A DNA stretch of 64,000 nucleotides. Source: Nitrospirales bacterium LBB_01 (GTDB lineage: Bacteria > Nitrospirota > Thermodesulfovibrionia > Thermodesulfovibrionales > Magnetobacteriaceae). The stretch spans positions 248,001-312,000 of the forward strand of contig CP049016.1 in NCBI GenBank assembly GCA_004376055.2. Reading direction: 5' to 3'. Under the pieces are notes generated by a model. It saw only the letters and a list, made by a program, of their open reading frames with translations, did not search any database and was not told where the DNA came from. How positions within the stretch are numbered: the first letter of the stretch is position 1; each line of letters begins with the position of its first letter. A program made the translations under genes and the position numbers. Of the stretch, positions 1 to 64,000 are shown in pieces.

Positions 1-96
1 TCCAAAACAAGCAACAACATAGCTTGCCGACATTATAGCTTTAAACGAGCTGGCTTGTCAATACAAACTGCAAAGTTAAATGTGTGATAAAACATC

Positions 97-420
97 TTAA
101 AAACACGTTGAAATTGCTTGAATCAGATCATCCTGAATAATTGGTTTTATGACAACAGCTCTAACAGTCGCTGGCCTGTGTCTTTCGTCATTGTATGCCG
201 TTGTCACTATAATTGGAACATCTGAGGAGTGTTCCCTAATTTTTTCAATCATTTCAAATCCGTTCATAAGCGGCATCTCTAAATCTGTTATGCCGTTTTC
301 CGCAATATGAATTGTTTTTACCCTCCTTTTAATAAATTTCCCAAGTGATTCTCTTGTTATAAACTCATCCTCTACATAAAGCACCGTCAGCTCTTTTAAT
401 CTCTCCGAAATATCCATCAT
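97..420 (-). CDS. CheY-like receiver domain with internal deletions
   Basis: A stand-alone 107-aa receiver (REC) domain. The acidic pair (VED) near residue 17, the phospho-acceptor Asp in ITDLEMP and the conserved Lys in IKP are all present. Compared with the receiver of the kinase at 51293-52786, about 15 residues are missing between AENG and ITD. That removes helix 2 and the start of strand 3. The segment before the IKP motif is also shortened and diverged. The reading frame is kept throughout. It lies 37 bp downstream of panB on the same strand, so it may be co-transcribed. It could be a decaying gene or a minimal receiver; a receiver lacking helix 2 would be unlikely to fold normally. No output domain is seen. 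Confidence 0.6.
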   Translation of the reverse strand: MMDISERLKELTVLYVEDEFITRESLGKFIKRRVKTIHIAENGITDLEMPLMNGFEMIEKIREHSSDVPIIVTTAYNDERHRPATVRAVVIKPIIQDDLIQAISTCF

Positions 421-457
421 TGTTGTCTCCAGTACCGTATCCCAAATCTTTTACCCA

Positions 458-1258
458 TTACTTAAAACTTTCCTTCTCTGATGGAAAAACGCCGCCCTTT
501 ACCTCATCCCTATACGTACAAAGCGCCTTAAGAGCATCTTCTTTCAGGTTAGCGTACCGCTTGGCAAATCGCGGCATAAAACGCTCAAACAGCCCTATCA
601 CATCATGGAGAACCAGAATTTGCCCGTCACAGTGGACTCCAGCACCGATTCCTATAGTTGGAATTGACAGTTTCTCGGTTATCTCCTTAGCAAGCCCAGA
701 GGGAACCGCCTCTATAACCATGCTGAACACCCCGGCATCTTCAAGCATAAGGGCATCCTCAAGGAGCCTCACCCTGGCCTCATTGGTTTTCCCTTGAACC
801 TTAAAACCACCAATTCTGTAAATAGCCTGCGGCGTAAGCCCAATGTGTGCCATCACTGGAATCTCGGCGGCTATCATTGCCCTTATCTGAGGCAGTATCT
901 CACGTCCCCCTTCAGTCTTAACTGCCTGAGCGCCTCCCTCTTTTATGAATCTGCCTGCGTTTCTGACAGCCTCTTCTACCGACACCTGATACGACATATA
1001 TGGCATATCCCCTATGACAAGAGCATTTGTAACAGCGCGTGAGACAATACGTGTGTGGTAAATCATCTCATCCATAGTGACAGGCAACGTGTTTTCAAGC
1101 CCCTGCACTACCATAGAAAGAGAATCCCCAACGAGTATCCCCTCAAAACCCGCCTCATCAACTATACGCCCAAACGCATAGTCATAGGCTGTCATGAGGG
1201 CAAGTTTTTGTCCCTTTATCTTTCTGTCAAGAAAATCGCTTATACTTATTCTTGCCAT
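458..1258 (-). CDS. panB: 3-methyl-2-oxobutanoate hydroxymethyltransferase
   Basis: First committed step of pantothenate synthesis: it transfers a hydroxymethyl group from 5,10-methylene-THF to alpha-ketoisovalerate to give ketopantoate in the cytoplasm. The 266-aa length is standard for PanB. Visible family motifs are GILVGDSLSMVVQG near residue 40 (metal-binding Asp), VKTEGG near residue 113, EAVPSG near residue 183 (catalytic Glu) and IGIGAGVHCDGQ near residue 202. Its methylene-THF substrate links it to the folate genes just upstream (metF, metV, folD). It follows metF by 65 bp, and the gap holds a short dispersed repeat. panC and panD are not in the window. Confidence 0.96.
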   Translation of the reverse strand: MARISISDFLDRKIKGQKLALMTAYDYAFGRIVDEAGFEGILVGDSLSMVVQGLENTLPVTMDEMIYHTRIVSRAVTNALVIGDMPYMSYQVSVEEAVRNAGRFIKEGGAQAVKTEGGREILPQIRAMIAAEIPVMAHIGLTPQAIYRIGGFKVQGKTNEARVRLLEDALMLEDAGVFSMVIEAVPSGLAKEITEKLSIPTIGIGAGVHCDGQILVLHDVIGLFERFMPRFAKRYANLKEDALKALCTYRDEVKGGVFPSEKESFK

Positions 1259-1279
1259 GTCATGCCCTTAGTGATATTT

Positions 1280-1312
1280 CATCTGTGTCCATCTGCGTCA
1301 TCTGCGGATTAG
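1280..1312. repeat. Half copy of a dispersed ATCTGCG repeat
   Basis: The stretch carries iterated CATCTGTGT / CATCTGCGT / CATCTGCGGATTA blocks. The same blocks occur in inverted pairs at 6163-6226 and 52827-52887. Here only one arm is present, in the panB-metF gap. It is a non-coding dispersed element of unknown function. Confidence 0.6.
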
Positions 1313-1323
1313 TCCTTTAGCTA

Positions 1324-2211
1324 CTAAAGCAGCCCCGCTCTTTCTAAAATTATCGGAACCTTATCCTCCATACCAATAGCCATGATATGAACCCCGTCAC
1401 AGATTTTTTCCTCTTTCAACTGTCTGATATGCCGTGCGGTTATATTGAGTCCGGTATCCAGCGCTTTTTCCTTTCCAGCTGCCTTCATCTCGTCTATCAA
1501 CTCCTGCGGCACTTTGATTCCGGGAACAAAATTGTTCAGAAAATTAGCCATCCCAGCGCTTTTTAACACTACCAGTCCTGCCATAATTTTTACGGGAAAC
1601 TTACGCGCAAACTTCATAAACTCCTTAAAGTTATCTATGTTGTAGATGGCCTGAGTTTGAAAGAAATTAGCCCCTGCTTTGACTTTCTTTTCAAACTTCA
1701 TCAACTGAGGCTCAATGGGGTTAGACTCAGGGGTCACAACAGCACCCTGAAAAAATGAGGTGGCTCCCTTCATATCGTTACCCGCCATATCTTTTCCGTT
1801 GTTGAGGGCATTGACCACCTGAAGCAGCTGCACACTTTCTATGTCATAAACAGGACGGGCGCTCTTATGGTCTCCGGCGCTTACATGGTCTCCTGTCATA
1901 CAAAGCACATTGCGTATTCCCAACACGCTTGCTCCTAAAAGGTCAGACTGAAGTGCTATGCGGTTTCTGTCACGGCAGGTCATCTGCAAAATCGGCTCAA
2001 GACCGTGCTCAAGAGCCAGCTTACACACTGCAAGGGAGCAGATACGCATAACAGCCGATTGGTTATCGGTTACGTTTACGGCGTCCAGCTTACCCTTCAA
2101 TATCTCCATATCGTGCTTCATCGTTGCTATATCCGTGCCCTTAGGAGGGCCGACCTCGGCAGTAACGACAAATTTCCCTGATTCCAGGGTATCTTTAAAG
2201 CTCATTGTCAT
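1324..2211 (-). CDS. metF: Methylenetetrahydrofolate reductase (MetF)
   Basis: TIM-barrel flavoprotein of the methylene-THF reductase family, 295 aa. It reduces 5,10-methylene-THF to 5-methyl-THF, the last folate step of the methyl branch of the Wood-Ljungdahl pathway and of methionine synthesis. The N-terminal motif TAEVGPPKGTD (catalytic Glu), the VTDNQ segment and the MTCRDRN motif are intact. It starts 17 bp after metV, the partner zinc/iron-sulfur subunit, as in acetogens with the MetVF-type enzyme. An AAGGAGA ribosome-binding site precedes two possible ATGs (2211 and 2205). No C-terminal regulatory domain is present. Confidence 0.93.
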   Translation of the reverse strand: MTMSFKDTLESGKFVVTAEVGPPKGTDIATMKHDMEILKGKLDAVNVTDNQSAVMRICSLAVCKLALEHGLEPILQMTCRDRNRIALQSDLLGASVLGIRNVLCMTGDHVSAGDHKSARPVYDIESVQLLQVVNALNNGKDMAGNDMKGATSFFQGAVVTPESNPIEPQLMKFEKKVKAGANFFQTQAIYNIDNFKEFMKFARKFPVKIMAGLVVLKSAGMANFLNNFVPGIKVPQELIDEMKAAGKEKALDTGLNITARHIRQLKEEKICDGVHIMAIGMEDKVPIILERAGLL

Positions 2212-2228
2212 AGTCTCCTTCTGTCACC

Positions 2229-2912
2229 TTATTTTTTGTCCTTACGATCGCCCTCGGCGGCATCCCCTCTGGTGTATAGCTTGTGAGGGGCCTGTTTAGC
2301 CGACCAGTCCTTAGGCGGAAGAATTTCTGTCATTTTGTCAAGTTCACCGAGTCTCTTCTGGCGCTCATATATTCTCACCCAAGCGCACTTAATCTCGGCG
2401 CTGACCTCACAGTTGCCGTCCTTTGTACCTCCGCAGGGGCCGTTTAGCAAACCCTTCGGGCAGTTAGTTACCGGGCAAATGCCTCCTGTCATATCCAGCA
2501 CACATTCGCCGCACAGCGTACATCTCTCGTCAAACATCTGAAAGCGTGTCATGTTCCCTAAAAACATGGTGTCATTTGACGGATACACCGCCTTATCAGG
2601 ATATATCTCTACGGCAGACTGGGTACCTGCGCCGCAAGACATAACCACTATGGCGTCAGTTTTATCCAACGCATCCTTGTCCTTTTTTAACTCTACTTTT
2701 GTCCCCAGCGTCTGACAGCCGGTCTTAGGAACAATCATACCGGTAACAGTTTTTCCCTTAGCTTTCAGATCCTCAGCCATCTCCTTTAGAGCCTCATCAT
2801 TGCCGGTACCACACAGCGAGGCACACTCCGAACAGCCTATCAGATAAAAACTGTCGTACCTATCCAGAGTTTGCAGAAGTTTACCCCTATCCTTCTTTTT
2901 AGAAATTATCAT
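2229..2912 (-). CDS. metV: MetV-type methylenetetrahydrofolate reductase partner subunit
   Basis: 227-aa protein of the methylene-THF reductase C-terminal (MTHFR_C, MetV) family. It has an N-terminal Cys cluster (GCSECASLCGTG), a mid-chain Cys (MSCGAGTQ) and a ferredoxin-like cluster (CTLCGECVLD, then GICPVTNCPKG and GPCGG), consistent with [4Fe-4S] and zinc binding. In acetogens MetV forms a complex with MetF and connects methylene-THF reduction to iron-sulfur electron carriers. The metV-metF order and tight spacing support that role here. The C-terminus is lysine- and aspartate-rich and probably disordered. Confidence 0.9.
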   Translation of the reverse strand: MIISKKKDRGKLLQTLDRYDSFYLIGCSECASLCGTGNDEALKEMAEDLKAKGKTVTGMIVPKTGCQTLGTKVELKKDKDALDKTDAIVVMSCGAGTQSAVEIYPDKAVYPSNDTMFLGNMTRFQMFDERCTLCGECVLDMTGGICPVTNCPKGLLNGPCGGTKDGNCEVSAEIKCAWVRIYERQKRLGELDKMTEILPPKDWSAKQAPHKLYTRGDAAEGDRKDKK

Positions 2913-2943
2913 GGAATTAATTCCTCCCTTCTTAAACTTTCAT

Positions 2944-3795
2944 CTATTTTAACATATTTTTAGCGGCTTCCACCGTGTTATACATAAGCATGGCTATGGT
3001 CATAGGTCCCACGCCCCCCGGCACCGGAGTTATAAACCCTGCCCGTTCCTTAGCCGCTTCAAACTCAACATCGCCGACAAGTTTGCCGTCAGCGGAGACA
3101 TTTATGCCGACATCAATTACTGTGGCCCCAGGCTTAATCCAATCGCCCTTTACCATCTCAGCCTTACCAACTGCCGCCACCACTATATCTCCTGAAAGAC
3201 AAACATCTTTCAAGTTGGCAGTCTTACTGTGACATATTGTTACAGTAGCGTTTTTCCGAAGGAGCAACAGTGAGACGGGTTTTCCAACAATTACGCTTCG
3301 CCCTACGACAACTGCGTGCTTTCCGGCACAATCCACCCCGTAAGCTTCAATGAGCTTAATGCAGCCATGCGGTGTGCACGGTAAAAACCCTGGCTCATCA
3401 AGCACAAGACGGCCAAGTGAGTCCGGGCCAAAGCCATCCACGTCCTTAAGGGAGGAAATTCTGTGCATGACCTCTTTTTCGCTGAGTTGCTTAGGGAGCG
3501 GCAACTGTACCAGAATCCCATGCACTGCCGGGTCATTATTTAAATCGTCTATTATTTTTAATAGCTCTGCCTGAGTGATAGTGTCAGGCACTTTACAGCC
3601 TATGCTCTTTATACCAAGAGTTTCACAGGTTTTCTCCTTGCTTGCGACATACTTTTTTGACGCCGGATTTTCACCGACTAACACCACTGCAAGCCCAGGC
3701 GTTACCCCCTTTGCCTTAAGCGCATCGACCTCGGACTTCAACGCATCCGTTATCTCCTTTGCCACCCGCTTACCGTCTATTATCGTAGCTGACAT
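2944..3795 (-). CDS. folD: Bifunctional methylene-THF dehydrogenase / methenyl-THF cyclohydrolase
   Basis: FolD interconverts 5,10-methylene-THF, methenyl-THF and 10-formyl-THF. The 283 aa are standard. Visible signatures are YVASKEKTCE with the catalytic Lys near residue 56, DGFGP near residue 120, the Rossmann motif GRSVIVGKPVS near residue 165 and the C-terminal PGGVGPMT near residue 259. An AGGAGG-type site lies just before the ATG. It is followed by metV 31 bp downstream, so folD, metV and metF form a compact C1 unit. Confidence 0.97.
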   Translation of the reverse strand: MSATIIDGKRVAKEITDALKSEVDALKAKGVTPGLAVVLVGENPASKKYVASKEKTCETLGIKSIGCKVPDTITQAELLKIIDDLNNDPAVHGILVQLPLPKQLSEKEVMHRISSLKDVDGFGPDSLGRLVLDEPGFLPCTPHGCIKLIEAYGVDCAGKHAVVVGRSVIVGKPVSLLLLRKNATVTICHSKTANLKDVCLSGDIVVAAVGKAEMVKGDWIKPGATVIDVGINVSADGKLVGDVEFEAAKERAGFITPVPGGVGPMTIAMLMYNTVEAAKNMLK

Positions 3796-3802
3796 TAATT
3801 AA

Positions 3803-4012
3803 ACCTCCTTTATCGTTTTTATTAATTTTTTTTCGTCGGATATAAACCTCCCTGCCTAAAGCACGTGAAAGCCCATTACCCGATACCAAGCCGCATTCAA
3901 TCGTCTAACTTCGTTGGCATACGTCAAAAGCTCCTCAACGTACATAAAAGTACGCCTGCGTCGCTTTCTCCTTGCCGCCTTGTTATACTTCTGACTGCGA
4001 CTTGGCATTAAA
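3803..4012. other. Intergenic stretch with palindromic, element-like sequence
   Basis: A 210-bp gap between folE and folD. No open frame is credible. It contains a short hairpin (CGTAC-ATAAAA-GTACG near 3938-3954) inside a GC-richer block that ends with a TGCGACTTGGCAT-like motif. This looks like a dispersed intergenic repeat rather than a promoter, but only one copy is in the window. Confidence 0.3.
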
Positions 4013-4579
4013 TTAAGTACCCTTTATAAGCTCAAGCATTTCCTCTCGTGTTGACTGTTTAGTTCTGAAAATTCCTCGCACAGCCGATGTTACCACCCTT
4101 GAGCCAGGTTTTTTCAGCCCCCTCATACTTAAACACAAGTGCTCGGCCTCTATTATAACCATTGTTCCACGCGGCTTTAGCGTGTGCATTATAGCGTCGG
4201 CTAATTGAGTTGTCAGCCTCTCTTGCACCTGTAGTCTTTTTGCAAGAAGGTCAAGAGCGCGCGCCAACTCCCCAATCCCTACGATATTTCCCTTATGAGG
4301 AACGTATGCGATATTGGCCTTACCAAAAAACGGCAGGAGATGATGCTCACAGATTGAATAAAACTGAATGTCTTTGAGAATTACCATCTCATCGTGACTT
4401 TCGCCCTCTATTGGAACAAGGATTTCTTCAAACGGGGTTTCCATGCCGGAAAGTATCTCCTCATACATGGCAGCCACACGCTCAGGGGTTCTGCGTATTC
4501 CCGGTCTTTGCGGATCCTCCCCGATTCCCTCTATTATTAGCCTAATGCCTTCTTTTATCTTCTCTCTATCCATTGACAT
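4013..4579 (-). CDS. folE: GTP cyclohydrolase I
   Basis: Converts GTP to dihydroneopterin triphosphate, the entry step of folate (or pterin) synthesis. The family core is clear: [14 protein letters not shown] with the zinc-ligand Cys and His, [11 protein letters not shown], the [12 protein letters not shown] helix and [16 protein letters not shown] with the second zinc Cys. The start at 4579 is preferred because a GAGGT ribosome-binding site lies 5 nt before that ATG; a TTG one codon upstream is also open. The 5' end overlaps the cyclo-ligase gene by 14 bp, which suggests translational coupling. Its product feeds the same folate pool as the neighbouring C1 genes. Confidence 0.96.
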
Positions 4580-5150
4580 CAATTACCTCAAAGTCCGTGA
4601 CAATCTTGTTAACTCTAACATCGTGGCTTTCTACCGGCACAATTGGCACCACCTGCTCGGCATAACAAATCGCAATAAGGTACGGTCTTTTACTCAAAGC
4701 TGAAATAAAACCGTCATAGTACCCGCCACCATAGCCAAGACGTCCTCCGGCTCTGTCAAAGGCAGCCCCCGGCATTACTATTACATCTATGGAGTTTCCG
4801 TCAATCGGCTCTGATTGAGCGCTGTCAGGCTCTAAAATCCCCATATACCCTAACTTCAAACTGTTGAGGTCGTTTATTTTATAAGCCTCAAGGATGTGCT
4901 TTTCTCTGTCAACCTTTGGTAGAACAACCACCTTTTTCATGTCAAGTGCCCGCTTAATCATAGGAAAGGTGTCCGGCTCTGTTTTAAAAGAGGCAAAGAA
5001 CATGACACAAGCCGCAGCTTGCAGCTTGGCTAAAGAAAACAGGTTTTCTTTAATCATCTCGTCTCTCTGGCTTCTGTCCTCTAAGTTAAGAGAATCTCTG
5101 ACGCTAAGCATCCTTTTCCTCAGGGCTGCCTTTGTTTCTTCGTTTGTCAT
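4566..5150 (-). CDS. 5-formyltetrahydrofolate cyclo-ligase
   Basis: ATP-dependent enzyme converting 5-formyl-THF to 5,10-methenyl-THF (the YgfA/MTHFS family). Motifs are the N-terminal KAALRKRML helix, [10 protein letters not shown], the [24 protein letters not shown] signature and the ending [16 protein letters not shown]. The open frame runs 26 codons further upstream, to 5228. Those codons translate the inverted repeat at 5146-5228 and are not family sequence, so the start at 5150 ([10 protein letters not shown]) is chosen. That gives 194 aa, the usual size. A GGAG lies about 10 nt before this ATG, inside the repeat. It overlaps folE downstream. Confidence 0.92.
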
Positions 5151-5228
5151 TCCCGACTCCGATCGGGAATCCAGTCCTTTAAAACCTTCTTCAAGTGACA
5201 TGGATTCCTGCTTTCGCAGGAATGACAA
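5146..5228. repeat. Palindromic GGATTCC/GGAATGAC dispersed repeat
   Basis: Two hairpin arms (ATTCCCGACTCCGATCGGGAAT and, after about 29 bp, ATTCCTGCTTTCGCAGGAAT) face each other. GTCATTCC marks the left edge and GGAATGAC the right, so the whole unit is an inverted repeat made of two smaller hairpins. The same arms occur in the longer elements at 7952-8170 and 50077-50283. The left arm abuts and partly covers the start codon of the cyclo-ligase gene. Confidence 0.8.
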
Positions 5229-5288
5229 AAGATAATATATTCCATAGTATTATTTCCCTATCTAAAAATTGTACATCCGTTTTGGGCA

Positions 5289-6083
5289 TTAGTGTTTGAC
5301 GGCCTCTGAGACTTTGCTGTCAAGCACATTTTTAATAGCCGCTATATCTTTCAGAGCCGAAGGCGCCGACTTAAAAACTGCCGTTCCCTGCATATCGGCA
5401 TTTGCTATCTCATCGGTAAACCGCACAGAGCCTATTAACTCCATCCCTTCTATGTGTTTTTGTATAAACTCAATATCAGCTTCATTTCTAACCTTACCGG
5501 CAACAACATAAACCTGAGAAATACCAAGCCCCTTTGCCATATCTCTGACAGAAAGCGCCGTTTGAATGCTTCTTTTACCGGGCTCAACTACTACGATAAA
5601 AGCATCCACCCCTTCGGCCGTTCCCCGAGTCAGATGCTCAATCCCTGCCTCCATATCCACTATAACGACGTCGCCACGTTCAACGACAAGGTGTTTTAGA
5701 AGCCGCTTTAAAAACACGTTTTCCGGGCAGTAACACCCAGTTGAGGCCTCCCTCAACTTGCCCATGATAAGAAGTCTTATCCCCTCAGCTGTAGTGCGGC
5801 TGCAAGCCTCCGGTATGTCATCCACCTTTGGGTTTAGCTTAAACACCCCTCCCATTGCTCCGGGATGCGCCCCAGTGCGTTCCGCTATTAGCTCAGCCAT
5901 TTCAGCAATCGGTCTCATACCCTGAATCTCAGAGTCAGTGAAACCAAGCGCCGTTGCCAGATTGGCATCAGGGTCAGCATCGACGGCAATAACCTTTTTG
6001 CCCTCTTTGGCATAAAGGTAACTCAACACAGAGGACAACGTAGTCTTGCCAACTCCCCCTTTACCTGTCACCGCAATTTTCAT
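5289..6083 (-). CDS. cooC: CooC-type ATPase, CO dehydrogenase maturation
   Basis: 264-aa MinD/SIMIBI-class ATPase that assists nickel insertion into CO dehydrogenase or CODH/acetyl-CoA synthase. It carries the deviant Walker A motif GKGGVGKTT at residues 8-16, AVDADPDANLA near residue 33, the CxC dimer motif CYCPEN at residues 117-122 and the DMEAGIEHLTRGT switch region typical of the CooC/AcsF branch. The CODH/ACS structural genes are not in the window. The following genes make C1-folate enzymes of the Wood-Ljungdahl methyl branch, which fits. Its promoter leaves almost no 5' leader. Confidence 0.9.
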   Translation of the reverse strand: MKIAVTGKGGVGKTTLSSVLSYLYAKEGKKVIAVDADPDANLATALGFTDSEIQGMRPIAEMAELIAERTGAHPGAMGGVFKLNPKVDDIPEACSRTTAEGIRLLIMGKLREASTGCYCPENVFLKRLLKHLVVERGDVVIVDMEAGIEHLTRGTAEGVDAFIVVVEPGKRSIQTALSVRDMAKGLGISQVYVVAGKVRNEADIEFIQKHIEGMELIGSVRFTDEIANADMQGTAVFKSAPSALKDIAAIKNVLDSKVSEAVKH

Positions 6084-6090
6084 AAATTGT

Positions 6091-6120
6091 AGTGTAGCAG
6101 TTTGTGGAGATTTATGTCAA
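6091..6120 (-). promoter_or_regulatory. sigma70-type promoter of cooC, short or absent leader
   Basis: Reading the minus strand: TTGACA (6120-6115), an 18-nt spacer, TACACT (6096-6091), then 7 nt to the cooC ATG. Transcription should start at or next to the start codon. No Shine-Dalgarno sequence lies before the ATG. Confidence 0.55.
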
Positions 6121-6162
6121 AACGGACAGGCACCCTTAAAGAAAAGAGCTCTTGAAAAAGAT

Positions 6163-6226
6163 TAATCCGCAGATGACACAGATGAACGCAGATTTAAATC
6201 TGTGAAAATCTGCGCAATCTGCGGAG
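6163..6226. repeat. Inverted pair of the dispersed ATCTGCG repeat
   Basis: AATCCGCAGATGACACAGATG on the left is mirrored by CTGTGAAAATCTGCGCAATCTGCGGAG on the right, around an AGATTTAAATCT centre. The same unit occurs at 52827-52887 and as a half copy at 1280-1312. It lies between cooC and the HDOD gene and could form a long hairpin in RNA. Confidence 0.7.
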
Positions 6227-6261
6227 AAAATCCCTGTTCTGTACCATCCGTTTAGAATTTT

Positions 6262-7824
6262 TTATGTATTATGGCTTTTCTTAATAGCCATAAGCAGGTG
6301 ATCACGGAGGATTTTCAAGGAGGTGAATAATGCCTGAGGAATCTTAATATCTCCGGCATTTGGTTTGTCGGCATAGATTATTCCAATAGGTCTGTCATCC
6401 ACTGTAACGTGAAGCAGCATGAAGGTTTCGGAATCAAACAGTTTCCTGTACCAGTCAGGTATTCTTGATCTGACATTGGGGTCATTTATGTCCTGAATTA
6501 TAATATCGGATCTTTTTGACATCACAAGGTTAAACACGTCGCTTCCACCGGAAAGCTTAAAGTTAAAATCAGGGATTATCTGCTTAATATTATCCCCTAA
6601 ACCATACCGCCCCACCACGTTGAAATCCGCAGTGTTTTTAACGCCAAAGATGACACGGCTAAAACCCATCGCATTGTACATTACCTGAATTATCGCATTT
6701 AAAATATCGTTAAAGGAGCGGCCGTCTGAAATGTATTTGGAAATATCGGCAATTCCCTTGTTTAGCAGACCAACGGCATCTTGGGGCATTTCACGGGGCT
6801 CTGAGCTGTACAACGGTCTTATCTTTTCAGGCTCGGGTTTTTTTACTGCCGCTTTCTTTATGGTATTTTCGTCAAGTTCTCTTAACTGTTCAACGTTAGC
6901 GGTTAGTTTTTCCATAGAAATGGCAGAGGCAACTTTAGGATCAAGCCCCGACATATAATCAGAAAGGTCATGAATGGAGATATCCGCTATCTGCGCTATT
7001 TTGTCTCTTGAGACGTCAAAACAGCCCTTATATCGTTTTATAAATAAAGCAAAGTCCTCACGTGCGTTTCCGGCGTCAGTTGACATCATTATTCTGCTCA
7101 TTTCGTTAGAAAAACACACAATCGCATGTTTTTTATCACTTTCAGATCTGGGAGCAGGCACAATTTTCTCTTTAATAGGTTTCATCGTAAGAATCATCTC
7201 GTTAGAAAAACTCCAATCCTCGGCTATAATTGCGCCTATATCCTCATAGCTTTTACCTAAAACCGTTCTGGATGCCTCCTGCTCGCTTATTTTCTTTTTC
7301 TCCATCATGTGTTTTATTTTTTGTGATTCATAAGGCATGAGGAATGTCACAAGGAGACGGCCTAAGTTATGGAATATGGAGTATATAAATATCTCCTCAG
7401 TGTTTCTAATGCCAGTGGTACCAGCCATTTCCCTTGCTATTGAGCCGCTTAAGTATGAGCCTAAAATCTCCTCTTTAAGACGCATAGCGGAGTTTTTATC
7501 TTTTAAACTTTCAAACAGAAGCAGCGACATGGCAATGTTTTTAACCTTCTCAAAGCCAACAACAAAAACAGCCCTTGATATGGTATCAATCTTGCCGCCA
7601 CTTTGTGCTGAGGCGTAGGCAAAGGTGTTAACTTTTTTCAGAAGCTTATTGGTTATTGAAATATCGTCAAGGATGTCGCCGGTAAGGTCATGAATGGAGG
7701 TCACCTCATGTTTTGACGCTTTCTGGCTTACCATCGTAACCGCACGTGAAAGCGCAGGAAAGTCGCTTGACTCTTGAAGTCTCTTTCTTAAAATGCCTAT
7801 GGAATCTTCCTTCTTCTCAGTCAC
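6262..7824 (-). CDS. HDOD-domain signalling protein with C-terminal GAF domain
   Basis: 520-aa cytoplasmic regulator. Residues about 15-220 match the HDOD fold (FPALSRAV, then the long helical segment KVNTFAYASAQSGG and YSIFHNLGRLLVTFLMP). The linker at about 300-340 is Lys/Glu/Pro-rich. Residues about 355-515 look like a GAF sensor (MGFSRVIFGVKN, LLHVTVDDRPIGIIYADKP). HDOD proteins act as non-enzymatic hubs in chemotaxis, pilus or c-di-GMP signalling; the ligand of the GAF part is unknown. It stands alone, with repeats on both sides. Confidence 0.8.
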   Translation of the reverse strand: MTEKKEDSIGILRKRLQESSDFPALSRAVTMVSQKASKHEVTSIHDLTGDILDDISITNKLLKKVNTFAYASAQSGGKIDTISRAVFVVGFEKVKNIAMSLLLFESLKDKNSAMRLKEEILGSYLSGSIAREMAGTTGIRNTEEIFIYSIFHNLGRLLVTFLMPYESQKIKHMMEKKKISEQEASRTVLGKSYEDIGAIIAEDWSFSNEMILTMKPIKEKIVPAPRSESDKKHAIVCFSNEMSRIMMSTDAGNAREDFALFIKRYKGCFDVSRDKIAQIADISIHDLSDYMSGLDPKVASAISMEKLTANVEQLRELDENTIKKAAVKKPEPEKIRPLYSSEPREMPQDAVGLLNKGIADISKYISDGRSFNDILNAIIQVMYNAMGFSRVIFGVKNTADFNVVGRYGLGDNIKQIIPDFNFKLSGGSDVFNLVMSKRSDIIIQDINDPNVRSRIPDWYRKLFDSETFMLLHVTVDDRPIGIIYADKPNAGDIKIPQALFTSLKILRDHLLMAIKKSHNT

Positions 7825-7951
7825 TGATGCCGCCTTTGCTTAACTTCTAATAAACTCTCTCACACAGTTCCTTGCTAAGCTCTGTATCTACTTATCGTCT
7901 TTTCTGAGTCAGTAGTTTAACACTTTCCACAAATAGTGTCTATTTTTTTAA

Positions 7952-8170
7952 ATGCTTATTGAGTTAACTCCTGTAGATTTTTTTCAGTCAGCAAATGATA
8001 CAGTTAAAAGGACTGGATTCCCGCTCGTAGGCGGGAATGACAAAGGGAAGGGGCGGGAATGACAAAGGGGGGCAATTCCTTTTTTTCTTGTCATTCCTTT
8101 TTTTCTTGTCATTCCTGCGAAGGCAGGAATCCATTTTTTTGTTTGCGGAGCTAACTGCATAGGCAATTTT
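7952..8170. mobile_element. MITE-like non-autonomous element (copy B)
   Basis: An AT-rich element of about 220 bp filling most of the 378-bp gap between the rel and HDOD genes. The left end (GCTTATTGAGTTAACTC) and the reverse complement of the right end (GCCTATGCAGTTAGCTC) match imperfectly, so they act as terminal inverted repeats. Inside are the arms AAAAGGACTGGATTCCCGC and GTCATTCCTGCGAAGGCAG shared with copy C at 50077-50283. The middle differs: here a short GGGAATGACAAAGG unit and a CTTGTCATTCC unit are each repeated. There is no transposase, so mobility would depend on a gene elsewhere. Confidence 0.6.
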
Positions 8171-8202
8171 TTCAATATATGAGCCAATGATTATAATGGC
8201 GC

Positions 8203-10347
8203 TTATCGTGAGACTTTTATAACTCCGTCAGAGGACAGGATTTTATTTGTAAGATTAGTAAGCTGCGTCTTATCGCTGACCTCAAGTGTGAAAGTGAAAT
8301 GTGCATGTTTATCCTGTGCGGTTTTTGCTTCAAGATGAGAAAGGTTGATATTAAATGTAGAAATCACATTGCTAAGACTTGCTAGAATTCCTGGTTTATC
8401 AATGGTTTCAACATAAATCCTTGCCGTAGTTGTCGATGTGGTTTCGGAGTTCCACGTAAGAGTGACAAGCCGTGCCTCATCCAAAGAAAGTCGTTGAGAA
8501 TTGTGGCACTCCTGTCTGTGAATTGTCACTCCCTTGCCTTTTGTGATAAAACCGATTATTTTGTCCCCGGGAACCGGATAGCAGCACTTTGCCGTGGCAT
8601 AAAGCAGATTATCAATCCCTGTAATGTGAATTCCTCCGCCTTGCTTAGTTGTTGGTTTATGTATTTTGGGGATAAATGAGGTTTCCTCTTTCGTTTCAGG
8701 ACTAATACGTTGAACCACCTGCTTTGGAGTGATTTTTCCAAATCCAACAGAATAGAGCAACTCATCAACGGTTTTAAAATTAAAGGATTCCGTTATTTCC
8801 TGCATCTTTTTGGATTTCAATGTGGAGACCTTTATGCCGTTTTTTATAAAGGCGCTTTCAAGCAGGTTTGAGCCAAGAACAACGCCCTGTTTCATCTGCT
8901 CTGTCTTAATCCAGTGTCTGATTCTGTTTTTTGCCTTATGTGTAACAGCAAAGGTCAGCCAGTCTCTGTTAGGTGTGTGCGATGGGGATGTCAATATTTC
9001 AATGGTATCACCGTTTTGCAGTTGATACTTAAGGGGCACAATGCGGCCGTTTACACGTGCTCCAGAACATTTGTTTCCGACCTGTGTATGTATTGCATAA
9101 GCGAAATCAACAGGGGTTGAGCCAACCTGAAGCTCTTTAATATCTCCAGCAGGTGTGAATACAAACACAACGTCTGAGAGCACCTCGCCTTTGAACATTT
9201 CAAGAAATTCACGCGCATCGTCGGAGTCACGCTGTAGATGAACCATACTTTTAAGCCAGTCCATATATGTGGAATCTTTTTCGTCTATTTTCTTTTCTTT
9301 TTCCTTTTCCTTATAAAGCCAATGAGCGGCTATACCTTTTTCAGCTATAAGGTGCATCTCCTCAGTTCTTATCTGAAACTCTACTCTTTCGCCGTTAGGT
9401 CCGAGCACTGTTGTATGAAGCGATTGGTACATGTTTGACTTAGGCATAGCTACGTAGTCTTTAAATCTGCCAGGTACCGGAACCCACAGTGAATGTATAA
9501 GACCTAATATCATATAGCAGTGTGCCTTAGTAAGTGTAACAATTCTAAGGCCCAGCACATCGTTTACCTCTTCAAAGGAAATCCGCTGCGTTTGCATTTT
9601 CTGGAAAATGCCGAAGAGATTTTTAACGCGTCCACTGACTCTTGCAGGAATTGTATGCTGCTCAGCTTTGTCCTCAATTGTAGCGGCAAGATTTCTGATA
9701 AAAGCCTCGCGCAGTTCCTTTTTAGCCTCCACCTTTTTGTATAGCTCCTCGTAAAGCTCGGGGTGAAGGTATTTAAACCCCAGATCTTCAAACTCTGACT
9801 TAAGCCACCCCATACCAAGCCGGTTGGCTAAAGGGGCGTAGATGTCAAGGGTTTCTGCGGCTATGGTTTTTTGTTTAGCGTCAGGCATAAACTCAAGGGT
9901 TCTCATATTGTGAAGTCTGTCTGCAAATTTAATCAGCACAACACGTACGTCTTCAGCCATAGCGATGAACATACGGCGAAAATTCTCAGCCTGAGTCTCT
10001 TCGCGGGTTTTAAACTCCATTGCCTTTAATTTGGTGAGAGACTTAACCATAAAGGCCACATCCTCTCCGAATATCTCCTCTATGTCAACAACTGTAGTTT
10101 CGGTATCCTCCACCGTGTCATGCAGAAAGCCTGCAACGATTGTCTTACAGTCCATGTGCATATCGGCAAGAATTAAAGCTACTGAAAAAGGATGGTCAAA
10201 GTACGGTTTCCCCTCTTTTCGCAACTGTTGACAGTGCGCCTCCTCGGTAAAATGATACGCCTTACTTATCAGGGAGATATTTGCATCCGGTGAGTATGCA
10301 ACTATCTTCTTAAGTAGCCGGTCAAGCTTTAATATCTCATCTTTCAT
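8203..10347 (-). CDS. rel: RelA/SpoT-family (p)ppGpp synthetase/hydrolase
   Basis: 714-aa long bifunctional-type enzyme controlling the stringent alarmone. The N-terminal HD hydrolase domain is intact (YFDHP and GFLHDTVEDT, residues about 40-80; FADRLHNMRTL near residue 145), so hydrolase activity is expected. The synthetase domain spans about 230-350 (GRVKNLFGIFQKM, YKDYVAMPKSN-like segment, YQSLHTTV). A TGS domain (VVFVFTPAGDIKELQVGSTPVDFAYAIH) follows near residue 390, then the helical region, a zinc-finger-type CC motif (AKCCYPVPGD) and a C-terminal ACT domain. It is monocistronic between an element and the tRNA region. Confidence 0.96.
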   Translation of the reverse strand: MKDEILKLDRLLKKIVAYSPDANISLISKAYHFTEEAHCQQLRKEGKPYFDHPFSVALILADMHMDCKTIVAGFLHDTVEDTETTVVDIEEIFGEDVAFMVKSLTKLKAMEFKTREETQAENFRRMFIAMAEDVRVVLIKFADRLHNMRTLEFMPDAKQKTIAAETLDIYAPLANRLGMGWLKSEFEDLGFKYLHPELYEELYKKVEAKKELREAFIRNLAATIEDKAEQHTIPARVSGRVKNLFGIFQKMQTQRISFEEVNDVLGLRIVTLTKAHCYMILGLIHSLWVPVPGRFKDYVAMPKSNMYQSLHTTVLGPNGERVEFQIRTEEMHLIAEKGIAAHWLYKEKEKEKKIDEKDSTYMDWLKSMVHLQRDSDDAREFLEMFKGEVLSDVVFVFTPAGDIKELQVGSTPVDFAYAIHTQVGNKCSGARVNGRIVPLKYQLQNGDTIEILTSPSHTPNRDWLTFAVTHKAKNRIRHWIKTEQMKQGVVLGSNLLESAFIKNGIKVSTLKSKKMQEITESFNFKTVDELLYSVGFGKITPKQVVQRISPETKEETSFIPKIHKPTTKQGGGIHITGIDNLLYATAKCCYPVPGDKIIGFITKGKGVTIHRQECHNSQRLSLDEARLVTLTWNSETTSTTTARIYVETIDKPGILASLSNVISTFNINLSHLEAKTAQDKHAHFTFTLEVSDKTQLTNLTNKILSSDGVIKVSR

Positions 10348-10482
10348 GGGTTTCTGACTTTATTATACAACGATTTTTTGATTTTAAATAGTAGCACAGA
10401 AAAACAGTGGACTTACTATCCTAAACTTTTTTAGATTCAACATATTGACATAAAGATAAATAGCGTAGTAGAATTATCTGTT

Positions 10483-10554
10483 GCGCCACTAGCTCAACGG
10501 TAGAGCAGCGGACTCTTAATCCGTTGGTTCCTGGTTCGAATCCTGGGTGGCGCA
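10483..10554 (+). tRNA. tRNA-Lys (anticodon CTT)
   Basis: A complete 72-nt cloverleaf: 7-bp acceptor stem GCGCCAC/GTGGCGC, D arm GCTC-AACGGTA-GAGC, anticodon stem GCGGA/TCCGT enclosing the loop CTCTTAA, a 5-nt variable loop and T arm CCTGG-TTCGAAT-CCTGG, ending in discriminator A. The anticodon at loop positions 34-36 is CTT, which reads AAG (Lys). CCA is not encoded. Confidence 0.97.
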
Positions 10555-10749
10555 TTTTTATTCCTTTACTTATCGGGCACTTGTGGTTTCCAAAAACACC
10601 TGTGCATTTGATATTGTCCCCCACTGACTTAAACACGGTCAAAATTCAGCTTAACACAGTTTTTTACTCAAAAAAGGTAGAGTGTGCGAAGATCCGATAT
10701 TTCTACACGCCTAAAAAAACTAAGATTTGTATCTACTCAATAGGCAGCT

Positions 10750-10866
10750 TTAAGCTGTTGTTTTGTTGCCTCCGCCATGGTGTTTACTAAACATTTCTTT
10801 AATGTTATTAACCCCATCCATAACCCCTTGCCAGAACCGTTTCATTAAGTAGGTTAATCTTTCCAT
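10750..10866 (-). CDS. Small 38-aa basic protein of unknown function
   Basis: A short open frame beginning MERLTYLMKRFWQG and ending in a Gly/Lys/Thr-rich tail (HHGGGNKTTA). A strong GGAGG site lies 5 nt before the ATG. A TTGTAA-N17-TATATT promoter-like pair lies upstream on the same strand. The first 28 residues could form an amphipathic helix with aromatic and basic faces. Two earlier in-frame ATGs (the longest form is 46 aa) are less likely, because the GGAGG sits between them and this start. No family is recognised; it may be a membrane-active peptide, or not expressed. Confidence 0.45.
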   Translation of the reverse strand: MERLTYLMKRFWQGVMDGVNNIKEMFSKHHGGGNKTTA

Positions 10867-10974
10867 AACTACCTCCATTTTGTCTTCCATTTTAATGGTT
10901 AAACAAACGGACGTATTGTGCAGAAATATAATCTCCGCAACTATATTTTACAACAAAAGCACGACGATTATCTC

Positions 10975-11120
10975 ATTTTCCTGGCTCCACTATTAAAAAG
11001 TGGGGCTTTTGCTAATAAAGCAGCCTCTCCTCCGAGGTCCCGCCTCAGCAAACAAGCACGTCTAACCCACCGAGGCTAAATGATTAAGGATGAAGCTCCA
11101 GCAGCGGAGATTTAACACAA
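10975..11120. other. Structured GC-rich intergenic block, possible RNA or IS remnant
   Basis: Inside AT-rich intergenic DNA lies a block with several hairpins: CTCCACT-ATTAAA-AGTGGGG (10984-11004), GAGGC/GCCTC pairings around 11020-11080 and GCTCCAGCAGCGGAG (11095-11109). The layout of two end hairpins and a GC-rich core recalls the ends of IS200/IS605 elements or a small structured RNA. There is no transposase, and the identity is undecided. Confidence 0.3.
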
Positions 11121-11146
11121 TGTTAGCGCTTCATTTGTCAAAAATA

Positions 11147-11323
11147 TTAAGCACATAAGGCAAACCCTGTCCCATGGCACGATGGACATTCCTTCTCAGG
11201 TTCGCTTATGCAATCCTCCAGTACATCGTCAGATTTGTTAGCTCTCCACTCCATATTGCACACAGTTTCACCAGGAATTACAGTCTTTCCCTTACATTCA
11301 GGGCAAATAGTTTTAGCGTCCAT
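11147..11323 (-). CDS. Small 58-aa zinc-ribbon-like protein
   Basis: A short protein with two CxxC knuckles: CPEC at residues 7-10 and CPSCHGTG at residues 46-53. The latter matches the DnaJ-type CxxCxGxG zinc motif except for His at one position. Further Cys residues are at 22, 38 and 57. The ATG follows an excellent AAGGAGG site. A TTGACA-N18-TAGCAT promoter lies about 55 nt upstream. It resembles the small zinc-finger proteins often found unannotated in anaerobes. Function is unknown; a metal-binding chaperone accessory or regulator is possible. Confidence 0.65.
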   Translation of the reverse strand: MDAKTICPECKGKTVIPGETVCNMEWRANKSDDVLEDCISEPEKECPSCHGTGFALCA

Positions 11324-11378
11324 AATGTTTCCCTCCTTATCTTAAGGTTAACAATTACTGAACACCACTTGCTGATTT

Positions 11379-11408
11379 ATGCTATGAAAAGGGACATACA
11401 AATGTCAA
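11379..11408 (-). promoter_or_regulatory. Promoter of the 58-aa zinc-ribbon gene
   Basis: Minus strand: TTGACA (11408-11403), an 18-nt spacer and TAGCAT (11384-11379). The start codon at 11323 lies about 55 nt downstream, with a canonical ribosome-binding site between. It supports the small gene being real. Confidence 0.45.
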
Positions 11409-11485
11409 TAGCAGAGCCAAAATCCAAATCAGAGGCATTTAAGATATTCTCATAACAGGTAGCTTGCAAAAAGGTAAATTATGCT

Positions 11486-11971
11486 CTATTGCCTTATTTT
11501 TTCTCTTGCAATAGCAATCTTACCGGAACGCACAAATTCCTTTACACCCATGGGTTTCATTAGTTCTGCAAAGGCCTCTATCTTCTTCTCATCACCGGTA
11601 ATCTCTATTGTGTAGGTTTTTTGGCTTGAGTCAACTACCCTGCCTCTGAAGATTTCGGCAAGCCTCAGAGCCTCTGCCTTAAGCTGTGTCGGTGGAGCTA
11701 CTTTAATCAGCACCATTTCCCTCTCAACGTGGTCAACCTCAAAAAGATCCTGCACCTTTATGACGTCAATGAGTTTGTTTAGCTGCTTGGTAATCTGCTC
11801 AACAATTGCCTCCTCGCCCTTAGTCACAATGGTCATAACGGAGATTTTAGGGTCAAGGGTTTCACCAACAGATATGCTCTCTATGTTGTATCCGCGGCCG
11901 CTGAAAAGTCCGGCTACACGGGAAAGTACCCCAAACTTATTTTCTACCAATATTGAAATAGTGTGTCTCAT
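11486..11971 (-). CDS. ilvN: Acetolactate synthase small (regulatory) subunit
   Basis: 161-aa regulatory subunit (IlvH/IlvN type) that activates the catalytic subunit and gives valine feedback control. The N-terminal ACT domain is typical (TISILVENKFGVLSRVAGLFSGRGYNIES). The C-terminal half has the usual LIKVAPP and FAELMKPMGVKEFVRSG segments. It follows ilvB after 13 bp on the same strand, the standard ilvBN arrangement. Confidence 0.96.
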   Translation of the reverse strand: MRHTISILVENKFGVLSRVAGLFSGRGYNIESISVGETLDPKISVMTIVTKGEEAIVEQITKQLNKLIDVIKVQDLFEVDHVEREMVLIKVAPPTQLKAEALRLAEIFRGRVVDSSQKTYTIEITGDEKKIEAFAELMKPMGVKEFVRSGKIAIAREKIRQ

Positions 11972-11984
11972 GTCCCTTAGCTCC

Positions 11985-13721
11985 TTATTTTATAACTTTT
12001 AACTTTTTTTCTTCTTTCGTTTTAGGCTCTTCTTCAAAAAGCATCTGGTCAATAGGCGCACCGGCCGGAACCATTGGATAAACTTTCTCTTTCCAGTCTA
12101 TGACAAAATCCATAAACACTGGCTTTCGCACTCTCAGCGCCTCTCGTATCACAGGCTCAACATCGGAGGGCTTTTCGGCTCTTAGTCCAACCGCTCCATA
12201 AGCCTCAGCAAGTTTTACAAAATCCGGCACCTCATGCAGATAACTGTGAGAATAGCGCTCATTGAAAAACAACTCCTGCCACTGCCTAACCATGCCAAGG
12301 TAATGATTATTCAAAATTGCCACCTTTACCGGCAAATCATATATAACAGCCGTTGCAAGCTCCTGAATGTTCATCTGAATGCTACCGTCTCCGGCTATAT
12401 CTATCACGGTTTTATCGGGAAATGCAACTTGTGCCCCGAGAGCCGCGGGAAAGCCGTATCCCATCGTGCCAAGACCGCCTGAGCTTAAAAATGTCCGCGG
12501 CTTTTTAAATTTAAAAAACTGTGCCGCCCACATCTGATTTTGCCCAACCTCGGTGGCTATTATTGCATCCCCTTCGGTTGCCTCGTAAAGTTTCTCTATA
12601 ACGTACTGCGGCTTTATGATATTTTCATCAAACCGGTAAGTAAGCGGCCTTGCCTTTTTCCACTCATCTATGTGTTTTATCCATGCCTTTCTGATTTCCT
12701 CCCACTGCGGCTTGTCCGTGTCCTTAAGTATCTGATTAAGGGTAAACAGCACTTTTGTGGAATCTCCCACTATTGGAATATCCACATCGACGTTCTTTCT
12801 TATGGATGTGGGGTCTATGTCAATGTGGATTATTTCAGCGTTAGGAGCAAAGGCATCAATTTTACCGGTGACCCTGTCATCAAAGCGCATTCCAACTGCT
12901 ATCAACAGGTCTGATTCCTGAATGGCCATATTTGCGTAGTAGGTGCCGTGCATACCAGGCATTCCAAGAGACAGAGGATGGTTGGTTGGGAATGCTCCTA
13001 TTCCCATAAGTGTGGTAGTGACGGGAATATCCGTAAACTCGGCAAATATTCTAAGCTCATCGGATGCTCCCGATAGAATAACTCCGCCTCCGGCAATTAT
13101 AACCGGTTTCTTTGAGCGGGTGATTTTTTCCGCCGCCTTTTCTATCATCCACCGGTTGCCTTCAAGTGTGGGGTGATAGCTTCGGATGTTAAGTTTATCC
13201 GGCCAGTGGAATTTTCCCTGAGCTGCGGAAACGTCTTTAGGTAAATCTATTACAACGGGCCCCGGTCTGCCTGATGAGGCAATGTAAAAAGCCTCTTTTA
13301 TTGTATAAGCCAAATCATTTATGTCTTTAACAAGGTAATTATACTTACAGCACGGGCGTGTAATGCCAACAATATCAGCCTCCTGAAAGGCATCGTTACC
13401 GATAAGCATAGTGGGCACCTGACCGGTTAACACAACTATTGGGATAGAGTCCATAGCCGCAGTTGCAATGCCTGTGACGGTGTTTGTGGCGCCCGGCCCT
13501 GAGGTAACAAGAGCTACCCCTACCTTTCCGGTTGATCGGGCATAGCCGTCTGCCATGTGGGTTGCCCCCTGTTCATGCCGCGTAAGAATCAGCTTTATGT
13601 CTTTGGCATCATAGAGAGCATCAAAAATATTTAAAACCACCCCTCCGGGATAACCGAATATGTGCTTTACCCCTTCCTTTTTCAACGATTCAACTATTAT
13701 CTGTGATCCTGTTGCTTTCAT
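11985..13721 (-). CDS. ilvB: Acetolactate synthase large (catalytic) subunit
   Basis: 578-aa thiamine-diphosphate- and FAD-dependent enzyme. It condenses two pyruvates to acetolactate (valine/leucine), or pyruvate with 2-oxobutyrate (isoleucine). The N-terminal GYPGGVVLNIFDAL with the catalytic Glu in LTRHEQGA, the central FAD region (GMRFDDRVTGK) and the ThDP/Mg motif GDGSIQMNIQELATA followed by NNHYLGMVRQWQELF are all complete. The pyruvate product keto-acid pathway also supplies ketoisovalerate to panB at the left end. No leader peptide or T-box is evident upstream. Confidence 0.97.
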   Translation of the reverse strand: MKATGSQIIVESLKKEGVKHIFGYPGGVVLNIFDALYDAKDIKLILTRHEQGATHMADGYARSTGKVGVALVTSGPGATNTVTGIATAAMDSIPIVVLTGQVPTMLIGNDAFQEADIVGITRPCCKYNYLVKDINDLAYTIKEAFYIASSGRPGPVVIDLPKDVSAAQGKFHWPDKLNIRSYHPTLEGNRWMIEKAAEKITRSKKPVIIAGGGVILSGASDELRIFAEFTDIPVTTTLMGIGAFPTNHPLSLGMPGMHGTYYANMAIQESDLLIAVGMRFDDRVTGKIDAFAPNAEIIHIDIDPTSIRKNVDVDIPIVGDSTKVLFTLNQILKDTDKPQWEEIRKAWIKHIDEWKKARPLTYRFDENIIKPQYVIEKLYEATEGDAIIATEVGQNQMWAAQFFKFKKPRTFLSSGGLGTMGYGFPAALGAQVAFPDKTVIDIAGDGSIQMNIQELATAVIYDLPVKVAILNNHYLGMVRQWQELFFNERYSHSYLHEVPDFVKLAEAYGAVGLRAEKPSDVEPVIREALRVRKPVFMDFVIDWKEKVYPMVPAGAPIDQMLFEEEPKTKEEKKLKVIK

Positions 13722-13942
13722 TCCTTTTACCTCTTTCTATCCTTTTATCTTACTTTCTTACCATTCAGTGCATAACAAGGGTTTACTGCAATATTAACAA
13801 CTACACCCTATCTAATGTCTACAGTGAAGTTTAGCATATTTTTGAATTTAAGGTAAACTACTCACTTGATTTTCTGCAATAATTTGTGTTTTGCTATTGA
13901 AGGTATGGTTTTACAATAAATTATGGTTGAGGTGCTGTTGTC

Positions 13943-14794
13943 TTGATAGGCGAGTACTTAACTGGGCGTCGTAACGAGGCTGGGGTTTCCATTGAGGAAC
14001 TGTCAAAGAGGACTCGCATACGTCTGTATTATCTTAAAGCGTTGGAAAAAGAGGAGTTCCATAAAATCCCCGGTGAGACTTATATCAAAGGTCATATACA
14101 GACATACCTTAAGGCTCTCGATGTGGATCCTTCAGAGGGGCTCAGAATATACCATGATGAGTGTAATCAAGGAACGAAACATACTCCTGTAATTACAAAA
14201 ACATCCGATTTTAACCCCGTCAAGACTGCCCCTGCTGAGCCTGTAAAATCATATAAATACGTCTTTGCGGCGATTATTTTAATTGCGTGTCCGCTTATTT
14301 ATTTTTTATATAGCCACAAAGTAGAAAGGCTGCACTTAAAAACAAATATGATTAACAAAGCACAAACAAATATCAAGGGATTTATAGACAATGTTAACTC
14401 TGCAAATCAGGATAACACATCTAAGGCTGTGCAGCCGCCAGTGCCTCAAACAACTGAGGATAACTCTGTGCAATTAACACAGGGACAGCCCTCTGTCAGC
14501 CCGCCTCCGGTTACAGCCAATACAGCGCGGCACACCCTGTCGCTTAAAGCGTCAGACTTAACATGGCTCAGTGTTAAAATTGACGGGACAGAAACAAAAC
14601 AGATGTTTCTTAAGCCGATGGAAACTGTAGAATGGGTTGCAGGTAACAATTTTATACTAAAACTGGGTAATGCAGGTGGCGTTAAAATAGTTTTTGATGG
14701 TAAAGAAGTAGAGGGTTCATGGCAAAAAGGGAGTGTTGTTACTTTAGAGCTGCCCCCAAAACCACCACCCCCTGAAACACCAGCTCCAGAGTAG
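13943..14794 (+). CDS. rodZ: RodZ-like membrane HTH protein (DUF4115)
   Basis: 283 aa. An N-terminal HTH_25 cytoplasmic domain (GVSIEELSKRTRIRLYYLKALE, residues about 14-80, with the IPGETYIKGHIQTYLKAL motif) is followed by one membrane helix (YVFAAIILIACPLIYFLY, about residues 104-121). A Pro/Thr/Gln-rich linker and a C-terminal DUF4115 beta domain (TWLSVKIDGTE, EGSWQKG) end the protein. RodZ links MreB to the cell wall elongation machinery. The start is a TTG at 13943 with GAGGTG 8 nt upstream; no in-frame ATG lies before the HTH. It is divergent from ilvB. Confidence 0.88.
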   Translation: MIGEYLTGRRNEAGVSIEELSKRTRIRLYYLKALEKEEFHKIPGETYIKGHIQTYLKALDVDPSEGLRIYHDECNQGTKHTPVITKTSDFNPVKTAPAEPVKSYKYVFAAIILIACPLIYFLYSHKVERLHLKTNMINKAQTNIKGFIDNVNSANQDNTSKAVQPPVPQTTEDNSVQLTQGQPSVSPPPVTANTARHTLSLKASDLTWLSVKIDGTETKQMFLKPMETVEWVAGNNFILKLGNAGGVKIVFDGKEVEGSWQKGSVVTLELPPKPPPPETPAPE

Positions 14795-14891
14795 TTAGTC
14801 CATAACCCATTTTGGTTGACTTTAAGGACAAAATCAATGTTTAATAAGTAATATTTGTAAATTGTCTGACTTCAGCGGGAGGTAATTTAAG

Positions 14892-15719
14892 ATGGACTTA
14901 TCTCTTTTATCAGTTTTTACAGCAGGGATATTAGCGTTTCTTGCTCCTTGTGTGCTGCCGATTGTTCCAGCTTATTTGTCTTTTATAGCCGGTGTGGAGG
15001 GGGGCTCTGATTCAACCGACATCAAACGCAATATGTCAAAAACCCTCATTCCGATTTGTTTTTTTGTGCTGGGGTTTTCTGTTGTGTTTATTATTATGGG
15101 AGCAACTGCTACTGCGCTTGGGCGTTTTCTGGTTGACTACCAACAGTACATAAACCGTATAGGAGGCGCTCTCGTAATATTTTTTGGTCTTCACTTTACA
15201 AACCTCTTTTTGCGTGAGGATTTTGTTAAACTCTTTGCTGGAATTGGACTTCTAATAGCCGGAGCGTTTGCTTTTGAGATTATTGGGCAGCAGGATTTCC
15301 TGACAATTATGGGCGCATGGGCTGTTGTGTTTGCGCTGTATTTCTTTTCGGCTCATTTGCTTCTATATAGGCAGCTTAAGGCTCAAAACAATGCCGCCGC
15401 CGGTATGTTTAGCTCATTTGCTGTAGGGCTAACCTTTGGCGCTGGCTGGAGCCCCTGCATAGGCCCAATTCTCGGCTCAGTCCTGCTTTTGGCCTCAAGG
15501 CAGGACTCCGTCTATCAGGGGATGCTGTTTCTTGCCGTGTTTTCACTTGGGCTTGGTATTCCTTTTATCGTTGCCGGTGCTTTTTGGGCAGGGTTTCTTA
15601 ATTTTGTCAGGAAATTCGGTAAATTCTTTGCCCTTGTAGAATTTGTGGGCGGCGTTTTATTAATAACACTTGGCTTATTACTGCTAACCGGAAAACTATC
15701 CGTACTTTCTGCTTGGTAA
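14892..15719 (+). CDS. ccdA: CcdA/DsbD-type thiol-disulfide membrane transporter
   Basis: 275-aa polytopic membrane protein that carries reducing equivalents across the inner membrane to periplasmic thioredoxins, supporting cytochrome c maturation. The two conserved Cys-containing helices are visible: LAPCVLPIVPAYLSF (near residue 23) and GWSPCIGPILGSVL (near residue 191), each with the expected Pro. Six or more hydrophobic segments follow. It opens an operon with two dihaem lipoproteins and a TlpA-like thioredoxin (17026-17556), its likely partner. Confidence 0.93.
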   Translation: MDLSLLSVFTAGILAFLAPCVLPIVPAYLSFIAGVEGGSDSTDIKRNMSKTLIPICFFVLGFSVVFIIMGATATALGRFLVDYQQYINRIGGALVIFFGLHFTNLFLREDFVKLFAGIGLLIAGAFAFEIIGQQDFLTIMGAWAVVFALYFFSAHLLLYRQLKAQNNAAAGMFSSFAVGLTFGAGWSPCIGPILGSVLLLASRQDSVYQGMLFLAVFSLGLGIPFIVAGAFWAGFLNFVRKFGKFFALVEFVGGVLLITLGLLLLTGKLSVLSAW

Positions 15720-15725
15720 ACAGGT

Positions 15726-16382
15726 TTGATAAAGATCTATAAACTCATAAGAGCGCAAAAAATTACAATTGCAGGCTCTATGTTACTTACATTGTTGACT
15801 TTAGCTGTGTTCTCATGCGGCTCTGACAGCGGGGGCGGAGATAGCGGCTCCTCTTCAGACACCACTACAACGACAACCACAGCATCACCCTCAGCAACGT
15901 CACATAATCAAGGACTGGACTGCTTATACTGCCATGTTACAGTGTTCACTACCGGCAGCAAACAACTACTTATCGGAGGCACTGTGTTTAAATCCATTAA
16001 TGTCTCAGATATTGATAACGTAACAAATACCTGTAATGCTTCAATAAACGTACAATTCCTTGATTCCTCACGTAATGTTGTTTATGACTCCTTAAACTAC
16101 ATTGACACAATCTCATCTGTGGACAACGGAACAGGAAATATATTTATCCTTTCAAGAAAGCTTTCTACCTTAACTGGAGAATACTATATGCGATTGGTGA
16201 CAAGCGACAATACAACAATTGCTCAGAGTAGTAATCGTCACACCTTTACAGATGCTTACGGCAGTTCAAATCCTACTGATTTATTTAACAGATACTCATG
16301 CAACGCTTGCCACACTGCAAATCCACAAGGCGGAGCACACGGGTACTTGTATCCAAATGTGAACTCATCAAAATGTTATTAA
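15726..16382 (+). CDS. Dihaem c-type cytochrome lipoprotein (copy 1)
   Basis: 218 aa. A Lys/Arg-rich n-region and hydrophobic stretch end in the lipobox LAVFSC (Cys31), then a Gly/Ser/Thr-rich linker. Two haem motifs are present, CLYCH (just after the linker) and CNACH (near the C-terminus), with a beta-rich segment between (LIGGTVFKS, NGTGNIFILSR). It is thus probably a lipid-anchored periplasmic or outer-surface dihaem cytochrome. The start is a TTG at 15726; the ATG at 15780 would delete the charged signal-peptide n-region, so the longer form is kept. The next gene is a close tandem paralogue. No exact family is recognised. Confidence 0.8.
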   Translation: MIKIYKLIRAQKITIAGSMLLTLLTLAVFSCGSDSGGGDSGSSSDTTTTTTTASPSATSHNQGLDCLYCHVTVFTTGSKQLLIGGTVFKSINVSDIDNVTNTCNASINVQFLDSSRNVVYDSLNYIDTISSVDNGTGNIFILSRKLSTLTGEYYMRLVTSDNTTIAQSSNRHTFTDAYGSSNPTDLFNRYSCNACHTANPQGGAHGYLYPNVNSSKCY

Positions 16383-16400
16383 AGAGACGGAGAGACGAAC

Positions 16401-17015
16401 ATGAAGATGGTGTGTAATCGTTATGGGTTGTTAGTTGTACTTGTGCTAATGTCTTTGGTGACAGTTTCTTGCGGTTCAAGCGGCAGTGACGGCGGCTCAT
16501 CATCATCGTCCTCATCATCAGGCTCAGGCACTGGCTGGCATAATCAGGGCAGGGATTGCCTCTATTGTCACAACACTGACCTTACTGCTGACAAACATTT
16601 GCTTATCGGAGGAACTGTATTTAAAACTGTTACCGTCTCAGATGTTGACAACACAGCAAATGCCTGTAATACCACAGTGTATGTCCAATTTGTTGACAGT
16701 GCATTTAAAGTTGTTTACGACTCATCAAACTATACAGACACGACATCCTCTGGAAATAACGGCACTGGTAATGTTTTTATTTTATCGAGACAACTTTTAA
16801 CACTGACCGGACAATATTACATGCGGCTTGTAACCAGCGACAACGTCACAATCGCTCATAGCAGAAATCTCCACAGCTTTACGAGTGCTTACAGCAGTTC
16901 AAATCCGTCAGATTTACTAAACAGGTACTCATGTAATGCTTGTCACACGGCAGCGCCTCAAGGTGGAGCGGATGGTTATTTGTATCCAAACATAGATTCG
17001 TCTAAATGTAATTAA
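16401..17015 (+). CDS. Dihaem c-type cytochrome lipoprotein (copy 2)
   Basis: 204 aa, a tandem paralogue of the preceding gene, with the same plan: lipobox VTVSC (Cys24), Ser/Gly-rich linker, CLYCH, LIGGTVFKTV, NGTGNVFILSR, YMRLVTSDN, CNACH and a C-terminal YLYPN motif. Differences are spread evenly along the pair, which suggests an old duplication with both copies under selection. It starts 19 bp after copy 1 and is followed 11 bp later by the TlpA-like gene. It probably passes electrons at the cell surface together with the other products of this operon. Confidence 0.82.
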   Translation: MKMVCNRYGLLVVLVLMSLVTVSCGSSGSDGGSSSSSSSSGSGTGWHNQGRDCLYCHNTDLTADKHLLIGGTVFKTVTVSDVDNTANACNTTVYVQFVDSAFKVVYDSSNYTDTTSSGNNGTGNVFILSRQLLTLTGQYYMRLVTSDNVTIAHSRNLHSFTSAYSSSNPSDLLNRYSCNACHTAAPQGGADGYLYPNIDSSKCN

Positions 17016-17025
17016 AGGAGGTAGG

Positions 17026-17556
17026 ATGCTTGCGAAATTCTTGAAAATATCACTAATTGCTATGATGTTGACTGTATTTACGGCTGCATTTGCTTTTGCC
17101 ATACCGATGGAGGGTCAACCTGCGATTGATTTTAAACTTCCGGAATTTTTTGATACCACTAAAGTGTATTCGCTGTCGGATTTTACCGGCAAGGTAATCC
17201 TTTTAAACATATGGGCAAGCTGGTGCACTGGCTGTCAGGCTGAGATGCCGGAGTTTATGGCGCTTGCCGATGACTTTAAGGACAAAGGGTTTGTTATAGT
17301 AGCGGTGTCTGTTGACAATGACGCTGCAAAAGCCGTTGATTTCCTAAAAGACCTTGAAGCAAAGACAGGGAAAAACTTAAACTTCACCACTCTTTACGAC
17401 AAAGACAAAAAGATAGCAAAAGACTACAAGCCACGTGGAATGCCCTCCTCCTATCTGATAGATAAAACCGGTAAAATCAAAAATATTTTCCCAGGCTCCT
17501 TTAGTGCGTCAAATATAGGCGCTCTAAAAGCTGCCATCGTGGAGCTGCTTAAATGA
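17026..17556 (+). CDS. TlpA/ResA-like periplasmic thioredoxin
   Basis: 176 aa with an N-terminal signal peptide or anchor (residues 1-25) and a thioredoxin-like fold of the AhpC/TSA-Redoxin type. The active site is WASWCTGC (Cys67 and Cys70), and the cis-Pro segment is RGMPSSYLID. It likely keeps haem-binding Cys pairs of the neighbouring cytochromes reduced, taking electrons from CcdA encoded upstream. An AAAGGAGG ribosome-binding site precedes the ATG. The stop overlaps the next start by 4 bp. Confidence 0.9.
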   Translation: MLAKFLKISLIAMMLTVFTAAFAFAIPMEGQPAIDFKLPEFFDTTKVYSLSDFTGKVILLNIWASWCTGCQAEMPEFMALADDFKDKGFVIVAVSVDNDAAKAVDFLKDLEAKTGKNLNFTTLYDKDKKIAKDYKPRGMPSSYLIDKTGKIKNIFPGSFSASNIGALKAAIVELLK

Positions 17557-17780
17557 AATCGTTTGTTTTAGCGATAGTGATTGCTACAATTACTATGTTA
17601 ACGTCATGTTCTGAAAAACTTGCAATCGTTAAGCCGTATGAGAGGGAGTTTTTTGCAGAAGATAGGATGTTTTTTAGCCCTATGGAGGGGCGCAGCGAGT
17701 GGGAGGGGCACGTATTTTTGGTTAAAGAGGCGGCACAAGGCGGCGAGGGCTCATTTCAAGGCGGATGCGGCTGCAGATGA
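17553..17780 (+). CDS. DUF4266 small lipoprotein
   Basis: 75-aa lipoprotein: a hydrophobic leader, lipobox MLTSC (Cys19), then the DUF4266 pattern VKPYEREFFAEDRMF and a C-terminal Gly-rich tail with GGCGCR. DUF4266 proteins are typically encoded next to DUF3570 proteins and often near ApbE-type flavin transferases. The start codon overlaps the TlpA-like stop (ATGA), and the 3' end overlaps the DUF3570 gene. Function is unknown; association with extracytoplasmic flavin/haem redox clusters is family knowledge. Confidence 0.8.
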   Translation: MKSFVLAIVIATITMLTSCSEKLAIVKPYEREFFAEDRMFFSPMEGRSEWEGHVFLVKEAAQGGEGSFQGGCGCR

Positions 17781-18928
17781 GACTGCTGAAATTATCTAAA
17801 ATTGTCGCTGTTATTATATTTGTGCTTTTTTCATTTGCTGCGCTTAACGCTGAGGAGTTAAAAGACAAAATTTCACTCGGTTATGATTTCTACACAGATA
17901 GCGGTGACACTAAAGTGTATTCTCCAAACATTGGGATTTATAAAAAAATAACTGGTAACTTTCTAATAGGTGGAAAACTTCGGGTGGATGCCATAACATC
18001 GGCTACTATGTCAAACGGCGGACGAAAAAATACTGTTGACGCCGTAACAAGCGCAACCCGGTCGCATGGAACATTTGACGAGATGCGATATGCTCCTAAT
18101 ATTTTTGCTGAATATAAAGATGATGAAAACGCACTGACTCTCGGAGGCTATTACTCTACAGAAAATGATTACATAGGCCGCTCTTTATATGCCGATTACA
18201 CTCGCCTTCTTAATGAGCAAAACACTGCTTTAGGGTTAGCTGTTTCCTATGCTTTTGACAAATGGCGTCCGTCATTTTCAAGAGTACTCTCAACATATGA
18301 CAGAAACGAGACCGATATAGACGCCTCTGTTACACAGCTGTTTTCTCCCACATTTTCCGGTCAGCTTGTTTACTCATTTATTGAAAAGGACGGCTATCTG
18401 GCCTCTCCCTACTATTACCTGACTACAAAAACGTTTAGTGTCTTTGAGCGTTACCCAGAGCGTAGAACAGGGCACGCATTGGCGTTTAAACTTATAAAAG
18501 CACTTGACCCTCTTACAAGTCTGCACTTTAAGTACAGGCTCTATACCGATACGTGGGATATAAACGCTCACACGTTTGAGGTTGAACTGTATCGTGAAAT
18601 CGCAAAACCTGTGACTTTTGGAGTTAGGTACAGATTTTACACACAGGGAGCCGCCGACTTTATGAAACCCATCAGTCAGTATAAAAGAAATGACCAATAC
18701 ATTGGAGTTGACTACCGATACAGCGCCTTCAACTCAAACACCTTTGGACTTGCGCTTATCTTTAAACCCAAAACGACTGAGACCGCATTTATTGACTTGA
18801 ACAAGATGAAAATAAAGTGCAGCGCCGACTATTACGTCACATCTAAAAACGATTATATTCGGTATTGGTACGATATGGACAGAATGAAGGCGCTGCTTAC
18901 ATCTCTGACAATTGACTACGAGTTTTGA
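17777..18928 (+). CDS. DUF3570 outer-membrane beta-barrel-like protein
   Basis: About 383 aa: signal peptide, then a long series of alternating beta strands rich in Tyr/Phe and ending in DYEF, as expected for an outer-membrane barrel. Near the N-terminus it has two copies of a VDA[IV]TSAT motif (17984-18062), the DUF3570 signature that resembles sites of ApbE-type covalent flavinylation. The ATG at 17777 overlaps the DUF4266 stop; another ATG at 17765 is possible. Together with the dihaem lipoproteins it could form a conduit for electrons through the outer membrane. It is convergent with ubiX. Confidence 0.78.
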   Translation: MRLLKLSKIVAVIIFVLFSFAALNAEELKDKISLGYDFYTDSGDTKVYSPNIGIYKKITGNFLIGGKLRVDAITSATMSNGGRKNTVDAVTSATRSHGTFDEMRYAPNIFAEYKDDENALTLGGYYSTENDYIGRSLYADYTRLLNEQNTALGLAVSYAFDKWRPSFSRVLSTYDRNETDIDASVTQLFSPTFSGQLVYSFIEKDGYLASPYYYLTTKTFSVFERYPERRTGHALAFKLIKALDPLTSLHFKYRLYTDTWDINAHTFEVELYREIAKPVTFGVRYRFYTQGAADFMKPISQYKRNDQYIGVDYRYSAFNSNTFGLALIFKPKTTETAFIDLNKMKIKCSADYYVTSKNDYIRYWYDMDRMKALLTSLTIDYEF

Positions 18929-18943
18929 AATAACATCTTATAT

Positions 18944-19531
18944 TCAATTTCCCCATCTTTTAAATAGATTATGAGAAATGGAGAGATTATCAAGAAGCTT
19001 TCCTGTTATGAAATTTAACATATCATCTATTGATTTAGGTTTTGTATAAAACGCCATAACAGGCGGCGCTATGGTAACACCTATGCGGGAAAGTTTCAGC
19101 ATGTTTTCAAGATGTATCGCACTAAAGGGCATCTCTCTGGGTACCAGTATTAATCGTCTGCGCTCTTTTAGTGTTACATCTGCCGCTCTTTGAACTATAT
19201 TTTCTCCGTAGCCGTTTGCGATGCCTGATAAGGTCTTCATAGAACAGGGAATCACTATCATCCCGTCATTCAAAAATGTGCCGCTAAGAAGCGGGCAGTA
19301 CAAATCCCCCTCTTTGCTGTAAAACAAATGCTCGCTTTTAAAGTACTCTCTTAACGTACTAAGGGCAGCTGTATTCCAGTCATTTCCGGTCTCATCTTTT
19401 ATCACACTAAACGCTGACGTGGAAATGATTAAATGCACTTCGGAGGTCTTTAAGAGTTCCCCAATAAACCTTAACGCAAGCACTGAGCCGCTTGCGCCGG
19501 TAATTGCTACTATGTATTTTTTTCTGCCCAT
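18944..19531 (-). CDS. ubiX: UbiX-family flavin prenyltransferase
   Basis: 195 aa. Makes prenylated FMN, the cofactor of UbiD-type decarboxylases. The N-terminal AITGASGSVLALRF (FMN phosphate loop), a segment VIPCSMKTLSGIANGYGENIVQRAADVTLKERR and the LVPREMPFSAIHLENML motif are all diagnostic. Its UbiD partner is not in the window. It ends 15 bp from the DUF3570 stop, and its start is 10 bp downstream of the cyclic-nucleotide-binding gene's stop. Confidence 0.94.
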   Translation of the reverse strand: MGRKKYIVAITGASGSVLALRFIGELLKTSEVHLIISTSAFSVIKDETGNDWNTAALSTLREYFKSEHLFYSKEGDLYCPLLSGTFLNDGMIVIPCSMKTLSGIANGYGENIVQRAADVTLKERRRLILVPREMPFSAIHLENMLKLSRIGVTIAPPVMAFYTKPKSIDDMLNFITGKLLDNLSISHNLFKRWGN

Positions 19532-19541
19532 AAACGTGTGG

Positions 19542-19997
19542 TCATATATGCCATATTTTCGCCTTTTCTATCATATCAAGCATGTAGTCCACACGCATCA
19601 TCGCTTGCCTCAGTCTTTGCGATACCGCTATGCTGACACCCTTAAATAACCGTCGTCCAAAATCGGGATCCTCTACTATCCTGTTGTCCAGCGACTCTCT
19701 TGATATACTCAGCAGCACCGTAGTTTCAAGTGAAATAACTGTGGCTGAGGTCTGAGTGTCTTCAATGTAGGACATCTCCCCAAGTATCTCGCCTGGGCCT
19801 ACTGTGTTTATTTGTTTGTTGGCATTAGGCAGAAACACTCCTAATGAACCCTCCATAACTATGTAGATATACTCAATATACTCTCCAGCTCTTATGACCA
19901 CAGTATCTGGTTCAATTGTCTGCTCAACACCGGTTGACAGAAGCCACTGTATATCCTCGTCAGAGAGCACCTCAAGCAGCGTAACAAGTTTAGCCAT
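19542..19997 (-). CDS. Cyclic nucleotide-binding (Crp-like) domain protein
   Basis: 151 aa consisting almost wholly of a cyclic nucleotide-monophosphate-binding beta barrel (IRAGEYIEYIYIVMEGSLGVFL, PGEILGEMSYIEDTQTSATVISLETTVLLSI). The phosphate-binding cassette is FGE-like (ILGEMS) with the Arg position replaced. There is no HTH domain, so it is a stand-alone sensor or adaptor. It sits between pilB and ubiX on the same strand, 26 bp after pilB, and may tune pilus assembly. Ligand and output are unknown. Confidence 0.8.
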   Translation of the reverse strand: MAKLVTLLEVLSDEDIQWLLSTGVEQTIEPDTVVIRAGEYIEYIYIVMEGSLGVFLPNANKQINTVGPGEILGEMSYIEDTQTSATVISLETTVLLSISRESLDNRIVEDPDFGRRLFKGVSIAVSQRLRQAMMRVDYMLDMIEKAKIWHI

Positions 19998-20023
19998 ATG
20001 ATAACCTCGTCTTCAACAGCATT

Positions 20024-21784
20024 TTAATAATCGCCAATTGTGTTTCTAAAGACCTCTTCAACAGTGGTAAGCCCAAGTTGAACCTTCTTTAAACCACTCT
20101 GTCTAAGTGTCAACATCCCCATCTTTATCGCCTCTCTCTTTATGGCCTCTGAGGTGCCGCCGGAAAGAATTACCTCTTTTAGTTCACCACGCATTGGCAT
20201 TACCTCATGCAACGCCAGCCTGCCCTTATAACCTGTGTCACCGCACTCAGGGCAACCGCTGCCTATAAAACACTTAAAGTCAGCGATTTCCTCCTTGGGT
20301 ACACCAGCTTTCAGAAGCCGCGTCGGTGTGACAGTTTTATCTTCTATTTTACACTTTGTGCAAATCCTTCTTGCTAACCTCTGTGCAACTATGAGAACCA
20401 CAGAAGATGATACCAAAAAAGGCTCTATCCCTATATTTAAAAGTCTTGTGACAGTGGATGGCGCATCGTTTGTATGCAGAGTGCTCAGCACTAAGTGACC
20501 GGTAAGAGCAGCTTTTACTCCAATTTCTGCTGTCTCCTGGTCTCGTATCTCACCAACCAAAATTATGTCAGGGTCCTGACGCAAAAAGGCCCTCAAGGCG
20601 TTTGCAAATGTCAGCCCAATCTCAGGTTTTACTTGCACCTGATTAATTCCGGCAAGATTATACTCAACCGGATCCTCAGCAGTCATGATGTTTACGCCGG
20701 GTTTATTCAAATGGGAAAGCCCTGAGTACAGAGTGGTTGTTTTACCGCTTCCGGTTGGCCCCGTTACCAGCACCATCCCAAACGGCTTCTCTATTGCTTC
20801 AATGAAATCATTAAGCTGTGTTTCGTCAAAACCTAAAATGGTTAAATCAAGGTTGAGATTGGATTTATCCAGAAGTCTCATAACAACTTTTTCGCCAAAC
20901 TGTAGCGGCAGCGTGGAAACTCTGAAGTCCACCTCTCCGCCTTCATATTTCAGCTTTATACGTCCATCCTGTGGAATTCGCTTTTCTGATATATCAAGAC
21001 GTGACATTATTTTTATTCTGGAAATAAGAGGATTTTTTATAGTATCAGGAAATGGTGGAAACGCCTGCTTTAACACCCCATCAATTCTGTATCTTACACG
21101 TAATTCCTTTTCCCACGGCTCTATGTGAATGTCGCTTGCTCTGTCATTTATAGCATTCATCAGAATCCCGTTAACTAACTGTATTATAGGTGCGGTGTTA
21201 GCATCTGACAGAGAAATCTTTTCTTCTTTCTGATCAACAACGGTAATATTTTGATTAACCTTGCCCAGAAGTTTATTAATCTCAGACATGTCCAGAGTTG
21301 TTTTAGCACCGCTTCTGATGCCATCAGGCACTAACTTCTGTTGGTCTGTCTTAGGATAGTTCTGTTCAATAGCGCGCATAATGGATGTTTCGGTTGCAAC
21401 ATGGACGGCAACTTTCATTCTCGTTATAAACTTAACGTCTTCAATGGCAGGATTGTTTGAAGGGTCGGCAATGACAAGTCTTAGAGCCTCTCCCTCCATT
21501 GTAATCGGTATCATTACATGTTTCTTGGCCTTTTCAAAAGGTACTTTTTTAAGGAGAGCTGTGTCTATCTGATACTTACCTATATCTATCATGGGCACCT
21601 TATACTGTTTACTGTAAAATCCTGCAAGGTCTTCTTCTTTTATATGACCTAATTTTGTCAGCATAGAACCAAGCCGTTTACCTTCTGATTTTTGAAGTTC
21701 AAACGCCTCCATCACCTGTTTTTCTGTGACTAACCCGGCCTGCACAAGAAGCTGACCTTGTATTGGTATAGTAGATACAGCCAT
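20024..21784 (-). CDS. pilB: Type IV pilus assembly / type II secretion ATPase (PilB/GspE)
   Basis: 586-aa hexameric motor. N-terminal MshEN/T2SSE_N domains (GQLLVQAGLVTEKQVMEAFELQ) precede the ATPase core: Walker A GPTGSGKTTTLY near residue 345, Asp box GEIRDQETAEI, His box LSTLHTNDAPSTVTRL, and a four-Cys zinc motif (CTKC and GCPECGD) near residues 480-515. The full-length layout fits PilB better than GspE, but the two are hard to separate by eye. The gspJ-M genes at the right end form a different cluster. The promoter region holds a GCTCTCTCCT-type site before the ATG on this strand. Confidence 0.92.
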   Translation of the reverse strand: MAVSTIPIQGQLLVQAGLVTEKQVMEAFELQKSEGKRLGSMLTKLGHIKEEDLAGFYSKQYKVPMIDIGKYQIDTALLKKVPFEKAKKHVMIPITMEGEALRLVIADPSNNPAIEDVKFITRMKVAVHVATETSIMRAIEQNYPKTDQQKLVPDGIRSGAKTTLDMSEINKLLGKVNQNITVVDQKEEKISLSDANTAPIIQLVNGILMNAINDRASDIHIEPWEKELRVRYRIDGVLKQAFPPFPDTIKNPLISRIKIMSRLDISEKRIPQDGRIKLKYEGGEVDFRVSTLPLQFGEKVVMRLLDKSNLNLDLTILGFDETQLNDFIEAIEKPFGMVLVTGPTGSGKTTTLYSGLSHLNKPGVNIMTAEDPVEYNLAGINQVQVKPEIGLTFANALRAFLRQDPDIILVGEIRDQETAEIGVKAALTGHLVLSTLHTNDAPSTVTRLLNIGIEPFLVSSSVVLIVAQRLARRICTKCKIEDKTVTPTRLLKAGVPKEEIADFKCFIGSGCPECGDTGYKGRLALHEVMPMRGELKEVILSGGTSEAIKREAIKMGMLTLRQSGLKKVQLGLTTVEEVFRNTIGDY

Positions 21785-21973
21785 AGTCTTGCTCTCTCCT
21801 AAATTATGCTGTTACGGTTACCGGCAAACTTACCACAAACTCTTACATGGTTCAAACAGTGTACATACCAAACGTTTTTACTCTCAAAGTACTACTCTAA
21901 AGTTTAAAAGCATACTCATTTGGCAGTGTAACACAACACGAATAAATAGTCAATATATTGTGTTGCCTCAATC

Positions 21974-23902
21974 TTAGTGTGCTATCGCTTTAGTTGCGCA
22001 ATGACCTCCGGTAGCTAAATGTGTTGAAAGATTTTGTTTGGTTTCTTGTAATGCAGCTATAATTGATTTTGAAAGATTCTCAAGCTCGACAAACATTTGA
22101 TGTGCTCGTATAGAGTTCCCTGAGTTATAAACGGACACAATCTCTTTGCCGAGAGCATGGAGTTTTTTATGTGGCTGTTCCATGTTGCCAAAGCAGTGCA
22201 TCTGCCCGCAGAGCTCTTTACCGTCAGAGTAATACCACTTTCCAAGCCGGCACATTGTGTGATCTAAAAGTGTGTTTGGATCTATATGCTCCCCGCCTTT
22301 TATGCAAAACGATATCCGGTTTACCCACAGGCGATGATCTGTCATCGCTAAATCAAGAATTAAAAGCTCTGAGTTTCTGGTCTTAAATCCGGTAGTGCTT
22401 TTACGGAGCTCCTCAGCTGAGGCTATCATTTTATTAACTTCTTTCATGATCTCAACCGATTCCCGTTCCATCTCCTCTGCTATGTGTGAAGTTTTTTCAA
22501 CGTTTTGAACAACATCGTCCGTTGTGGTTGCCTGCTCATCAATTGCTGTAGCGATTGTTGTAATCTGATCACGCACCTCGCCCGTAGCATTTACTATGTC
22601 GTTTAAGACATCCCCTACCTGATTCATCAGTTCTGTTGTTTTGCCGACTTCAATTGAGGCGTTTTCCATAGACTTTGTTGTACGGTCAGACTCCGATTGA
22701 ACGGCATTTATTTTACTGGAAATCTCCGTAGTTGCTACCTTGGTTCTCTCGGCAAGTTTCCTGACCTCATCTGCCACAACCGCAAACCCTCTGCCCTGCT
22801 CACCGGCTCTGGCTGCTTCAATGGCTGCGTTTAAAGCAAGTAGATTTGTCTGATCAGCTATGTCGTTTATGACACTAAGTATATCACCTATTTCATTTAC
22901 ACGGTTGTTTAGTGTGCCTATTAGAGATGCCAGCTCCGACGTTGTAGCGTGTACGATGCTTACTGTGTTTATTGCGCCAAAGGCTATGTCTTTCCCTTTT
23001 TCAGCAATTGTCATAGAGTTTGAAGACGTTGCGGCAGCTTGTGCGGCATTGTTTGCTATGTCCGTTATTGTTTGGCTCATCTCGGCAGAAGCAGTTGCAA
23101 TCTGCATCGTCTGAGAAAGTTGATCTTTTAACCCATCGGTTGTCTTGTCGGTTTTTGTTCTAACTACATCCATCGTATTTACAACGTTATTTATTGATAC
23201 AATCGTGCTGTTGATTATTCCATTAAAAAAATTTATAAGCATGTTCATATCATCTGCTAAATTTCCTATTTCATCGTCGCCGGGATGTTTGATGATAACC
23301 CGAAGGTCTTTGTCGGTAATACTTTTAACCTGTTGTGACAAGAGTTTTATAGGATGCAGGATTTTTCTTCTGGATAAAAACTATACTAAAGCCGATATGA
23401 ACAAATTTAAAATGAATATTAATATTAAAACAGTATAAACCGTGTTTATATGACGAACTGAGAGTTTTTCGGCAACGTTTGTTGCTTCATTTGTTGATTT
23501 GAAGAAATCCTCGCTCTCTTTAACCAATTGCTCAGCGAGGGCAGGATTGGCTCTAAACTCTGTAATATGTTGTCTCAGTTTTTTCCAGCCAGAGTCAACT
23601 TTTTTCATCTCTGTTATAAATATATCCTCATCTGCCTTAGGTATTCCTAATGAAGTGTCACCATTTAAGATTCCATTTATAATTTTCTCAATAGAACCGA
23701 TTACTTTATCAGCCTCTTGATGCTGTTTAACAAATTCTAATTTAACAAGCCTTTGAGCGCCTCCTCTGATTTTGCCTGAAAAATTAACAATTTTCCCGTC
23801 ATCTGTCATATCCATCAGATTATGGCGAACTAACAAACCGCTTGCAAGCGCAGATGCGATTAGAACTACTAACATTAAATTTACCGATATACTTATCTTC
23901 AC
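21974..23902 (-). pseudogene. Methyl-accepting chemotaxis protein interrupted by in-frame TAG
   Basis: One chemoreceptor reading frame of 643 codons, counting the stop. Codons 1-173 (23902-23384) encode TM1, a PilJ/NarX-like periplasmic helical sensor (FSGKIRGGAQRLVKLE) and TM2 (TVLILIFILNLFISALV). Codon 174 is TAG (23383-23381). The same frame resumes with [14 protein letters not shown], the HAMP domain, the signalling hairpin ([35 protein letters not shown]) and a C-terminal zinc-binding CZB domain ([29 protein letters not shown]). A second start is possible only at a TTG (23341) with no ribosome-binding site. TAG is used as a normal stop by neighbours, so this is a nonsense mutation or a readthrough site. 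Confidence 0.85.
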
Positions 23903-24061
23903 CTATTGTCCCTCCTCTGTTTAAAATATTCAGGCTAAATCATCCCAAGAGAATCACCTGCTTTATGCTGCCCTCCACTACAATAGCACCTTTACCACAG
24001 CGTAATAATTATAGTTAATTTAAAAGTGCTTTTGCAACAAAAAACCCAGCAAGATTAGCTC

Positions 24062-24145
24062 TTAACATAAATTTCCCGTGATATATTTTGCAGTTCTAAG
24101 GGCAAGCGCATTGATTGTCAGTGACGGCGCCTCTCCGCCGCCTGA
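24062..24145 (-). pseudogene. 3' fragment of a GMC oxidoreductase
   Basis: The minus strand reads SGGGEAPSLTINALALRTAK then YITGNLC-stop. This matches the C-terminus of the full GMC oxidoreductase gene at 24860-26521 almost residue for residue. The last 51 bp of homology are identical, while the part nearer the toxin-antitoxin pair differs mostly at silent positions. It is a 27-codon tail of a second copy, cut off from its body by the HigBA module. Confidence 0.75.
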
Positions 24146-24155
24146 GCGAATTTAT

Positions 24156-24431
24156 TCAGACTATCACAATTTCCAACTTCTTTCCCAGTGCCGAGGCGAC
24201 ACGTTCAAGAGTTGAAAGCTTTATGTCTTCGGCGTGGTTTTCAATCCGAGATATCGCAGTCTTTTTAGTATGAAGTCTGAGGGCAAGTTCCTCCTGTGTT
24301 ATCCCTGCATCTTCACGTGCTTGTCTGAGAATCATGCCAACTTTTAACTGCTCGTATCCCTCATCATACCCATTAGCAAAATCTTTATCTCTCATCTTCC
24401 TTTCGGTTATGTATTTTTTCAAATCACTCAT
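24156..24431 (-). CDS. higA: HigA-type XRE antitoxin
   Basis: 91 aa with a Cro/C1-type helix-turn-helix: LRQAREDAGITQEELALRLHT, then AISRIENHAEDIKLSTLERVASALG. It ends KLEIVIV. The gene starts within the last codons of the upstream toxin gene (8-bp overlap), the toxin-first order of HigBA systems. It is expected to bind and neutralise the toxin and repress the module. The first residues (SDLKKYITERK, LANGYDEGYEQLKVG-like segment) match the usual HigA N-terminal extension. Confidence 0.9.
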   Translation of the reverse strand: MSDLKKYITERKMRDKDFANGYDEGYEQLKVGMILRQAREDAGITQEELALRLHTKKTAISRIENHAEDIKLSTLERVASALGKKLEIVIV

Positions 24432-24783
24432 ACTTTTTTCTCCTCTTTAAAAAATCTCTCCTGTATGCTTCTGCTTTTTCAATTTCGGCCTTTGGTATCT
24501 TCTGAGTCTTCTTGATAAAGCCATTAGTTAGCACAATCAATGAGTTATCAGCAAAGAAACAGAATATCCTATAAGTATTAGAGCCAAACGTAACCCTGCA
24601 CTCCCATATATCTTTTGTCCCTGAGAGCTTCTTGAAATAACCTGACGGAACAGAATCCAAATCCTCTACTAGTTTGAGAACCCATGTTATCTTCTGAGCA
24701 ACCTTACCAGACAGTAAATCTAAAAAATCACGCACAGGGCTTTTCCCTTCGGCTGTCGTGTAAAAGACAACTGTCTTAGTCAT
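24424..24783 (-). CDS. higB: HigB/RelE-superfamily toxin (phage Gp49-like)
   Basis: 119 aa of the Gp49-like/HigB branch of RelE: VVFYTTAEGKSPVRDFLDLL, VAQKITWVLKLVEDL, SGTKDIWECRVTFGSNTYRIFCFFADNSLIVLTNGFIKKTQKIP. Ribosome-dependent mRNA cleavage is family knowledge. It lies upstream of and overlaps the antitoxin. The start codon at 24783 is followed upstream by an AT-rich region with TTGACA-like TTGACAAATG on the coding strand. It lies between a GMC gene and a GMC 3' fragment. Confidence 0.9.
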   Translation of the reverse strand: MTKTVVFYTTAEGKSPVRDFLDLLSGKVAQKITWVLKLVEDLDSVPSGYFKKLSGTKDIWECRVTFGSNTYRIFCFFADNSLIVLTNGFIKKTQKIPKAEIEKAEAYRRDFLKRRKKYE

Positions 24784-24859
24784 ATCTCTATGTTAACCTG
24801 CATGTTAACATTTGTCAATACCATTTTGCGCGTAAAAAGGGATTTAAGGCTATGACAAG

Positions 24860-26521
24860 CTACTTGTCATTTCCCGTGATATATTTTGCAGTTCTAAGGG
24901 CAAGCGCATTGATTGTCAGAGAGGGGGACTCACCGCCTCCTGAACTTGGAAACACGCTTGAGTCCACTACAAACAGGTTTTTCCACTTAAAACTTTGGCA
25001 AAACTGATTAACTGCGGATTCTTTCATATCAGTGCCCATCCGGCACGTGCCAAAAACATGTGTGGAATTAAAAATGTCGTAAGTGCTGCTCTGTTCTATT
25101 ATTTTACTGACTCCAGTTGCTTTTAGAACCTCAGTTGATTTCTCAACCATAAATTTCAGCCGCTTTAATTCCATCTCGTCAAGATATGAGCAGATTTTAG
25201 GCAGCGGCATTCCATAAGCATCCCGTTTCTTTTTATCCAGACCGACGTATGATTTTTTGTTGGGCAGGTTTTCCCCGATAGCTTTAATAGTTAGCACATT
25301 ACCAAAGCTCTTGCGCATCTCATCTTTGTGCTGTTTCCCAAAACCTCCGGCAACTCTGAGAGCGTAGTTGATAGGCCCGGTAAAGTCCGCTTCAATTGCT
25401 CCAGCTGTAAAGCGGCAGCCGCCGATTACATCTTTTATCGCATCCGGATTGTTGTAATCCCATGAGATAATATCGGCAGGCAGCCCTCTGTAGCTTTCTA
25501 TCCTCTTGTCATAAAGACCGGAAATTGAGCACAAAAGAGTTTCCATAAAGTTCCGCCCAACCAAGCCGTATTCATTACATAATCCGTCAGGGCTGTAACG
25601 GTTATTAGAGAGCAGCAGAAGGCGCGGCGTGTGCACCGCCCCGCAGGAAACTATGAATATCTTGCCCTTTGCCGATTGATACCTCATCTTGTCGTCCACA
25701 TATTGAATCTGCACTACTTTGTCATTTGGTCCAGCCTCAATGTTTACTGCCGCAGACTGTGTTTTTATCGTTAAGTATCCTGTAGACAATGCTTTAGCTA
25801 TGAAAGTAACATCGGTGCTGCCCTTGTCCTTAAGCATACACCCTCTCAGGCAGCCTCCGCAGTAATTACAAGCCGCGCGGCCGTCGTAGGGCTTGGACAG
25901 TATGGCCAGTGAGTTCGGCACAAAATTGATACCGTGTTTAGCGGCGCTGATTATAGAGCTGCTATAGCTTATCTTATGCGGGGGAAGTGGATATGGCGCA
26001 GTTTTTGGGCTTAATGGATTTCCCTCGGATTGTCCCGATACACCAATGACTTTTTCTGCTGTCTCATAAAACGGTTCAAGTTCTTTGTAATCCATAGGCC
26101 AATCGGCAGCAACTCCGAATCTGGTTTTCATTTTCATAGCGTTAGGGTTAAGTCTGTGCGCCTCACCGCTAAACATAAGGGTTGAGCCCCCTACAGCACG
26201 CAGGTGATGATATGCACCGGGTTGTCTTCTATTGGTTTTATTTGATTTTCCTGTGATGTGGTTAAAACTTGTAAGGGATGAGTACTGTTCGTTTAGCTTT
26301 TGCATCTTTTTAAATGTATAAAACCTGTCATGAGGTTCTTTCATAGGAAATCCGGTTTGTTCCCACTGCGGTTTATCAAGCTGATAATCTTTTGTCGGAT
26401 TATAAGCGTCACCTGCCTCAAGGAGCAGCACTTTAACTTTTTGCGCCGTAAGTGCCCATGCGACAGCGCCGCCTCCAGCCCCTGAGCCGACTATGACAAC
26501 ATCATATTCCTCAGTGCTCAT
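24860..26521 (-). CDS. GMC-family FAD-dependent oxidoreductase
   Basis: 553 aa. FAD-binding GSGAGGGAVAWAL near residues 12-24, the VGGSTLMFSGEAHR segment near residue 110, and the C-terminal FNSTHVFGTCRMGTD plus VDSSVFPSSGGGESPSLTINALALR with the usual catalytic His region. Residues 218-228 hold CNYCGGCLRGC, a C-x2-C-x2-C-x3-C cluster that could bind iron-sulfur, as in FAD-dependent glucose/fructose dehydrogenases. It overlaps by 4 bp the upstream gene for a gluconate 2-dehydrogenase subunit 3-like protein, so the pair probably forms a membrane-linked alcohol or sugar dehydrogenase. The substrate is unknown. Confidence 0.88.
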   Translation of the reverse strand: MSTEEYDVVIVGSGAGGGAVAWALTAQKVKVLLLEAGDAYNPTKDYQLDKPQWEQTGFPMKEPHDRFYTFKKMQKLNEQYSSLTSFNHITGKSNKTNRRQPGAYHHLRAVGGSTLMFSGEAHRLNPNAMKMKTRFGVAADWPMDYKELEPFYETAEKVIGVSGQSEGNPLSPKTAPYPLPPHKISYSSSIISAAKHGINFVPNSLAILSKPYDGRAACNYCGGCLRGCMLKDKGSTDVTFIAKALSTGYLTIKTQSAAVNIEAGPNDKVVQIQYVDDKMRYQSAKGKIFIVSCGAVHTPRLLLLSNNRYSPDGLCNEYGLVGRNFMETLLCSISGLYDKRIESYRGLPADIISWDYNNPDAIKDVIGGCRFTAGAIEADFTGPINYALRVAGGFGKQHKDEMRKSFGNVLTIKAIGENLPNKKSYVGLDKKKRDAYGMPLPKICSYLDEMELKRLKFMVEKSTEVLKATGVSKIIEQSSTYDIFNSTHVFGTCRMGTDMKESAVNQFCQSFKWKNLFVVDSSVFPSSGGGESPSLTINALALRTAKYITGNDK

Positions 26522-27021
26522 ACCGGTGTCTCTGAGTAATTCATAAACCCGTTAGGCTGAGGAGGGCCGTTATAATGAAGAAATTTCCAGCTTACCGGAT
26601 TAGAATAATAATGAAAAAAAGCCATTTTTAGAGTTGATTCATAAAAAATCCTATGAGCAGTACCCTCTGCGCTTTCTGCAACTCTCTTTACTAATATTTG
26701 ACGATTGTCGTCATTTAATGAAATAAACAATTGAGTGCTGCCCGTTGAGTAAGAATTTAACCACTTACACGTTTTTTTTGTATGCTGTAGAAGAGTTTTG
26801 TCCTTTTCTATTTCGGTTATTAATATTTTGTCAATGTTTAATGCAGAAGCCGAGGGGCTTTCGTCCGTTGGAATAAGCACGTCAAAATATGCTCTTAAAG
26901 TCTCAGTCTCATCCTTTGTAAGTTTAGCTGTATATAAATTAACCTTAAACAGATAGCCGGATATAAGAAGCAAAGTGCCGCCCAAAAGGGTTTTTAAAAA
27001 AGCTCGTCTGTCAGTCAGCAT
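26518..27021 (-). CDS. Gluconate 2-dehydrogenase subunit 3-like protein
   Basis: 167 aa. A Tat-like N-terminus (DRRAFLKTLLGGTLLLISGYLF, with RR) is followed by the family pattern LTKDETETLRAYFDVLIPTDESPSA and the C-terminal PVSWKFLHYNGPPQPNGF. Small subunits of this family are co-exported with, and often escort, GMC dehydrogenase subunits. Its stop overlaps the start of the GMC gene (ATGA), which implies a stoichiometric pair. The cytochrome subunit seen in the classical three-subunit enzyme is not present here. Confidence 0.88.
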   Translation of the reverse strand: MLTDRRAFLKTLLGGTLLLISGYLFKVNLYTAKLTKDETETLRAYFDVLIPTDESPSASALNIDKILITEIEKDKTLLQHTKKTCKWLNSYSTGSTQLFISLNDDNRQILVKRVAESAEGTAHRIFYESTLKMAFFHYYSNPVSWKFLHYNGPPQPNGFMNYSETPV

Positions 27022-27061
27022 TTGTGTCTAAACTCCCATATTATTATTTTAATACAGCAGG

Positions 27062-27574
27062 TTATTCAAATATATCGTTTATATTAATTTGAAGCCCATC
27101 TATGACTTTAGATTTAACAACTCCTTCAAATGCCGCAAATGAATAGAGTTTATATCTATCGCCTTCAATGGTCAATATTTCTATCGTTTTCGGCTCAGGC
27201 ATAACAATCCAGTACTCCGGCACCCTGTATTTTTCATAAACTGCTTTTTTAACCTCGGTATCCATTTCATAACTGTGTGATGATATTATCTCACAAACCA
27301 TATCCGGCACGCCTCGTATCCAATCCTGCTCAATATCGGCATTGTCCTTTTTAACGAACAAAATATCAGGCTGAAGCCTGTTAATTCCCTCCTCAAAGAT
27401 AACGTCAAGAGGAGAAAAATACAACCTTCCTAAGTTATGTTTTTTTATATGTTGACGTACAATATCATACAAATTAGCCGCTATGTTCTGATGTCTTCTA
27501 AAAGGACTGGGCCCCATGATTTCCTCTCCGTTGATGATTTCCGTTAAGTCAAAGTTTCGTTCTATAGTCTGCAT
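27062..27574 (-). CDS. Uma2-family PD-(D/E)XK nuclease-like protein (copy 1)
   Basis: 170 aa of the Uma2 (DUF820) family. It has the family opening LTEIINGEEIMGPSPFRRHQ and the nuclease-core pattern LQPDILFVKK, DMVCEIIS and YEKYRVPEYWIVMPE. Active Asp, Glu and Lys positions appear kept. Family function is uncertain; it is widespread in cyanobacteria and Nitrospirota and is often solo. A second copy lies at 57642-58154. The promoter ends 6 nt before the ATG, so its mRNA should be leaderless. Confidence 0.85.
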   Translation of the reverse strand: MQTIERNFDLTEIINGEEIMGPSPFRRHQNIAANLYDIVRQHIKKHNLGRLYFSPLDVIFEEGINRLQPDILFVKKDNADIEQDWIRGVPDMVCEIISSHSYEMDTEVKKAVYEKYRVPEYWIVMPEPKTIEILTIEGDRYKLYSFAAFEGVVKSKVIDGLQININDIFE

Positions 27575-27580
27575 AAAAAT

Positions 27581-27610
27581 AGTGTATCAGCAGAGTGACA
27601 GTTTTGTCAA
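27581..27610 (-). promoter_or_regulatory. Leaderless-type promoter of Uma2 copy 1
   Basis: Minus strand: TTGACA (27610-27605), an 18-nt spacer, TACACT (27586-27581), then 6 nt to the ATG. This is the same spacing and same -10 hexamer as the cooC promoter at 6091-6120. Confidence 0.6.
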
Positions 27611-27646
27611 AATATAAAGAGCAATTTAAAGCTGCTTAGTCCAACT

Positions 27647-28909
27647 TTAATCCCTAACTCTCTGAATATCCGCTCCGAGTTTAGAGAGTTTATCTTCTAT
27701 CTTTTCATAACCGCGGTCAAGGTGGTAAATTCTGTCAATAATAGTCTCTCCGTCTGCAGCAAGCGCAGCCACAACCAAAGATGCGCTGGCTCTTAAGTCG
27801 GTTGCCATGACCTGTGCGCCAAGAAGTCTGCTGACGCCTTTAACTATCGCCAAATTGTCCTCTATCTCTATGTGTGCTCCCATTCGTCTTAATTCTGCTG
27901 CGTGCATAAAGCGATTTTCAAATATTGTCTCTCTTATGACACTTGTGCCATCTGCCACACACATCAGTGCCATAAGCTGCGCCTGCATATCTGTGGGAAA
28001 CCCAGGATATGGTGCTGTAGCAGCTTCTACCGCTTTAAGAGAACCGATATGCGGCCCGATTACTCTTAAGCCACCTGCCTCCTCACTTATCCTAAGTCCT
28101 GCCTCTGCAAACTTTTTTATAACAGCACCAATGTGTGCAGCTTCACAGCTTTTTATCAATATATCGCCTCCGGTAATTCCTGCAAAAGCCAGAAATGTGC
28201 CGGTCTCTATCCTGTCCGGTATTACTCGGTAATTGGCAGGTTTTAGCTCTCGTACCCCCTCTATTTCTATAACCTGTGTTCCAACCCCTGTTATGTGAGC
28301 GCCCATTTGAATTAAAGCAGCTGCAAGGTCACAGACCTCAGGCTCTCGGGCTGCATTTTCAAGCCGCGTCACACCATCTGCTAACACAGCGGCCATCATC
28401 AAGTTCTCAGTCCCTGTGACCGTTACTGTGTCAAAGTTTATATCAGCCCCTTTGAGTTTGTCTGCTTTTGCCACAACATAACCCTGCGAGAGGGTGATTT
28501 CTGCTCCCATTTTCTCAAGCCCCATAAGGTGAAGATTAATAGGACGTGCCCCTATTGCACAGCCACCAGGGAGCGACACACGCGCATAACCAAAAAGCGC
28601 CATAAGCGGCCCCAGAGTCAGCACCGACGCTCTCATAGTTTTCACTAGTTCGTATGGAGCCTCAACAGTTTCCACCCCTTCGGTGTTTATTGTAAGCGCT
28701 CCATCCTCTGCCCTTGTCACCCTGCCACCCATACTCTCTAACACGGTTGACATGGTTTTAATGTCTTTTAACTCTGGGATGTTGTAGAGGGTGTTTAGTC
28801 CGGGGCTTAGTATTGTTGCTGCCATAATGGGAAGCGCTGCATTCTTGGCTCCGCTTATCTCCACCTCTCCTCTTAGCGCTTTACCACCCCTTATTAATAA
28901 CTTATCCAT
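27647..28909 (-). CDS. murA: UDP-N-acetylglucosamine 1-carboxyvinyltransferase
   Basis: 420 aa, first committed step of peptidoglycan synthesis. The N-terminal [15 protein letters not shown] (catalytic Lys region), the [15 protein letters not shown] loop with the reactive Cys near residue 117 and the C-terminal [15 protein letters not shown] motif are complete. The reactive Cys implies sensitivity to fosfomycin-type alkylation. It follows the HEAT-like gene on the minus strand with 15 bp spacing. Confidence 0.97.
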
Positions 28910-28924
28910 TTAATGTCCCCTTTT

Positions 28925-29617
28925 TTATGGAAATAACTCTTTAATCATCTCTGATATTGTTACCGTCCTCAGACGGTTGTCATAGTAAATCGTTACAGTA
29001 TCGTTTCGTTTTTTAAGTCTCAGCAATAAATCATCAATGTCAGTCATAGACAGTCTTTTAGCTGCTATCACAGCATTTATACACACATCAGCCTCACGGT
29101 GAAGGAAACTCTCCTTTACCAAAATGTAGGGGTAATCGGCAATGTATTCCTTATGAGTTTCACCAATTCGCCCTATAGCATAGAGCACACCTGCAAGGAA
29201 TATATTGTCCTCAGTTTCCGAATGTGAGTACCCTACAATTATAGCAGGAATGTCAGAAAATGGTTCTGGATTTTCACGTACCACCTCACCCAGTATCTCA
29301 GGAACCATCCACGGTATTGTGCCGGATTCGTCACTCATATTCCATATAAGCCGCTGCACCTGACCGCGCGCACCTTTTGAATCCCATTGTGCCATACGCC
29401 CTATTATCTGCCCTGTTAACATGGCAGCCCTCCAGCACGTCTCCTCGCTTTTATCGTAAGACATTGATACAAGCACACTTAGCGCTCGTTTGTCTTTCTT
29501 TACGAAATCCTCAATCAGTGGAAATTCGTTCTTTTCTATGTGTGCCTTAATCTTTTGTTTTAACTCTCTAAGTGACATTTCGGTCTTTTTCAGACTCTTT
29601 AAAAATTTCTCTTCCAT
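28925..29617 (-). CDS. HEAT-like DVU0298-family protein
   Basis: 230 aa of mostly alpha-helical repeats (KALSVLVSMSYDKSEETCWRAA, WNMSDESGTIPWMVPEILGEV, YSHSETEDNIFLAGVLYAIGRIG). This resembles the DVU0298 family known from sulfate reducers, where the gene is adjacent to cobyrinate/cobalamin genes. Here it is also adjacent: it starts right after the CbiA-type gene (1-bp gap). The function is unknown; a scaffold or assembly role is plausible. Confidence 0.7.
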   Translation of the reverse strand: MEEKFLKSLKKTEMSLRELKQKIKAHIEKNEFPLIEDFVKKDKRALSVLVSMSYDKSEETCWRAAMLTGQIIGRMAQWDSKGARGQVQRLIWNMSDESGTIPWMVPEILGEVVRENPEPFSDIPAIIVGYSHSETEDNIFLAGVLYAIGRIGETHKEYIADYPYILVKESFLHREADVCINAVIAAKRLSMTDIDDLLLRLKKRNDTVTIYYDNRLRTVTISEMIKELFP

Positions 29618-31000
29618 CTATACCCCCTTAGCTTTTTTAAACCGTACCGCCGAAGTTATCATTCCTTGTACCCACTCCGGAGCCCCAAGGGCATGAAGGT
29701 GAGTATAGGCGGCAATCACGTTTTTATAGCATACACCATCCTGCCCATTAAAAATCCCCTTACCGCGTTTCATCTTAAAGGCAAAACTCATCTCCCCGTC
29801 ACGTAGTCCGCTTACCCGAGAGTAATGAAACTCATGACCGCGCAGTTCCACATTTTTGCCAAAAAACGTAGTTTCCCTATTTGTTTCAACCACAGTGTAT
29901 CCGTGTGCTTGAGGCTTTGACTCCATTTCAAAATCCATGGGGAAAACTCCAACCATTGGGTATCTTTTACCGTTCATCGCTATGCTGCGGCTAAGGAACA
30001 TTAAGCCGCCGCACTCGGCATATACGGGAAGTCCGTTTTCTATTGCGGTTTTTAATTGAGTTTTAAATTGTACATTTTCAGAAAGTTTAATTGCATTAGT
30101 TTCTGGAAATCCGCCTCCAATATAGAGCGCATCAAGAGCGGGTAAATCCCCTTGCGTAACTGCGCTTATCTCAATAAGCTCAGCGCCAGCTTTTATTAGC
30201 TCATCCAGATTTTCAGGATAATAAAACTGAAAGGCGGTATCTTTAATCACTCCGATTTTTACCTTTTCCCTGTTTTCATACACTGTCTCTGAGAGATCTG
30301 GAAAATTGAGAATGCCTGCTCCCATCCCTATTTCCCATACTTTTTCAATATCTACGGAGTCTTTGACAAGTGTGCTGATTTCAGTTAGCGCTCTTTCAAC
30401 CTGCATGTGCTCATCGGCAGTTACAAGCCCCATGTGTCTTTCAGGTAGAAGCGGAGTGGGTGTTTTTTTAAGCGCCCCCACAACCGGTACGCCTGAGTAT
30501 GTCTCCACAGCCTCTCTTATAACCGACTCGTGGCGCTGATTAGAGACACTGTTAAGCACGACACCTTTTATTTTAACTCTTGAGTCAAAGTTGACAACCC
30601 CTTTAACTATCACGCCGACAGTTGTTGTCGCCTTTAAGCAGTCAACAACAAGGATAACCGGCGTGTCGGTAAGCACGGCGAGTGAGGCAGTGCTGAAAGT
30701 ACCCTTAGAGTCAAGGCCGTCAAAGAGACCTCTGTTACCCTCTATCAAAACAAAATCGGCGTCTTTGGAGTTTTTTGATATGGATTGAAGAATCTTGTCT
30801 TCAGGAATGATAAATGTATCAAGATTGTAGCACTGTGAGTTGGCAGCTTGAGAGAGCCATCCGGCGTCGATATAGTCAGGCCCCTTTTTAAATGGCACAA
30901 CATTGCGGATGTCACGCCAAAGCCTTAAAAGCCCTAACGACAGCGTGGTTTTCCCTGAGCCTCCCCTAAGACCGGCTATCGCCACCCTGCCTACCGGCAT
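29618..31000 (-). CDS. cbiA: Cobyrinic acid a,c-diamide synthase-like amidotransferase
   Basis: 460 aa. It has an N-terminal ATP-dependent DTBS-like domain with P-loop AGLRGGSGKTTLS and a C-terminal class I glutamine amidotransferase domain with AECGGLMFLS (nucleophile Cys) and HEFHYSRVSG. The central YIGGGFPETNA is typical of CbiA/CobB. It amidates carboxylates of the corrin ring or a sirohaem-like tetrapyrrole. No other cobalamin gene lies nearby, so the substrate (cobyrinate or a sirohaem derivative, as for DsrN) cannot be settled. Confidence 0.85.
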   Translation of the reverse strand: MPVGRVAIAGLRGGSGKTTLSLGLLRLWRDIRNVVPFKKGPDYIDAGWLSQAANSQCYNLDTFIIPEDKILQSISKNSKDADFVLIEGNRGLFDGLDSKGTFSTASLAVLTDTPVILVVDCLKATTTVGVIVKGVVNFDSRVKIKGVVLNSVSNQRHESVIREAVETYSGVPVVGALKKTPTPLLPERHMGLVTADEHMQVERALTEISTLVKDSVDIEKVWEIGMGAGILNFPDLSETVYENREKVKIGVIKDTAFQFYYPENLDELIKAGAELIEISAVTQGDLPALDALYIGGGFPETNAIKLSENVQFKTQLKTAIENGLPVYAECGGLMFLSRSIAMNGKRYPMVGVFPMDFEMESKPQAHGYTVVETNRETTFFGKNVELRGHEFHYSRVSGLRDGEMSFAFKMKRGKGIFNGQDGVCYKNVIAAYTHLHALGAPEWVQGMITSAVRFKKAKGV

Positions 31001-31346
31001 ATACGTGTCTTATTGTTATTAAATTCACACATTGCCCATCTATTTAACTATTTAAAAATAAAAAAAAGCAAACGGTGTTATGACGCTACTTAAATGAAAG
31101 TATCAAAAACAGAGGAGATTTAATTATAATATAGCAGGACAGAGACGATTATTATTCAGGTGTTGAAACAAAATTAAAAAACAGACGATGGTTCAGCCAT
31201 CAGGACTTAAAAGCTAAGTTAGGCATATAATTTCAACTCTGGCGTTTTTTTATTTATTAGCAGCCTTTAATCAAAATGTTTTTTGAAAAAACTATAGTGT
31301 TGTCAAGAGTTCCGCTATGAAGCTCTCTAACCAACCCCTAAAACTC

Positions 31347-31376
31347 TTGACTATTTCCATTAATTTGTAATAACAT
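31347..31376 (+). promoter_or_regulatory. Candidate promoter of the thiamine operon
   Basis: TTGACT (31347-31352), an 18-nt spacer and TAACAT (31371-31376), about 20 bp before the first riboswitch stem. TAATAA at 31368-31373 is an alternative -10. The 350-bp region upstream of it, to 31001, shows AT-rich DNA with no gene. Confidence 0.4.
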
Positions 31377-31390
31377 CAAATTAAGCAGTA

Positions 31391-31495
31391 CCCTTGGGGG
31401 AGGCTTAAAACACAGAATTGGTTTTGAGCCTGAGAAACCTTATTAAAAGGTGACCCCTTGAACCTGATACGGATTATGCCGGCGGAGGGAAAAGG
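31391..31495 (+). promoter_or_regulatory. TPP riboswitch (THI element)
   Basis: The core consensus is complete: a GGGGG-containing P1/P2 5' arm at about 31396-31400, CTGAGA at 31430-31435, then ACCCCTTGAACCTGAT followed by GGATTATGCC and GGCGGAGGGAA up to 31492. It lies directly upstream of thiS and its own terminator. The 3' half matches the thi-box, so it is expected to bind thiamine pyrophosphate and repress the thiSGECD operon. Confidence 0.95.
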
Positions 31496-31513
31496 GCTTT
31501 TTTCGTTAAATAA

Positions 31514-31551
31514 GCCGTGTTCCTTCCATGTGTTGGGAATGCGGTTTTTTG
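31514..31551 (+). terminator. Intrinsic terminator downstream of the TPP riboswitch
   Basis: CCGTGTTCC pairs with GGGAATGCGG across a TTCCATGTGTT loop, and is followed by a TTTTTT run. It lies about 20 nt after the riboswitch core and 32 nt before thiS, so ligand-controlled transcription attenuation is likely. Confidence 0.8.
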
Positions 31552-31582
31552 TTTATAACGACTAGTAAGCAAGATATTAACT

Positions 31583-31783
31583 ATGATAATTAAACTAAAC
31601 GCAGAAGATTACACCGTAAAGGGGGCCAACACGGTTAAAGGGCTCCTTGATGAGTTGGATATTCAAACGGAGAGGGTCGCAGTTGAGCTAAATCTGAAAG
31701 TGATTAAGAAAGCCGACTACCAGATGACTCAAATTCAGGACGGCGACACTGTCGAGATTGTCAATTTCGTGGGGGGCGGATAG
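31583..31783 (+). CDS. thiS: Sulfur carrier protein ThiS
   Basis: 66-aa ubiquitin-fold carrier ending in VNFVGGG, with the C-terminal Gly-Gly that is adenylated and thiocarboxylated. It starts with MIIKLNAEDYTV and carries the typical NGK-less VEIVNF stretch. It is the first gene after the riboswitch terminator and donates sulfur to ThiG. The activating enzyme ThiF is not encoded in the operon. Confidence 0.93.
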   Translation: MIIKLNAEDYTVKGANTVKGLLDELDIQTERVAVELNLKVIKKADYQMTQIQDGDTVEIVNFVGGG

Positions 31784-31825
31784 TTAAGAGTGCTGCAAAA
31801 ACTATACAATAAAAAAGGAGAACGC

Positions 31826-32599
31826 ATGGACGATAAACTTATTGTGGCTTCAATAGAAATAAAATCCCGGCTTTGGGTCGGAACCGGTAAGTATAAGGAT
31901 TTTGAGGAGACGGCACGGGCTATTGAGGCCTCAGGGGCCGACATTGTAACTGTGGCTGTGCGAAGGGTTAACATTACTGACAGAAAATCCCCAAACTTGC
32001 TTGACTACATTGACCCCAAAAAGTACAAAATCCTGCCTAATACCGCAGGGTGCTATAATGTGGAGGATGCCCTTAGATATGCGCGTCTTGGGCGTGAGGC
32101 AGGGGTCTCCGATATGGTTAAACTTGAGGTTATTGGGGATGAAAAAACTCTGTTTCCTGACGTTTGCGGACTGCTTAAGGCTACTGAGATTTTAGCTAAA
32201 GAGGGTTTTATCGTGCTCCCTTACACAAGCGATGATCCTATAACGGCACAAAGGCTTGTTGACGCTGGAGCTGCTGCCGTTATGCCTCTTGGCGCTCCAA
32301 TTGGCTCAGGGCTTGGTATCAGAAATCCCTATAATATCAAGATAATCCTTGAGCTTATAAAAAACCTGCCCATTGTGGTAGATGCCGGTGTGGGTACGGC
32401 CTCGGATGCGGCAGAGGCGATGGAACTGGGCTGTGATGCCGTGCTTATTAACACGGCTATTGCCGGAGCAAAGGATCCAATTATGATGGCTGAGGCGATG
32501 AAACACGCCGTAATTGCCGGACGCTATGCGTACAAGTCCGGACGAATACCTCGGAAACTCTACGCATCTGCAAGCAGCCCCATTGAAGGAATGCTGTAG
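31826..32599 (+). CDS. thiG: Thiazole synthase ThiG
   Basis: 257-aa TIM-barrel enzyme forming the thiazole phosphate of thiamine from DXP, ThiS-thiocarboxylate and dehydroglycine. Family motifs are [49 protein letters not shown] and [19 protein letters not shown]. The start at 31826 is chosen for the AAAAAAGGAG site 5 nt before it; a GTG at 31790 in frame lies upstream and would add 12 codons. It needs a ThiO or ThiH for the imine, neither of which lies in the operon. Confidence 0.95.
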
Positions 32600-32619
32600 T
32601 AAAACTGGAGGGAAAAAAC

Positions 32620-33240
32620 ATGGCAAGTATAGATTTTAAACTCTATCTTATAAGTGACCGTTCGCTCATTAACAAGCCCTGTTGTGATGTGCTTGAGGAG
32701 GCACTTATGGCAGGAGTAGGAGCTATTCAGCTCCGGGAGAAGGATTTAAACATCAAAGAAATAATGGTGCTGGCTGAAAAGTTGAGAATATTGACCAAAA
32801 AGTACAATGCCAAACTCTTTATAAATGACAGGGTGGATGTGGCACTTGCAATTGAGGCTGACGGAGTGCACCTAACACACAACAGTATTCCCATTTTAGC
32901 GGCAAGAAAGATAGCCGGAGAGAGGCTTATCATAGCGCAATCCACACATTCACTTGAGGAGGCTGTGTCAGCACAAAGCAAGGGCGCTGATTTTATAACG
33001 CTTGGGCCAATTTACGAAACATCGTCCAAGCTTCAGTTTGGCCCTCCTATAGGAGCGCTGACAATCACAAAAGTTAAAAAGAAAGTTAAGATACCGGTGT
33101 TTGCCATAGGCGGCATCAAGACTAACAATATAAGTGAGGTCTTAGAGTCCGGGGCTGATGGCGTAGCCGTGATTTCCGGAATCCTGTCGTCAACTGACGT
33201 GTTTGGCGAAACTAAAAAATACCTGGAGTTACTGAAATGA
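32620..33240 (+). CDS. thiE: Thiamine-phosphate synthase ThiE
   Basis: 206-aa TIM-barrel enzyme that couples hydroxymethylpyrimidine pyrophosphate with thiazole phosphate. It contains LYLISDRSL, QLREKDLNIKEI, LFINDRVDVALAIEADGVHLTHNSI (Asp/Arg substrate binding), STHSLEEA and GPIYETSSK, and ends with the AIGGIK motif. It follows thiG by 20 bp with a GGAGG site. Its stop overlaps thiC. Confidence 0.95.
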   Translation: MASIDFKLYLISDRSLINKPCCDVLEEALMAGVGAIQLREKDLNIKEIMVLAEKLRILTKKYNAKLFINDRVDVALAIEADGVHLTHNSIPILAARKIAGERLIIAQSTHSLEEAVSAQSKGADFITLGPIYETSSKLQFGPPIGALTITKVKKKVKIPVFAIGGIKTNNISEVLESGADGVAVISGILSSTDVFGETKKYLELLK

Positions 33241-34535
33241 CAACTATAGAGTCGGCAAAAAAGGGCATAATTACGGATGATGTAAAGGCTGTGGCGCAAA
33301 TTGAGTCAGTGTCTGCTGAGAAAATATCGGAAGACATTGCGGCAGGTTTCACAGTTATCACAAAAAACATTCTGCATAAAATTAAACCCACAGGCATTGG
33401 CAGAGGGCTTACCACAAAGATAAACGCTAACATCGGCACATCCAAAGACCACGTGTCGGTGGATGGGGAGATGCTTAAACTTGAAGCTCTGGTTAAGTAC
33501 GGCTCAGATGCCGTCATGGATTTATCCACTGGTGGGCCTATCAGAGACCTAAGACGTATGATGACTGAAAAATCCCCCGTTCCAATCGGCACCGTGCCCA
33601 TATATGAGGCTGCCGTCATGGCAGTTGAAAAATACGGAAACATTATAAAGATGACAGCCGATGACTTGTTTGACATCATAGAGGTGCATGCAAAAGAGGG
33701 CGTGGATTTTGTAACGGTTCATGCCGGACTAACCAGAGGCACGATTGAGCAACTGAAGGCTCAGGGCAGAATCCTTGATATTGTAAGCCGCGGAGGCTCT
33801 ATACTGCTTGAGTGGATGATACTAAATGACCGTGAAAACCCGCTCTATGAGCAGTATGACAGGTTGCTTGAGATTTCAAAAAAATATGACATGACCCTTA
33901 GCTTAGGTGATGGGCTCAGGCCCGGCTGCCTTGCCGATGCTACAGACAGAGCGCAAGTGGAGGAACTTATCACACTTGGAAAACTTCAGAAAATCGCTCT
34001 TGAGCACGGCGTGCAGGTAATAATTGAGGGCCCCGGGCATGTGCCGCTTAATCAAGTAGAGATGAACATAAAGCTCCAGAAGTCGCTCTGTAGCGGCGCT
34101 CCGTTTTATGTGCTGGGGCCGCTTGTTACTGACGTGGGAATGGGCTATGACCATATAACATCGGCCATAGGAGGGGCTATAGCGGGGGCCGCCGGCGCTG
34201 ATTTCCTCTGTTACGTAACTCCCTCAGAACACGTTCGGCTTCCTGACCTTGACGACGTTATAGAGGGCGTTGTAGCTTCAAAAATAGCGGCACACGCCGC
34301 TGACATAGCGAAGGGACTTCCCTCAGCGATAGAGAGGGATAAAAAGATGGCGCGCTACAGAAAAAATCTTGACTGGGAAGGGCAGATTTCCATGTCGTTT
34401 AACCCGGATAAGGTCAGAGCGATGAGAGCGCACCTGCCTCCCGCACAATCCGACGTTTGCAGCATGTGCGCCGATTTTTGTGCTATCAGAACTGTTGAGC
34501 GGGCACTTCACCCTGACGGCAAAAAATCCGGATGA
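33237..34535 (+). CDS. thiC: Phosphomethylpyrimidine synthase ThiC
   Basis: 432-aa radical-SAM enzyme converting AIR to HMP-phosphate. The C-terminal CSMCADFCAIRTVERAL carries the Cx2Cx4C cluster typical of ThiC. Earlier segments (DLSTGGPIRDLRRMM, GDGLRPGCLADATDRAQ, VIIEGPGHVPLNQVEMN, GAAGADFLCYVTPSEHVRLPD) are highly characteristic. The start ATG overlaps the thiE stop. It lacks the N-terminal domain of longer ThiC enzymes, as is usual in anaerobes. Confidence 0.97.
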   Translation: MTTIESAKKGIITDDVKAVAQIESVSAEKISEDIAAGFTVITKNILHKIKPTGIGRGLTTKINANIGTSKDHVSVDGEMLKLEALVKYGSDAVMDLSTGGPIRDLRRMMTEKSPVPIGTVPIYEAAVMAVEKYGNIIKMTADDLFDIIEVHAKEGVDFVTVHAGLTRGTIEQLKAQGRILDIVSRGGSILLEWMILNDRENPLYEQYDRLLEISKKYDMTLSLGDGLRPGCLADATDRAQVEELITLGKLQKIALEHGVQVIIEGPGHVPLNQVEMNIKLQKSLCSGAPFYVLGPLVTDVGMGYDHITSAIGGAIAGAAGADFLCYVTPSEHVRLPDLDDVIEGVVASKIAAHAADIAKGLPSAIERDKKMARYRKNLDWEGQISMSFNPDKVRAMRAHLPPAQSDVCSMCADFCAIRTVERALHPDGKKSG

Positions 34536-35299
34536 CCACCGCGTTAACCGTTGCAGGCTTTGACCCCACAGGCGGGGCAGGCCTTCAGGCGGACATTAAA
34601 GCGTTTCATGCTCACGGGGTTTATGCGCTTTCGGTAGTGTCTTCAATAACTGCCCAAAACACGGTGGGGGTTAGCGATGTCTATGCCGTTGAGCCGCATA
34701 TTTTTGAAAAGCAGCTCTCTGTGCTGTTAACCGATATAACTCCCGATGCCGTTAAAACCGGACTTTTATCAACCGTTGACATTGTTGAAATTCTTAGCCG
34801 CTACATTAGAAAATATAACCTTAAAAATCTCGTTATTGATCCGGTAACGGTATCCACCTCAGGCAAAACTCTGACAGAAGCCGGAGTTTTTGAAGCAGTT
34901 AAACAAACACTTCTTCCGCTTTGTACGTGCTTTACACCAAACATCAGCGAGGCCGCTCTATATACCGGTATTGAAATAAAAACAACAGAGGATATAGAAA
35001 CCGCTTCAGGGCTGTTAAGAGAGTTTGGAGTCAAGAACGTTATTATAACAGGCGGACAGGGTCTTGCAAGTGCTACGGATACTTTTTATTACGGAGCTGA
35101 ATTTATAAGGATGGAAGCTCCTCTAAAGCTTGGCACATATCACGGCACCGGGTGTCTGTATTCGGCTGCAATTGCGGCAAATCTTGCAAAGGGAATTACT
35201 GCGATAGAAAGCGCCCGGCTTGCAAAATCCTTTGTAACAAATGCAATAGATACTTTGGCAATTTATCCCGGAGGCGGGATGGCAATTTTAAATGTCTAA
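34532..35299 (+). CDS. thiD: HMP / HMP-phosphate kinase ThiD
   Basis: 255-aa ribokinase-fold enzyme that phosphorylates hydroxymethylpyrimidine twice before coupling by ThiE. Motifs are AGFDPTGGAGLQADIKAFHAHGVYALSVVSSITAQNT-type opening (kept short here), VIDPVTVSTSGKTL, FTPNISEAALYTG, and the anion-hole HGTGCLYSAAIAANLAKG. It overlaps thiC by 4 bp and is the last gene before a hairpin. Confidence 0.95.
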   Translation: MTTALTVAGFDPTGGAGLQADIKAFHAHGVYALSVVSSITAQNTVGVSDVYAVEPHIFEKQLSVLLTDITPDAVKTGLLSTVDIVEILSRYIRKYNLKNLVIDPVTVSTSGKTLTEAGVFEAVKQTLLPLCTCFTPNISEAALYTGIEIKTTEDIETASGLLREFGVKNVIITGGQGLASATDTFYYGAEFIRMEAPLKLGTYHGTGCLYSAAIAANLAKGITAIESARLAKSFVTNAIDTLAIYPGGGMAILNV

Positions 35300-35352
35300 A
35301 ACAATTTTCGAGATAAGAAAATTTTTTAAAGCAAAAGTGTCCTCAATCTTCG

Positions 35353-35378
35353 TAGGGGCGAATAATTATTCGCCTTTT
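35353..35378 (+). terminator. Terminator-like hairpin after thiD, part of a dispersed repeat
   Basis: GGCGAAT-AATT-ATTCGCC is a perfect 7-bp stem followed by TTTT (35357-35378). It is preceded by GTAGGG, so it also resembles the TAGGGGCG dispersed repeats near 44390-44472. It likely ends the thi operon. Confidence 0.6.
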
Positions 35379-35437
35379 CATTGAAATCCCTGACGACTTG
35401 CTTGCCAACCCGCTCCCGCTGGCCGCTAATCCTTTTC

Positions 35438-35466
35438 TTGACAATATACACAAATGTGGCTACAAT
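35438..35466 (+). promoter_or_regulatory. Near-consensus promoter of the brnTA locus
   Basis: TTGACA (35438-35443), 17-nt spacer, TACAAT (35461-35466). The brnT ATG starts 5 nt later, so the transcript would begin at or inside the start codon. This is the best -35/-10 match in the window. Confidence 0.65.
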
Positions 35467-35471
35467 AAAGC

Positions 35472-35709
35472 ATGGTATTTGAGTGGTCTGAGGAAAAGCG
35501 GCTTAAGGTTTTGAAAGAGCGTAACCTTGATTTTCTGAAAGCACGGTATTTATTTGACGGCAGGCATTTGCACACTGTTCCGTCGCCAAGAGGGGAAGAG
35601 GAGAGATGGGTTAGCATAGGGAGAAATAGACGGTCAATTTGTTGCCGTTGTATGGACGCTACGTGATGACGCTGTTCGCATTATTACCATGAGGAGGGTT
35701 GGGGAATGA
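35472..35709 (+). pseudogene. brnT: Frameshifted brnT toxin gene
   Basis: The first 49 codons give the BrnT pattern (VFEWSEEKRLKVLKERNLDF, SPRGEEERWVSI). The frame then runs into unrelated residues and a stop at 35664. Dropping one G of the GGG at 35619-35621 restores the family sequence GEIDGQFVAVVWTL and DDAVRIITMRR, ending at 35709. That would give a BrnT of about 78 aa. BrnT is a RelE-fold mRNA interferase. The shift probably inactivates it, although a sequencing error or programmed shift cannot be excluded. Confidence 0.8.
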
Positions 35710-35725
35710 ACCCCAAACCCCGCAG

Positions 35726-36064
35726 ATGAAGAAGAAAAAAGAAAATATCGTGCGCTATACGGCTGAAGAGCTTGCCGCTATGTGCGAGCGCGGCGAGGAC
35801 CGCACCGATTGGGAGAGGGTTGATGCCATGACGGAGGAGGAGCTGGAGGCCAGCATCGCCGCCGATCCCGACGACGTGCATGAGGAATTAGACTGGACGC
35901 AAGCATTTGTAGGTTTGCCACCCAGAAAGAAGCATATCAACATCCGTGTGGATGCCGATGTACTTGACTGGTTCCGCAACAAGGGCAGGGGATACCAAAC
36001 CTATATGAACAGCGTGTTACGCGCTTTTGTGGCATCGAAAGACAAAGCAGACAAGTTAACGTAA
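35726..36064 (+). CDS. brnA: BrnA-type antitoxin
   Basis: 112 aa from the ATG at 35726. The acidic middle (TEEELEASIAADPDDVHEELDW) is followed by the ribbon-helix-helix DNA-binding domain KKHINIRVDADVLDWFRNKGRGYQTYMNSVLRAFV, diagnostic of BrnA. It overlaps nothing but begins 17 bp after the brnT stop. A TTG at 35699 is a possible earlier start with less support. It would normally bind BrnT and repress the locus; with brnT broken it may be an orphan antitoxin. Confidence 0.85.
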   Translation: MKKKKENIVRYTAEELAAMCERGEDRTDWERVDAMTEEELEASIAADPDDVHEELDWTQAFVGLPPRKKHINIRVDADVLDWFRNKGRGYQTYMNSVLRAFVASKDKADKLT

Positions 36065-36179
36065 AAACACACTATAAATATTTTACACTTAATGTAAGAT
36101 TTTTTTAGCATTTATCGTTTTGTCTAATTTCCTGCGGTGACCCCTTATGTGTCTATATCTCCGCTCATATGTCCTGTCC

Positions 36180-36204
36180 CATATCAAGTTAATGGGATGT
36201 GTCC
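36180..36204. repeat. Left member of a GGGATGTGTCCCT inverted pair
   Basis: CAAGTTAATGGGATGTGTCCCT is mirrored by AGGGACACATCCCAATTATTG at 37618-37638. The two flank the HNH endonuclease gene and the IS4-like remnant. They could be ends of a composite or degraded mobile unit. Confidence 0.5.
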
Positions 36205-36248
36205 CTGAATTCAATATAATGGCGTTGTTCTGTATTCCTAATTCACGC

Positions 36249-37331
36249 TCAGACAATTTGACTCAGTTGATTAAAAAACAGTTCATCATCAATCTGGAAC
36301 TCATATCTCATTAGCATCTCCCTTGCTGTCATGCCAATATTGGAAAAATTCCATTTAGCCACTGGATGAGGGTCCTCCATAACATTGAGATGTATGAATT
36401 GCGCTGCCTTGAGAAATAGAATATGAGGAGTGCTCTTGCCAAAATACATATGAAGGTTATGAAATCGAGGTGATCGCCGAAGATTAATATCGTCAAATGA
36501 CATGAACTTCATCTGTAAGCAGACTTTCGCACCCTGCAAATGGTTAATACTCCATGCCCGTTTCGAAGGGTTTGTTACCTCCCACCCCGTTGCAAAGACG
36601 TCCTGAAAAATCACATCATCGAATAGTTCAAGGCTACCGACATTTCGTGGCTTATCCTCAAAGGCTTTTTCAAGAACCAGCGAAGGTTTGTCAGGCTCTG
36701 ATTTCGCATTTGTGAAAAAGAATTCAATAGTTGTCTCCATTGGACCTTTAATAACAGACTCTCCAAAACCAGAATGATTCTCGATCAGGGAAGCAATGGC
36801 TTTTTTATCTAATTTGCAGTGAGATTCATTTGGGCTTAATTCAATTGGATTATAGAAGCCATGACCGCCAAGCTGCACTGTTCCAACAAGCTTTAGGATA
36901 TCAGATTTCAGAGACTTGTAACCTTGTACGTTCTGGAAAGTACGTTCAATGGTGGCAGGGGTAGTTGTATGGCGAAGCGTATAGAATAGCGCAAAGGGCA
37001 ACAATGGATAGTTTGAACTCTGGACATGAGACTCGATATTTTCAAGTAGCCTTTGCATGTCATCAAGGCGATGAGGATCGGCAGCAAAGCGCTTCTCACA
37101 AATCTCATACCATAAATCACGTGCTTCTCGAATGAACTTGCGCTTTTGCGAGTTAGCACCATAGGTTTCGTGACAAGAGGGGCAAAGCGGTGCAGCATTG
37201 TCTTCGGTGTCAGCACCACCTTCCTCTTGAGGAATAATATGGTGAACTTCAACACCCATTGACTTGCATAGACAGCAGGCTAAGTGAGCTTTCTTTCTAA
37301 TTTTTATTTTTAACGCTTCATTAAATGGCAT
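36249..37331 (-). CDS. HNH endonuclease domain protein
   Basis: 360 aa. The N-terminal 90 residues carry a zinc-bound HNH nuclease: CCLCKS near residue 19, VEVHHIIPQEEGG (catalytic His), DNAAPLCPSCHETYG. Family knowledge gives a DNA-cleaving beta-beta-alpha metal fold. The remaining 270 residues match no family that I recognise and contain a helical middle (about 90-140) and a mixed domain. It lies in an accessory block next to an IS remnant and toxin-antitoxin genes, so a mobile or defence role is plausible but unproven. Confidence 0.7.
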   Translation of the reverse strand: MPFNEALKIKIRKKAHLACCLCKSMGVEVHHIIPQEEGGADTEDNAAPLCPSCHETYGANSQKRKFIREARDLWYEICEKRFAADPHRLDDMQRLLENIESHVQSSNYPLLPFALFYTLRHTTTPATIERTFQNVQGYKSLKSDILKLVGTVQLGGHGFYNPIELSPNESHCKLDKKAIASLIENHSGFGESVIKGPMETTIEFFFTNAKSEPDKPSLVLEKAFEDKPRNVGSLELFDDVIFQDVFATGWEVTNPSKRAWSINHLQGAKVCLQMKFMSFDDINLRRSPRFHNLHMYFGKSTPHILFLKAAQFIHLNVMEDPHPVAKWNFSNIGMTAREMLMRYEFQIDDELFFNQLSQIV

Positions 37332-37439
37332 ACTGCCTATAGAGCTATTTCCATTCTTGATGATTTTTATTATTTATTACTATACCAAGTTCCCTGTTCC
37401 GCCATAATTTACTGAAATATACCACAACGAGTACAGGTA

Positions 37440-37641
37440 AAGTCAAGTATTTTGTGTGAAATCACTCCCGTCCGGTAAAAAAACAAAAGAATACCCTGCC
37501 CGCCGTCAAAGCTGTTAAAATAGGTTTGAGAAGACCAAGCAAAGACGGGAGGGACAGGGTATGGGACATTATAACACGATATACAGTCAGATGTTACAAT
37601 TATCAATAATAGCAATAATAGGGACACATCCCAATTATTGA
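37440..37641 (+). pseudogene. Truncated IS4-like element: 5' end only
   Basis: At 37561 an ATG opens MGHYNTIYSQMLQL, which resembles the start of IS4-family transposases with a DUF4372 N-terminus. The frame collapses after about 16 residues, with a stop at 37641. The upstream 120 bp hold a GGAGGGACAGGGT ribosome-binding region and a TCCCGTC/GACGGGA pairing, as in such elements. No catalytic part is present. Beyond it lies a perfect AACTAGACA/TGTCTAGTT hairpin at 37658-37690 of unknown meaning. The rest of the gap to 37849 shows no gene. Confidence 0.5.
37618..37638. repeat. Right member of the GGGATGTGTCCCT inverted pair
   Basis: AGGGACACATCCCAATTATTG is the near-complement of the sequence at 36180-36204. 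See that entry for the relationship. Confidence 0.5.
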
Positions 37642-37849
37642 CAGTGGGTACATGGCAAACTAGACAAAAAGGATTCTTCTGTCTAGTTTTCATGTGCTAT
37701 CAAGCAAGGATGGAGTCAGGTCTTGCAATGACATAATGATAACGCTGTGACTTGCGTCAATATGACACGCACGTTCAAAATAGGAAATACCTGCGCTGTC
37801 TGCCACATCACCTTAGTGAGCACTGACCTATTATCCGTATCTTTCATGT

Positions 37850-38074
37850 TCAAGCTGACGCCGCTTGATAGATAACCGGCTTATATTCTGGCGATGGGAT
37901 AGGCTTTCCCGCTGCCTGTGCAGCCTCAATCCATAGTTTTTTGGCCTGTTGAACTTCATGCAATGCCTCATCAGGTGTCTCGCCAAATGCGGAACATGCC
38001 TCAAGGTCGGGAATATCGGCGATATATCCGTTGTCATTCTCCGAATAGAAAATATTTATATGATAATCACGCAT
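37850..38074 (-). CDS. hicB: HicB-type antitoxin
   Basis: 74 aa of the HicB fold: an opening beta strand (DYHINIFYSENDNGYIADIPDLEACSAFGETPDEALHEVQQA) followed by a helix, ending in a Pro-rich tail. It starts at the same base as the end of hicA, so the two are coupled. HicB neutralises HicA. There is no C-terminal DNA-binding HTH in this short form. Confidence 0.85.
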   Translation of the reverse strand: MRDYHINIFYSENDNGYIADIPDLEACSAFGETPDEALHEVQQAKKLWIEAAQAAGKPIPSPEYKPVIYQAASA

Positions 38075-38301
38075 TACTCATCCTCCAGTTTCAGGAACTG
38101 GCGTATTTGATACGGTTTTGCCTGGCCTTTGACATTTTGAAGGTTCAGAAGTTCAGGAATATCAGGACAGACGAATATGTGGTGGCTGCCTTCAGTTCTT
38201 GATAGCACAAAACCGAAACCTCCAACAAGATTTACCATATATGAGAATCTTATATTCTTAGAATTACCAATGATTTCTTTAAGTAATTTCCGCCTGTTCA
38301 T
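38074..38301 (-). CDS. hicA: HicA-type mRNA interferase toxin
   Basis: 75 aa of the dsRBD-like HicA fold. It begins MNRRKLLKEIIGN, then a strand region VGGFGFVLSRTEGSHHIF with the catalytic His, and NVKGQAKPYQIRQFLKLED. HicA cleaves mRNA independently of ribosomes (family knowledge). The gene precedes hicB with 1-bp overlap. It borders the accessory island between the thi operon and radA. Confidence 0.87.
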   Translation of the reverse strand: MNRRKLLKEIIGNSKNIRFSYMVNLVGGFGFVLSRTEGSHHIFVCPDIPELLNLQNVKGQAKPYQIRQFLKLEDE

Positions 38302-38498
38302 ATCTCATATCTTACCGGCTGAACCAGTTATTGTCAAGAACAATGATGGGGTCTCTACTTAGGGACAGCGACCGTTTGCGGTGGTTAAGATGTTTTTTGA
38401 ACACTTAGACACTTAGGATTCTTTGAAAAGCAACTGGGGCTTATTCTTTTTTTACCCATTCCAAATGAAAAGGAACCAAAAAATACATCTTTATATTG

Positions 38499-38504
38499 TA
38501 TAAT
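38499..38504 (+). promoter_or_regulatory. -10 box of the radA promoter
   Basis: TATAAT at 38499-38504, in AT-rich sequence 29 nt before the radA ATG. The -35 region is weak. No Shine-Dalgarno is visible between the box and the start codon. Confidence 0.4.
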
Positions 38505-38533
38505 TGTATTGTTGTCAAATAATCTTAACTTAA

Positions 38534-39907
38534 ATGTCTAAAATAAAAACCATATTTCAGTGTCAATCGTGCGGGTTTAGCTCACCCAAGTGGGTTGGAA
38601 AGTGCCCGGACTGCGGAGCTTGGAACAGTTTTATAGAAGAGCAAGAGGTTCAGGTTAAAAAAGGAATGTCACGCCCTTCATCATCATCTCAAGCTATGCC
38701 TCTTAGTGAAATACCAATTAATGCCGAAGACAGGCTCTCTACCGGAATTGAGGAGCTTAACCGTGTGCTTGGTGGAGGAATTGTAGCAGGGTCACTGATT
38801 TTAATTGGCGGTGACCCCGGAATCGGCAAATCAACCATTGTGCTTCAGATGCTTGCCTCACTATATAAAACCAATACCAATCTAAAAAACATCTCCCTCT
38901 ACGTCTCCGGCGAGGAGTCCTTAAAGCAGATAAAAATCCGCGCAGGCAGACTGAATGTGGACAATCCCGAAATAAACGTATTGTCGGAAACCTGTCTTGA
39001 AAATATTACTGAGCAGATAAAGTCGTTAAAGCCTGCCGTTGTAATCATTGATTCAATTCAAACTATGTTTACTCAGGATGCGCCATCGGCTCCGGGCTCT
39101 GTCACACAAGTGAGAGAGTGTGCGCTTAAGCTCATGTTTTTAGCAAAGAGTTCTATGACCACGATTTTTCTAATCGGACATGTCACTAAAGACGGAGCTA
39201 TAGCAGGTCCTCGCACTCTTGAGCACATTGTGGATACTGTCTTGTATTTTGAAGGAGACAGGGGTAATCCGTATAGAATCCTACGGGCAGTGAAAAACCG
39301 TTTTGGTTCAACAAATGAAATCGGGGTGTTTGAGATGCGCGATATGGGACTGGTTGAGATAATAAATCCATCCGAGCTGTTTCTATCAGAGCGACCAGAG
39401 GGAGCCTCCGGCACCGCAGTTGTTTCAACGATAGAGGGAACCCGCCCGATTATGGTAGAGCTTCAGGCGCTGGTATCACACTCTAACACTGCAATGCCAA
39501 GAAGAACCGCCATAGGGGTAGAAACCAACAGGGTTAACCTATTGATTGCCGTACTTGAAAAGGTGGGCGGGGTGCATCTGGGCGGGATGGATGTGTTTTT
39601 GAATGTTGTCGGCGGGCTAAAAATAAACGAACCGGCATTTGATTTGGGTATTATCACGGCAATTGTCTCTTCATTTAAGGAAAAACCGGTGAGGGATACT
39701 CTTTTTGTCTTTGGCGAGGTGGGGCTTTCGGGTGAGATACGCGGAGTGTCTCAGGCAGAGAGTAGAATTAAAGAGGGCACAAAGATTGGATTTAAGGAGG
39801 CTATTATTCCTGATTCCACCTTGCAGCGCCTCACGTTTAAACCAGACATTAAAATCACAGGGGTTAAAAACATAGAGGAGGCAATTGAAGCCGCTATCAA
39901 TTATTAA
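38534..39907 (+). CDS. radA: DNA repair protein RadA
   Basis: 457-aa RecA-like ATPase that helps branch migration during recombination. A four-Cys zinc finger (CQSCGFSSPKWVGKCPDC) opens the protein. Walker A GGDPGIGKST lies near residue 95, the diagnostic KNRFGSTNE motif near residue 256, and a Lon-like domain ends it (GGLKINEPAFDLGIITAIVSSF, FGEVGLSGEIRG). It ends 23 bp past the start of the following lipoprotein gene, so the two share a transcript. Confidence 0.97.
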   Translation: MSKIKTIFQCQSCGFSSPKWVGKCPDCGAWNSFIEEQEVQVKKGMSRPSSSSQAMPLSEIPINAEDRLSTGIEELNRVLGGGIVAGSLILIGGDPGIGKSTIVLQMLASLYKTNTNLKNISLYVSGEESLKQIKIRAGRLNVDNPEINVLSETCLENITEQIKSLKPAVVIIDSIQTMFTQDAPSAPGSVTQVRECALKLMFLAKSSMTTIFLIGHVTKDGAIAGPRTLEHIVDTVLYFEGDRGNPYRILRAVKNRFGSTNEIGVFEMRDMGLVEIINPSELFLSERPEGASGTAVVSTIEGTRPIMVELQALVSHSNTAMPRRTAIGVETNRVNLLIAVLEKVGGVHLGGMDVFLNVVGGLKINEPAFDLGIITAIVSSFKEKPVRDTLFVFGEVGLSGEIRGVSQAESRIKEGTKIGFKEAIIPDSTLQRLTFKPDIKITGVKNIEEAIEAAINY

Positions 39908-40514
39908 ACTGCTTATTTGTGTTATAGCTGCCTTCGTGTTGTTTTCCTGCGCTCAATACACTCCGGTTACAGAGCATTATGAGAAAATCACTTTTGATGA
40001 GTTTATCAGCCGACTGAAAGCAATCCGTGAGATTAAAGGCACTGCCGATATTTCAATGCAAGCAAAAGATGTGTATATGTCTGGGATGGCGTCAATGAAA
40101 CTCTCTCCAAATGAGTATGAAGTCAAACTCTTTGCGCTTGGAATACCGGTTGGCGAATTCCGTGAGCGCAATGGAGTGTTTTACAGCAGGCCAAAGTTAA
40201 AACCGGAGGAGGAGCAGCTCATCTCATTATGTATTAAAAACGGTATCTTCTGGTGGATGAATAACGTAAATAATGTCACAACGGACAGCAAATATCTTAA
40301 AATCAAGCAACCACGCCAGCAGATGGTCTTAGACAGGGAATCCTTGATGCCAATTGAACAGTTTATATTCCTATCACAAGGCAGCACCCTGCACATTGCC
40401 TACGGAGACGTAAAATGGCTTAGCGGGATATGGTACCCTAACCGCATCACCGCAACCTTAGGCAGTTATAAGTTTACAATTAACACCGAAGACGTCAAGT
40501 TTGAGAAGTATTAG
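39885..40514 (+). CDS. Outer-membrane lipoprotein, LolB/DUF4292-like
   Basis: 209 aa: a hydrophobic leader with lipobox VLFSC (Cys near residue 22), then a mixed beta domain (IREIKGTADISMQAKDVYMSGMASMKLS) like LolB or DUF4292 lipoproteins that aid lipoprotein insertion. It begins with TTG inside the radA 3' end, with a GAGGAGG site just before it. Its last 20 bp overlap the asnB 3' end on the opposite strand. The exact family is inferred from shape. Confidence 0.6.
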   Translation: MKPLSIIKLLICVIAAFVLFSCAQYTPVTEHYEKITFDEFISRLKAIREIKGTADISMQAKDVYMSGMASMKLSPNEYEVKLFALGIPVGEFRERNGVFYSRPKLKPEEEQLISLCIKNGIFWWMNNVNNVTTDSKYLKIKQPRQQMVLDRESLMPIEQFIFLSQGSTLHIAYGDVKWLSGIWYPNRITATLGSYKFTINTEDVKFEKY

Positions 40515-42405
40515 TATCAACAAACGTTCTACACCATAGCTCTATACACAGCAGGGAAAAAATGGTGTATGCCCCGTCAAGTTTATTTGACCTGTCCAGA
40601 GAAATCAGAAGTTGTACCTCTTTAGGGTTAAAAATCCCCCTGTTTTTTATTGACTCAGCGCTAAGCACATCGTCAACAAGCGGCCTGAGCTCCAGCTTAA
40701 GCCATCTTCTAAGCGGCACGCCAAAACCGGTCTTAGGGCGGTAAATTATCTCTTTTGGCAGGTGCCGTTCCATAGCTTTCTTAAAAATCCACTTTCCTGT
40801 CCTGCCGTTTTGTTTATATTTTACCGGAATGCTGAATCCAGCTGAGACAACGTCAATATCAATGAGCGGCACCCGCACCTCAACGCCTGCTGCCATCGCC
40901 ATCTTATCCGTGTAGTTAAGATTGTGGTCTGTTAGAAAATATTTAGAGTCCAGAAAGAGCATTTTGTTTATTGGATCAAGCGTATCCGGTAATTTGGTAA
41001 GTGCATCCAAAAGGGGATTTAACCTGCTTGTGTCACTAAGAGCTTCTGTCATGTCAGGGCTGTAGAGTTTAAATTGCTGCTTAGTTTCAGGCCACGAAAA
41101 ATATCCGGCTATTCGCTCATTCATGTCTTTGCCAAAAAATCTCAAAAACCTTGAAATCCGTCTGCCTATCGTTGTTGAGTTTGGAACTGCCTCCGAAAAT
41201 CTCTCAGCTAACGTTCTGACTTGCTTTGGCATGTTGAAAGCAAACGTGTCCAGTAGCAGGGCAAAGTGTCTGCTGTAACCTGTAAAGATATCATCGCCGC
41301 CTGCGCCTGAAAGCAGCACCTTAATACCGTTTTCTCGTGCAAGCTCGGCAATTGCCAACACATTGAGGGCTGCCATGTCAGCCTGCGGCTCATCAAGGTG
41401 ATATATCATTTTGGTCAGCTTATGTGCCATCTCTGGGGTTGCTTGCACTGTGTGAAGCTCCACGCCGAGATGAGCTGCTGCTTTTTTAGCATAAGGGAGA
41501 TCATCTGAAAAACCCTCATCCCGCATTGAGGCATCGTTAAAGCCAATCGTAAAACATTTTAGTTTGTCGGTGTGCTTTTTGGCAAACGAAACCACGGCAC
41601 TTGAATCAAGTCCGCCTGAAAGAAACGCCCCCACTTCAACGTCCGAGACCATCTGTCGTTTAACTGCTGTTTCAATTGAGTCATGAACTCTCTCTGCGGC
41701 ATCAGAGACGGAGAGTTTCTCGTTAGATGAATCGTATGGAAGCTGATAGAATTGCCACAGGGCATCTATCCTGCCATCTTTTACAACCATAGCGTGACCG
41801 GCAGCAAGTTTGCTGACACTCTTTAACATCGTAGTTGGTGAGGGTGACCACAGAAAAGAAAGATAATTGTGAATTCCATCGTAATCCAGGGTTTTATCCA
41901 AACCATCATAGTGTAAGAGCGCCTTTAGTTCACTTGCAAACAAAAACCCCTTCGCTGCAGACGAATAGTAGAGGGGTTTAACGCCAAGATGGTCTCGCGA
42001 TAGAAAAAGCATATGTTTTTTAATATCCCAAATGGCAAAAGCAAATATCCCGTTTAATCGCTTTAGCATATCAGTGCCATAGCGCATATACATGTTCAGG
42101 ACTACCTCAGTATCAGAGGCGCTCTTAAAAGTAACTCCAGCTTGCAAAAGCTCCTGTTGCAGCTCTCTGTAGTTATAGAGTTCACCGTTATATGTGATAA
42201 CGGCACTGTGTGAGGAATCAAACATCGGTTGTCTGCCAAGCTTTGAGAGGTCTATGATGGAAAGTCTTCTGTGAGTAAGTCCAACTCCGTGGCGTTTACT
42301 GAAGTAATCACCTGAGCCATCCGGCCCCCGATGAGCAATTGCCCTTGACATACCATCTAAAAGCACACGGTCAAAATCCCCATAAAATCCAGCTATTCCA
42401 CACAT
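40495..42405 (-). CDS. asnB: Asparagine synthase (glutamine-hydrolysing)
   Basis: 636 aa. N-terminal glutaminase with catalytic Cys2 (MCGIAGFYG), RGPDGSG and YNGELYNYREL motifs; C-terminal synthetase with the P-loop SGGLDSSAVVSFAK near residue 260 and ending in the GWKYLFKKAMERHLP-like segment. This long form is typical of AsnB homologues in polysaccharide loci as well as of amino acid synthesis. A glycosyltransferase and a VapBC pair lie just upstream, so a surface-sugar role is possible. The start codon is 6 bp from the vapC stop. Confidence 0.92.
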   Translation of the reverse strand: MCGIAGFYGDFDRVLLDGMSRAIAHRGPDGSGDYFSKRHGVGLTHRRLSIIDLSKLGRQPMFDSSHSAVITYNGELYNYRELQQELLQAGVTFKSASDTEVVLNMYMRYGTDMLKRLNGIFAFAIWDIKKHMLFLSRDHLGVKPLYYSSAAKGFLFASELKALLHYDGLDKTLDYDGIHNYLSFLWSPSPTTMLKSVSKLAAGHAMVVKDGRIDALWQFYQLPYDSSNEKLSVSDAAERVHDSIETAVKRQMVSDVEVGAFLSGGLDSSAVVSFAKKHTDKLKCFTIGFNDASMRDEGFSDDLPYAKKAAAHLGVELHTVQATPEMAHKLTKMIYHLDEPQADMAALNVLAIAELARENGIKVLLSGAGGDDIFTGYSRHFALLLDTFAFNMPKQVRTLAERFSEAVPNSTTIGRRISRFLRFFGKDMNERIAGYFSWPETKQQFKLYSPDMTEALSDTSRLNPLLDALTKLPDTLDPINKMLFLDSKYFLTDHNLNYTDKMAMAAGVEVRVPLIDIDVVSAGFSIPVKYKQNGRTGKWIFKKAMERHLPKEIIYRPKTGFGVPLRRWLKLELRPLVDDVLSAESIKNRGIFNPKEVQLLISLDRSNKLDGAYTIFSLLCIELWCRTFVDTNTSQT

Positions 42406-42411
42406 GGTGTG

Positions 42412-42834
42412 TTAAAAAGGAACGATAACATTTATATCTGGGATTTTTTCGAAATCTCTTTTATTTTCTGTAATAATTTCACTTATATCATTATCAATCA
42501 TATATGTTGTAATTGTTGCATCCCAGAAATGAATGTTATATTGAGAAACGAGATCAATAGCTTTTAGAAATGATTCCTCGTCTCTATCAATAACCTCCCA
42601 ATTCTCTGATTGAAGAAAATCTTTGATAATTGTTTTTGCCTTGATTACACCGATTGGATTCTTAACTTTCCGAGTTATAACAAAGAAGAATTCCATAAGG
42701 TTTTGCAAACAAACAACTCCTCCACCCTCCTCCCAAATCTGCTTTAAAATAGCTTTTGAAGCCGCGTGTTTTTCACCTTCAGAAATATCATAAGCATAAA
42801 CAAGAATATTTGTGTCAATCAATCTATCGGTCAT
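42412..42834 (-). CDS. vapC: VapC-type PIN-domain toxin
   Basis: 140 aa of the PIN fold: MTDRLIDTNILVYAYD (first acidic residue), an EFFFVITRKVKNPI helix, and FWDATITTYMIDN with ENKRDF near the C-terminus. PIN toxins cut specific RNAs. The start at 42834 overlaps the antitoxin stop (ATGACCGATAG); a GTG at 42846 lies in frame but is less favoured. It lies 6 bp upstream of asnB and may be read with it. Confidence 0.87.
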   Translation of the reverse strand: MTDRLIDTNILVYAYDISEGEKHAASKAILKQIWEEGGGVVCLQNLMEFFFVITRKVKNPIGVIKAKTIIKDFLQSENWEVIDRDEESFLKAIDLVSQYNIHFWDATITTYMIDNDISEIITENKRDFEKIPDINVIVPF

Positions 42835-43042
42835 ATAGGTCTTCACGGCTTGAATAAAGTTTTTCCCCTAAATCAAAACCTTTATTAAGAAGCTCTAACT
42901 GCCTTTCTTTTATTTTGTGTTGTTCTTCTTTTTTAATAACAGTTTTTAGTGTTATAACGGCATGAGTTCCAAAGGGAAGAGTTGTTTTCTTATCGAGGCG
43001 AATTATATCAGATTCGACTATACCTTTATACGCTTTTTTCAA
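42824..43042 (-). CDS. vapB: VapB-type antitoxin
   Basis: 72 aa opening with MKKAYKGIVESDIIRLDKKTTLPFGTHAVITLKT, a swapped-hairpin AbrB-like or simple beta domain, then a basic and acidic helical tail (KIKERQLELLNKGFDLGEKL) expected to wrap the toxin. It overlaps vapC by 11 bp. Assignment rests on position, size and charge pattern more than on a strong motif. Confidence 0.7.
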   Translation of the reverse strand: MKKAYKGIVESDIIRLDKKTTLPFGTHAVITLKTVIKKEEQHKIKERQLELLNKGFDLGEKLYSSREDLYDR

Positions 43043-43140
43043 AAACTGCCACCACCTTTCTAAATAGTTCTGTCTTAATTATAACAAACTTTCAAATGAA
43101 AATTCTTGTCTTATAAGAGGGAGGCAATTCCATTAACTAT

Positions 43141-44307
43141 CTACAGTTCCCTAAATGCACTGAGCAGTCTCACCCTTACATCCTCCCAACGGTTAGCCGC
43201 AAGAAACCTGTCAAGGCTGCTCTTATATTTTTCATAATGGGGTGGAAACTCTTTGATTTCAAGAGCAAACTCCTCAGCACTGAGGGTAACGGCGTTGTCT
43301 TTACATCCAACCAATCGTCCTACGTTAAATGTGTCAACCAGTGTTTTTAGAGGAGGCTGACACGTTGCCAACACAGGAAGCCCTGCCTGTATGTATTCAT
43401 ATATCTTATTCGGAGCACAGTACAGAAACACCTTGCTTGATGAGATGTATATAACAACTCCTATGTCACAGCTCTGTAGAACATCAAACAGATAGTCTCT
43501 GGGAACCCGTCCCGAAAAAAGAACTTTGTCATCAAGACCATCAAGAGCTGCTTGTGCTCTCATCACCTCAAGTGAAATCCCGCCGCCAACGAAAAGAAGT
43601 TCAAATTTGTCATCAAGGTGTTTCATCGCTTCATACAAAACCTTAAGTCCTCTGTCATAATTAATATCACCTTGATAGACAAGACGTATTCTGTCAGGAT
43701 TGTCTCTTTTTAAAATCGGATATTGTTTTAACAATTCGTCCTTATTTATTTTGGAGGACGGCTGTGGAGGTATGTTAGGTATAACAAGCGGAGGCGCTTT
43801 TAGATTATAGTGCGCTCTCATAATCTCAGCTCTTTCAGCATTTGCCGCTATAACAAGTTTTGCTCTTTTTATAACCAGCCATTCAAGCCGATAATAAAAC
43901 TGCGCCCTCAGCGAAAACTCAGACCCGGCATCGGGAATAAACAACTCATGCGCATCATAAACAAACTTGCTCCGCGTAATAACGCTTGATATAAAACAAG
44001 GAATCGTAACGTTAGAATCATTAGCATAGATTATCGCAGGGCGTACCCTTGCAGCATACAAAACAAAAACCACCCAGAAATAAAAAAACCTTAGAGCCTT
44101 AAACCCGCTCCTAAATGGAGGCAGCTCTACAACCTCAGACCGAAATGCGTCACTTTTATACCCCCGCCCCGAATCTATAGAATACACTGTAACATCAAAA
44201 AGTTCACCAAGCGCCGATGCCACCCTCTGCACCCGCCCGTCATAATCAATCTCCCCATATAGTGCCATTATGAGAGAGGGCAAGGGAGGGTTAATATACC
44301 TCATCAT
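43141..44307 (-). CDS. Glycosyltransferase, GT4-like
   Basis: 388-aa GT-B enzyme. The N-terminal half begins LIMALYGEIDYDGRVQRVASAL. The C-terminal half has the nucleotide-sugar region RLVYQGDINYDRGLKVLYEAM, LLFVGGG, LFSGRVPRDYLFDVLQSCDIGVV and the acidic CAPNKIYEYIQAGLPVLATCQPPL (EX7E-type site). It likely adds a sugar to a surface polysaccharide or lipid at the inner face of the membrane. It is upstream of vapBC and asnB on the same strand. Donor and acceptor are unknown. Confidence 0.9.
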   Translation of the reverse strand: MMRYINPPLPSLIMALYGEIDYDGRVQRVASALGELFDVTVYSIDSGRGYKSDAFRSEVVELPPFRSGFKALRFFYFWVVFVLYAARVRPAIIYANDSNVTIPCFISSVITRSKFVYDAHELFIPDAGSEFSLRAQFYYRLEWLVIKRAKLVIAANAERAEIMRAHYNLKAPPLVIPNIPPQPSSKINKDELLKQYPILKRDNPDRIRLVYQGDINYDRGLKVLYEAMKHLDDKFELLFVGGGISLEVMRAQAALDGLDDKVLFSGRVPRDYLFDVLQSCDIGVVIYISSSKVFLYCAPNKIYEYIQAGLPVLATCQPPLKTLVDTFNVGRLVGCKDNAVTLSAEEFALEIKEFPPHYEKYKSSLDRFLAANRWEDVRVRLLSAFREL

Positions 44308-44389
44308 GAGACCCTATTTCTATTAACAAGATATCCTTTTCACCTGAAATGCCTTGTCATTGTTAACTTTGGCGGAAATCAAATCTTTT

Positions 44390-44472
44390 TGTAGGTGCAG
44401 GCCACTGTGCCTGCCCAAGTTTTATTTATTTCTGCCATTATTTGGGCGTACACAGGGGTACGCCCCTACAGT
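44390..44472. repeat. Compound GTAGG...CCCTACA dispersed repeat
   Basis: TGTAGGTGCAGGC-CACTGT-GCCTGCCC forms one hairpin (44390-44417). GGGCGTAC-ACAGG-GGTACGCCCCTACA forms another (44449-44471), and TGTAGG / CCCTACA mark the ends as an inverted pair. The second hairpin supplies the last codons and stop of the following small gene. A related GTAGGGGCG hairpin occurs after thiD. Confidence 0.65.
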
Positions 44473-44719
44473 GATAATGTTCATTGTCGTTTGTGTCCGA
44501 ATGTAATAAGCATTTCATTAAGTCATCAACAGAGCCTTTTTTTACTTTTCCATTCAAATAATCTTTCTTTGCTTCAGAAATACTCTCAGACAATAAGTCC
44601 CGCATGTGCTCTAACAATCGGTTACGAATAATATCAATAAGCTCTTCTTGTTGATATTCAGACAATGATTCAACGATTTCCAAAGCATCCTGAAATGCTA
44701 TATTTTGTTGTTTTTGCAA
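44438..44719 (-). CDS. Small antitoxin-like protein, C-terminus from a repeat
   Basis: 93 aa. Residues 1-75 resemble solitary helical antitoxins that begin ALEIVESLSEYQQEELIDIIRNRLLEHMRD and end GSVDDLMKCLLHSD. The last 15 or so residues (EHYHCRGVPLCTPK) are encoded inside the dispersed repeat at 44449-44471, so the natural end was probably replaced. No toxin gene lies next to it. The upstream side is 80 bp from the GGDEF-EAL gene. It may be an orphan antitoxin or a decaying gene. Confidence 0.55.
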   Translation of the reverse strand: MQKQQNIAFQDALEIVESLSEYQQEELIDIIRNRLLEHMRDLLSESISEAKKDYLNGKVKKGSVDDLMKCLLHSDTNDNEHYHCRGVPLCTPK

Positions 44720-44798
44720 ATAAAACCCCTTACAGCATTTTTATTATTATAATACAGGTTTAGTATCATATTTCGGAGCTATCACACACAAAACAGAT

Positions 44799-46907
44799 TC
44801 AAACAAAATCACTATGCGGCATACCTATATGAAATCCCTGACCATAAGTTATACCTATTTCTGCTACTATTTCTAAAATGCGGCTGCTTTCAACAAACTC
44901 AGCCACAGTCAGTATGTTTAGTTTTTTACATAGCGTTTGAATACTTTCTACAAAGGCATAATCCCGAGGGTCCTCTGTTGCCAGCTCTTTGATAAACTCG
45001 CCGTCTATCTTAAGGAAATTTGCAGGCAGGTACTTTAAATAGTAAAACGAGGAGTAGCCGCTTCCAAAATCATCTATCGCAAGTTTAAAACCATTTGAAA
45101 TAACAATTTGCAGAAATTCCTGTATCTTTGTCAAATCTCCGGCTGCCTCCCTTTCCGTTATTTCAATTACAATCTCAGATGAGTCTAACTCCGCTCTCTT
45201 TGCCTCTTCTATTACAAATTCAAGAAATGTCCTGTCTTTTAATTCCTTACCTGAAATATTAACAAATAGGTAGTTGTGATTGTTCTTGAGTTTTTTATTT
45301 CTGAAAGCCTTACGTATAACCATTCTGTCTATATCAAAAATCTTGCCGATTCTCTCTGCCATATCAATGAACTTATACGCTGGGATTACATTACCATCTT
45401 TATCAATAAGTCTTGCAAGGACTTCAAAGGCGGCTATCTTGTTTGTGGCAACATCAAAAATAGGCTGATAATAAGGGACAAATCTGTCGTCCTCAATAGC
45501 GTCCTGAAGGAGATTAAATTTCTCGGTCTGTTCTCTGAGAGATTGTTTAATCTCGGTATCTGTGGGAACGAAGACCTTATTTTTGCCAAGCTCTTTAGCG
45601 TTATAAAGAGCGGCGTCAACTACAACCATCAGCTCCTCGGCTGTGCTGCCGTGGGTGGGGAACTCAACAAGCCCGATTGAGGCCTTTATCGGAATGATTT
45701 TTTTGTCCGGAGTTTCTATCTTTTTGTGTTCAAACGCCTGTCTTAACTTCTCAGCCACTGCCTTACCCTTTGATATATCGGTCTCACTGAGAATGACTGC
45801 AAACTCATCACCGCCAAGCCTTGCCACAACATCGCCGTCGCGCAGGTGCTCCTGAAGCGTGTTTGCCACCTCTTTTAAAAATAAGTCGCCAAACGGATGC
45901 CCGTAGTTGTCGTTTACGTATTTAAAATCGTCAAGGTCTTGCATCATAAGGGAAAACGTATAGTTTTTTCGCTTAACACGCGCTATCTCATAGTCCAGAA
46001 AATGTTCAAACATTCGCCTGTTGTATAGTCCTGTCAGGGGGTCGTGTCCGGCAAAAAACTCAAGCTCGTTTATTGCCTTCGAGAGCGCCCGCGCAGAGCC
46101 TGTCACCATAGTCATTATTGAAACCAATGAGTCTATAATGTCCATATCCCTTTTGTTCATCTCATCCTGATGAAAAACCCCCATTCCAAGTATTCCGCCA
46201 ATACCCGGCGTCTCTGTCAGGTATTCGTGAGAGTGAATCATAATATGTTCTTTAAACTCTGTTTTGCCCTTACCGATAAATATTGGAACAGGGATAAACT
46301 CCATAGGTATTGTGTCTAAAATATCCGATATTTCAAAACACTTCTTAACCTCGTCGTGAATTTCGCTTTTGAGGTCAGCCAGCTGCTTTTCATCAGGTTC
46401 GTTCATCAGAAACATATAGGCGTCAAGCACCTTATCTTTACTTTCAAAAATATTAAAGAAAAAATCAAACGGATAAATGCCATACAGTTCTTTTAGGATT
46501 TCCTCGGAGCGTTTCTCCCACTTTATGACGTTGTCCCTGGAGAGAACAATTTTTGTCAGAACCTGTGTAAATTTCTCAAGTAACTCTGTGTCAACAGAAC
46601 TCTTTTCAAGCGCATCGACAACCCTCAGAGACCTAAACAGGCTTTGCATTATCAGCTTTTCATTTGAATCAACAGATTTAGCGATGAAACCTAATAAAAT
46701 CCGGGTGAGTTCCACAAGGATGTTCAAATCTTCTGCAATGTCATCGTTACGCTTTACCTTTTCTGTAAGCTCATGAGTAAAATTCCTGATAGAAATGTCT
46801 ATGCCCTCAATCAGAAAACTCTCCCGTATAAGACTTTCCAGCACAGTGCCGTCGTCTCTGGAGAGCTGACAGCGCAAAGTTGAAAAATTCAGATTTTCGT
46901 CTTTCAT
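44799..46907 (-). CDS. GGDEF-EAL c-di-GMP signalling protein
   Basis: 702 aa. Residues 1 to about 270 form a helical N-terminal domain with no match I recognise. A GGDEF domain follows ([12 protein letters not shown] with an RDGD inhibitory site 5 residues before). An EAL domain spans about 445-700: EVLARLID (the EAL motif reads EVL), DDFGSGYSSFYY, KIDGEFIKEL, AEFVES and QGFHIG. Both catalytic cores look intact, so it could make or degrade c-di-GMP. It overlaps the MBL gene upstream by 4 bp, making the two a coupled pair. Confidence 0.9.
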   Translation of the reverse strand: MKDENLNFSTLRCQLSRDDGTVLESLIRESFLIEGIDISIRNFTHELTEKVKRNDDIAEDLNILVELTRILLGFIAKSVDSNEKLIMQSLFRSLRVVDALEKSSVDTELLEKFTQVLTKIVLSRDNVIKWEKRSEEILKELYGIYPFDFFFNIFESKDKVLDAYMFLMNEPDEKQLADLKSEIHDEVKKCFEISDILDTIPMEFIPVPIFIGKGKTEFKEHIMIHSHEYLTETPGIGGILGMGVFHQDEMNKRDMDIIDSLVSIMTMVTGSARALSKAINELEFFAGHDPLTGLYNRRMFEHFLDYEIARVKRKNYTFSLMMQDLDDFKYVNDNYGHPFGDLFLKEVANTLQEHLRDGDVVARLGGDEFAVILSETDISKGKAVAEKLRQAFEHKKIETPDKKIIPIKASIGLVEFPTHGSTAEELMVVVDAALYNAKELGKNKVFVPTDTEIKQSLREQTEKFNLLQDAIEDDRFVPYYQPIFDVATNKIAAFEVLARLIDKDGNVIPAYKFIDMAERIGKIFDIDRMVIRKAFRNKKLKNNHNYLFVNISGKELKDRTFLEFVIEEAKRAELDSSEIVIEITEREAAGDLTKIQEFLQIVISNGFKLAIDDFGSGYSSFYYLKYLPANFLKIDGEFIKELATEDPRDYAFVESIQTLCKKLNILTVAEFVESSRILEIVAEIGITYGQGFHIGMPHSDFV

Positions 46908-47641
46908 ATCAAGTCAACACCGCATTTAAGGTCATATAGCCACTGTATGAATTGCTCTTTAACCTCGCCTCTCATCAGGTATCCATGCTGAGGGGCTATG
47001 ATATCAATGTCATAAGCTTCAATATCTTTAACCCATTTTCTTAACGCCTTATTGCACGACATATATCTTGTGTGAAACGGCTCTATGCAGGGTAAAAACT
47101 CTTCAAAATCCTCTATAAAAAGAGAATTGCCGGAACACGGCAGCACAGAGGCTCCGATGTCACCGGTAAAGAGAATCTTAGAGGCGCTGTCGTAATAATT
47201 AAATTGACCCGGAGAGTGCAAAAAATGAGCAGGGATTACGGTAATTTTGAAATCATCATTTATGATAATTTCGGTATCGCCGTCGTTTATTCCTATTATA
47301 TTTTTCGTGTTTCTAATTTCATAATGTGGAATAAACCTGACCCATATTTTTGATATATAGATTTTAGCGCTTGTTACCTTTTCCCACACACTTAGACCGC
47401 CGTTTACATCCGGATCCTGATGGGAAAGCAGGATGGCCTTTATGTTTTCCATTTTTGTGTATTTAAGCACCCGCGCAACCAGCACAGGAAACAGAGTAAA
47501 ACCACCGGGATCCATTAGCACAGTGGTATCGTTATGTACTATCATATACTGATTTGACGGGACGCTTTTTTCATCCGGTGAGTCTGCAAAACCCAAAAGC
47601 ACGTACTTATGATTTGCTTTGTCATAAAGAACTGTATCCAT
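46904..47641 (-). CDS. Metallo-beta-lactamase-fold diiron protein, ODP-like
   Basis: 245 aa of the MBL fold. The metal ligands read H74-x-D76-x-D78 (LSHQDPDVNGGL), a His in AHFLHSPG (residues 138-141), D160 (LFTGDIGAS) and H218 (APQHGY). This pattern resembles the flavodiiron-like oxygen-binding proteins (ODP) rather than hydrolases. ODP proteins bind oxygen at a diiron site and act as sensors. The ATG start is preceded by AAGGAGG. The stop overlaps the GGDEF-EAL start, suggesting oxygen control of c-di-GMP. Confidence 0.75.
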   Translation of the reverse strand: MDTVLYDKANHKYVLLGFADSPDEKSVPSNQYMIVHNDTTVLMDPGGFTLFPVLVARVLKYTKMENIKAILLSHQDPDVNGGLSVWEKVTSAKIYISKIWVRFIPHYEIRNTKNIIGINDGDTEIIINDDFKITVIPAHFLHSPGQFNYYDSASKILFTGDIGASVLPCSGNSLFIEDFEEFLPCIEPFHTRYMSCNKALRKWVKDIEAYDIDIIAPQHGYLMRGEVKEQFIQWLYDLKCGVDLI

Positions 47642-47712
47642 TCCATCCTCCTTGCTTTTTACTAAGCAACTGCCTAATTATAAAGTGTTAAAGGTTCTTA
47701 TTGCAAGAGCTG

Positions 47713-47741
47713 TTTCAATAGTAAGTGTAGTTTGTTATAAT
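47713..47741 (+). promoter_or_regulatory. Promoter of the PAS histidine kinase gene
   Basis: TTTCAA (47713-47718), 17-nt spacer, TATAAT (47736-47741). The kinase ATG lies 17 nt after the -10 box with no Shine-Dalgarno in between. Confidence 0.5.
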
Positions 47742-47758
47742 GTTATTATGGATAAAGA

Positions 47759-50032
47759 ATGAACTTGAAAATTCAACATAAAATATTACTTTTGCTTTCA
47801 TTTATGTCTCTTTTGCTTATCATCACAGGGACGCTTGGCTATCTTGGGATGAAAAGTATAGAGGGCAATTTTAGACTTGTTTATGCAGAACATGTTTCCG
47901 CTCTGAGTGATTTGAAAAATCTGTCGGATTTATATGCAGTTGATATAGTGGACACGGCACATAAAGTACAGTTTGGCAATATCACATGGAATGATGGGTT
48001 AAGGAAAATCACTAAAGCTCAACAAAACTCACAAAAAATATTGGATACAATCAAAAACACACAATTGTATACTGAGGAGGTTAGTCTTGTTGAAGAAATA
48101 GGGCAATTGATTACCTCAGTTAATAAAGACATTGTTATATTGACCGATATTATTTCAAAACAAGATAAGGATGCGCTTAGAGCTTACAGATACACAACTC
48201 TTTATAAAACCATAGACCCTCTTACACTTAAGCTTGAGGAGCTAACCCAGCTTCAATTAAAACTAATCAAGGCAGAATACGAGGAATCTGTAACAGCTTT
48301 TAACAGAAGTAAGTTTGTTTTACTCTTTGGTATTATCGCAGTGTTATTGATTGCTATTTATGGCACAATCAAGATGCTGCGTAAGATTACACAGCCGTTA
48401 AGTGATAAATTAACAGAAACTGAAGAGCGTCTGAGCGCTGCTTTTGAATTCAGCACGTTAGGGCAGGCAATAACCTCGCCTGAAAAAGGATGGCTTGAGG
48501 TAAACAGCGCCCTTTGCAGCATTTTCGGTTACACCAAAGAGGAGCTGGTAAAGCTAACCTGGGCTGAGATGACACATCCCGATGATTTAGACGCAGACGT
48601 AAAGCAATTTAATCTTGTCCTGTCCGGCGTAAAAGATGGCTATAGTATGGACAAACGATTTATATGTAAAGACGGCTCTATCGTATATACAACACTGTGG
48701 GTTCATTGTAAACGCAAGAAAGACGGCGCTGTAGATTACCTTATCGCTCTAATTCAGGATATTACAGAACGAAAACGACTGGAGGATGCCATCCGCATCG
48801 AAATTGAACTAGTCAAAAAAAGAGAGAAAGAAATAAGGATTTTAGAAGAGAGATTAGCCTTAGCGATAGAAGGCAGCGAACTAGGCGCATGGGATTGGGA
48901 TATTCAAACCGGTGATGTAATCATGTCTCCGTACTGGAAAAAAATGCTTGGATATGAAGTGCATGAACTGGACAATAAAATAAGTGCTGTAATGGATTTA
49001 ATGTATCTTGAAGATAAAGAAAAAGTCTCACAGTTACTGGAAAAGTATTTTGCCGGAGAGACGGACAAATTTGTCTCGGAAATAAGATACAGACACAAAG
49101 ACGGATCATACAGATGTATATTGGCTCAAGGAAAGGTATTTGACTGGACTAACGATGGAAAACCTTTAAGAATGATGGGTACTAACTCTGACATTACACA
49201 ACGCAAACAAATGGAAGATGAACTGAAAAGGTTAAATATCAACCTTGAAAGTGCGGTAGTTGAAGAAACTCAGAAAAGAAGATTAAATGAGCAAATGCTG
49301 ATTCAACAATCTAAGATGGCTGCCATGGGTGAGATGATTGGTCTCATTGCCCACCAGTGGAAGCAGCCAATCAACGCTATAGGATTAAATGTACAGGATT
49401 TAGAAGATTGTTATAAGTACGGAGAAGTTGATGATAAATACATTGGAAACTTAGTAGTTTCTACAATGTGGCAAATAGATTTTATGGCAAAGACAATGGA
49501 TGATTTCAGAAACTTCTTTAAACCATCAAAGAAAAAAGTCTCTTTTGATGTAAAAGCAGCCATAGAAGAACTACTCTCAATGTTTATAAATGTTTTTAGT
49601 AAAAGTGATATAGATGTTTCTGTAAAAACCTCCATAGATACATTGTCACATACGGATGGCTACCTTAGTGAGTTTAAACAAGTTGTACTTAATATTTCAA
49701 ATAACTCCAAGGATGCGATTGTTTCAAGAAAGAAAATAACTCCTGAGTTACAAGGTCGCATAGAAATTAATATCGCCAATAATGACGACAAATCTAAAAT
49801 TCTAATTTCAATAAAAGACAATGGCGGCGGAATTGCCGATGATGTGATAAATAAAATATTTGAGCCTTATTTCACAACAAAAGAAACGGAGGGCACAGGG
49901 ATTGGGCTTTATATGTCAAAAACAATAATTGAGACCAACATGGGCGGCAGTTTAACGGTTCATAATGTTGATGGCGGCGCCGAGTTTGTTATAAGTTTGG
50001 ATGTCAGTGGTGATACCGTTGGGGATAGATGA
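47759..50032 (+). CDS. Membrane sensor histidine kinase with two PAS domains
   Basis: 757 aa. TM1 (about residues 9-29) and TM2 (about 188-209) enclose a four-helix periplasmic sensor. Two PAS domains follow (about 220-345 and 360-480, each with a PAC motif such as DITERKR and DITQRKQ). Then come a kinase core with His box GLIAHQWKQPINAI and an HATPase with NSKDAI, DNGGGI, ETEGTGIGLYM. It is an orphan kinase; the nearest partner is the converging response regulator-GGDEF gene. Its stop lies directly before the duplicated 46-bp sequence at 50033. Confidence 0.9.
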   Translation: MNLKIQHKILLLLSFMSLLLIITGTLGYLGMKSIEGNFRLVYAEHVSALSDLKNLSDLYAVDIVDTAHKVQFGNITWNDGLRKITKAQQNSQKILDTIKNTQLYTEEVSLVEEIGQLITSVNKDIVILTDIISKQDKDALRAYRYTTLYKTIDPLTLKLEELTQLQLKLIKAEYEESVTAFNRSKFVLLFGIIAVLLIAIYGTIKMLRKITQPLSDKLTETEERLSAAFEFSTLGQAITSPEKGWLEVNSALCSIFGYTKEELVKLTWAEMTHPDDLDADVKQFNLVLSGVKDGYSMDKRFICKDGSIVYTTLWVHCKRKKDGAVDYLIALIQDITERKRLEDAIRIEIELVKKREKEIRILEERLALAIEGSELGAWDWDIQTGDVIMSPYWKKMLGYEVHELDNKISAVMDLMYLEDKEKVSQLLEKYFAGETDKFVSEIRYRHKDGSYRCILAQGKVFDWTNDGKPLRMMGTNSDITQRKQMEDELKRLNINLESAVVEETQKRRLNEQMLIQQSKMAAMGEMIGLIAHQWKQPINAIGLNVQDLEDCYKYGEVDDKYIGNLVVSTMWQIDFMAKTMDDFRNFFKPSKKKVSFDVKAAIEELLSMFINVFSKSDIDVSVKTSIDTLSHTDGYLSEFKQVVLNISNNSKDAIVSRKKITPELQGRIEINIANNDDKSKILISIKDNGGGIADDVINKIFEPYFTTKETEGTGIGLYMSKTIIETNMGGSLTVHNVDGGAEFVISLDVSGDTVGDR

Positions 50033-50078
50033 TTATTCAATTGTTGTTGTACATCTATTTTCACTAAAAAATCTATAT
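50033..50078. repeat. 46-bp direct repeat, copy 1
   Basis: Identical to 50283-50328, which encodes the C-terminal part of the response regulator-GGDEF gene including its stop codon. This copy lies directly after the kinase stop. It is separated from the other by a MITE-like element, an arrangement of insertion plus duplication. Confidence 0.85.
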
Positions 50079-50283
50079 GCTTATATACTTAACTCAGGTA
50101 CATGGTTTTATGTCAGTTAAAGAAACATTTAAAAGGACTGGATTCCCGCTCGTAGGCGGGAATGACAAAGGAGAGTGCGCTTTCTGTCATTCCTTTACAG
50201 GGGAATCCCCTTTTAGGTGAGTGTCATTCCTGCGAAGGCAGGAATCCAGTTTTTTACTAACGGAACTAACTGCATAGGCAATT
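50077..50283. mobile_element. MITE-like non-autonomous element (copy C)
   Basis: About 205 bp between the two 46-bp direct repeats. The left end (GCTTATATACTTAACTC) and right end (TAACTGCATAGGCAATTT) match those of the element at 7952-8170, as do the internal arms AAAAGGACTGGATTCCCGC and GTCATTCCTGCGAAGGCAG. The centre carries a different CAGGGGAATCCCCTT hairpin. There is no transposase gene. Confidence 0.65.
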
Positions 50284-50328
50284 TATTCAATTGTTGTTGT
50301 ACATCTATTTTCACTAAAAAATCTATAT
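50283..50328. repeat. 46-bp direct repeat, copy 2 (inside the response regulator gene)
   Basis: Encodes the last codons and stop of the gene at 50283-51218. Because it is the coding copy, it is probably the original and 50033-50078 the duplicate. Confidence 0.85.
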
Positions 50329-51218
50329 TGATTCTTTCCGTTTTCTTTAGCTATGTACATGGCGATGTCAGCCTTTTTTAGAAGTTTTTCCTCTGTATCG
50401 CCGTCTGCCGGAAATAAAGATATGCCGATACTTGCCCCTGTTTTGCACTGTCTTCTGTTGATAATAAATGGTCTCTCAAATGACAAAATTATTTTAGCGG
50501 CAACCACATCTGTATCTTCATCGGTGGATAGATTTGTAAGAAGCATTGCAAACTCATCACCCCCAAGGCGTGCAACTGTGTCTGATTCCCGTACGCATTC
50601 GCTTAATCTTTTTGCTGCCTCTTGCAGAAGCCTGTCCCCGCTGTCATGCCCCATCGTATCATTTACACTTTTGAAATCGTCTAAATCTATCACAAGCACA
50701 GCCATAGTGTGATTGCTGCGTTTTGCCGCTTTGAGAGACTGTGCAAAACGATCAAAGAAAAGTGTGCGGTTGGGAAGAGCAGTTAAACAATCGTAGTGGG
50801 CTAACTGCTTGAGTTTATTTTCCATGCCGTGCTTGTAGAGAGCCATCTCTATTGCGGCCATTAGTTCTCGTTCCTGAAACGGCTTAAGTATATAGCCAAA
50901 CGGCTCGGTAATCTTAGCCCGATTGAGCATCTCCTCATCAGCATAAGCAGTTAGATATAATACAGGAATGTCAAATTCTTGTTTTATTATATCAGCAGTT
51001 TCTATCCCATCCAAAGAGCCCTTAAGCATTATGTCCATAAGAACGAGCTCTGGTCTCGTTTGGGCTAAGCTATTCAGTGCATCATGCCCTGAAGGCACTG
51101 TCCCTGTAACATGATAGCCAAGTGACTCAAGGCTGTTTCTGATGTCCATCGCCACTATCGCTACATCCTCCACAACAAGAATCTTCTTTCTTTGTAATAT
51201 TTTAATATCTGTTGACAT
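50283..51218 (-). CDS. Response regulator with GGDEF diguanylate cyclase output
   Basis: 311 aa. REC domain ([21 protein letters not shown]; phospho-Asp in [25 protein letters not shown]) about residues 8-130. GGDEF domain about 150-305 with [12 protein letters not shown] and an upstream RESD inhibitory site. It should make c-di-GMP when phosphorylated. The REC domain is nearly the same as that of the kinase at 53398-54852. A TATAAT box ends 6 nt before the ATG, so the mRNA may be leaderless. Confidence 0.93.
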
Positions 51219-51292
51219 AGCTTTATTATAACATTAAGAATTATGTTAAAATCTAAGTGTGTTGGTGTTGGCAAGCAAATTAAAAGGCTTAA

Positions 51293-52786
51293 ATGACTGA
51301 TAAAACTGCCAAGAAGCGGACAAAGCATGATTTAACCGTGCTCTATGTAGAGGATGATGATGTCACACGAGTCTCGCTTGTCAACTTTTTAGAGAGGAAT
51401 GTAACGGTTCTTCACGTGGCGCATAATGGCATGGAGGGGCTCTCTCTATTTGAGACCAGTAAGCCTGATTTAATAATCACAGATATTCGGATGCCGGTTA
51501 TGGATGGCCTTGCGATGTCTAAAGCCATAAAGGAAAAAAATAAATCTACACCGATAATTGTTACAACCTCTCATAACGATGTCCATCTACTCCTGTCTGC
51601 CATAGATATAGGGATTGATAAGTACATAGTCAAGCCTATAAAATTTGAGCAGCTTGGAGCGGCAATCAATAGTTGTGCCAATTCACTCTATCAGGAGCGG
51701 CAAATCCGTCAATTGAACGAAGACCTTAGGCAAAACAACAAGCGATTGAGCGAAAAGACCCTGTATCTGGACAGTATCTTGCGCTCATCGTCAGATGTTG
51801 GAATTGTGGCAATGGATCTGGACTTTTGCATAAGATATTTTAGCCCTGCGGCAGAAAAACTCCTCGGAGTAAAAATCGAAAGAGCAATGGGATTTCCGAT
51901 CCCTGAGCTTTTTCAGAAGTCAGGGTTGAAGCCGTCTTTTTTAGATGAAGCAGCAGCCTTGATAACAGAAGATTCAGATTACACATTTCCATTTACCACC
52001 AAAGTTGAGGACATATCGTATCTGCTTGAGTGCAGACTTTCAGGGATATGGGAAAGGAAATCAGAACTGGCAGGATTTGTGCTCACAGTTCATGACATCA
52101 CAGAGCGGCATAACAGAGAGGAACTGATAAAGGCATCGCTAAGAGAAAAAGAGGTACTGCTCCGTGAGGTTCATCACAGGGTAAAAAACAATATGCAGAT
52201 AATCTCAAGCCTTATGCGGCTTCAAGCCAGATATATAGACGATGAAAAACTTGTCGCAATTTTTAAAGACAGTGAAAACCGCATCAAATCCATGGCGCTT
52301 GTTCACGAAAAACTCTATAAAACCAACGACATGGCCAGGATTGACTTTGCCGCCTATGTTAAAAGTTTAACGTATGGGCTTTACAGCTCATACTCAATTC
52401 ATGGCAGCGTGTCTCTTAATGTGGATATTGGAGACGTGACACTGGGCATAGACACTGCGATTCCCTGCGGGCTGATTATTAACGAGCTGATTTCTAATTC
52501 CCTGAAATACGCATTTACATCCGGTGAAAGGGGTGAAGTGTCAGTATCACTGCGGGAAACCGAAGACGGATTTTTTGAGCTGATTGTAAAGGACACTGGA
52601 GCGGGAATACCAGAAAGCATAGATTTCAGAAACTCCGAATCTCTCGGCTTACAGCTTGTAGTAAGCCTTTCTGAGGATCAGCTTCATGGCAAAATTTCTC
52701 TAAACAGGGACAACGGCACCGCATTTACCATTAAGTTTAAGGAGTTTACAAATAACCATTTTGAACAAACCCCGCCTGCACAATAA
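51293..52786 (+). CDS. REC-PAS-HisKA_2 hybrid histidine kinase
   Basis: 497 aa. An N-terminal receiver (TVLYVEDDDVTRVSLVNFL, phospho-Asp in IITDIRMPVMDG, IVKPIKFEQ) is followed by a coiled coil and a PAS domain (about 155-280). It ends with a HisKA_2/HWE-type kinase (REVHHRVKNNMQIISSLMRLQA with the phospho-His) and HATPase (NELISNSLKYAFTS, KDTGAGIPE). It is divergent from the preceding GGDEF gene across a 74-bp promoter region. Its receiver is the intact relative of the deleted one at 97-420. Confidence 0.9.
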   Translation: MTDKTAKKRTKHDLTVLYVEDDDVTRVSLVNFLERNVTVLHVAHNGMEGLSLFETSKPDLIITDIRMPVMDGLAMSKAIKEKNKSTPIIVTTSHNDVHLLLSAIDIGIDKYIVKPIKFEQLGAAINSCANSLYQERQIRQLNEDLRQNNKRLSEKTLYLDSILRSSSDVGIVAMDLDFCIRYFSPAAEKLLGVKIERAMGFPIPELFQKSGLKPSFLDEAAALITEDSDYTFPFTTKVEDISYLLECRLSGIWERKSELAGFVLTVHDITERHNREELIKASLREKEVLLREVHHRVKNNMQIISSLMRLQARYIDDEKLVAIFKDSENRIKSMALVHEKLYKTNDMARIDFAAYVKSLTYGLYSSYSIHGSVSLNVDIGDVTLGIDTAIPCGLIINELISNSLKYAFTSGERGEVSVSLRETEDGFFELIVKDTGAGIPESIDFRNSESLGLQLVVSLSEDQLHGKISLNRDNGTAFTIKFKEFTNNHFEQTPPAQ

Positions 52787-52826
52787 AGCTCAATCATTGT
52801 AAATGAGGGATAAAAAAAAGAACTTT

Positions 52827-52887
52827 CTCCGCAGATTGCACAGATTGTTTTTCTTTCATCTGCGTTTATCTGTGTCATCTGCGGATT
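52827..52887. repeat. Inverted pair of the dispersed ATCTGCG repeat
   Basis: CTCCGCAGATTGCACAGATTG on the left and CATCTGCGTTTATCTGTGTCATCTGCGGATTA on the right pair with a short TTTTCTTT loop. This is the same family as 6163-6226 and 1280-1312. It lies downstream of the hybrid kinase, in a gap that otherwise shows no gene up to the dodecin. Confidence 0.7.
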
Positions 52888-52990
52888 ATTCTGTTTCTTA
52901 CTTTTTTGACTTCTCCTTGGGATAAGGACACTTTTTTTAATACAGTCGCTACCTTATCCGTACACGCACCAGTTTGAGGTGGGACGCGTA

Positions 52991-53194
52991 TTAAGTCTTA
53001 TCTACCTTAAAAGCAACCTCTGCCTTTACTCTGAAGACGTCAACCATGTTGTCTTTCATTTTGACATCGAATTCGGTGACCATAATGCGTGTGATGCCTC
53101 GCAACGACGTCTGTGCTTCTTTGATTAGATTTGTTGTTGCATCCTCCCAACTATTTGGTGATTCTCCCACTAAGATAACGATTTTGGAAACCAT
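52991..53194 (-). CDS. Dodecin-like flavin-binding protein
   Basis: 67 aa of the dodecin fold: VSKIVILVGESPNSWEDATTNLIKEAQTSLRGI and VFRVKAEVAFKVDK. Dodecins form 12-mers that store or buffer flavins. The aromatic Trp that stacks flavin is in place (SWEDA). AAGGAGGGGCAAC precedes the ATG. The 200-bp gap upstream, to 53397, holds no gene. Confidence 0.85.
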   Translation of the reverse strand: MVSKIVILVGESPNSWEDATTNLIKEAQTSLRGITRIMVTEFDVKMKDNMVDVFRVKAEVAFKVDKT

Positions 53195-53397
53195 GTTGCC
53201 CCTCCTTTTTTAAAGGGTTTGCATTATGAGCATATGGTAACGGCAGTGTCTGAGGGAACGATAAGCCCTGATTGAATTTTCTCCTACAACCACCGCTTAC
53301 CATTTATTTGATAACTGACTATATGTTAAAACAATATGATGTGAAAGTCAAGAAATATTTTAGGCAACTGTGACTTTTGTACGTAAGGAAAGACCTA

Positions 53398-54852
53398 TTA
53401 TTTGATGCAAGGAATTTTTATCTCAAAACGCGTATATTTTTCAACAACGGACATCAAGGATATTGTTCCTTCGTGTTTTTCAACAACTCTCTTTACGCTG
53501 TAAAGACCAAGACCTGTGCCTTTTAAACTTTCCGGCGCCTGGAAATATTCCTCAAATACTTTATCATGGTAACACTGCGCAATACCTCTGCCATCGTCCT
53601 CTACGGACAAAAAAACATCGGTTCCGATTCTGTGCAATTTTACTTTTATTAGATTACTTGCATACTTTACGGCATTGCTGATTAGATTTTCTGTCATTGT
53701 CTTAACCTGATAATAATCGCCCATAATAGAAATTGACGTCTCTTCAAGCTGTTTTAGCGTTGAGTTATCATTAACAGTCAGCTTAATTGAGCGTCTTTCC
53801 ATCTCTGGGATGAAACCGCTTAAAACAGACGCCAATAGCTCATTGAACTTCAACTCCCTTGGATTAAAAGCCATGAGTGAGTTCTTATTTTTAAGAGAAT
53901 GGGTCGTTACCTCTATTACATTTAAAATATCTCTGGAGGCATCACTTATAACTCTTAGAGCATCTGTTTTTTCTTTGTCGCTTTTAGCTTTACCCTCAAG
54001 ATACCTGTTAGAGTAGCCATTTATTGCAATCACTGGCGTTTTCAGGTCATGTAAGAGGACTGAAATAAAACTTTCTCTCTGATTATTAAGATTCTCCTCG
54101 TAAAGTTTTTTCTCTGTAACGTCTCTAAAAGCCACAACGGTGCCTTCAAGAGCGCCTGTCTCATCTATTATTGGCGATACACAGCCGTTAATATAAATCC
54201 TGTCGCCTGTCTTTGACACAACTGCCATGTCTTTCATGTCAGTCTTAAAACAGTTCATATTGACAGCACAAAAATTCTCTACTCTGCTTTGTCCCTCCAA
54301 CTTCAAAACATTATTTATATGTTTACCGAGTGCCTTTTCTTGAGTATATCCTGTTAGTAGTGTTGCAACAGGGTTTATAAACACAATACAGCCCTCTCTG
54401 TCAGTTGCAATGATAGCATCCCCTATGCTCATTAAAACTGTGGAGAGCCAACGTTGACTTTCTTTGAGGCGGCTTTGAAGTTTGTGCTTATAGAGGGCAA
54501 TTTCTATTGTTGTGCGGAGTTCCGTTTCTTCAAAAGGCTTAAGTATATATCCAAACGGTTCGGTAATTTTAGCGCGCTCAAGCATTTGTTCATCAGCATA
54601 AGCGGTAAGATAAACAACCGGAATATCAAATTTGTGCTTTATAGCATCAGCGGTTTCTATACCATCCTGAGAACCGTGAATCATTATATCCATAAGGACA
54701 AGGTCCGGTTTGTTCTGGTTTACGCTCTGAAGTGCCTCCTGTCCGCTTGAAACAGTGGCAGTGACTTCATAGCCAAGCAGGTCGAGGCTCCTCCTAATGT
54801 CCTTAGCTATTATAGTCTCATCTTCTACAACGAGAATCCTTTTTTTCAGCAT
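53398..54852 (-). CDS. REC-PAS histidine kinase
   Basis: 484 aa. A receiver (about 1-125) nearly identical in design to the one at 50283-51218 ([31 protein letters not shown]). Then come a PAS domain with PAC (about 135-255) and a HisKA/HATPase core with FISVLLHDLKTPVIAINGY and DDGRGIAQ, GTGLGLYSVK. It is a hybrid in reverse order (receiver first). It is 27 bp downstream of the GAF-GGDEF gene on the same strand. The kinase and the GGDEF protein may work in one c-di-GMP pathway. Confidence 0.92.
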   Translation of the reverse strand: MLKKRILVVEDETIIAKDIRRSLDLLGYEVTATVSSGQEALQSVNQNKPDLVLMDIMIHGSQDGIETADAIKHKFDIPVVYLTAYADEQMLERAKITEPFGYILKPFEETELRTTIEIALYKHKLQSRLKESQRWLSTVLMSIGDAIIATDREGCIVFINPVATLLTGYTQEKALGKHINNVLKLEGQSRVENFCAVNMNCFKTDMKDMAVVSKTGDRIYINGCVSPIIDETGALEGTVVAFRDVTEKKLYEENLNNQRESFISVLLHDLKTPVIAINGYSNRYLEGKAKSDKEKTDALRVISDASRDILNVIEVTTHSLKNKNSLMAFNPRELKFNELLASVLSGFIPEMERRSIKLTVNDNSTLKQLEETSISIMGDYYQVKTMTENLISNAVKYASNLIKVKLHRIGTDVFLSVEDDGRGIAQCYHDKVFEEYFQAPESLKGTGLGLYSVKRVVEKHEGTISLMSVVEKYTRFEIKIPCIK

Positions 54853-54879
54853 ATTTGGTTACAAACTATCCATCTTCAT

Positions 54880-55866
54880 TCAATCAGAAATCTTTACGAT
54901 ACCTTTTCCTGTAACTCTTGCACTATACAAGGTTGCTTTAGTGCGCGTAAGCAGATCCTCGAGCTTCTCGTTTTCCTTAAGCTCTGCAATCCCTATGGAC
55001 AGAGATGTTTGCAGGCGCTTGTCTGTAAAACGGGCCAAACTTATTCTTTCTACAAACCTGTTTATGACTAACTCCGCATTGCTCAAAGACGTGTTAGGCA
55101 TGTAAAGAATTATCTCATCAGTGCCGTATCTCCCCAAAATATCTATCCCTCTGAGGGATGCTCTCAGCTCATCTGCCATCTCCCGATAGAGATCATCGGC
55201 TGTTTCAGGACCGTAGATAGCCGTCAACTCTTTAAAGTTATCCATATCCATCATGCAAATAGTAAGAGACGCCTTTGTCCTTCTACTTTTGTTATATTCT
55301 TCAATAAGCTTGTTGTGAAAGAAGTGATAGTAAAGCAGTCCGTATTTTGGATCAACGCGCCTGAGTTCATTAAGATGTGACAGCAGACGCTCTTTTCGTA
55401 TCGACTCTGAACAGATATTTGCAATTGCAACCAAATAGTCTCTCATCTGTTTAGTGATTTCCATCTCATTTTCGAAAAAAACAGCAATGAACCCCATAGG
55501 CCTGTCCTCTGCCTCAAGTCGTATCAATGCGGCAACTGCATAGTCAGTCTCCATGCGGACGTCATTGTAAATATCCTGAGGGTCGTTTTTCGTCACAACT
55601 ATGAAATTTTCGGCAAGAAATATCTTGCCAATAGCCGCCTTACCTGTTGAGCGTTTATACGATTGTGAGTATTGGGCCGAAAGATTGTATTGGTTGTTAA
55701 TTTCAAGATAACCAGTCTGCTGGTTTTTTAGCACAAGCGCTGCCGAGGATATCCCCAACACGTCTTTTAACGAAAACAGAATCTGATGTACCGTATGTAC
55801 GGAGGACATCTGCTGATTCAGCTCCTTTATCGAACTGCAAATATTGTTAAACATTTTTACTTGCAT
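54880..55866 (-). CDS. GAF-GGDEF protein with degenerate active site
   Basis: 328 aa. A GAF domain (about 20-165) is followed by a diguanylate-cyclase-like domain (about 170-325). The signature reads GRYGTDEIILYMP, with GTDEI in place of GGDEF, so cyclase activity is doubtful. An RGID sequence five residues earlier keeps the RxxD inhibitory-site pattern, so it may bind c-di-GMP instead. It lies upstream of the REC-PAS kinase. A TATAAT box on its coding strand ends about 55 nt before the ATG. Confidence 0.82.
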   Translation of the reverse strand: MQVKMFNNICSSIKELNQQMSSVHTVHQILFSLKDVLGISSAALVLKNQQTGYLEINNQYNLSAQYSQSYKRSTGKAAIGKIFLAENFIVVTKNDPQDIYNDVRMETDYAVAALIRLEAEDRPMGFIAVFFENEMEITKQMRDYLVAIANICSESIRKERLLSHLNELRRVDPKYGLLYYHFFHNKLIEEYNKSRRTKASLTICMMDMDNFKELTAIYGPETADDLYREMADELRASLRGIDILGRYGTDEIILYMPNTSLSNAELVINRFVERISLARFTDKRLQTSLSIGIAELKENEKLEDLLTRTKATLYSARVTGKGIVKISD

Positions 55867-55992
55867 AGTAACACCTCCTCTTTTCCGAGTGAAATTTCTA
55901 ACCCTTCTGCTTACCTAATAATATTATAACATTTAAATGGTATAATAGGAGTGGATGGTTTGTTAGCAAATAAAAAAAAGAGGGGGAATAAT

Positions 55993-56388
55993 ATGTCTAA
56001 AACAGGTGATATTTTTCAGGGCGGTGACTGGAAGGGGGAAAAGCATGTTCCTGTCATAGAGTGTGCAGATGCGGTTGGCGCCGATGAGCTCTTTGATGTA
56101 AAGGTGTCTGTCGGGAAAGAAATTGGTCATCCAAACACTACTGAGCACCACATAAGATGGATACAGTTGTTTTTTAAACCAACGGATGGAAAATTCTCTT
56201 ACCAGATAGGTAACTTTGAATTTACTGCTCACGGTGAATCAGCCGAGGGTGCAAACGCAGGCCCGGTTTATACAAATCATGCAGTGACTGCCTCTATGAA
56301 AACCAAAAAATCTGGAACTCTTATTGCCACAAGCTTTTGCAATATCCACGGTTTTTGGGAGTCCTCCAAAGACGTCGCTGTTAAATAG
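55993..56388 (+). CDS. Class II superoxide reductase (neelaredoxin type)
   Basis: 131 aa. The iron centre ligands are clear: Glu16-Lys17-His18 (EKHVPVI), His46 in HPNTTEHHI with His52 and His53, and CNIHG with Cys and His near the C-terminus. No N-terminal desulforedoxin domain exists, so it is the single-iron form that reduces superoxide to peroxide in anaerobes. The start at 55993 is chosen because GAGGGGGAATAAT precedes it; a GTG at 55951 in frame is unlikely. A TATAAT lies at 55941-55946. Confidence 0.95.
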   Translation: MSKTGDIFQGGDWKGEKHVPVIECADAVGADELFDVKVSVGKEIGHPNTTEHHIRWIQLFFKPTDGKFSYQIGNFEFTAHGESAEGANAGPVYTNHAVTASMKTKKSGTLIATSFCNIHGFWESSKDVAVK

Positions 56389-56400
56389 CAGCAGATTACG

Positions 56401-56438
56401 TCAGAGTGGTCAGGGTTTTAATACCCTTGCCACTCTGA
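56401..56438. terminator. Hairpin between convergent superoxide reductase and methyltransferase genes
   Basis: TCAGAGTGGTCAGGGT pairs with ACCCTTGCCACTCTGA around a TTTAA loop. It lies between two stop codons on opposite strands and may act as a bidirectional terminator. The U-tract after the stem is weak (GCTTCTT). Confidence 0.55.
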
Positions 56439-56443
56439 GCTTC

Positions 56444-57613
56444 TTATCCTAAAAGAGACGCAACCCTGTTCCTTAGAGAAAAACCTCTCAGGGTGAATGC
56501 CTCGTCTCCTTTGTACTGAATCATCACCTTATGACTTACTCCCATACCGCCATCGGTTATTAGCCGTTTGACCTTTGCAGCCTGAAACGCAAAATCCTCA
56601 GTTTCGGCAATCTTTGATAAAAACTCATCTATACCAAGAGACACTAAAAAAGTTCCCTGCGGACAAAATCCAAGACAGTTGAAACCCGCAGCCTCTCCCC
56701 ATGTCTTAAGCGATGTGAAGTTGACGTGCGCTGTGATGTCCTGACTCCCGATATTTATATAGGGGTTTTCGTGAGCCCTGTGTTTGTGATAGCACATGAG
56801 AGTTCCAGAGAAACGCTCTGAAGCATAGTATTCCCACGCCGGATAGCCATAGTCTATCGTTAAAATAAATCCCTCCGCTAAATACTCAGAAACATCAGAA
56901 AGCCAAACCCGCGTCTCTAAATTTATCTCCGTTCTGTAGCCATGAGCTAAATCAAGAGGAATTGATATGTTAAATTCATTAAGATAATCAATCACTCCGG
57001 CAGCAGGAGTTAAAAACTTCTCGTTAAAGTTCTTATCAACATACACCTCTTCAATCTTGCCGTCTTTTGCCTCTATTAAATGGACAGGAAATGAATCTAT
57101 CAGCTCATTTGAAATTACGCATCCTTTAACCTGAGGGAAATCTTTCATAACAGCAGTCCATGTGATTCTATCTGAAAACTCAGTCAGTCTGGCTTTTTGC
57201 TTAAGTTGAAAATGCGGATTCCGTTCGACTATTACGTAGGAGATGGTGTTAAAAATCTCCCTGCCTTTTAAACTTGTCAAGATGTCAAAGCAAATTAGAC
57301 CGCTGCCGCCTCCATATTCTATGATGTAAAAGGTCTCAGGGTTTTTCATAATCTGCCACATCTCTTCAATTTGCCTTGCTATCGCCCATCCAAACGCCAT
57401 GTGAAGATTAGAGGCTGTGAAAAAATCCCCACCGCGTCCTATCTCTGTGCTGTTTTTCATGTAATAGCCACATTGTGGGGCATACAGGGCAATGTCCATA
57501 AAATCCCTGAAACTTATACAGCCATCGTGCTTAATCCGCTCCCTTATGATTTGCTCTGCTGTCATTGTGTAGAGGATATGATACCAGAAGTTTGGATTTT
57601 TAGAAATTGACAA
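56444..57613 (-). CDS. MidA/NDUFAF7-family SAM-dependent methyltransferase
   Basis: 389 aa of COG1565. The N-terminus has IRERIKHDGCISFRDFMDIALY and GRGGDFFTASNLH, then a SAM-binding IIEYGGGSGLICFDIL, ERNP and VISNELIDSFPVHL. The conserved GMCVLHYKHRAH-like region reads MCYHKHRAHENPYI. The eukaryotic homologue methylates an Arg of complex I; a bacterial target is unknown. It lies on the minus strand, opposite to superoxide reductase and Uma2. Confidence 0.88.
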   Translation of the reverse strand: MSISKNPNFWYHILYTMTAEQIIRERIKHDGCISFRDFMDIALYAPQCGYYMKNSTEIGRGGDFFTASNLHMAFGWAIARQIEEMWQIMKNPETFYIIEYGGGSGLICFDILTSLKGREIFNTISYVIVERNPHFQLKQKARLTEFSDRITWTAVMKDFPQVKGCVISNELIDSFPVHLIEAKDGKIEEVYVDKNFNEKFLTPAAGVIDYLNEFNISIPLDLAHGYRTEINLETRVWLSDVSEYLAEGFILTIDYGYPAWEYYASERFSGTLMCYHKHRAHENPYINIGSQDITAHVNFTSLKTWGEAAGFNCLGFCPQGTFLVSLGIDEFLSKIAETEDFAFQAAKVKRLITDGGMGVSHKVMIQYKGDEAFTLRGFSLRNRVASLLG

Positions 57614-57636
57614 AATCCTTTTTTTTGTACTACATT
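57607..57636 (+). promoter_or_regulatory. Leaderless-type promoter of Uma2 copy 2
   Basis: TTGACA (57607-57612), 18-nt spacer, TACATT (57631-57636), then 5 nt to the ATG. The layout matches that of copy 1 at 27581-27610. The -35 box overlaps the 5' end of the opposing methyltransferase gene. Confidence 0.55.
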
Positions 57637-57641
57637 ATCGT

Positions 57642-58154
57642 ATGCAAACGGTTGGAATAGATTTAGGCCTGACTGAAATTATTAATGGAGAGGAAATTAT
57701 GGGGCCTAGTCCATTTAGACGTCATCAAGACATAGTAGGGAACTTGTACGCTATTATACGCCAACATATTAAATTAAAGAATTTGGGTGAGATATATTTA
57801 TCTCCGCTTGACGTAATCTTTGAAGAGGGAATCAACAGGCTTCAGCCCGATATACTGTTTGTTAAAAAGAATAATCAGAATATACTTCAGGACTGGATAC
57901 GAGGCGTACCGGATATGGTTTGTGAGATAATATCTCAGGGTAGTTACGAAATGGATACCGAGGTTAAAAAGGCTATTTATGAGAAATATAGAGTGCCAGA
58001 GTATTGGATAGTCATGCCGGAGCTGCAAATGATTGAGATTTTAACCATTGAAGGTGATAAATACAAGTTACATTGCGTGGCTTCTTTTGAGGGCATGGTC
58101 ACATCCAAAGTCATAGAAGGGCTTACAGTTAACATAAAGGATATATTTGAATGA
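57642..58154 (+). CDS. Uma2-family PD-(D/E)XK nuclease-like protein (copy 2)
   Basis: 170 aa, the same length as copy 1 at 27062-27574 and very similar to it. The cores INGEEIMGPSPFRRHQ, EEGINRLQPDILFVKK, DWIRGVPDMVCEIIS and EYWIVMPE are shared. Differences cluster at the N-terminus and in two surface loops. Conserved Asp, Glu and Lys support a nuclease fold. No partner gene is seen at either site. Confidence 0.85.
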   Translation: MQTVGIDLGLTEIINGEEIMGPSPFRRHQDIVGNLYAIIRQHIKLKNLGEIYLSPLDVIFEEGINRLQPDILFVKKNNQNILQDWIRGVPDMVCEIISQGSYEMDTEVKKAIYEKYRVPEYWIVMPELQMIEILTIEGDKYKLHCVASFEGMVTSKVIEGLTVNIKDIFE

Positions 58155-58221
58155 CATTCTGTTATTCTGTAGTACATTATAATTTTTGCGAAAAGGTATG
58201 TTTGATCCAAAGGAGGAGTTT

Positions 58222-58659
58222 ATGAAAAGAAACGTGTTATTACAATTTGCAGCTATGGCGCTTTTGGCAGCTGTCCCGTTTGCTGTTTATGCACATGAGG
58301 GCGGAAAGCACCCTGACCAGGGGAGTAATTCTTTGATTGAAGAGATGTTGATACTTCAAAAGGCTTTTCAGGAGATCGTTGTTGCGGTTGTTTTAAAAGA
58401 TAATAAAGGGGTTATTAACGCAATAGAGCCTATGAAGGGGACTATGGAAAAAACTCATGAAAGCGCTCATACCGGCAAAATCAGTTTGCCCAAAAACTCC
58501 GGCAAGCTCGACAAATTTATAAAAATGGATAAGGAATTTCATCACAACCTTCATCTGCTGGAGGAGTCTGCACAAAAGAATGATTACAAGAATATGCACA
58601 CCCTGACCAAAAAACTCTTAGACGGTTGTATTAATTGCCATTCTACTTTTAGAAAATAA
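58222..58659 (+). CDS. Cytochrome c'-like monohaem protein
   Basis: 145 aa with a signal peptide (residues 1-24, ending VYA-H). A helical body follows, with a C-terminal CINCHSTFRK haem motif, typical of cytochrome c' four-helix bundles that bind NO or O2-related ligands. The ATG at 58222 follows AAAGGAGGAG; an earlier in-frame codon at 58186 is not favoured. Its neighbours are Uma2 and a DUF362 ferredoxin. Confidence 0.8.
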   Translation: MKRNVLLQFAAMALLAAVPFAVYAHEGGKHPDQGSNSLIEEMLILQKAFQEIVVAVVLKDNKGVINAIEPMKGTMEKTHESAHTGKISLPKNSGKLDKFIKMDKEFHHNLHLLEESAQKNDYKNMHTLTKKLLDGCINCHSTFRK

Positions 58660-58712
58660 GTGATACGAGGCTCTGTTCATAAAAATAGGCAGAATTTGTG
58701 TTATAATCCACT

Positions 58713-59822
58713 ATGGTAAAAGTAGTAATTAAGAAGTCTGCTTACGATTATGAAAAATTAAAGCAAGACATTAACTTTATCATGGATAGCCTTAACACAG
58801 GGCTTATCAAGCAGGGAACTCGTGTTTTAATAAAGCCGAATTTTCTTTTGGCATATACTCCCGATAAAGCTGTGACAACCCATCCTCTTGTAGTTAAGGC
58901 TATTGCCCAGTATGCGCTAAATCTTGGTGCAAGCGTTCAAATATCGGACAGCTCCGGCTCTCCGACCAATATATTTAATCAGATACTAAAAGTTGGCGGC
59001 TACATGGACGCTCTTAAAGGGCTTGACGTCACATTTAAAGACTTCACTAAGTCGGTTGTGATTAATACTGCGTCTTCTTTTAAAAATATAGAGATAGCCG
59101 AGGATGCCGTCAAGGCTGAGGTGATTATAAACGCTGCAAAACTTAAAACCCACTCTCAGATGCGGTTAACTCTTGCCGTGAAAAATCTCTTTGGCACAAT
59201 AGTGGGTTTAAAAAAACCTCAGTGGCATATGAAAGTGGGTGAAAACAGGGAGAAATTTGCCGAGCTTCTTGTCACACTTTATACGCTCCTAAAGCCTCAA
59301 ATCAACATAATGGACGGTATACTTGCCATGGAGGGAGATGGCCCGGGCTCCTCTGGAACTCCGCGAACTCTCGGCGTGTTGATGGGCTCCTCTGATGCCG
59401 TTTCACTTGATATGGCCATTTGTGAGATGCTTAACATTGCCCCGCTTTGGCTTTATACAAACAAGGCAGCACACAAACTTGATCTAATCAAAGACTATAC
59501 GATTGAGGGCGAAATGGACACGGTGGAGGGGTTTGTGTTTCCAAAGGAGACCAGTATGCTTTTTGGCCCCCCTGTTGCCAGAAAGTTTATGCGAAAGCAT
59601 ATTGCAACAAGGCCTAAAAATGTTGACGGCGCTTGTAAACTGTGTAACGAATGCGTAAAAATATGTCCGGCACAAGCCATTTTTAACGACGGTAAAAAGC
59701 TTATCTTTGATTACGAAAAATGTATCAGATGCTACTGCTGTCAGGAGATTTGCCAGCACAAGGCTATAGAAATCCACGAACCGCTTATGGGAAAAACCAT
59801 TATGAAGTTGTTTGGTCAATAG
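58713..59822 (+). CDS. DUF362 iron-sulfur protein
   Basis: 369 aa. The DUF362 core occupies residues about 25-300 (LIKPNFLLAYTPDKAVTTHPLVV, KLKTHSQMRLTLAVKNLFG, GDGPGSSGTPR). Two [4Fe-4S] ferredoxin motifs end it: CKLCNECVKICP and CIRCYCCQEICQ. The function is unknown; family members are found in anaerobes and often in metabolic operons. A TATAAT (58702-58707) ends 5 nt before the ATG. Confidence 0.88.
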   Translation: MVKVVIKKSAYDYEKLKQDINFIMDSLNTGLIKQGTRVLIKPNFLLAYTPDKAVTTHPLVVKAIAQYALNLGASVQISDSSGSPTNIFNQILKVGGYMDALKGLDVTFKDFTKSVVINTASSFKNIEIAEDAVKAEVIINAAKLKTHSQMRLTLAVKNLFGTIVGLKKPQWHMKVGENREKFAELLVTLYTLLKPQINIMDGILAMEGDGPGSSGTPRTLGVLMGSSDAVSLDMAICEMLNIAPLWLYTNKAAHKLDLIKDYTIEGEMDTVEGFVFPKETSMLFGPPVARKFMRKHIATRPKNVDGACKLCNECVKICPAQAIFNDGKKLIFDYEKCIRCYCCQEICQHKAIEIHEPLMGKTIMKLFGQ

Positions 59823-59939
59823 TATCGTGTTGCTTTAAGAGAAAATCTATACAGAGGTTCAGTAATTGTATCAATTCTTACGCTAAATTTGATTATTCCC
59901 ATAACCATCCATAAATGGAAAAGAACCGCTAATATAGAA

Positions 59940-59945
59940 TATAAT
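59940..59945 (+). promoter_or_regulatory. -10 box before the type II secretion operon
   Basis: TATAAT at 59940-59945, 11 nt before the start of the gspJ-like gene at 59957. The -35 region is not clear. Confidence 0.35.
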
Positions 59946-59956
59946 GTAGCTGAACT

Positions 59957-60688
59957 ATGTCAAAAAAAATATTATTGAGATGTTCTTATTATAAAAATGT
60001 CAGATTCCTTAAGTGGATTAAGGGTTCAAGAGGTTACACTCTAATTGAGGCGGTGGTTGCGGTTGCAATATTTTCTGCCATGATGATGCTTGCAATGGCT
60101 GCCCTTAATCAGGGATTTAAACAGTACAAGGATGTAATGGAGGAGGGTGTTAACTTTTGGAAAATAGCGAGAAGCTACTGGCTGCATAAAAGCGTAAGCG
60201 GTGTGGTCTATTACTATGTAAGCGACGAAAAAAGACTTAGCTGGAACACATGGCGTCCTTACATCGTGTGCCGGCAGGATCTATTGAGCTACGTTAGCAA
60301 CACTCCAATGGCTGGAGAGCTGCCGGTTGTCGTCTGGATAGTTACAGAGAAAAACTCCACTAAAGACGCCCTTAATCTTATGTACTATGAGCTGCCGGTT
60401 TATACAAAAAATATTGTCGATATAAATCAAGACTTTGTAAGCGGAGCGTATAAAAGCGGGAACTCTTTCACAATTGTTGAAGACGTCACAAACGTTGCGA
60501 TGGAGTGTTATGCGATGGATCCATTAACAAAGCTCTGGAGCTGGGTACAGCAATACGAGACGAAATCCAATGTCACAATTTTGCCGACTGCTGTCAGGAT
60601 AAGTTACGCAAAACATAATAAAAATGAAAGTATTTTTTTTAATATCAGGGTAAATGGAACTTTTCACTCAGACCCTAACGTAATATAG
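59957..60688 (+). CDS. gspJ: Type II secretion minor pseudopilin, GspJ-like
   Basis: 243 aa. A 27-residue basic leader precedes the prepilin site G-YTLIEAVVAVAIFSAMMMLAM, with Glu at +5, then the long helix and globular part. It fits minor pseudopilins of the J or I class that cap the pseudopilus. It opens a plus-strand operon with gspK, L and M. The J assignment comes from order and size. Confidence 0.78.
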   Translation: MSKKILLRCSYYKNVRFLKWIKGSRGYTLIEAVVAVAIFSAMMMLAMAALNQGFKQYKDVMEEGVNFWKIARSYWLHKSVSGVVYYYVSDEKRLSWNTWRPYIVCRQDLLSYVSNTPMAGELPVVVWIVTEKNSTKDALNLMYYELPVYTKNIVDINQDFVSGAYKSGNSFTIVEDVTNVAMECYAMDPLTKLWSWVQQYETKSNVTILPTAVRISYAKHNKNESIFFNIRVNGTFHSDPNVI

Positions 60689-60703
60689 TATAATACAGAT
60701 GGT

Positions 60704-61666
60704 TTGAAGGATTTGCAAAGGATAAATTTAGCATTGTTGCGGAACGAAAGCGGCTCAGCCGTTTTGTTGACGATAATGATAGCGTCAATAATAATAACGG
60801 TAGGGGTGGGGTTCAACTGGATTGTCAAAGAGCATATAGCAACGGCTGGAGCACTCAAGGACAAATCAGAGGCGATGATTTTAGCCGAATCGTCCTTTGA
60901 TACTGCTATGTTTGCTGTCTTAACCGGAAAGCTTACTCAGGATGGCGTTGCCTTTGCTGATAATTCGCTCCTCGGAGCATCTCAGATAATAGCTAACGGC
61001 AGCCCCTTGTGGGTTAACGAAAACATTATCCTGCGCTTACAGGACACAAACGGCATGGTTTCTCTGGCAGCTAACGGCAGCACGCTCACCGAAAACTCTG
61101 CCTCTGATCTCAGAAAGCTGATAAACACTGTTGCACCGGGAAAAGATGCGGATTCAATAATTGACTGCATAAATGACTGGACTGACCCTGATGACCTTGT
61201 GCGTACAAATGGCGCCGAGTCAGACTACTACAGAAAGATAGGCGCAGGTTATGAACCCAGAAATTTTCACCTTCAGTACCTGGAGGAGATCATCCTTGTT
61301 AAGGGCGTGGATATTCAGCTCTTTAAAAAACTTAAACCCTTTATCACTATGCTAAGAAACGAGGGGTTTAACGTTAACACGGCAAAACCTGAGCTAATAG
61401 TGGCTCATTATGGGTTAAGCGCAGATGTTATCGAGCCTCTGAGACAGCAGATGAAAACTAACACCACAGGGGCCGTAGACTCTCTTAACCAAATAGGGGT
61501 TGATACGCTCTCCTTTTCAGGCGCTTCTGCACGCCCAACAGAGTTTTTTGAAATAACGCTTGCAGTCAGGTCAGGTGAGAGCCTGTATCATATAAAATCA
61601 GGTATCAGCATAAGAGACACAACTGGTTTTTCACCACATTCGGTTTACTATTGGAAAGAAGGATGA
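60704..61666 (+). CDS. gspK: Type II secretion minor pseudopilin GspK
   Basis: 320 aa. N-terminal hydrophobic helix SAVLLTIMIASIIITVGVGF; the GspK core (LRKLINTVAPGKDADSIIDCINDWTDPDDLVRTNGAESDYY and YKPRN-like YEPRNFHLQYLEEIILVKG) is diagnostic. GspK lacks the Glu at +5, as here. It forms the pseudopilus tip with GspI and GspJ. The start is TTG at 60704 with a GAAGGATTTGC context. Confidence 0.85.
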   Translation: MKDLQRINLALLRNESGSAVLLTIMIASIIITVGVGFNWIVKEHIATAGALKDKSEAMILAESSFDTAMFAVLTGKLTQDGVAFADNSLLGASQIIANGSPLWVNENIILRLQDTNGMVSLAANGSTLTENSASDLRKLINTVAPGKDADSIIDCINDWTDPDDLVRTNGAESDYYRKIGAGYEPRNFHLQYLEEIILVKGVDIQLFKKLKPFITMLRNEGFNVNTAKPELIVAHYGLSADVIEPLRQQMKTNTTGAVDSLNQIGVDTLSFSGASARPTEFFEITLAVRSGESLYHIKSGISIRDTTGFSPHSVYYWKEG

Positions 61667-61676
61667 GACCAGAGGC

Positions 61677-63239
61677 TTGAAATCTGCTGATAAAATATTT
61701 GACAGTATTAAAACCTACGTGAAAAAGACTTTTCGTCGTAATGATTATGATAAAAAAGCTGCCGTAACCGCCTGCTACATATACGAAAAAGGATTTGATT
61801 ATTTTAAAATTGGAAAAGACAAGGTTGACAGAGTTCTCAATGGTAGAGTTTCATTTGTAAACAAGGTTTTTGGCAAAAACGTCCTCATAATCGGCAAGGA
61901 GCTTTCATTCTACCTAAGAAGTAAATACCCTCCCACAGGCGATAAAAACCTGATGGGAATGATTTCAAATGAGCTGGATGAGCTTTTCCCAATGATTACA
62001 TCCCCGGCGTTTTATTTTCACGTATTTGAAAAACACGAAAACTATGTTCTTGTTGATATATGGGCGTGGGAAAGCAGGATAGCAAGCCAGATAGCCGATC
62101 AATTTCCCTACAATTACACAGTCCCAGAGGATGTCTTGTTTAAGTCGGCTGACTACGAGATTTCAGTGCTGCAAAATCATGGAAAAACCTTTCTGATAGC
62201 TCACGGACCGGAGGGTTTCATCGGCACACGCGTTTTTATCAGAGATGTAAGCCAGAAAGATATGGAAACATTCATCAGAGGTCTTGGAGCGGTAAGGGAG
62301 AAAATTAAACTCATCCGGGTCTCAAAAGCTGCATCAGATATTGGTAAAGGGTTTTCGCTTACAATCCCTATTGTGGAAACTGAACCAAAGGACTATCCAT
62401 TAGTGCTTGATAACATTGCCGCATTTAATCTTGGCCCATTTTTGTCAAAACCCTGGTACTCAGGGCTTGACATAGATTTTGTCATGAGAGTTTCTGCTTA
62501 CTCATTTGTGTGTTACATGATTTCAACTTACATATCACTTAACAGACTTGATAACACTGCTCTGGAATTACAGAGTAAGATTTCTGAGACAAATAAGAAA
62601 GTCATGCTCCTTGCCGAGGTACAGTCCAAAGACATCACATCTAAGGTGCTGACAGCGCTTGCCGCCAAAGTGAAGGAAACTACTCCGCCCCTTGAGGTGC
62701 TGGACGCCCTTGCCGTAGCCTCTCCGCAAGGTGACAGGTATCAGCAGATTCAGATAACCAACAGAAACGTAAGTGCCATGATGCTGACCCTTGACCCCGC
62801 CACGGCCATAAAAAGTCTTAGCACTAACCCTGCCGTGGAGTTTGTTCAGCTGGTGGGTGAGCCTCAGAAGGATGCCAAAAACACATATAAAATCAATCTT
62901 AGCATCACAATTTCCGATAAAGACAAACTGGAACAGGCCCTTATGATACAGAAAAACATTGTTACAGCCTCCCTGCCTTCTATAAAAGTTGGTGACAACA
63001 GTGTTAACACATTGAAAGCGCCCTCAACACCTCAGCCTGCGATTAAGACAGATAACAATATTAACTCGTTAAAAGTGTCGGCAACCCCTCAACCTTCGAT
63101 TAAGCCCGATAGCGATATTAAGTCATTGAATGCGCCTTCAACTCCTCAGCCAGAAATTAACTCCGATAACAAGGTCAACAACTCACTAAAGACGCCGTCG
63201 TCTCCTCAGGCGCAGTTTAAATCCGGCAAGGAGTTTTAA
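61677..63239 (+). CDS. gspL: Type II secretion GspL/PilM-N-like protein
   Basis: 520 aa. An N-terminal actin-fold cytoplasmic domain (about 1-270), one membrane segment (VMRVSAYSFVCYMISTYIS, about 285-303), a coiled coil, then a ferredoxin-like periplasmic domain (about 330-430). The C-terminal 80 residues contain about four 19-residue tandem units rich in STPQP and KTDN. GspL anchors the GspE ATPase to the membrane with GspM. The start is TTG at 61677. Confidence 0.78.
   Translation: MKSADKIFDSIKTYVKKTFRRNDYDKKAAVTACYIYEKGFDYFKIGKDKVDRVLNGRVSFVNKVFGKNVLIIGKELSFYLRSKYPPTGDKNLMGMISNELDELFPMITSPAFYFHVFEKHENYVLVDIWAWESRIASQIADQFPYNYTVPEDVLFKSADYEISVLQNHGKTFLIAHGPEGFIGTRVFIRDVSQKDMETFIRGLGAVREKIKLIRVSKAASDIGKGFSLTIPIVETEPKDYPLVLDNIAAFNLGPFLSKPWYSGLDIDFVMRVSAYSFVCYMISTYISLNRLDNTALELQSKISETNKKVMLLAEVQSKDITSKVLTALAAKVKETTPPLEVLDALAVASPQGDRYQQIQITNRNVSAMMLTLDPATAIKSLSTNPAVEFVQLVGEPQKDAKNTYKINLSITISDKDKLEQALMIQKNIVTASLPSIKVGDNSVNTLKAPSTPQPAIKTDNNINSLKVSATPQPSIKPDSDIKSLNAPSTPQPEINSDNKVNNSLKTPSSPQAQFKSGKEF
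62999..63236 (+). repeat. Tandem 57-bp coding repeats in gspL
   Basis: Four imperfect units, about 57 bp each, encode variants of NSLKxPSTPQPxIKxDN. The period is 19 codons. They lie in the last 80 residues of the GspL-like protein, outside the folded domains. Confidence 0.75.
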
Positions 63240-63244
63240 CGCAG

Positions 63245-63799
63245 ATGTCTCAGAACATAAAACAAGCCGGTATGAGCAAGGAGAGGATGCGAAAGATAGG
63301 ATTTTTTCTGGTAGCACTCCTTACCCTTGTTCGTTTTGGCATAGTGCCTCTGACAACTGATGTGGGAAAAAAGAAGTCTGTCATTGAGGACTATAAGGTC
63401 ACTTACGCCTCAAAGATGGAGCTCCTAAAGCGCTACATGTCAATAGACATGAACGACTACCCGGAGGTAAATCAGGAGCTGTCCCAGCTTGTTTTCCCAA
63501 AGGAAAGCAATAAAACCTCAGTTCAGACAGACATTATCAAGTTTATGACCAAAACCGCCGAGGACAATCACTTAAACATGCAAAACTTCCAGATGGTTGA
63601 AGGCTCAGAGGGACCTGTCATTACTGAGGTTACCGTTATAATCAAACTTAGGGGTAAATCAAGGGAAATTATGGAATTTTTAAAAGAAGTCCAAAATCAC
63701 AAACCTCTTATCAGAATAAAAAATATTGAAATAAACCAGTCCGGTGACACTGAGTATGCAACAAAAATTGTGGCCTCAGCTTTCATCAGGAAATTATAA
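63245..63799 (+). CDS. gspM: Type II secretion GspM/PilO-like protein
   Basis: 184 aa. One N-terminal membrane helix (IGFFLVALLTLVRFGIVPLTT), a coiled coil, then a ferredoxin-like domain of the GspM/PilO type (KTAEDNHLNMQNFQMVEG, IIKLRGKSREIMEFLKEVQNH). It pairs with GspL in the inner-membrane platform. It begins 5 bp after gspL. Confidence 0.75.
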   Translation: MSQNIKQAGMSKERMRKIGFFLVALLTLVRFGIVPLTTDVGKKKSVIEDYKVTYASKMELLKRYMSIDMNDYPEVNQELSQLVFPKESNKTSVQTDIIKFMTKTAEDNHLNMQNFQMVEGSEGPVITEVTVIIKLRGKSREIMEFLKEVQNHKPLIRIKNIEINQSGDTEYATKIVASAFIRKL

Positions 63800-63807
63800 C
63801 TTGATAC

Positions 63808-64000
63808 ATGACGATAAAAGAATATATTAAAGCTCTAACGAAAAGGGGTACGGAACTGGTCAAACGCAAGATTCCTGAGCTTAAAAAGCATGGAAAGGAC
63901 ATCGTTATATTGTTGGCCTTACTTAGTCTGATACCAGTGTTGGTGGTTAAAAAACCGGATATCAGTTTAACAACTGCTGGACATGGTGAGAAAAACAAAT
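63808..64000 (+). CDS. Truncated membrane protein gene at the window edge
   Basis: Only the first 64 codons are in view: a basic N-terminus (MTIKEYIKALTKRG), then one membrane helix (DIVILLALLSLIPVLVV) and the start of a soluble part. Its position after gspM suggests a further component of the secretion system such as a GspC or PilP-like protein. The identity cannot be settled from this much sequence. Confidence 0.5.
   Translation, partial: MTIKEYIKALTKRGTELVKRKIPELKKHGKDIVILLALLSLIPVLVVKKPDISLTTAGHGEKNK

Follow-up and report, generated by a model that had tools for sequence, protein, structure and literature searches.

What two putative haem proteins contribute to an operon of thiol and flavin carriers is the question raised by this locus. 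Six genes lie within positions 14892 to 18928 of the window, the whole 64 kb stretch of DNA that was analysed, and all six open reading frames were confirmed to be complete and on the + strand. They encode, in order, CcdA, dihaem lipoproteins A and B, a TlpA-like thioredoxin, a DUF4266 protein, and a DUF3570 protein. The gaps at ccdA/A, A/B, and B/tlpA are 6, 18, and 10 bp, and the genes overlap by 4 bp at tlpA/DUF4266 and by 16 bp at DUF4266/DUF3570, in agreement with a first-pass annotation that had described six same-strand genes with short gaps or overlaps. Purifying selection acts on all six genes (dN/dS of 0.08 to 0.25 versus one genus mate), and scans for promoters and terminators returned nothing above chance.

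The thiol-flavin core

The thiol-flavin core of the operon has already been described. As defined in the passages of Méheust et al. 2021 that concern it (PMC8238504), the DsbD-type flavinylation system consists of DsbD or CcdA, a thioredoxin-like protein, DUF4266, DUF3570, and ApbE, and DUF3570 is the flavin carrier, with two sites shown to be flavinylated. The present locus likewise brings the four core proteins together in a single operon, its DUF4266 protein ends in a CxC motif, and its DUF3570 protein has two flavinylation-like sites. We conclude that the operon core of CcdA, TlpA-like protein, DUF4266, and DUF3570 is the DsbD-type flavinylation system. The first-pass annotation could name no described system that fits, a statement that fails for the core and stands for the haem part, of which no description was found in the literature searched, where work on DUF3570 and DUF4266 is sparse. 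The new element, then, is the dihaem lipoprotein: two are added here, and the passages of PMC8238504 on DsbD-type systems make no mention of such c-type lipoproteins. The locus further differs in that apbE is outside the cluster and in that Ser replaces the motif Gly at both DUF3570 sites.

The TlpA-like periplasmic thioredoxin (17026 to 17556) matches Redoxin in Pfam (2.2e-27), and the Cys pair of its WCTGC active site is invariant in 10 aligned members. Its match to PF13899, the family named for the thioredoxin-like protein in those passages of PMC8238504, is weak (E of 0.11). The small DUF4266 lipoprotein (17553 to 17780) matches PF14086 (Pfam, 8.6e-14), and its C-terminal GGCGC is invariant in 11 aligned members.

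The DUF3570 product (17765 to 18928), a presumed ApbE substrate, matches PF12094 (Pfam, 1.1e-40). Its structural model has 16 strands at a mean pLDDT of 79, and the Foldseek matches of the model are outer-membrane barrels, in line with the beta-barrel-like product first annotated. That annotation overlooked two flavinylation-like motifs within the barrel protein itself, DAITSAT (amino acids 75 to 81; 17987 to 18007) and DAVTSAT (amino acids 92 to 98; 18038 to 18058). Both are at conserved positions and keep the Asp, the Ala, and the acceptor Thr, and both read TSAT rather than strict [S/T]GA[S/T], with Ser for the canonical Gly. No test of Ser at this position was found in the literature; Gly-to-Ala in another flavinylation target lowered flavinylation to about 50% (PMC12052999). 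Both motifs lie in a single loop of 28 residues that follows strand 3 of the model. This loop belongs to the side with the long loops, which is predicted to face outwards. The loop has a pLDDT below 50, and thus its exact position is not fixed by the model.

Family searches, from which all own-genome gene counts reported here are drawn, found a single apbE, at 237764 to 238594 of the contig and 24.3 kb upstream of the operon. A search for apbE elsewhere in the genome had been suggested along with the first-pass annotation, and this distant ApbE may flavinylate DUF3570. No apbE is present within the cluster here, and the gene adjoins many relative loci in Aquificota and Campylobacterota; by the definition of the DsbD system in PMC8238504, at least in the passages that give it, ApbE in the cluster is typical and not obligatory. 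Gram-positive flavin-based extracellular electron transfer (Light et al. 2018, as cited in passages of PMC8238504) similarly relies on an exported protein with covalent flavins of the ApbE type, but the present system differs in its Gram-negative outer-membrane barrel, its thiol input, and its haem partner.

The dihaem lipoproteins

Lipoproteins A (15726 to 16382; 218 amino acids, TTG start) and B (16401 to 17015; 204 amino acids) are approximately 64 to 66% identical and are the only two members of their family in the genome. Each contains exactly two CxxCH motifs, CLYCH (15921 to 15935 in A and 16557 to 16571 in B) and CNACH (16299 to 16313 in A and 16932 to 16946 in B), as had been noticed at first annotation; the remaining CxxCH-bearing open reading frames of the window have one motif each. 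In an alignment of 11 members, the others being 34 to 73% identical to copy B, both CxxCH motifs, the candidate lipid Cys, two more Cys, and two more His are invariant, and thus the CxxCH motifs are not due to chance. The two His, His47 and His158 in B numbering, are candidate distal ligands. The lipoboxes are imperfect (VFS-C in A and TVS-C in B). Neither protein could be assigned to a known cytochrome family, as no Pfam, NCBIfam, or solved-structure match rose above threshold, and an AlphaFold model was poor (mean pLDDT of 60) and was set aside. On the strength of the conserved motifs and candidate ligands, we regard A and B as putative c-type cytochromes to which haem would be attached.

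The dihaem protein keeps constant company. Eleven relatives were retrieved from 84,980 species genomes, in Nitrospirota, Aquificota, and Campylobacterota, and all 11 adjoin DUF4266-DUF3570, 10 of them with a TlpA gene as well. Moreover, the full-length matches in 397 Campylobacterota genomes were beside DUF4266-DUF3570 in six of six cases. Chance clustering was rejected, since the 11 homologues were retrieved independently and share the neighbourhood, and the first-pass annotation survived its own comparison with relatives. The converse does not hold. The dihaem protein is absent from most DUF3570 clusters, haem-bearing clusters are confined to one DUF3570 clade, and the TlpA-DUF4266-DUF3570 core stands without it in a genome of the same family (G013), as it does in many further clusters from Nitrospirota. 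Thus, the haem step is optional. We note that some DUF3570 loci adjoin other c-type cytochromes, including a 9-CxxCH and an MtrC/MtrF-like 10-CxxCH pair.

The duplication of the lipoprotein, singled out at first annotation, is real but is not general. The tandem pair occurs only in this genus, and among the other genera in the family a fused tetrahaem form is found. Most loci have one dihaem lipoprotein per cluster, and a requirement for two was rejected on this ground. In a tree of the individual units, the A/B pair and the fused N- and C-terminal halves of another genus formed separate groups, with moderate support and with gene conversion possible. The general feature is a single dihaem lipoprotein per cluster, and its doubling in tandem is a peculiarity of the genus.

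An outer-membrane barrel with cytochrome lipoprotein partners recalls the porin-cytochrome conduits (MtrCAB, PCC). In those systems, however, a large barrel is threaded by a multihaem cytochrome and electrons come from quinol-linked cytochromes, whereas here the predicted 16-strand barrel would carry flavin, the proposed supply is thiol, and each lipoprotein would have only two haems. The operon was not classed as such a conduit, given the 16-strand model and the lack of any multihaem periplasmic cytochrome gene in the operon.

CcdA and the proposed supply of thiols

The ccdA product (14892 to 15719), an inner-membrane thiol transporter of the DsbD_TM/CcdA type, matches DsbD_TM (PF02683; Pfam, 9.7e-16) and keeps both transmembrane Cys (LAPC..P and WSPC). 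CcdA paired with a ResA/TlpA-like protein is also found in cytochrome c maturation system II (CcdA-ResA-ResB-ResC). Perhaps, then, the pair is the thiol-reducing arm of system II, which ensures that the cysteines of the CxxCH motifs in A and B stay reduced for haem ligation, while the flavin barrel serves a separate function in the operon. Indeed, no DsbD_TM gene other than ccdA was detected in the genome, ResB is encoded at 2.84 Mb, and the best NCBIfam match of the TlpA-like protein is ResA, though under its cut-off. Two 100%-complete relatives, however, have ResB and lack both CcdA and DUF3570, and CcdA homologues of greater than 65% identity occur in six of six DUF3570-positive relatives of the family. 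CcdA therefore tracks DUF3570 and not cytochrome maturation. In one relative (G008), a close CcdA occurs although DUF3570 is missing, which counts against the co-variation. Cores without haem proteins, as in G013, also speak against a role in haem ligation. With ResB distant and ResB-positive relatives devoid of CcdA, the locus was not classed as a system II operon, and CcdA probably does not serve haem attachment here, because it is absent from the two complete relatives that retain ResB. We consider the system II explanation unlikely.

A proposed route from thiol to flavin to haem

Our reading, held at slightly better than even confidence, is that the operon encodes a DsbD-type flavinylation system in a variant with added haem proteins, in which electrons pass from thiol to flavin to haem. 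CcdA would move reducing equivalents, as thiol pairs, over the inner membrane. The TlpA-like thioredoxin would receive them and pass them on, probably by way of the DUF4266 CxC, to two covalent FMN on the DUF3570 barrel. The FMN would convert two-electron thiol chemistry to single electrons, and lipoproteins A and B would deliver these to an acceptor, either in the outer membrane or at the cell surface. The analysis itself shows the gene content, conservation in three phyla, the motifs, the predicted barrel and its loop side, and the co-variation of CcdA with DUF3570; flavinylation by the distant ApbE, haem attachment, the order of the carriers, outward flow, and a place at the surface are our proposal. 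Exchange between haem and thiol has a precedent in the reduction of CcmG by NapB (PMC8782879). The TSAT motifs, the low-confidence motif loop, the distant apbE, the optional haem step, the G008 exception, and the imperfect lipoboxes count against the reading. A surface chain of haem and flavin carriers, as first annotated, is still the best reading, and to it we add that the flavin carrier would be DUF3570 itself and that the chain would begin with a dithiol relay (CcdA, TlpA-like protein, and DUF4266 CxC), which had been left out.

An outward direction is suggested by neighbouring genes. A Hydrogenothermaceae locus has a ferredoxin-thioredoxin reductase catalytic gene between DUF3570 and apbE, and in two Campylobacterota loci a DsbD-like gene is next in line; both point to thiol flow from the cytosol outwards. 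Haem and flavin chemistry is reversible, and alternatively the haem lipoproteins might be reduced by a donor outside the cell or by other cytochromes, such as those beside some DUF3570 loci, with the flavin/thiol branch disposing of electrons or sensing redox state. Such an inward or sideways chain seems very doubtful, as CcdA/DsbD normally export reducing power and the reductase and DsbD neighbours point the other way.

As to the acceptor of the outward chain, the leading guess is an extracellular oxidant such as Fe(III). Alternatively, the chain might serve iron uptake and not respiration, with Fe(III) or one of its chelates reduced at the outer membrane. The VIT1 iron transporter occurs in 25 DUF3570 clusters, according to passages of Méheust et al. 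(PMC8238504), and low-flux assimilation would suit thiol- or flavin-driven reduction. A scan of the operon and the genes immediately flanking it, however, revealed no recognisable iron transporter gene, and assimilation has no obvious need of a haem carrier. We think assimilation quite improbable.

Tentatively, and with well under even confidence, we speculate that Nitrospirota, Aquificota, and Campylobacterota share a thiol-powered outer-membrane conduit: a barrel with two surface FMN, charged by dithiol (ultimately from thioredoxin or ferredoxin-thioredoxin reductase) and not by quinol, in which FMN acts as the two-to-one-electron converter that feeds surface haem lipoproteins. A haem partner beside DUF4266-DUF3570 in three phyla, at every full-length-match locus examined, together with a flavin loop predicted to face outwards, makes of the described system a concrete and testable chain that would run from thiol to flavin to haem across the Gram-negative envelope. 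If true, electrons would have a route to the outer membrane whose starting point is not quinol.

Operon layout and the described core

The six open reading frames proposed in the first-pass annotation (ccdA, dihaem lipoprotein genes A and B, a tlpA-like gene, DUF4266 and DUF3570) were found on the forward strand at window positions 14892-18928, with gaps of 6, 18 and 10 bp followed by overlaps of 4 and 16 bp. Pfam matches were DsbD_TM, Redoxin/AhpC-TSA, DUF4266 and DUF3570, and the two CxxCH proteins, A and B, which are ~64-66% identical, matched no Pfam family above the cut-off. All six genes are under purifying selection (dN/dS 0.08-0.25 against a genus mate). We note that the overlap of DUF4266 with DUF3570 is exactly 16 bp long (17765-17780), as it is in loci L021-L024, L026, L033-L036, L038-L042, L052, L059-L062 and L093-L096 from three phyla, the shared bases encoding a CGC[RK] end of DUF4266 and an M[RW][LM]Q start of DUF3570. 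Retention of the overlap across three phyla suggests strict translational coupling.

The operon core belongs to a described system. Méheust et al. 2021 (PMC8238504) report 285 flavinylation clusters with DsbD, most of which also encode a thioredoxin-like protein, DUF4266 and DUF3570; in the same study, a Chlorobium DUF3570 was flavinylated at two sites by its own ApbE. The surface chain of haem and flavin carriers first proposed for the operon was mostly right, but its core was already described and the flavin carrier would be DUF3570 itself. The main-text passages on cytochrome, heme and barrel name no haem partner for DUF3570 and do not refer to a barrel, and in the literature searched, DUF3570 or DUF4266 was named by that paper only.

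CcdA might be thought to serve mainly haem ligation. No DsbD_TM gene other than the operon ccdA was found in the genome. Within the Magnetobacteriaceae, each of the six DUF3570-positive genomes has a CcdA homolog of >65% identity and no DUF3570-negative genome does; the DUF3570-negative G008 carries a homolog of 61% identity not beside DUF3570. Moreover, two 100% complete genomes (G001 and G011) encode ResB, a component of cytochrome c maturation system II, and lack both CcdA and DUF3570. That CcdA tracks DUF3570, and that ResB occurs without CcdA, argues against a role mainly in haem ligation, and we conclude that CcdA belongs to the DUF3570 system.

Candidate flavin sites and predicted topology of DUF3570

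DUF3570 carries two flavinylation-like motifs within one stretch of protein, DAITSAT (residues 75-81) and DAVTSAT (residues 92-98), in which Asp75, Ala80, Asp92 and Ala97 are invariant among 10 aligned members from three phyla. Relative to the canonical D-x-x-[S/T]-G-A-[S/T], the Gly is replaced by Ser, and at site 1 that position is Ser or Ala in all haem-bearing members (those from clusters with a dihaem lipoprotein). Because a Gly-to-Ala change in another target lowered flavinylation to ~50% but did not abolish it (review, PMC12052999), flavinylation of this DUF3570 is likely, not certain. The genome encodes a single apbE at contig positions 237764-238594, on the same contig as the operon (262892-266928), and two FMN-binding-domain matches that could be other ApbE substrates. 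A second full-length ApbE is encoded by G002, G003, G006 and G015; DUF3570 is present in three of these four, on a different contig, and there the second ApbE might be a dedicated copy.

DUF3570 was modeled with 16 long strands (AlphaFold2, 10-sequence alignment; mean pLDDT 79), and Foldseek matches were the outer-membrane barrels OpdP/OpdK, OmpG, AlgE and FadL. Both termini lie on one side; long loops of 28, 12, 23, 27 and 15 residues follow strands 3, 7, 9, 13 and 15, and the opposite-side turns have 2 to 6 residues in six of seven cases and 14 in the other. In such barrels, the side with long loops usually faces outwards. As both motifs fall in the loop that follows strand 3 (28 residues, pLDDT <50), strand order predicts that the flavins would sit on the outer face or slightly within the mouth of the barrel.

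A predicted dihaem module

In all 11 aligned dihaem members, a candidate lipid Cys is followed by a low-complexity linker whose length varies, a CxxCH, a beta-rich middle (low-confidence prediction), [NRM]xYSCNACH and a terminal Cys. Invariant His47 and His158 (B numbering) are candidate distal haem ligands, and the likewise invariant Cys89 and Cys203 may form a disulfide. A profile of the unit scanned against 84,980 species genomes found 11 loci in Nitrospirota, Aquificota (Aquificaceae, Hydrogenothermaceae and one unclassified) and Campylobacterota (Helicobacteraceae and Sulfurimonadaceae). The dihaem gene lay upstream of DUF4266-DUF3570 in all 11, with TlpA between them in 10 (L042 is without TlpA). 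Aquificota and several Campylobacterota also carry a longer relative with three or four CxxCH motifs, either immediately upstream of the dihaem gene or one gene further.

Dihaem matches occurred in 5 of 397 Campylobacterota genomes; the six full-length ones (two in G308) were all in DUF4266-DUF3570 clusters, each with ApbE downstream. Weak matches examined elsewhere in these genomes (L097-L100) were longer three-CxxCH relatives not beside DUF3570. At L100 4692-6996 (G310), such a three-CxxCH relative of the lipoprotein adjoins TlpA-like and ApbE genes without DUF4266 or DUF3570, possibly involving an unrecognized ApbE substrate. DUF3570 exceeded the cut-off in 24 of 296 Nitrospirota genomes, and the fetched clusters outside the Magnetobacteriaceae contained no dihaem protein of this kind.

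A maximum-likelihood tree built from 31 DUF3570 proteins placed the haem-bearing members in one clade across three phyla (15 rows, 100/99). The haem-bearing state required three changes, possibly a single gain plus two losses. The tandem pair occurs within the genus (this genome, G002 and G003). Other family members (L023, L034 and, partly read, L026) have a fused protein with four CxxCH, and G013 of the family has a bare core without a dihaem protein. The A/B copies and fused halves were separate groups in the unit tree, with moderate support, which suggests that the unit doubled twice.

A putative path from thiols to haem

How electrons might pass through these proteins can be ordered by chemistry. 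CcdA would export thiol electrons, the TlpA-like protein and DUF4266 would be dithiol carriers, FMN, putatively on DUF3570, would accept two electrons and release one, and haem, putatively on the lipoproteins, would accept one. The order CcdA, TlpA-like/DUF4266, FMN, haem is chemically sensible. A ferredoxin-thioredoxin reductase catalytic chain gene (PF02943) between DUF3570 and apbE in Hydrogenothermaceae (L036, 8460-8960) and DsbD-like genes downstream in two Campylobacterota loci agree with a thiol-flavin-haem order. NapB and CcmG offer a precedent for a c-type cytochrome exchanging electrons with a thioredoxin-like protein (PMC8782879).

Other genes also neighbor DUF3570 clusters. In L053 (3928-8327; G097, Nitrospirota), a divergent Mtr-like set (a 405-residue protein that lacks CxxCH, another protein with 9 CxxCH and an MtrC/MtrF-like lipoprotein with 10) adjoins a TlpA-DUF4266-DUF3570-ApbE cluster. 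In other Nitrospirota (L057, L059-L062 and L065), a protein of 811-827 residues with two or three CxxCH is encoded ~2 kb upstream of DUF3570 clusters, the L062 copy matching the hydrazine synthase alpha middle domain (PF18582). Finally, a divergent DUF1501-type gene and a 780-residue two-CxxCH gene (DUF1592/DUF1588 in L039 and L042) adjoin the haem-bearing cluster in Campylobacterota L039, L041 and L042. Two elements are added to the known system: a conserved haem module, and flavins predicted to lie on the outward side.
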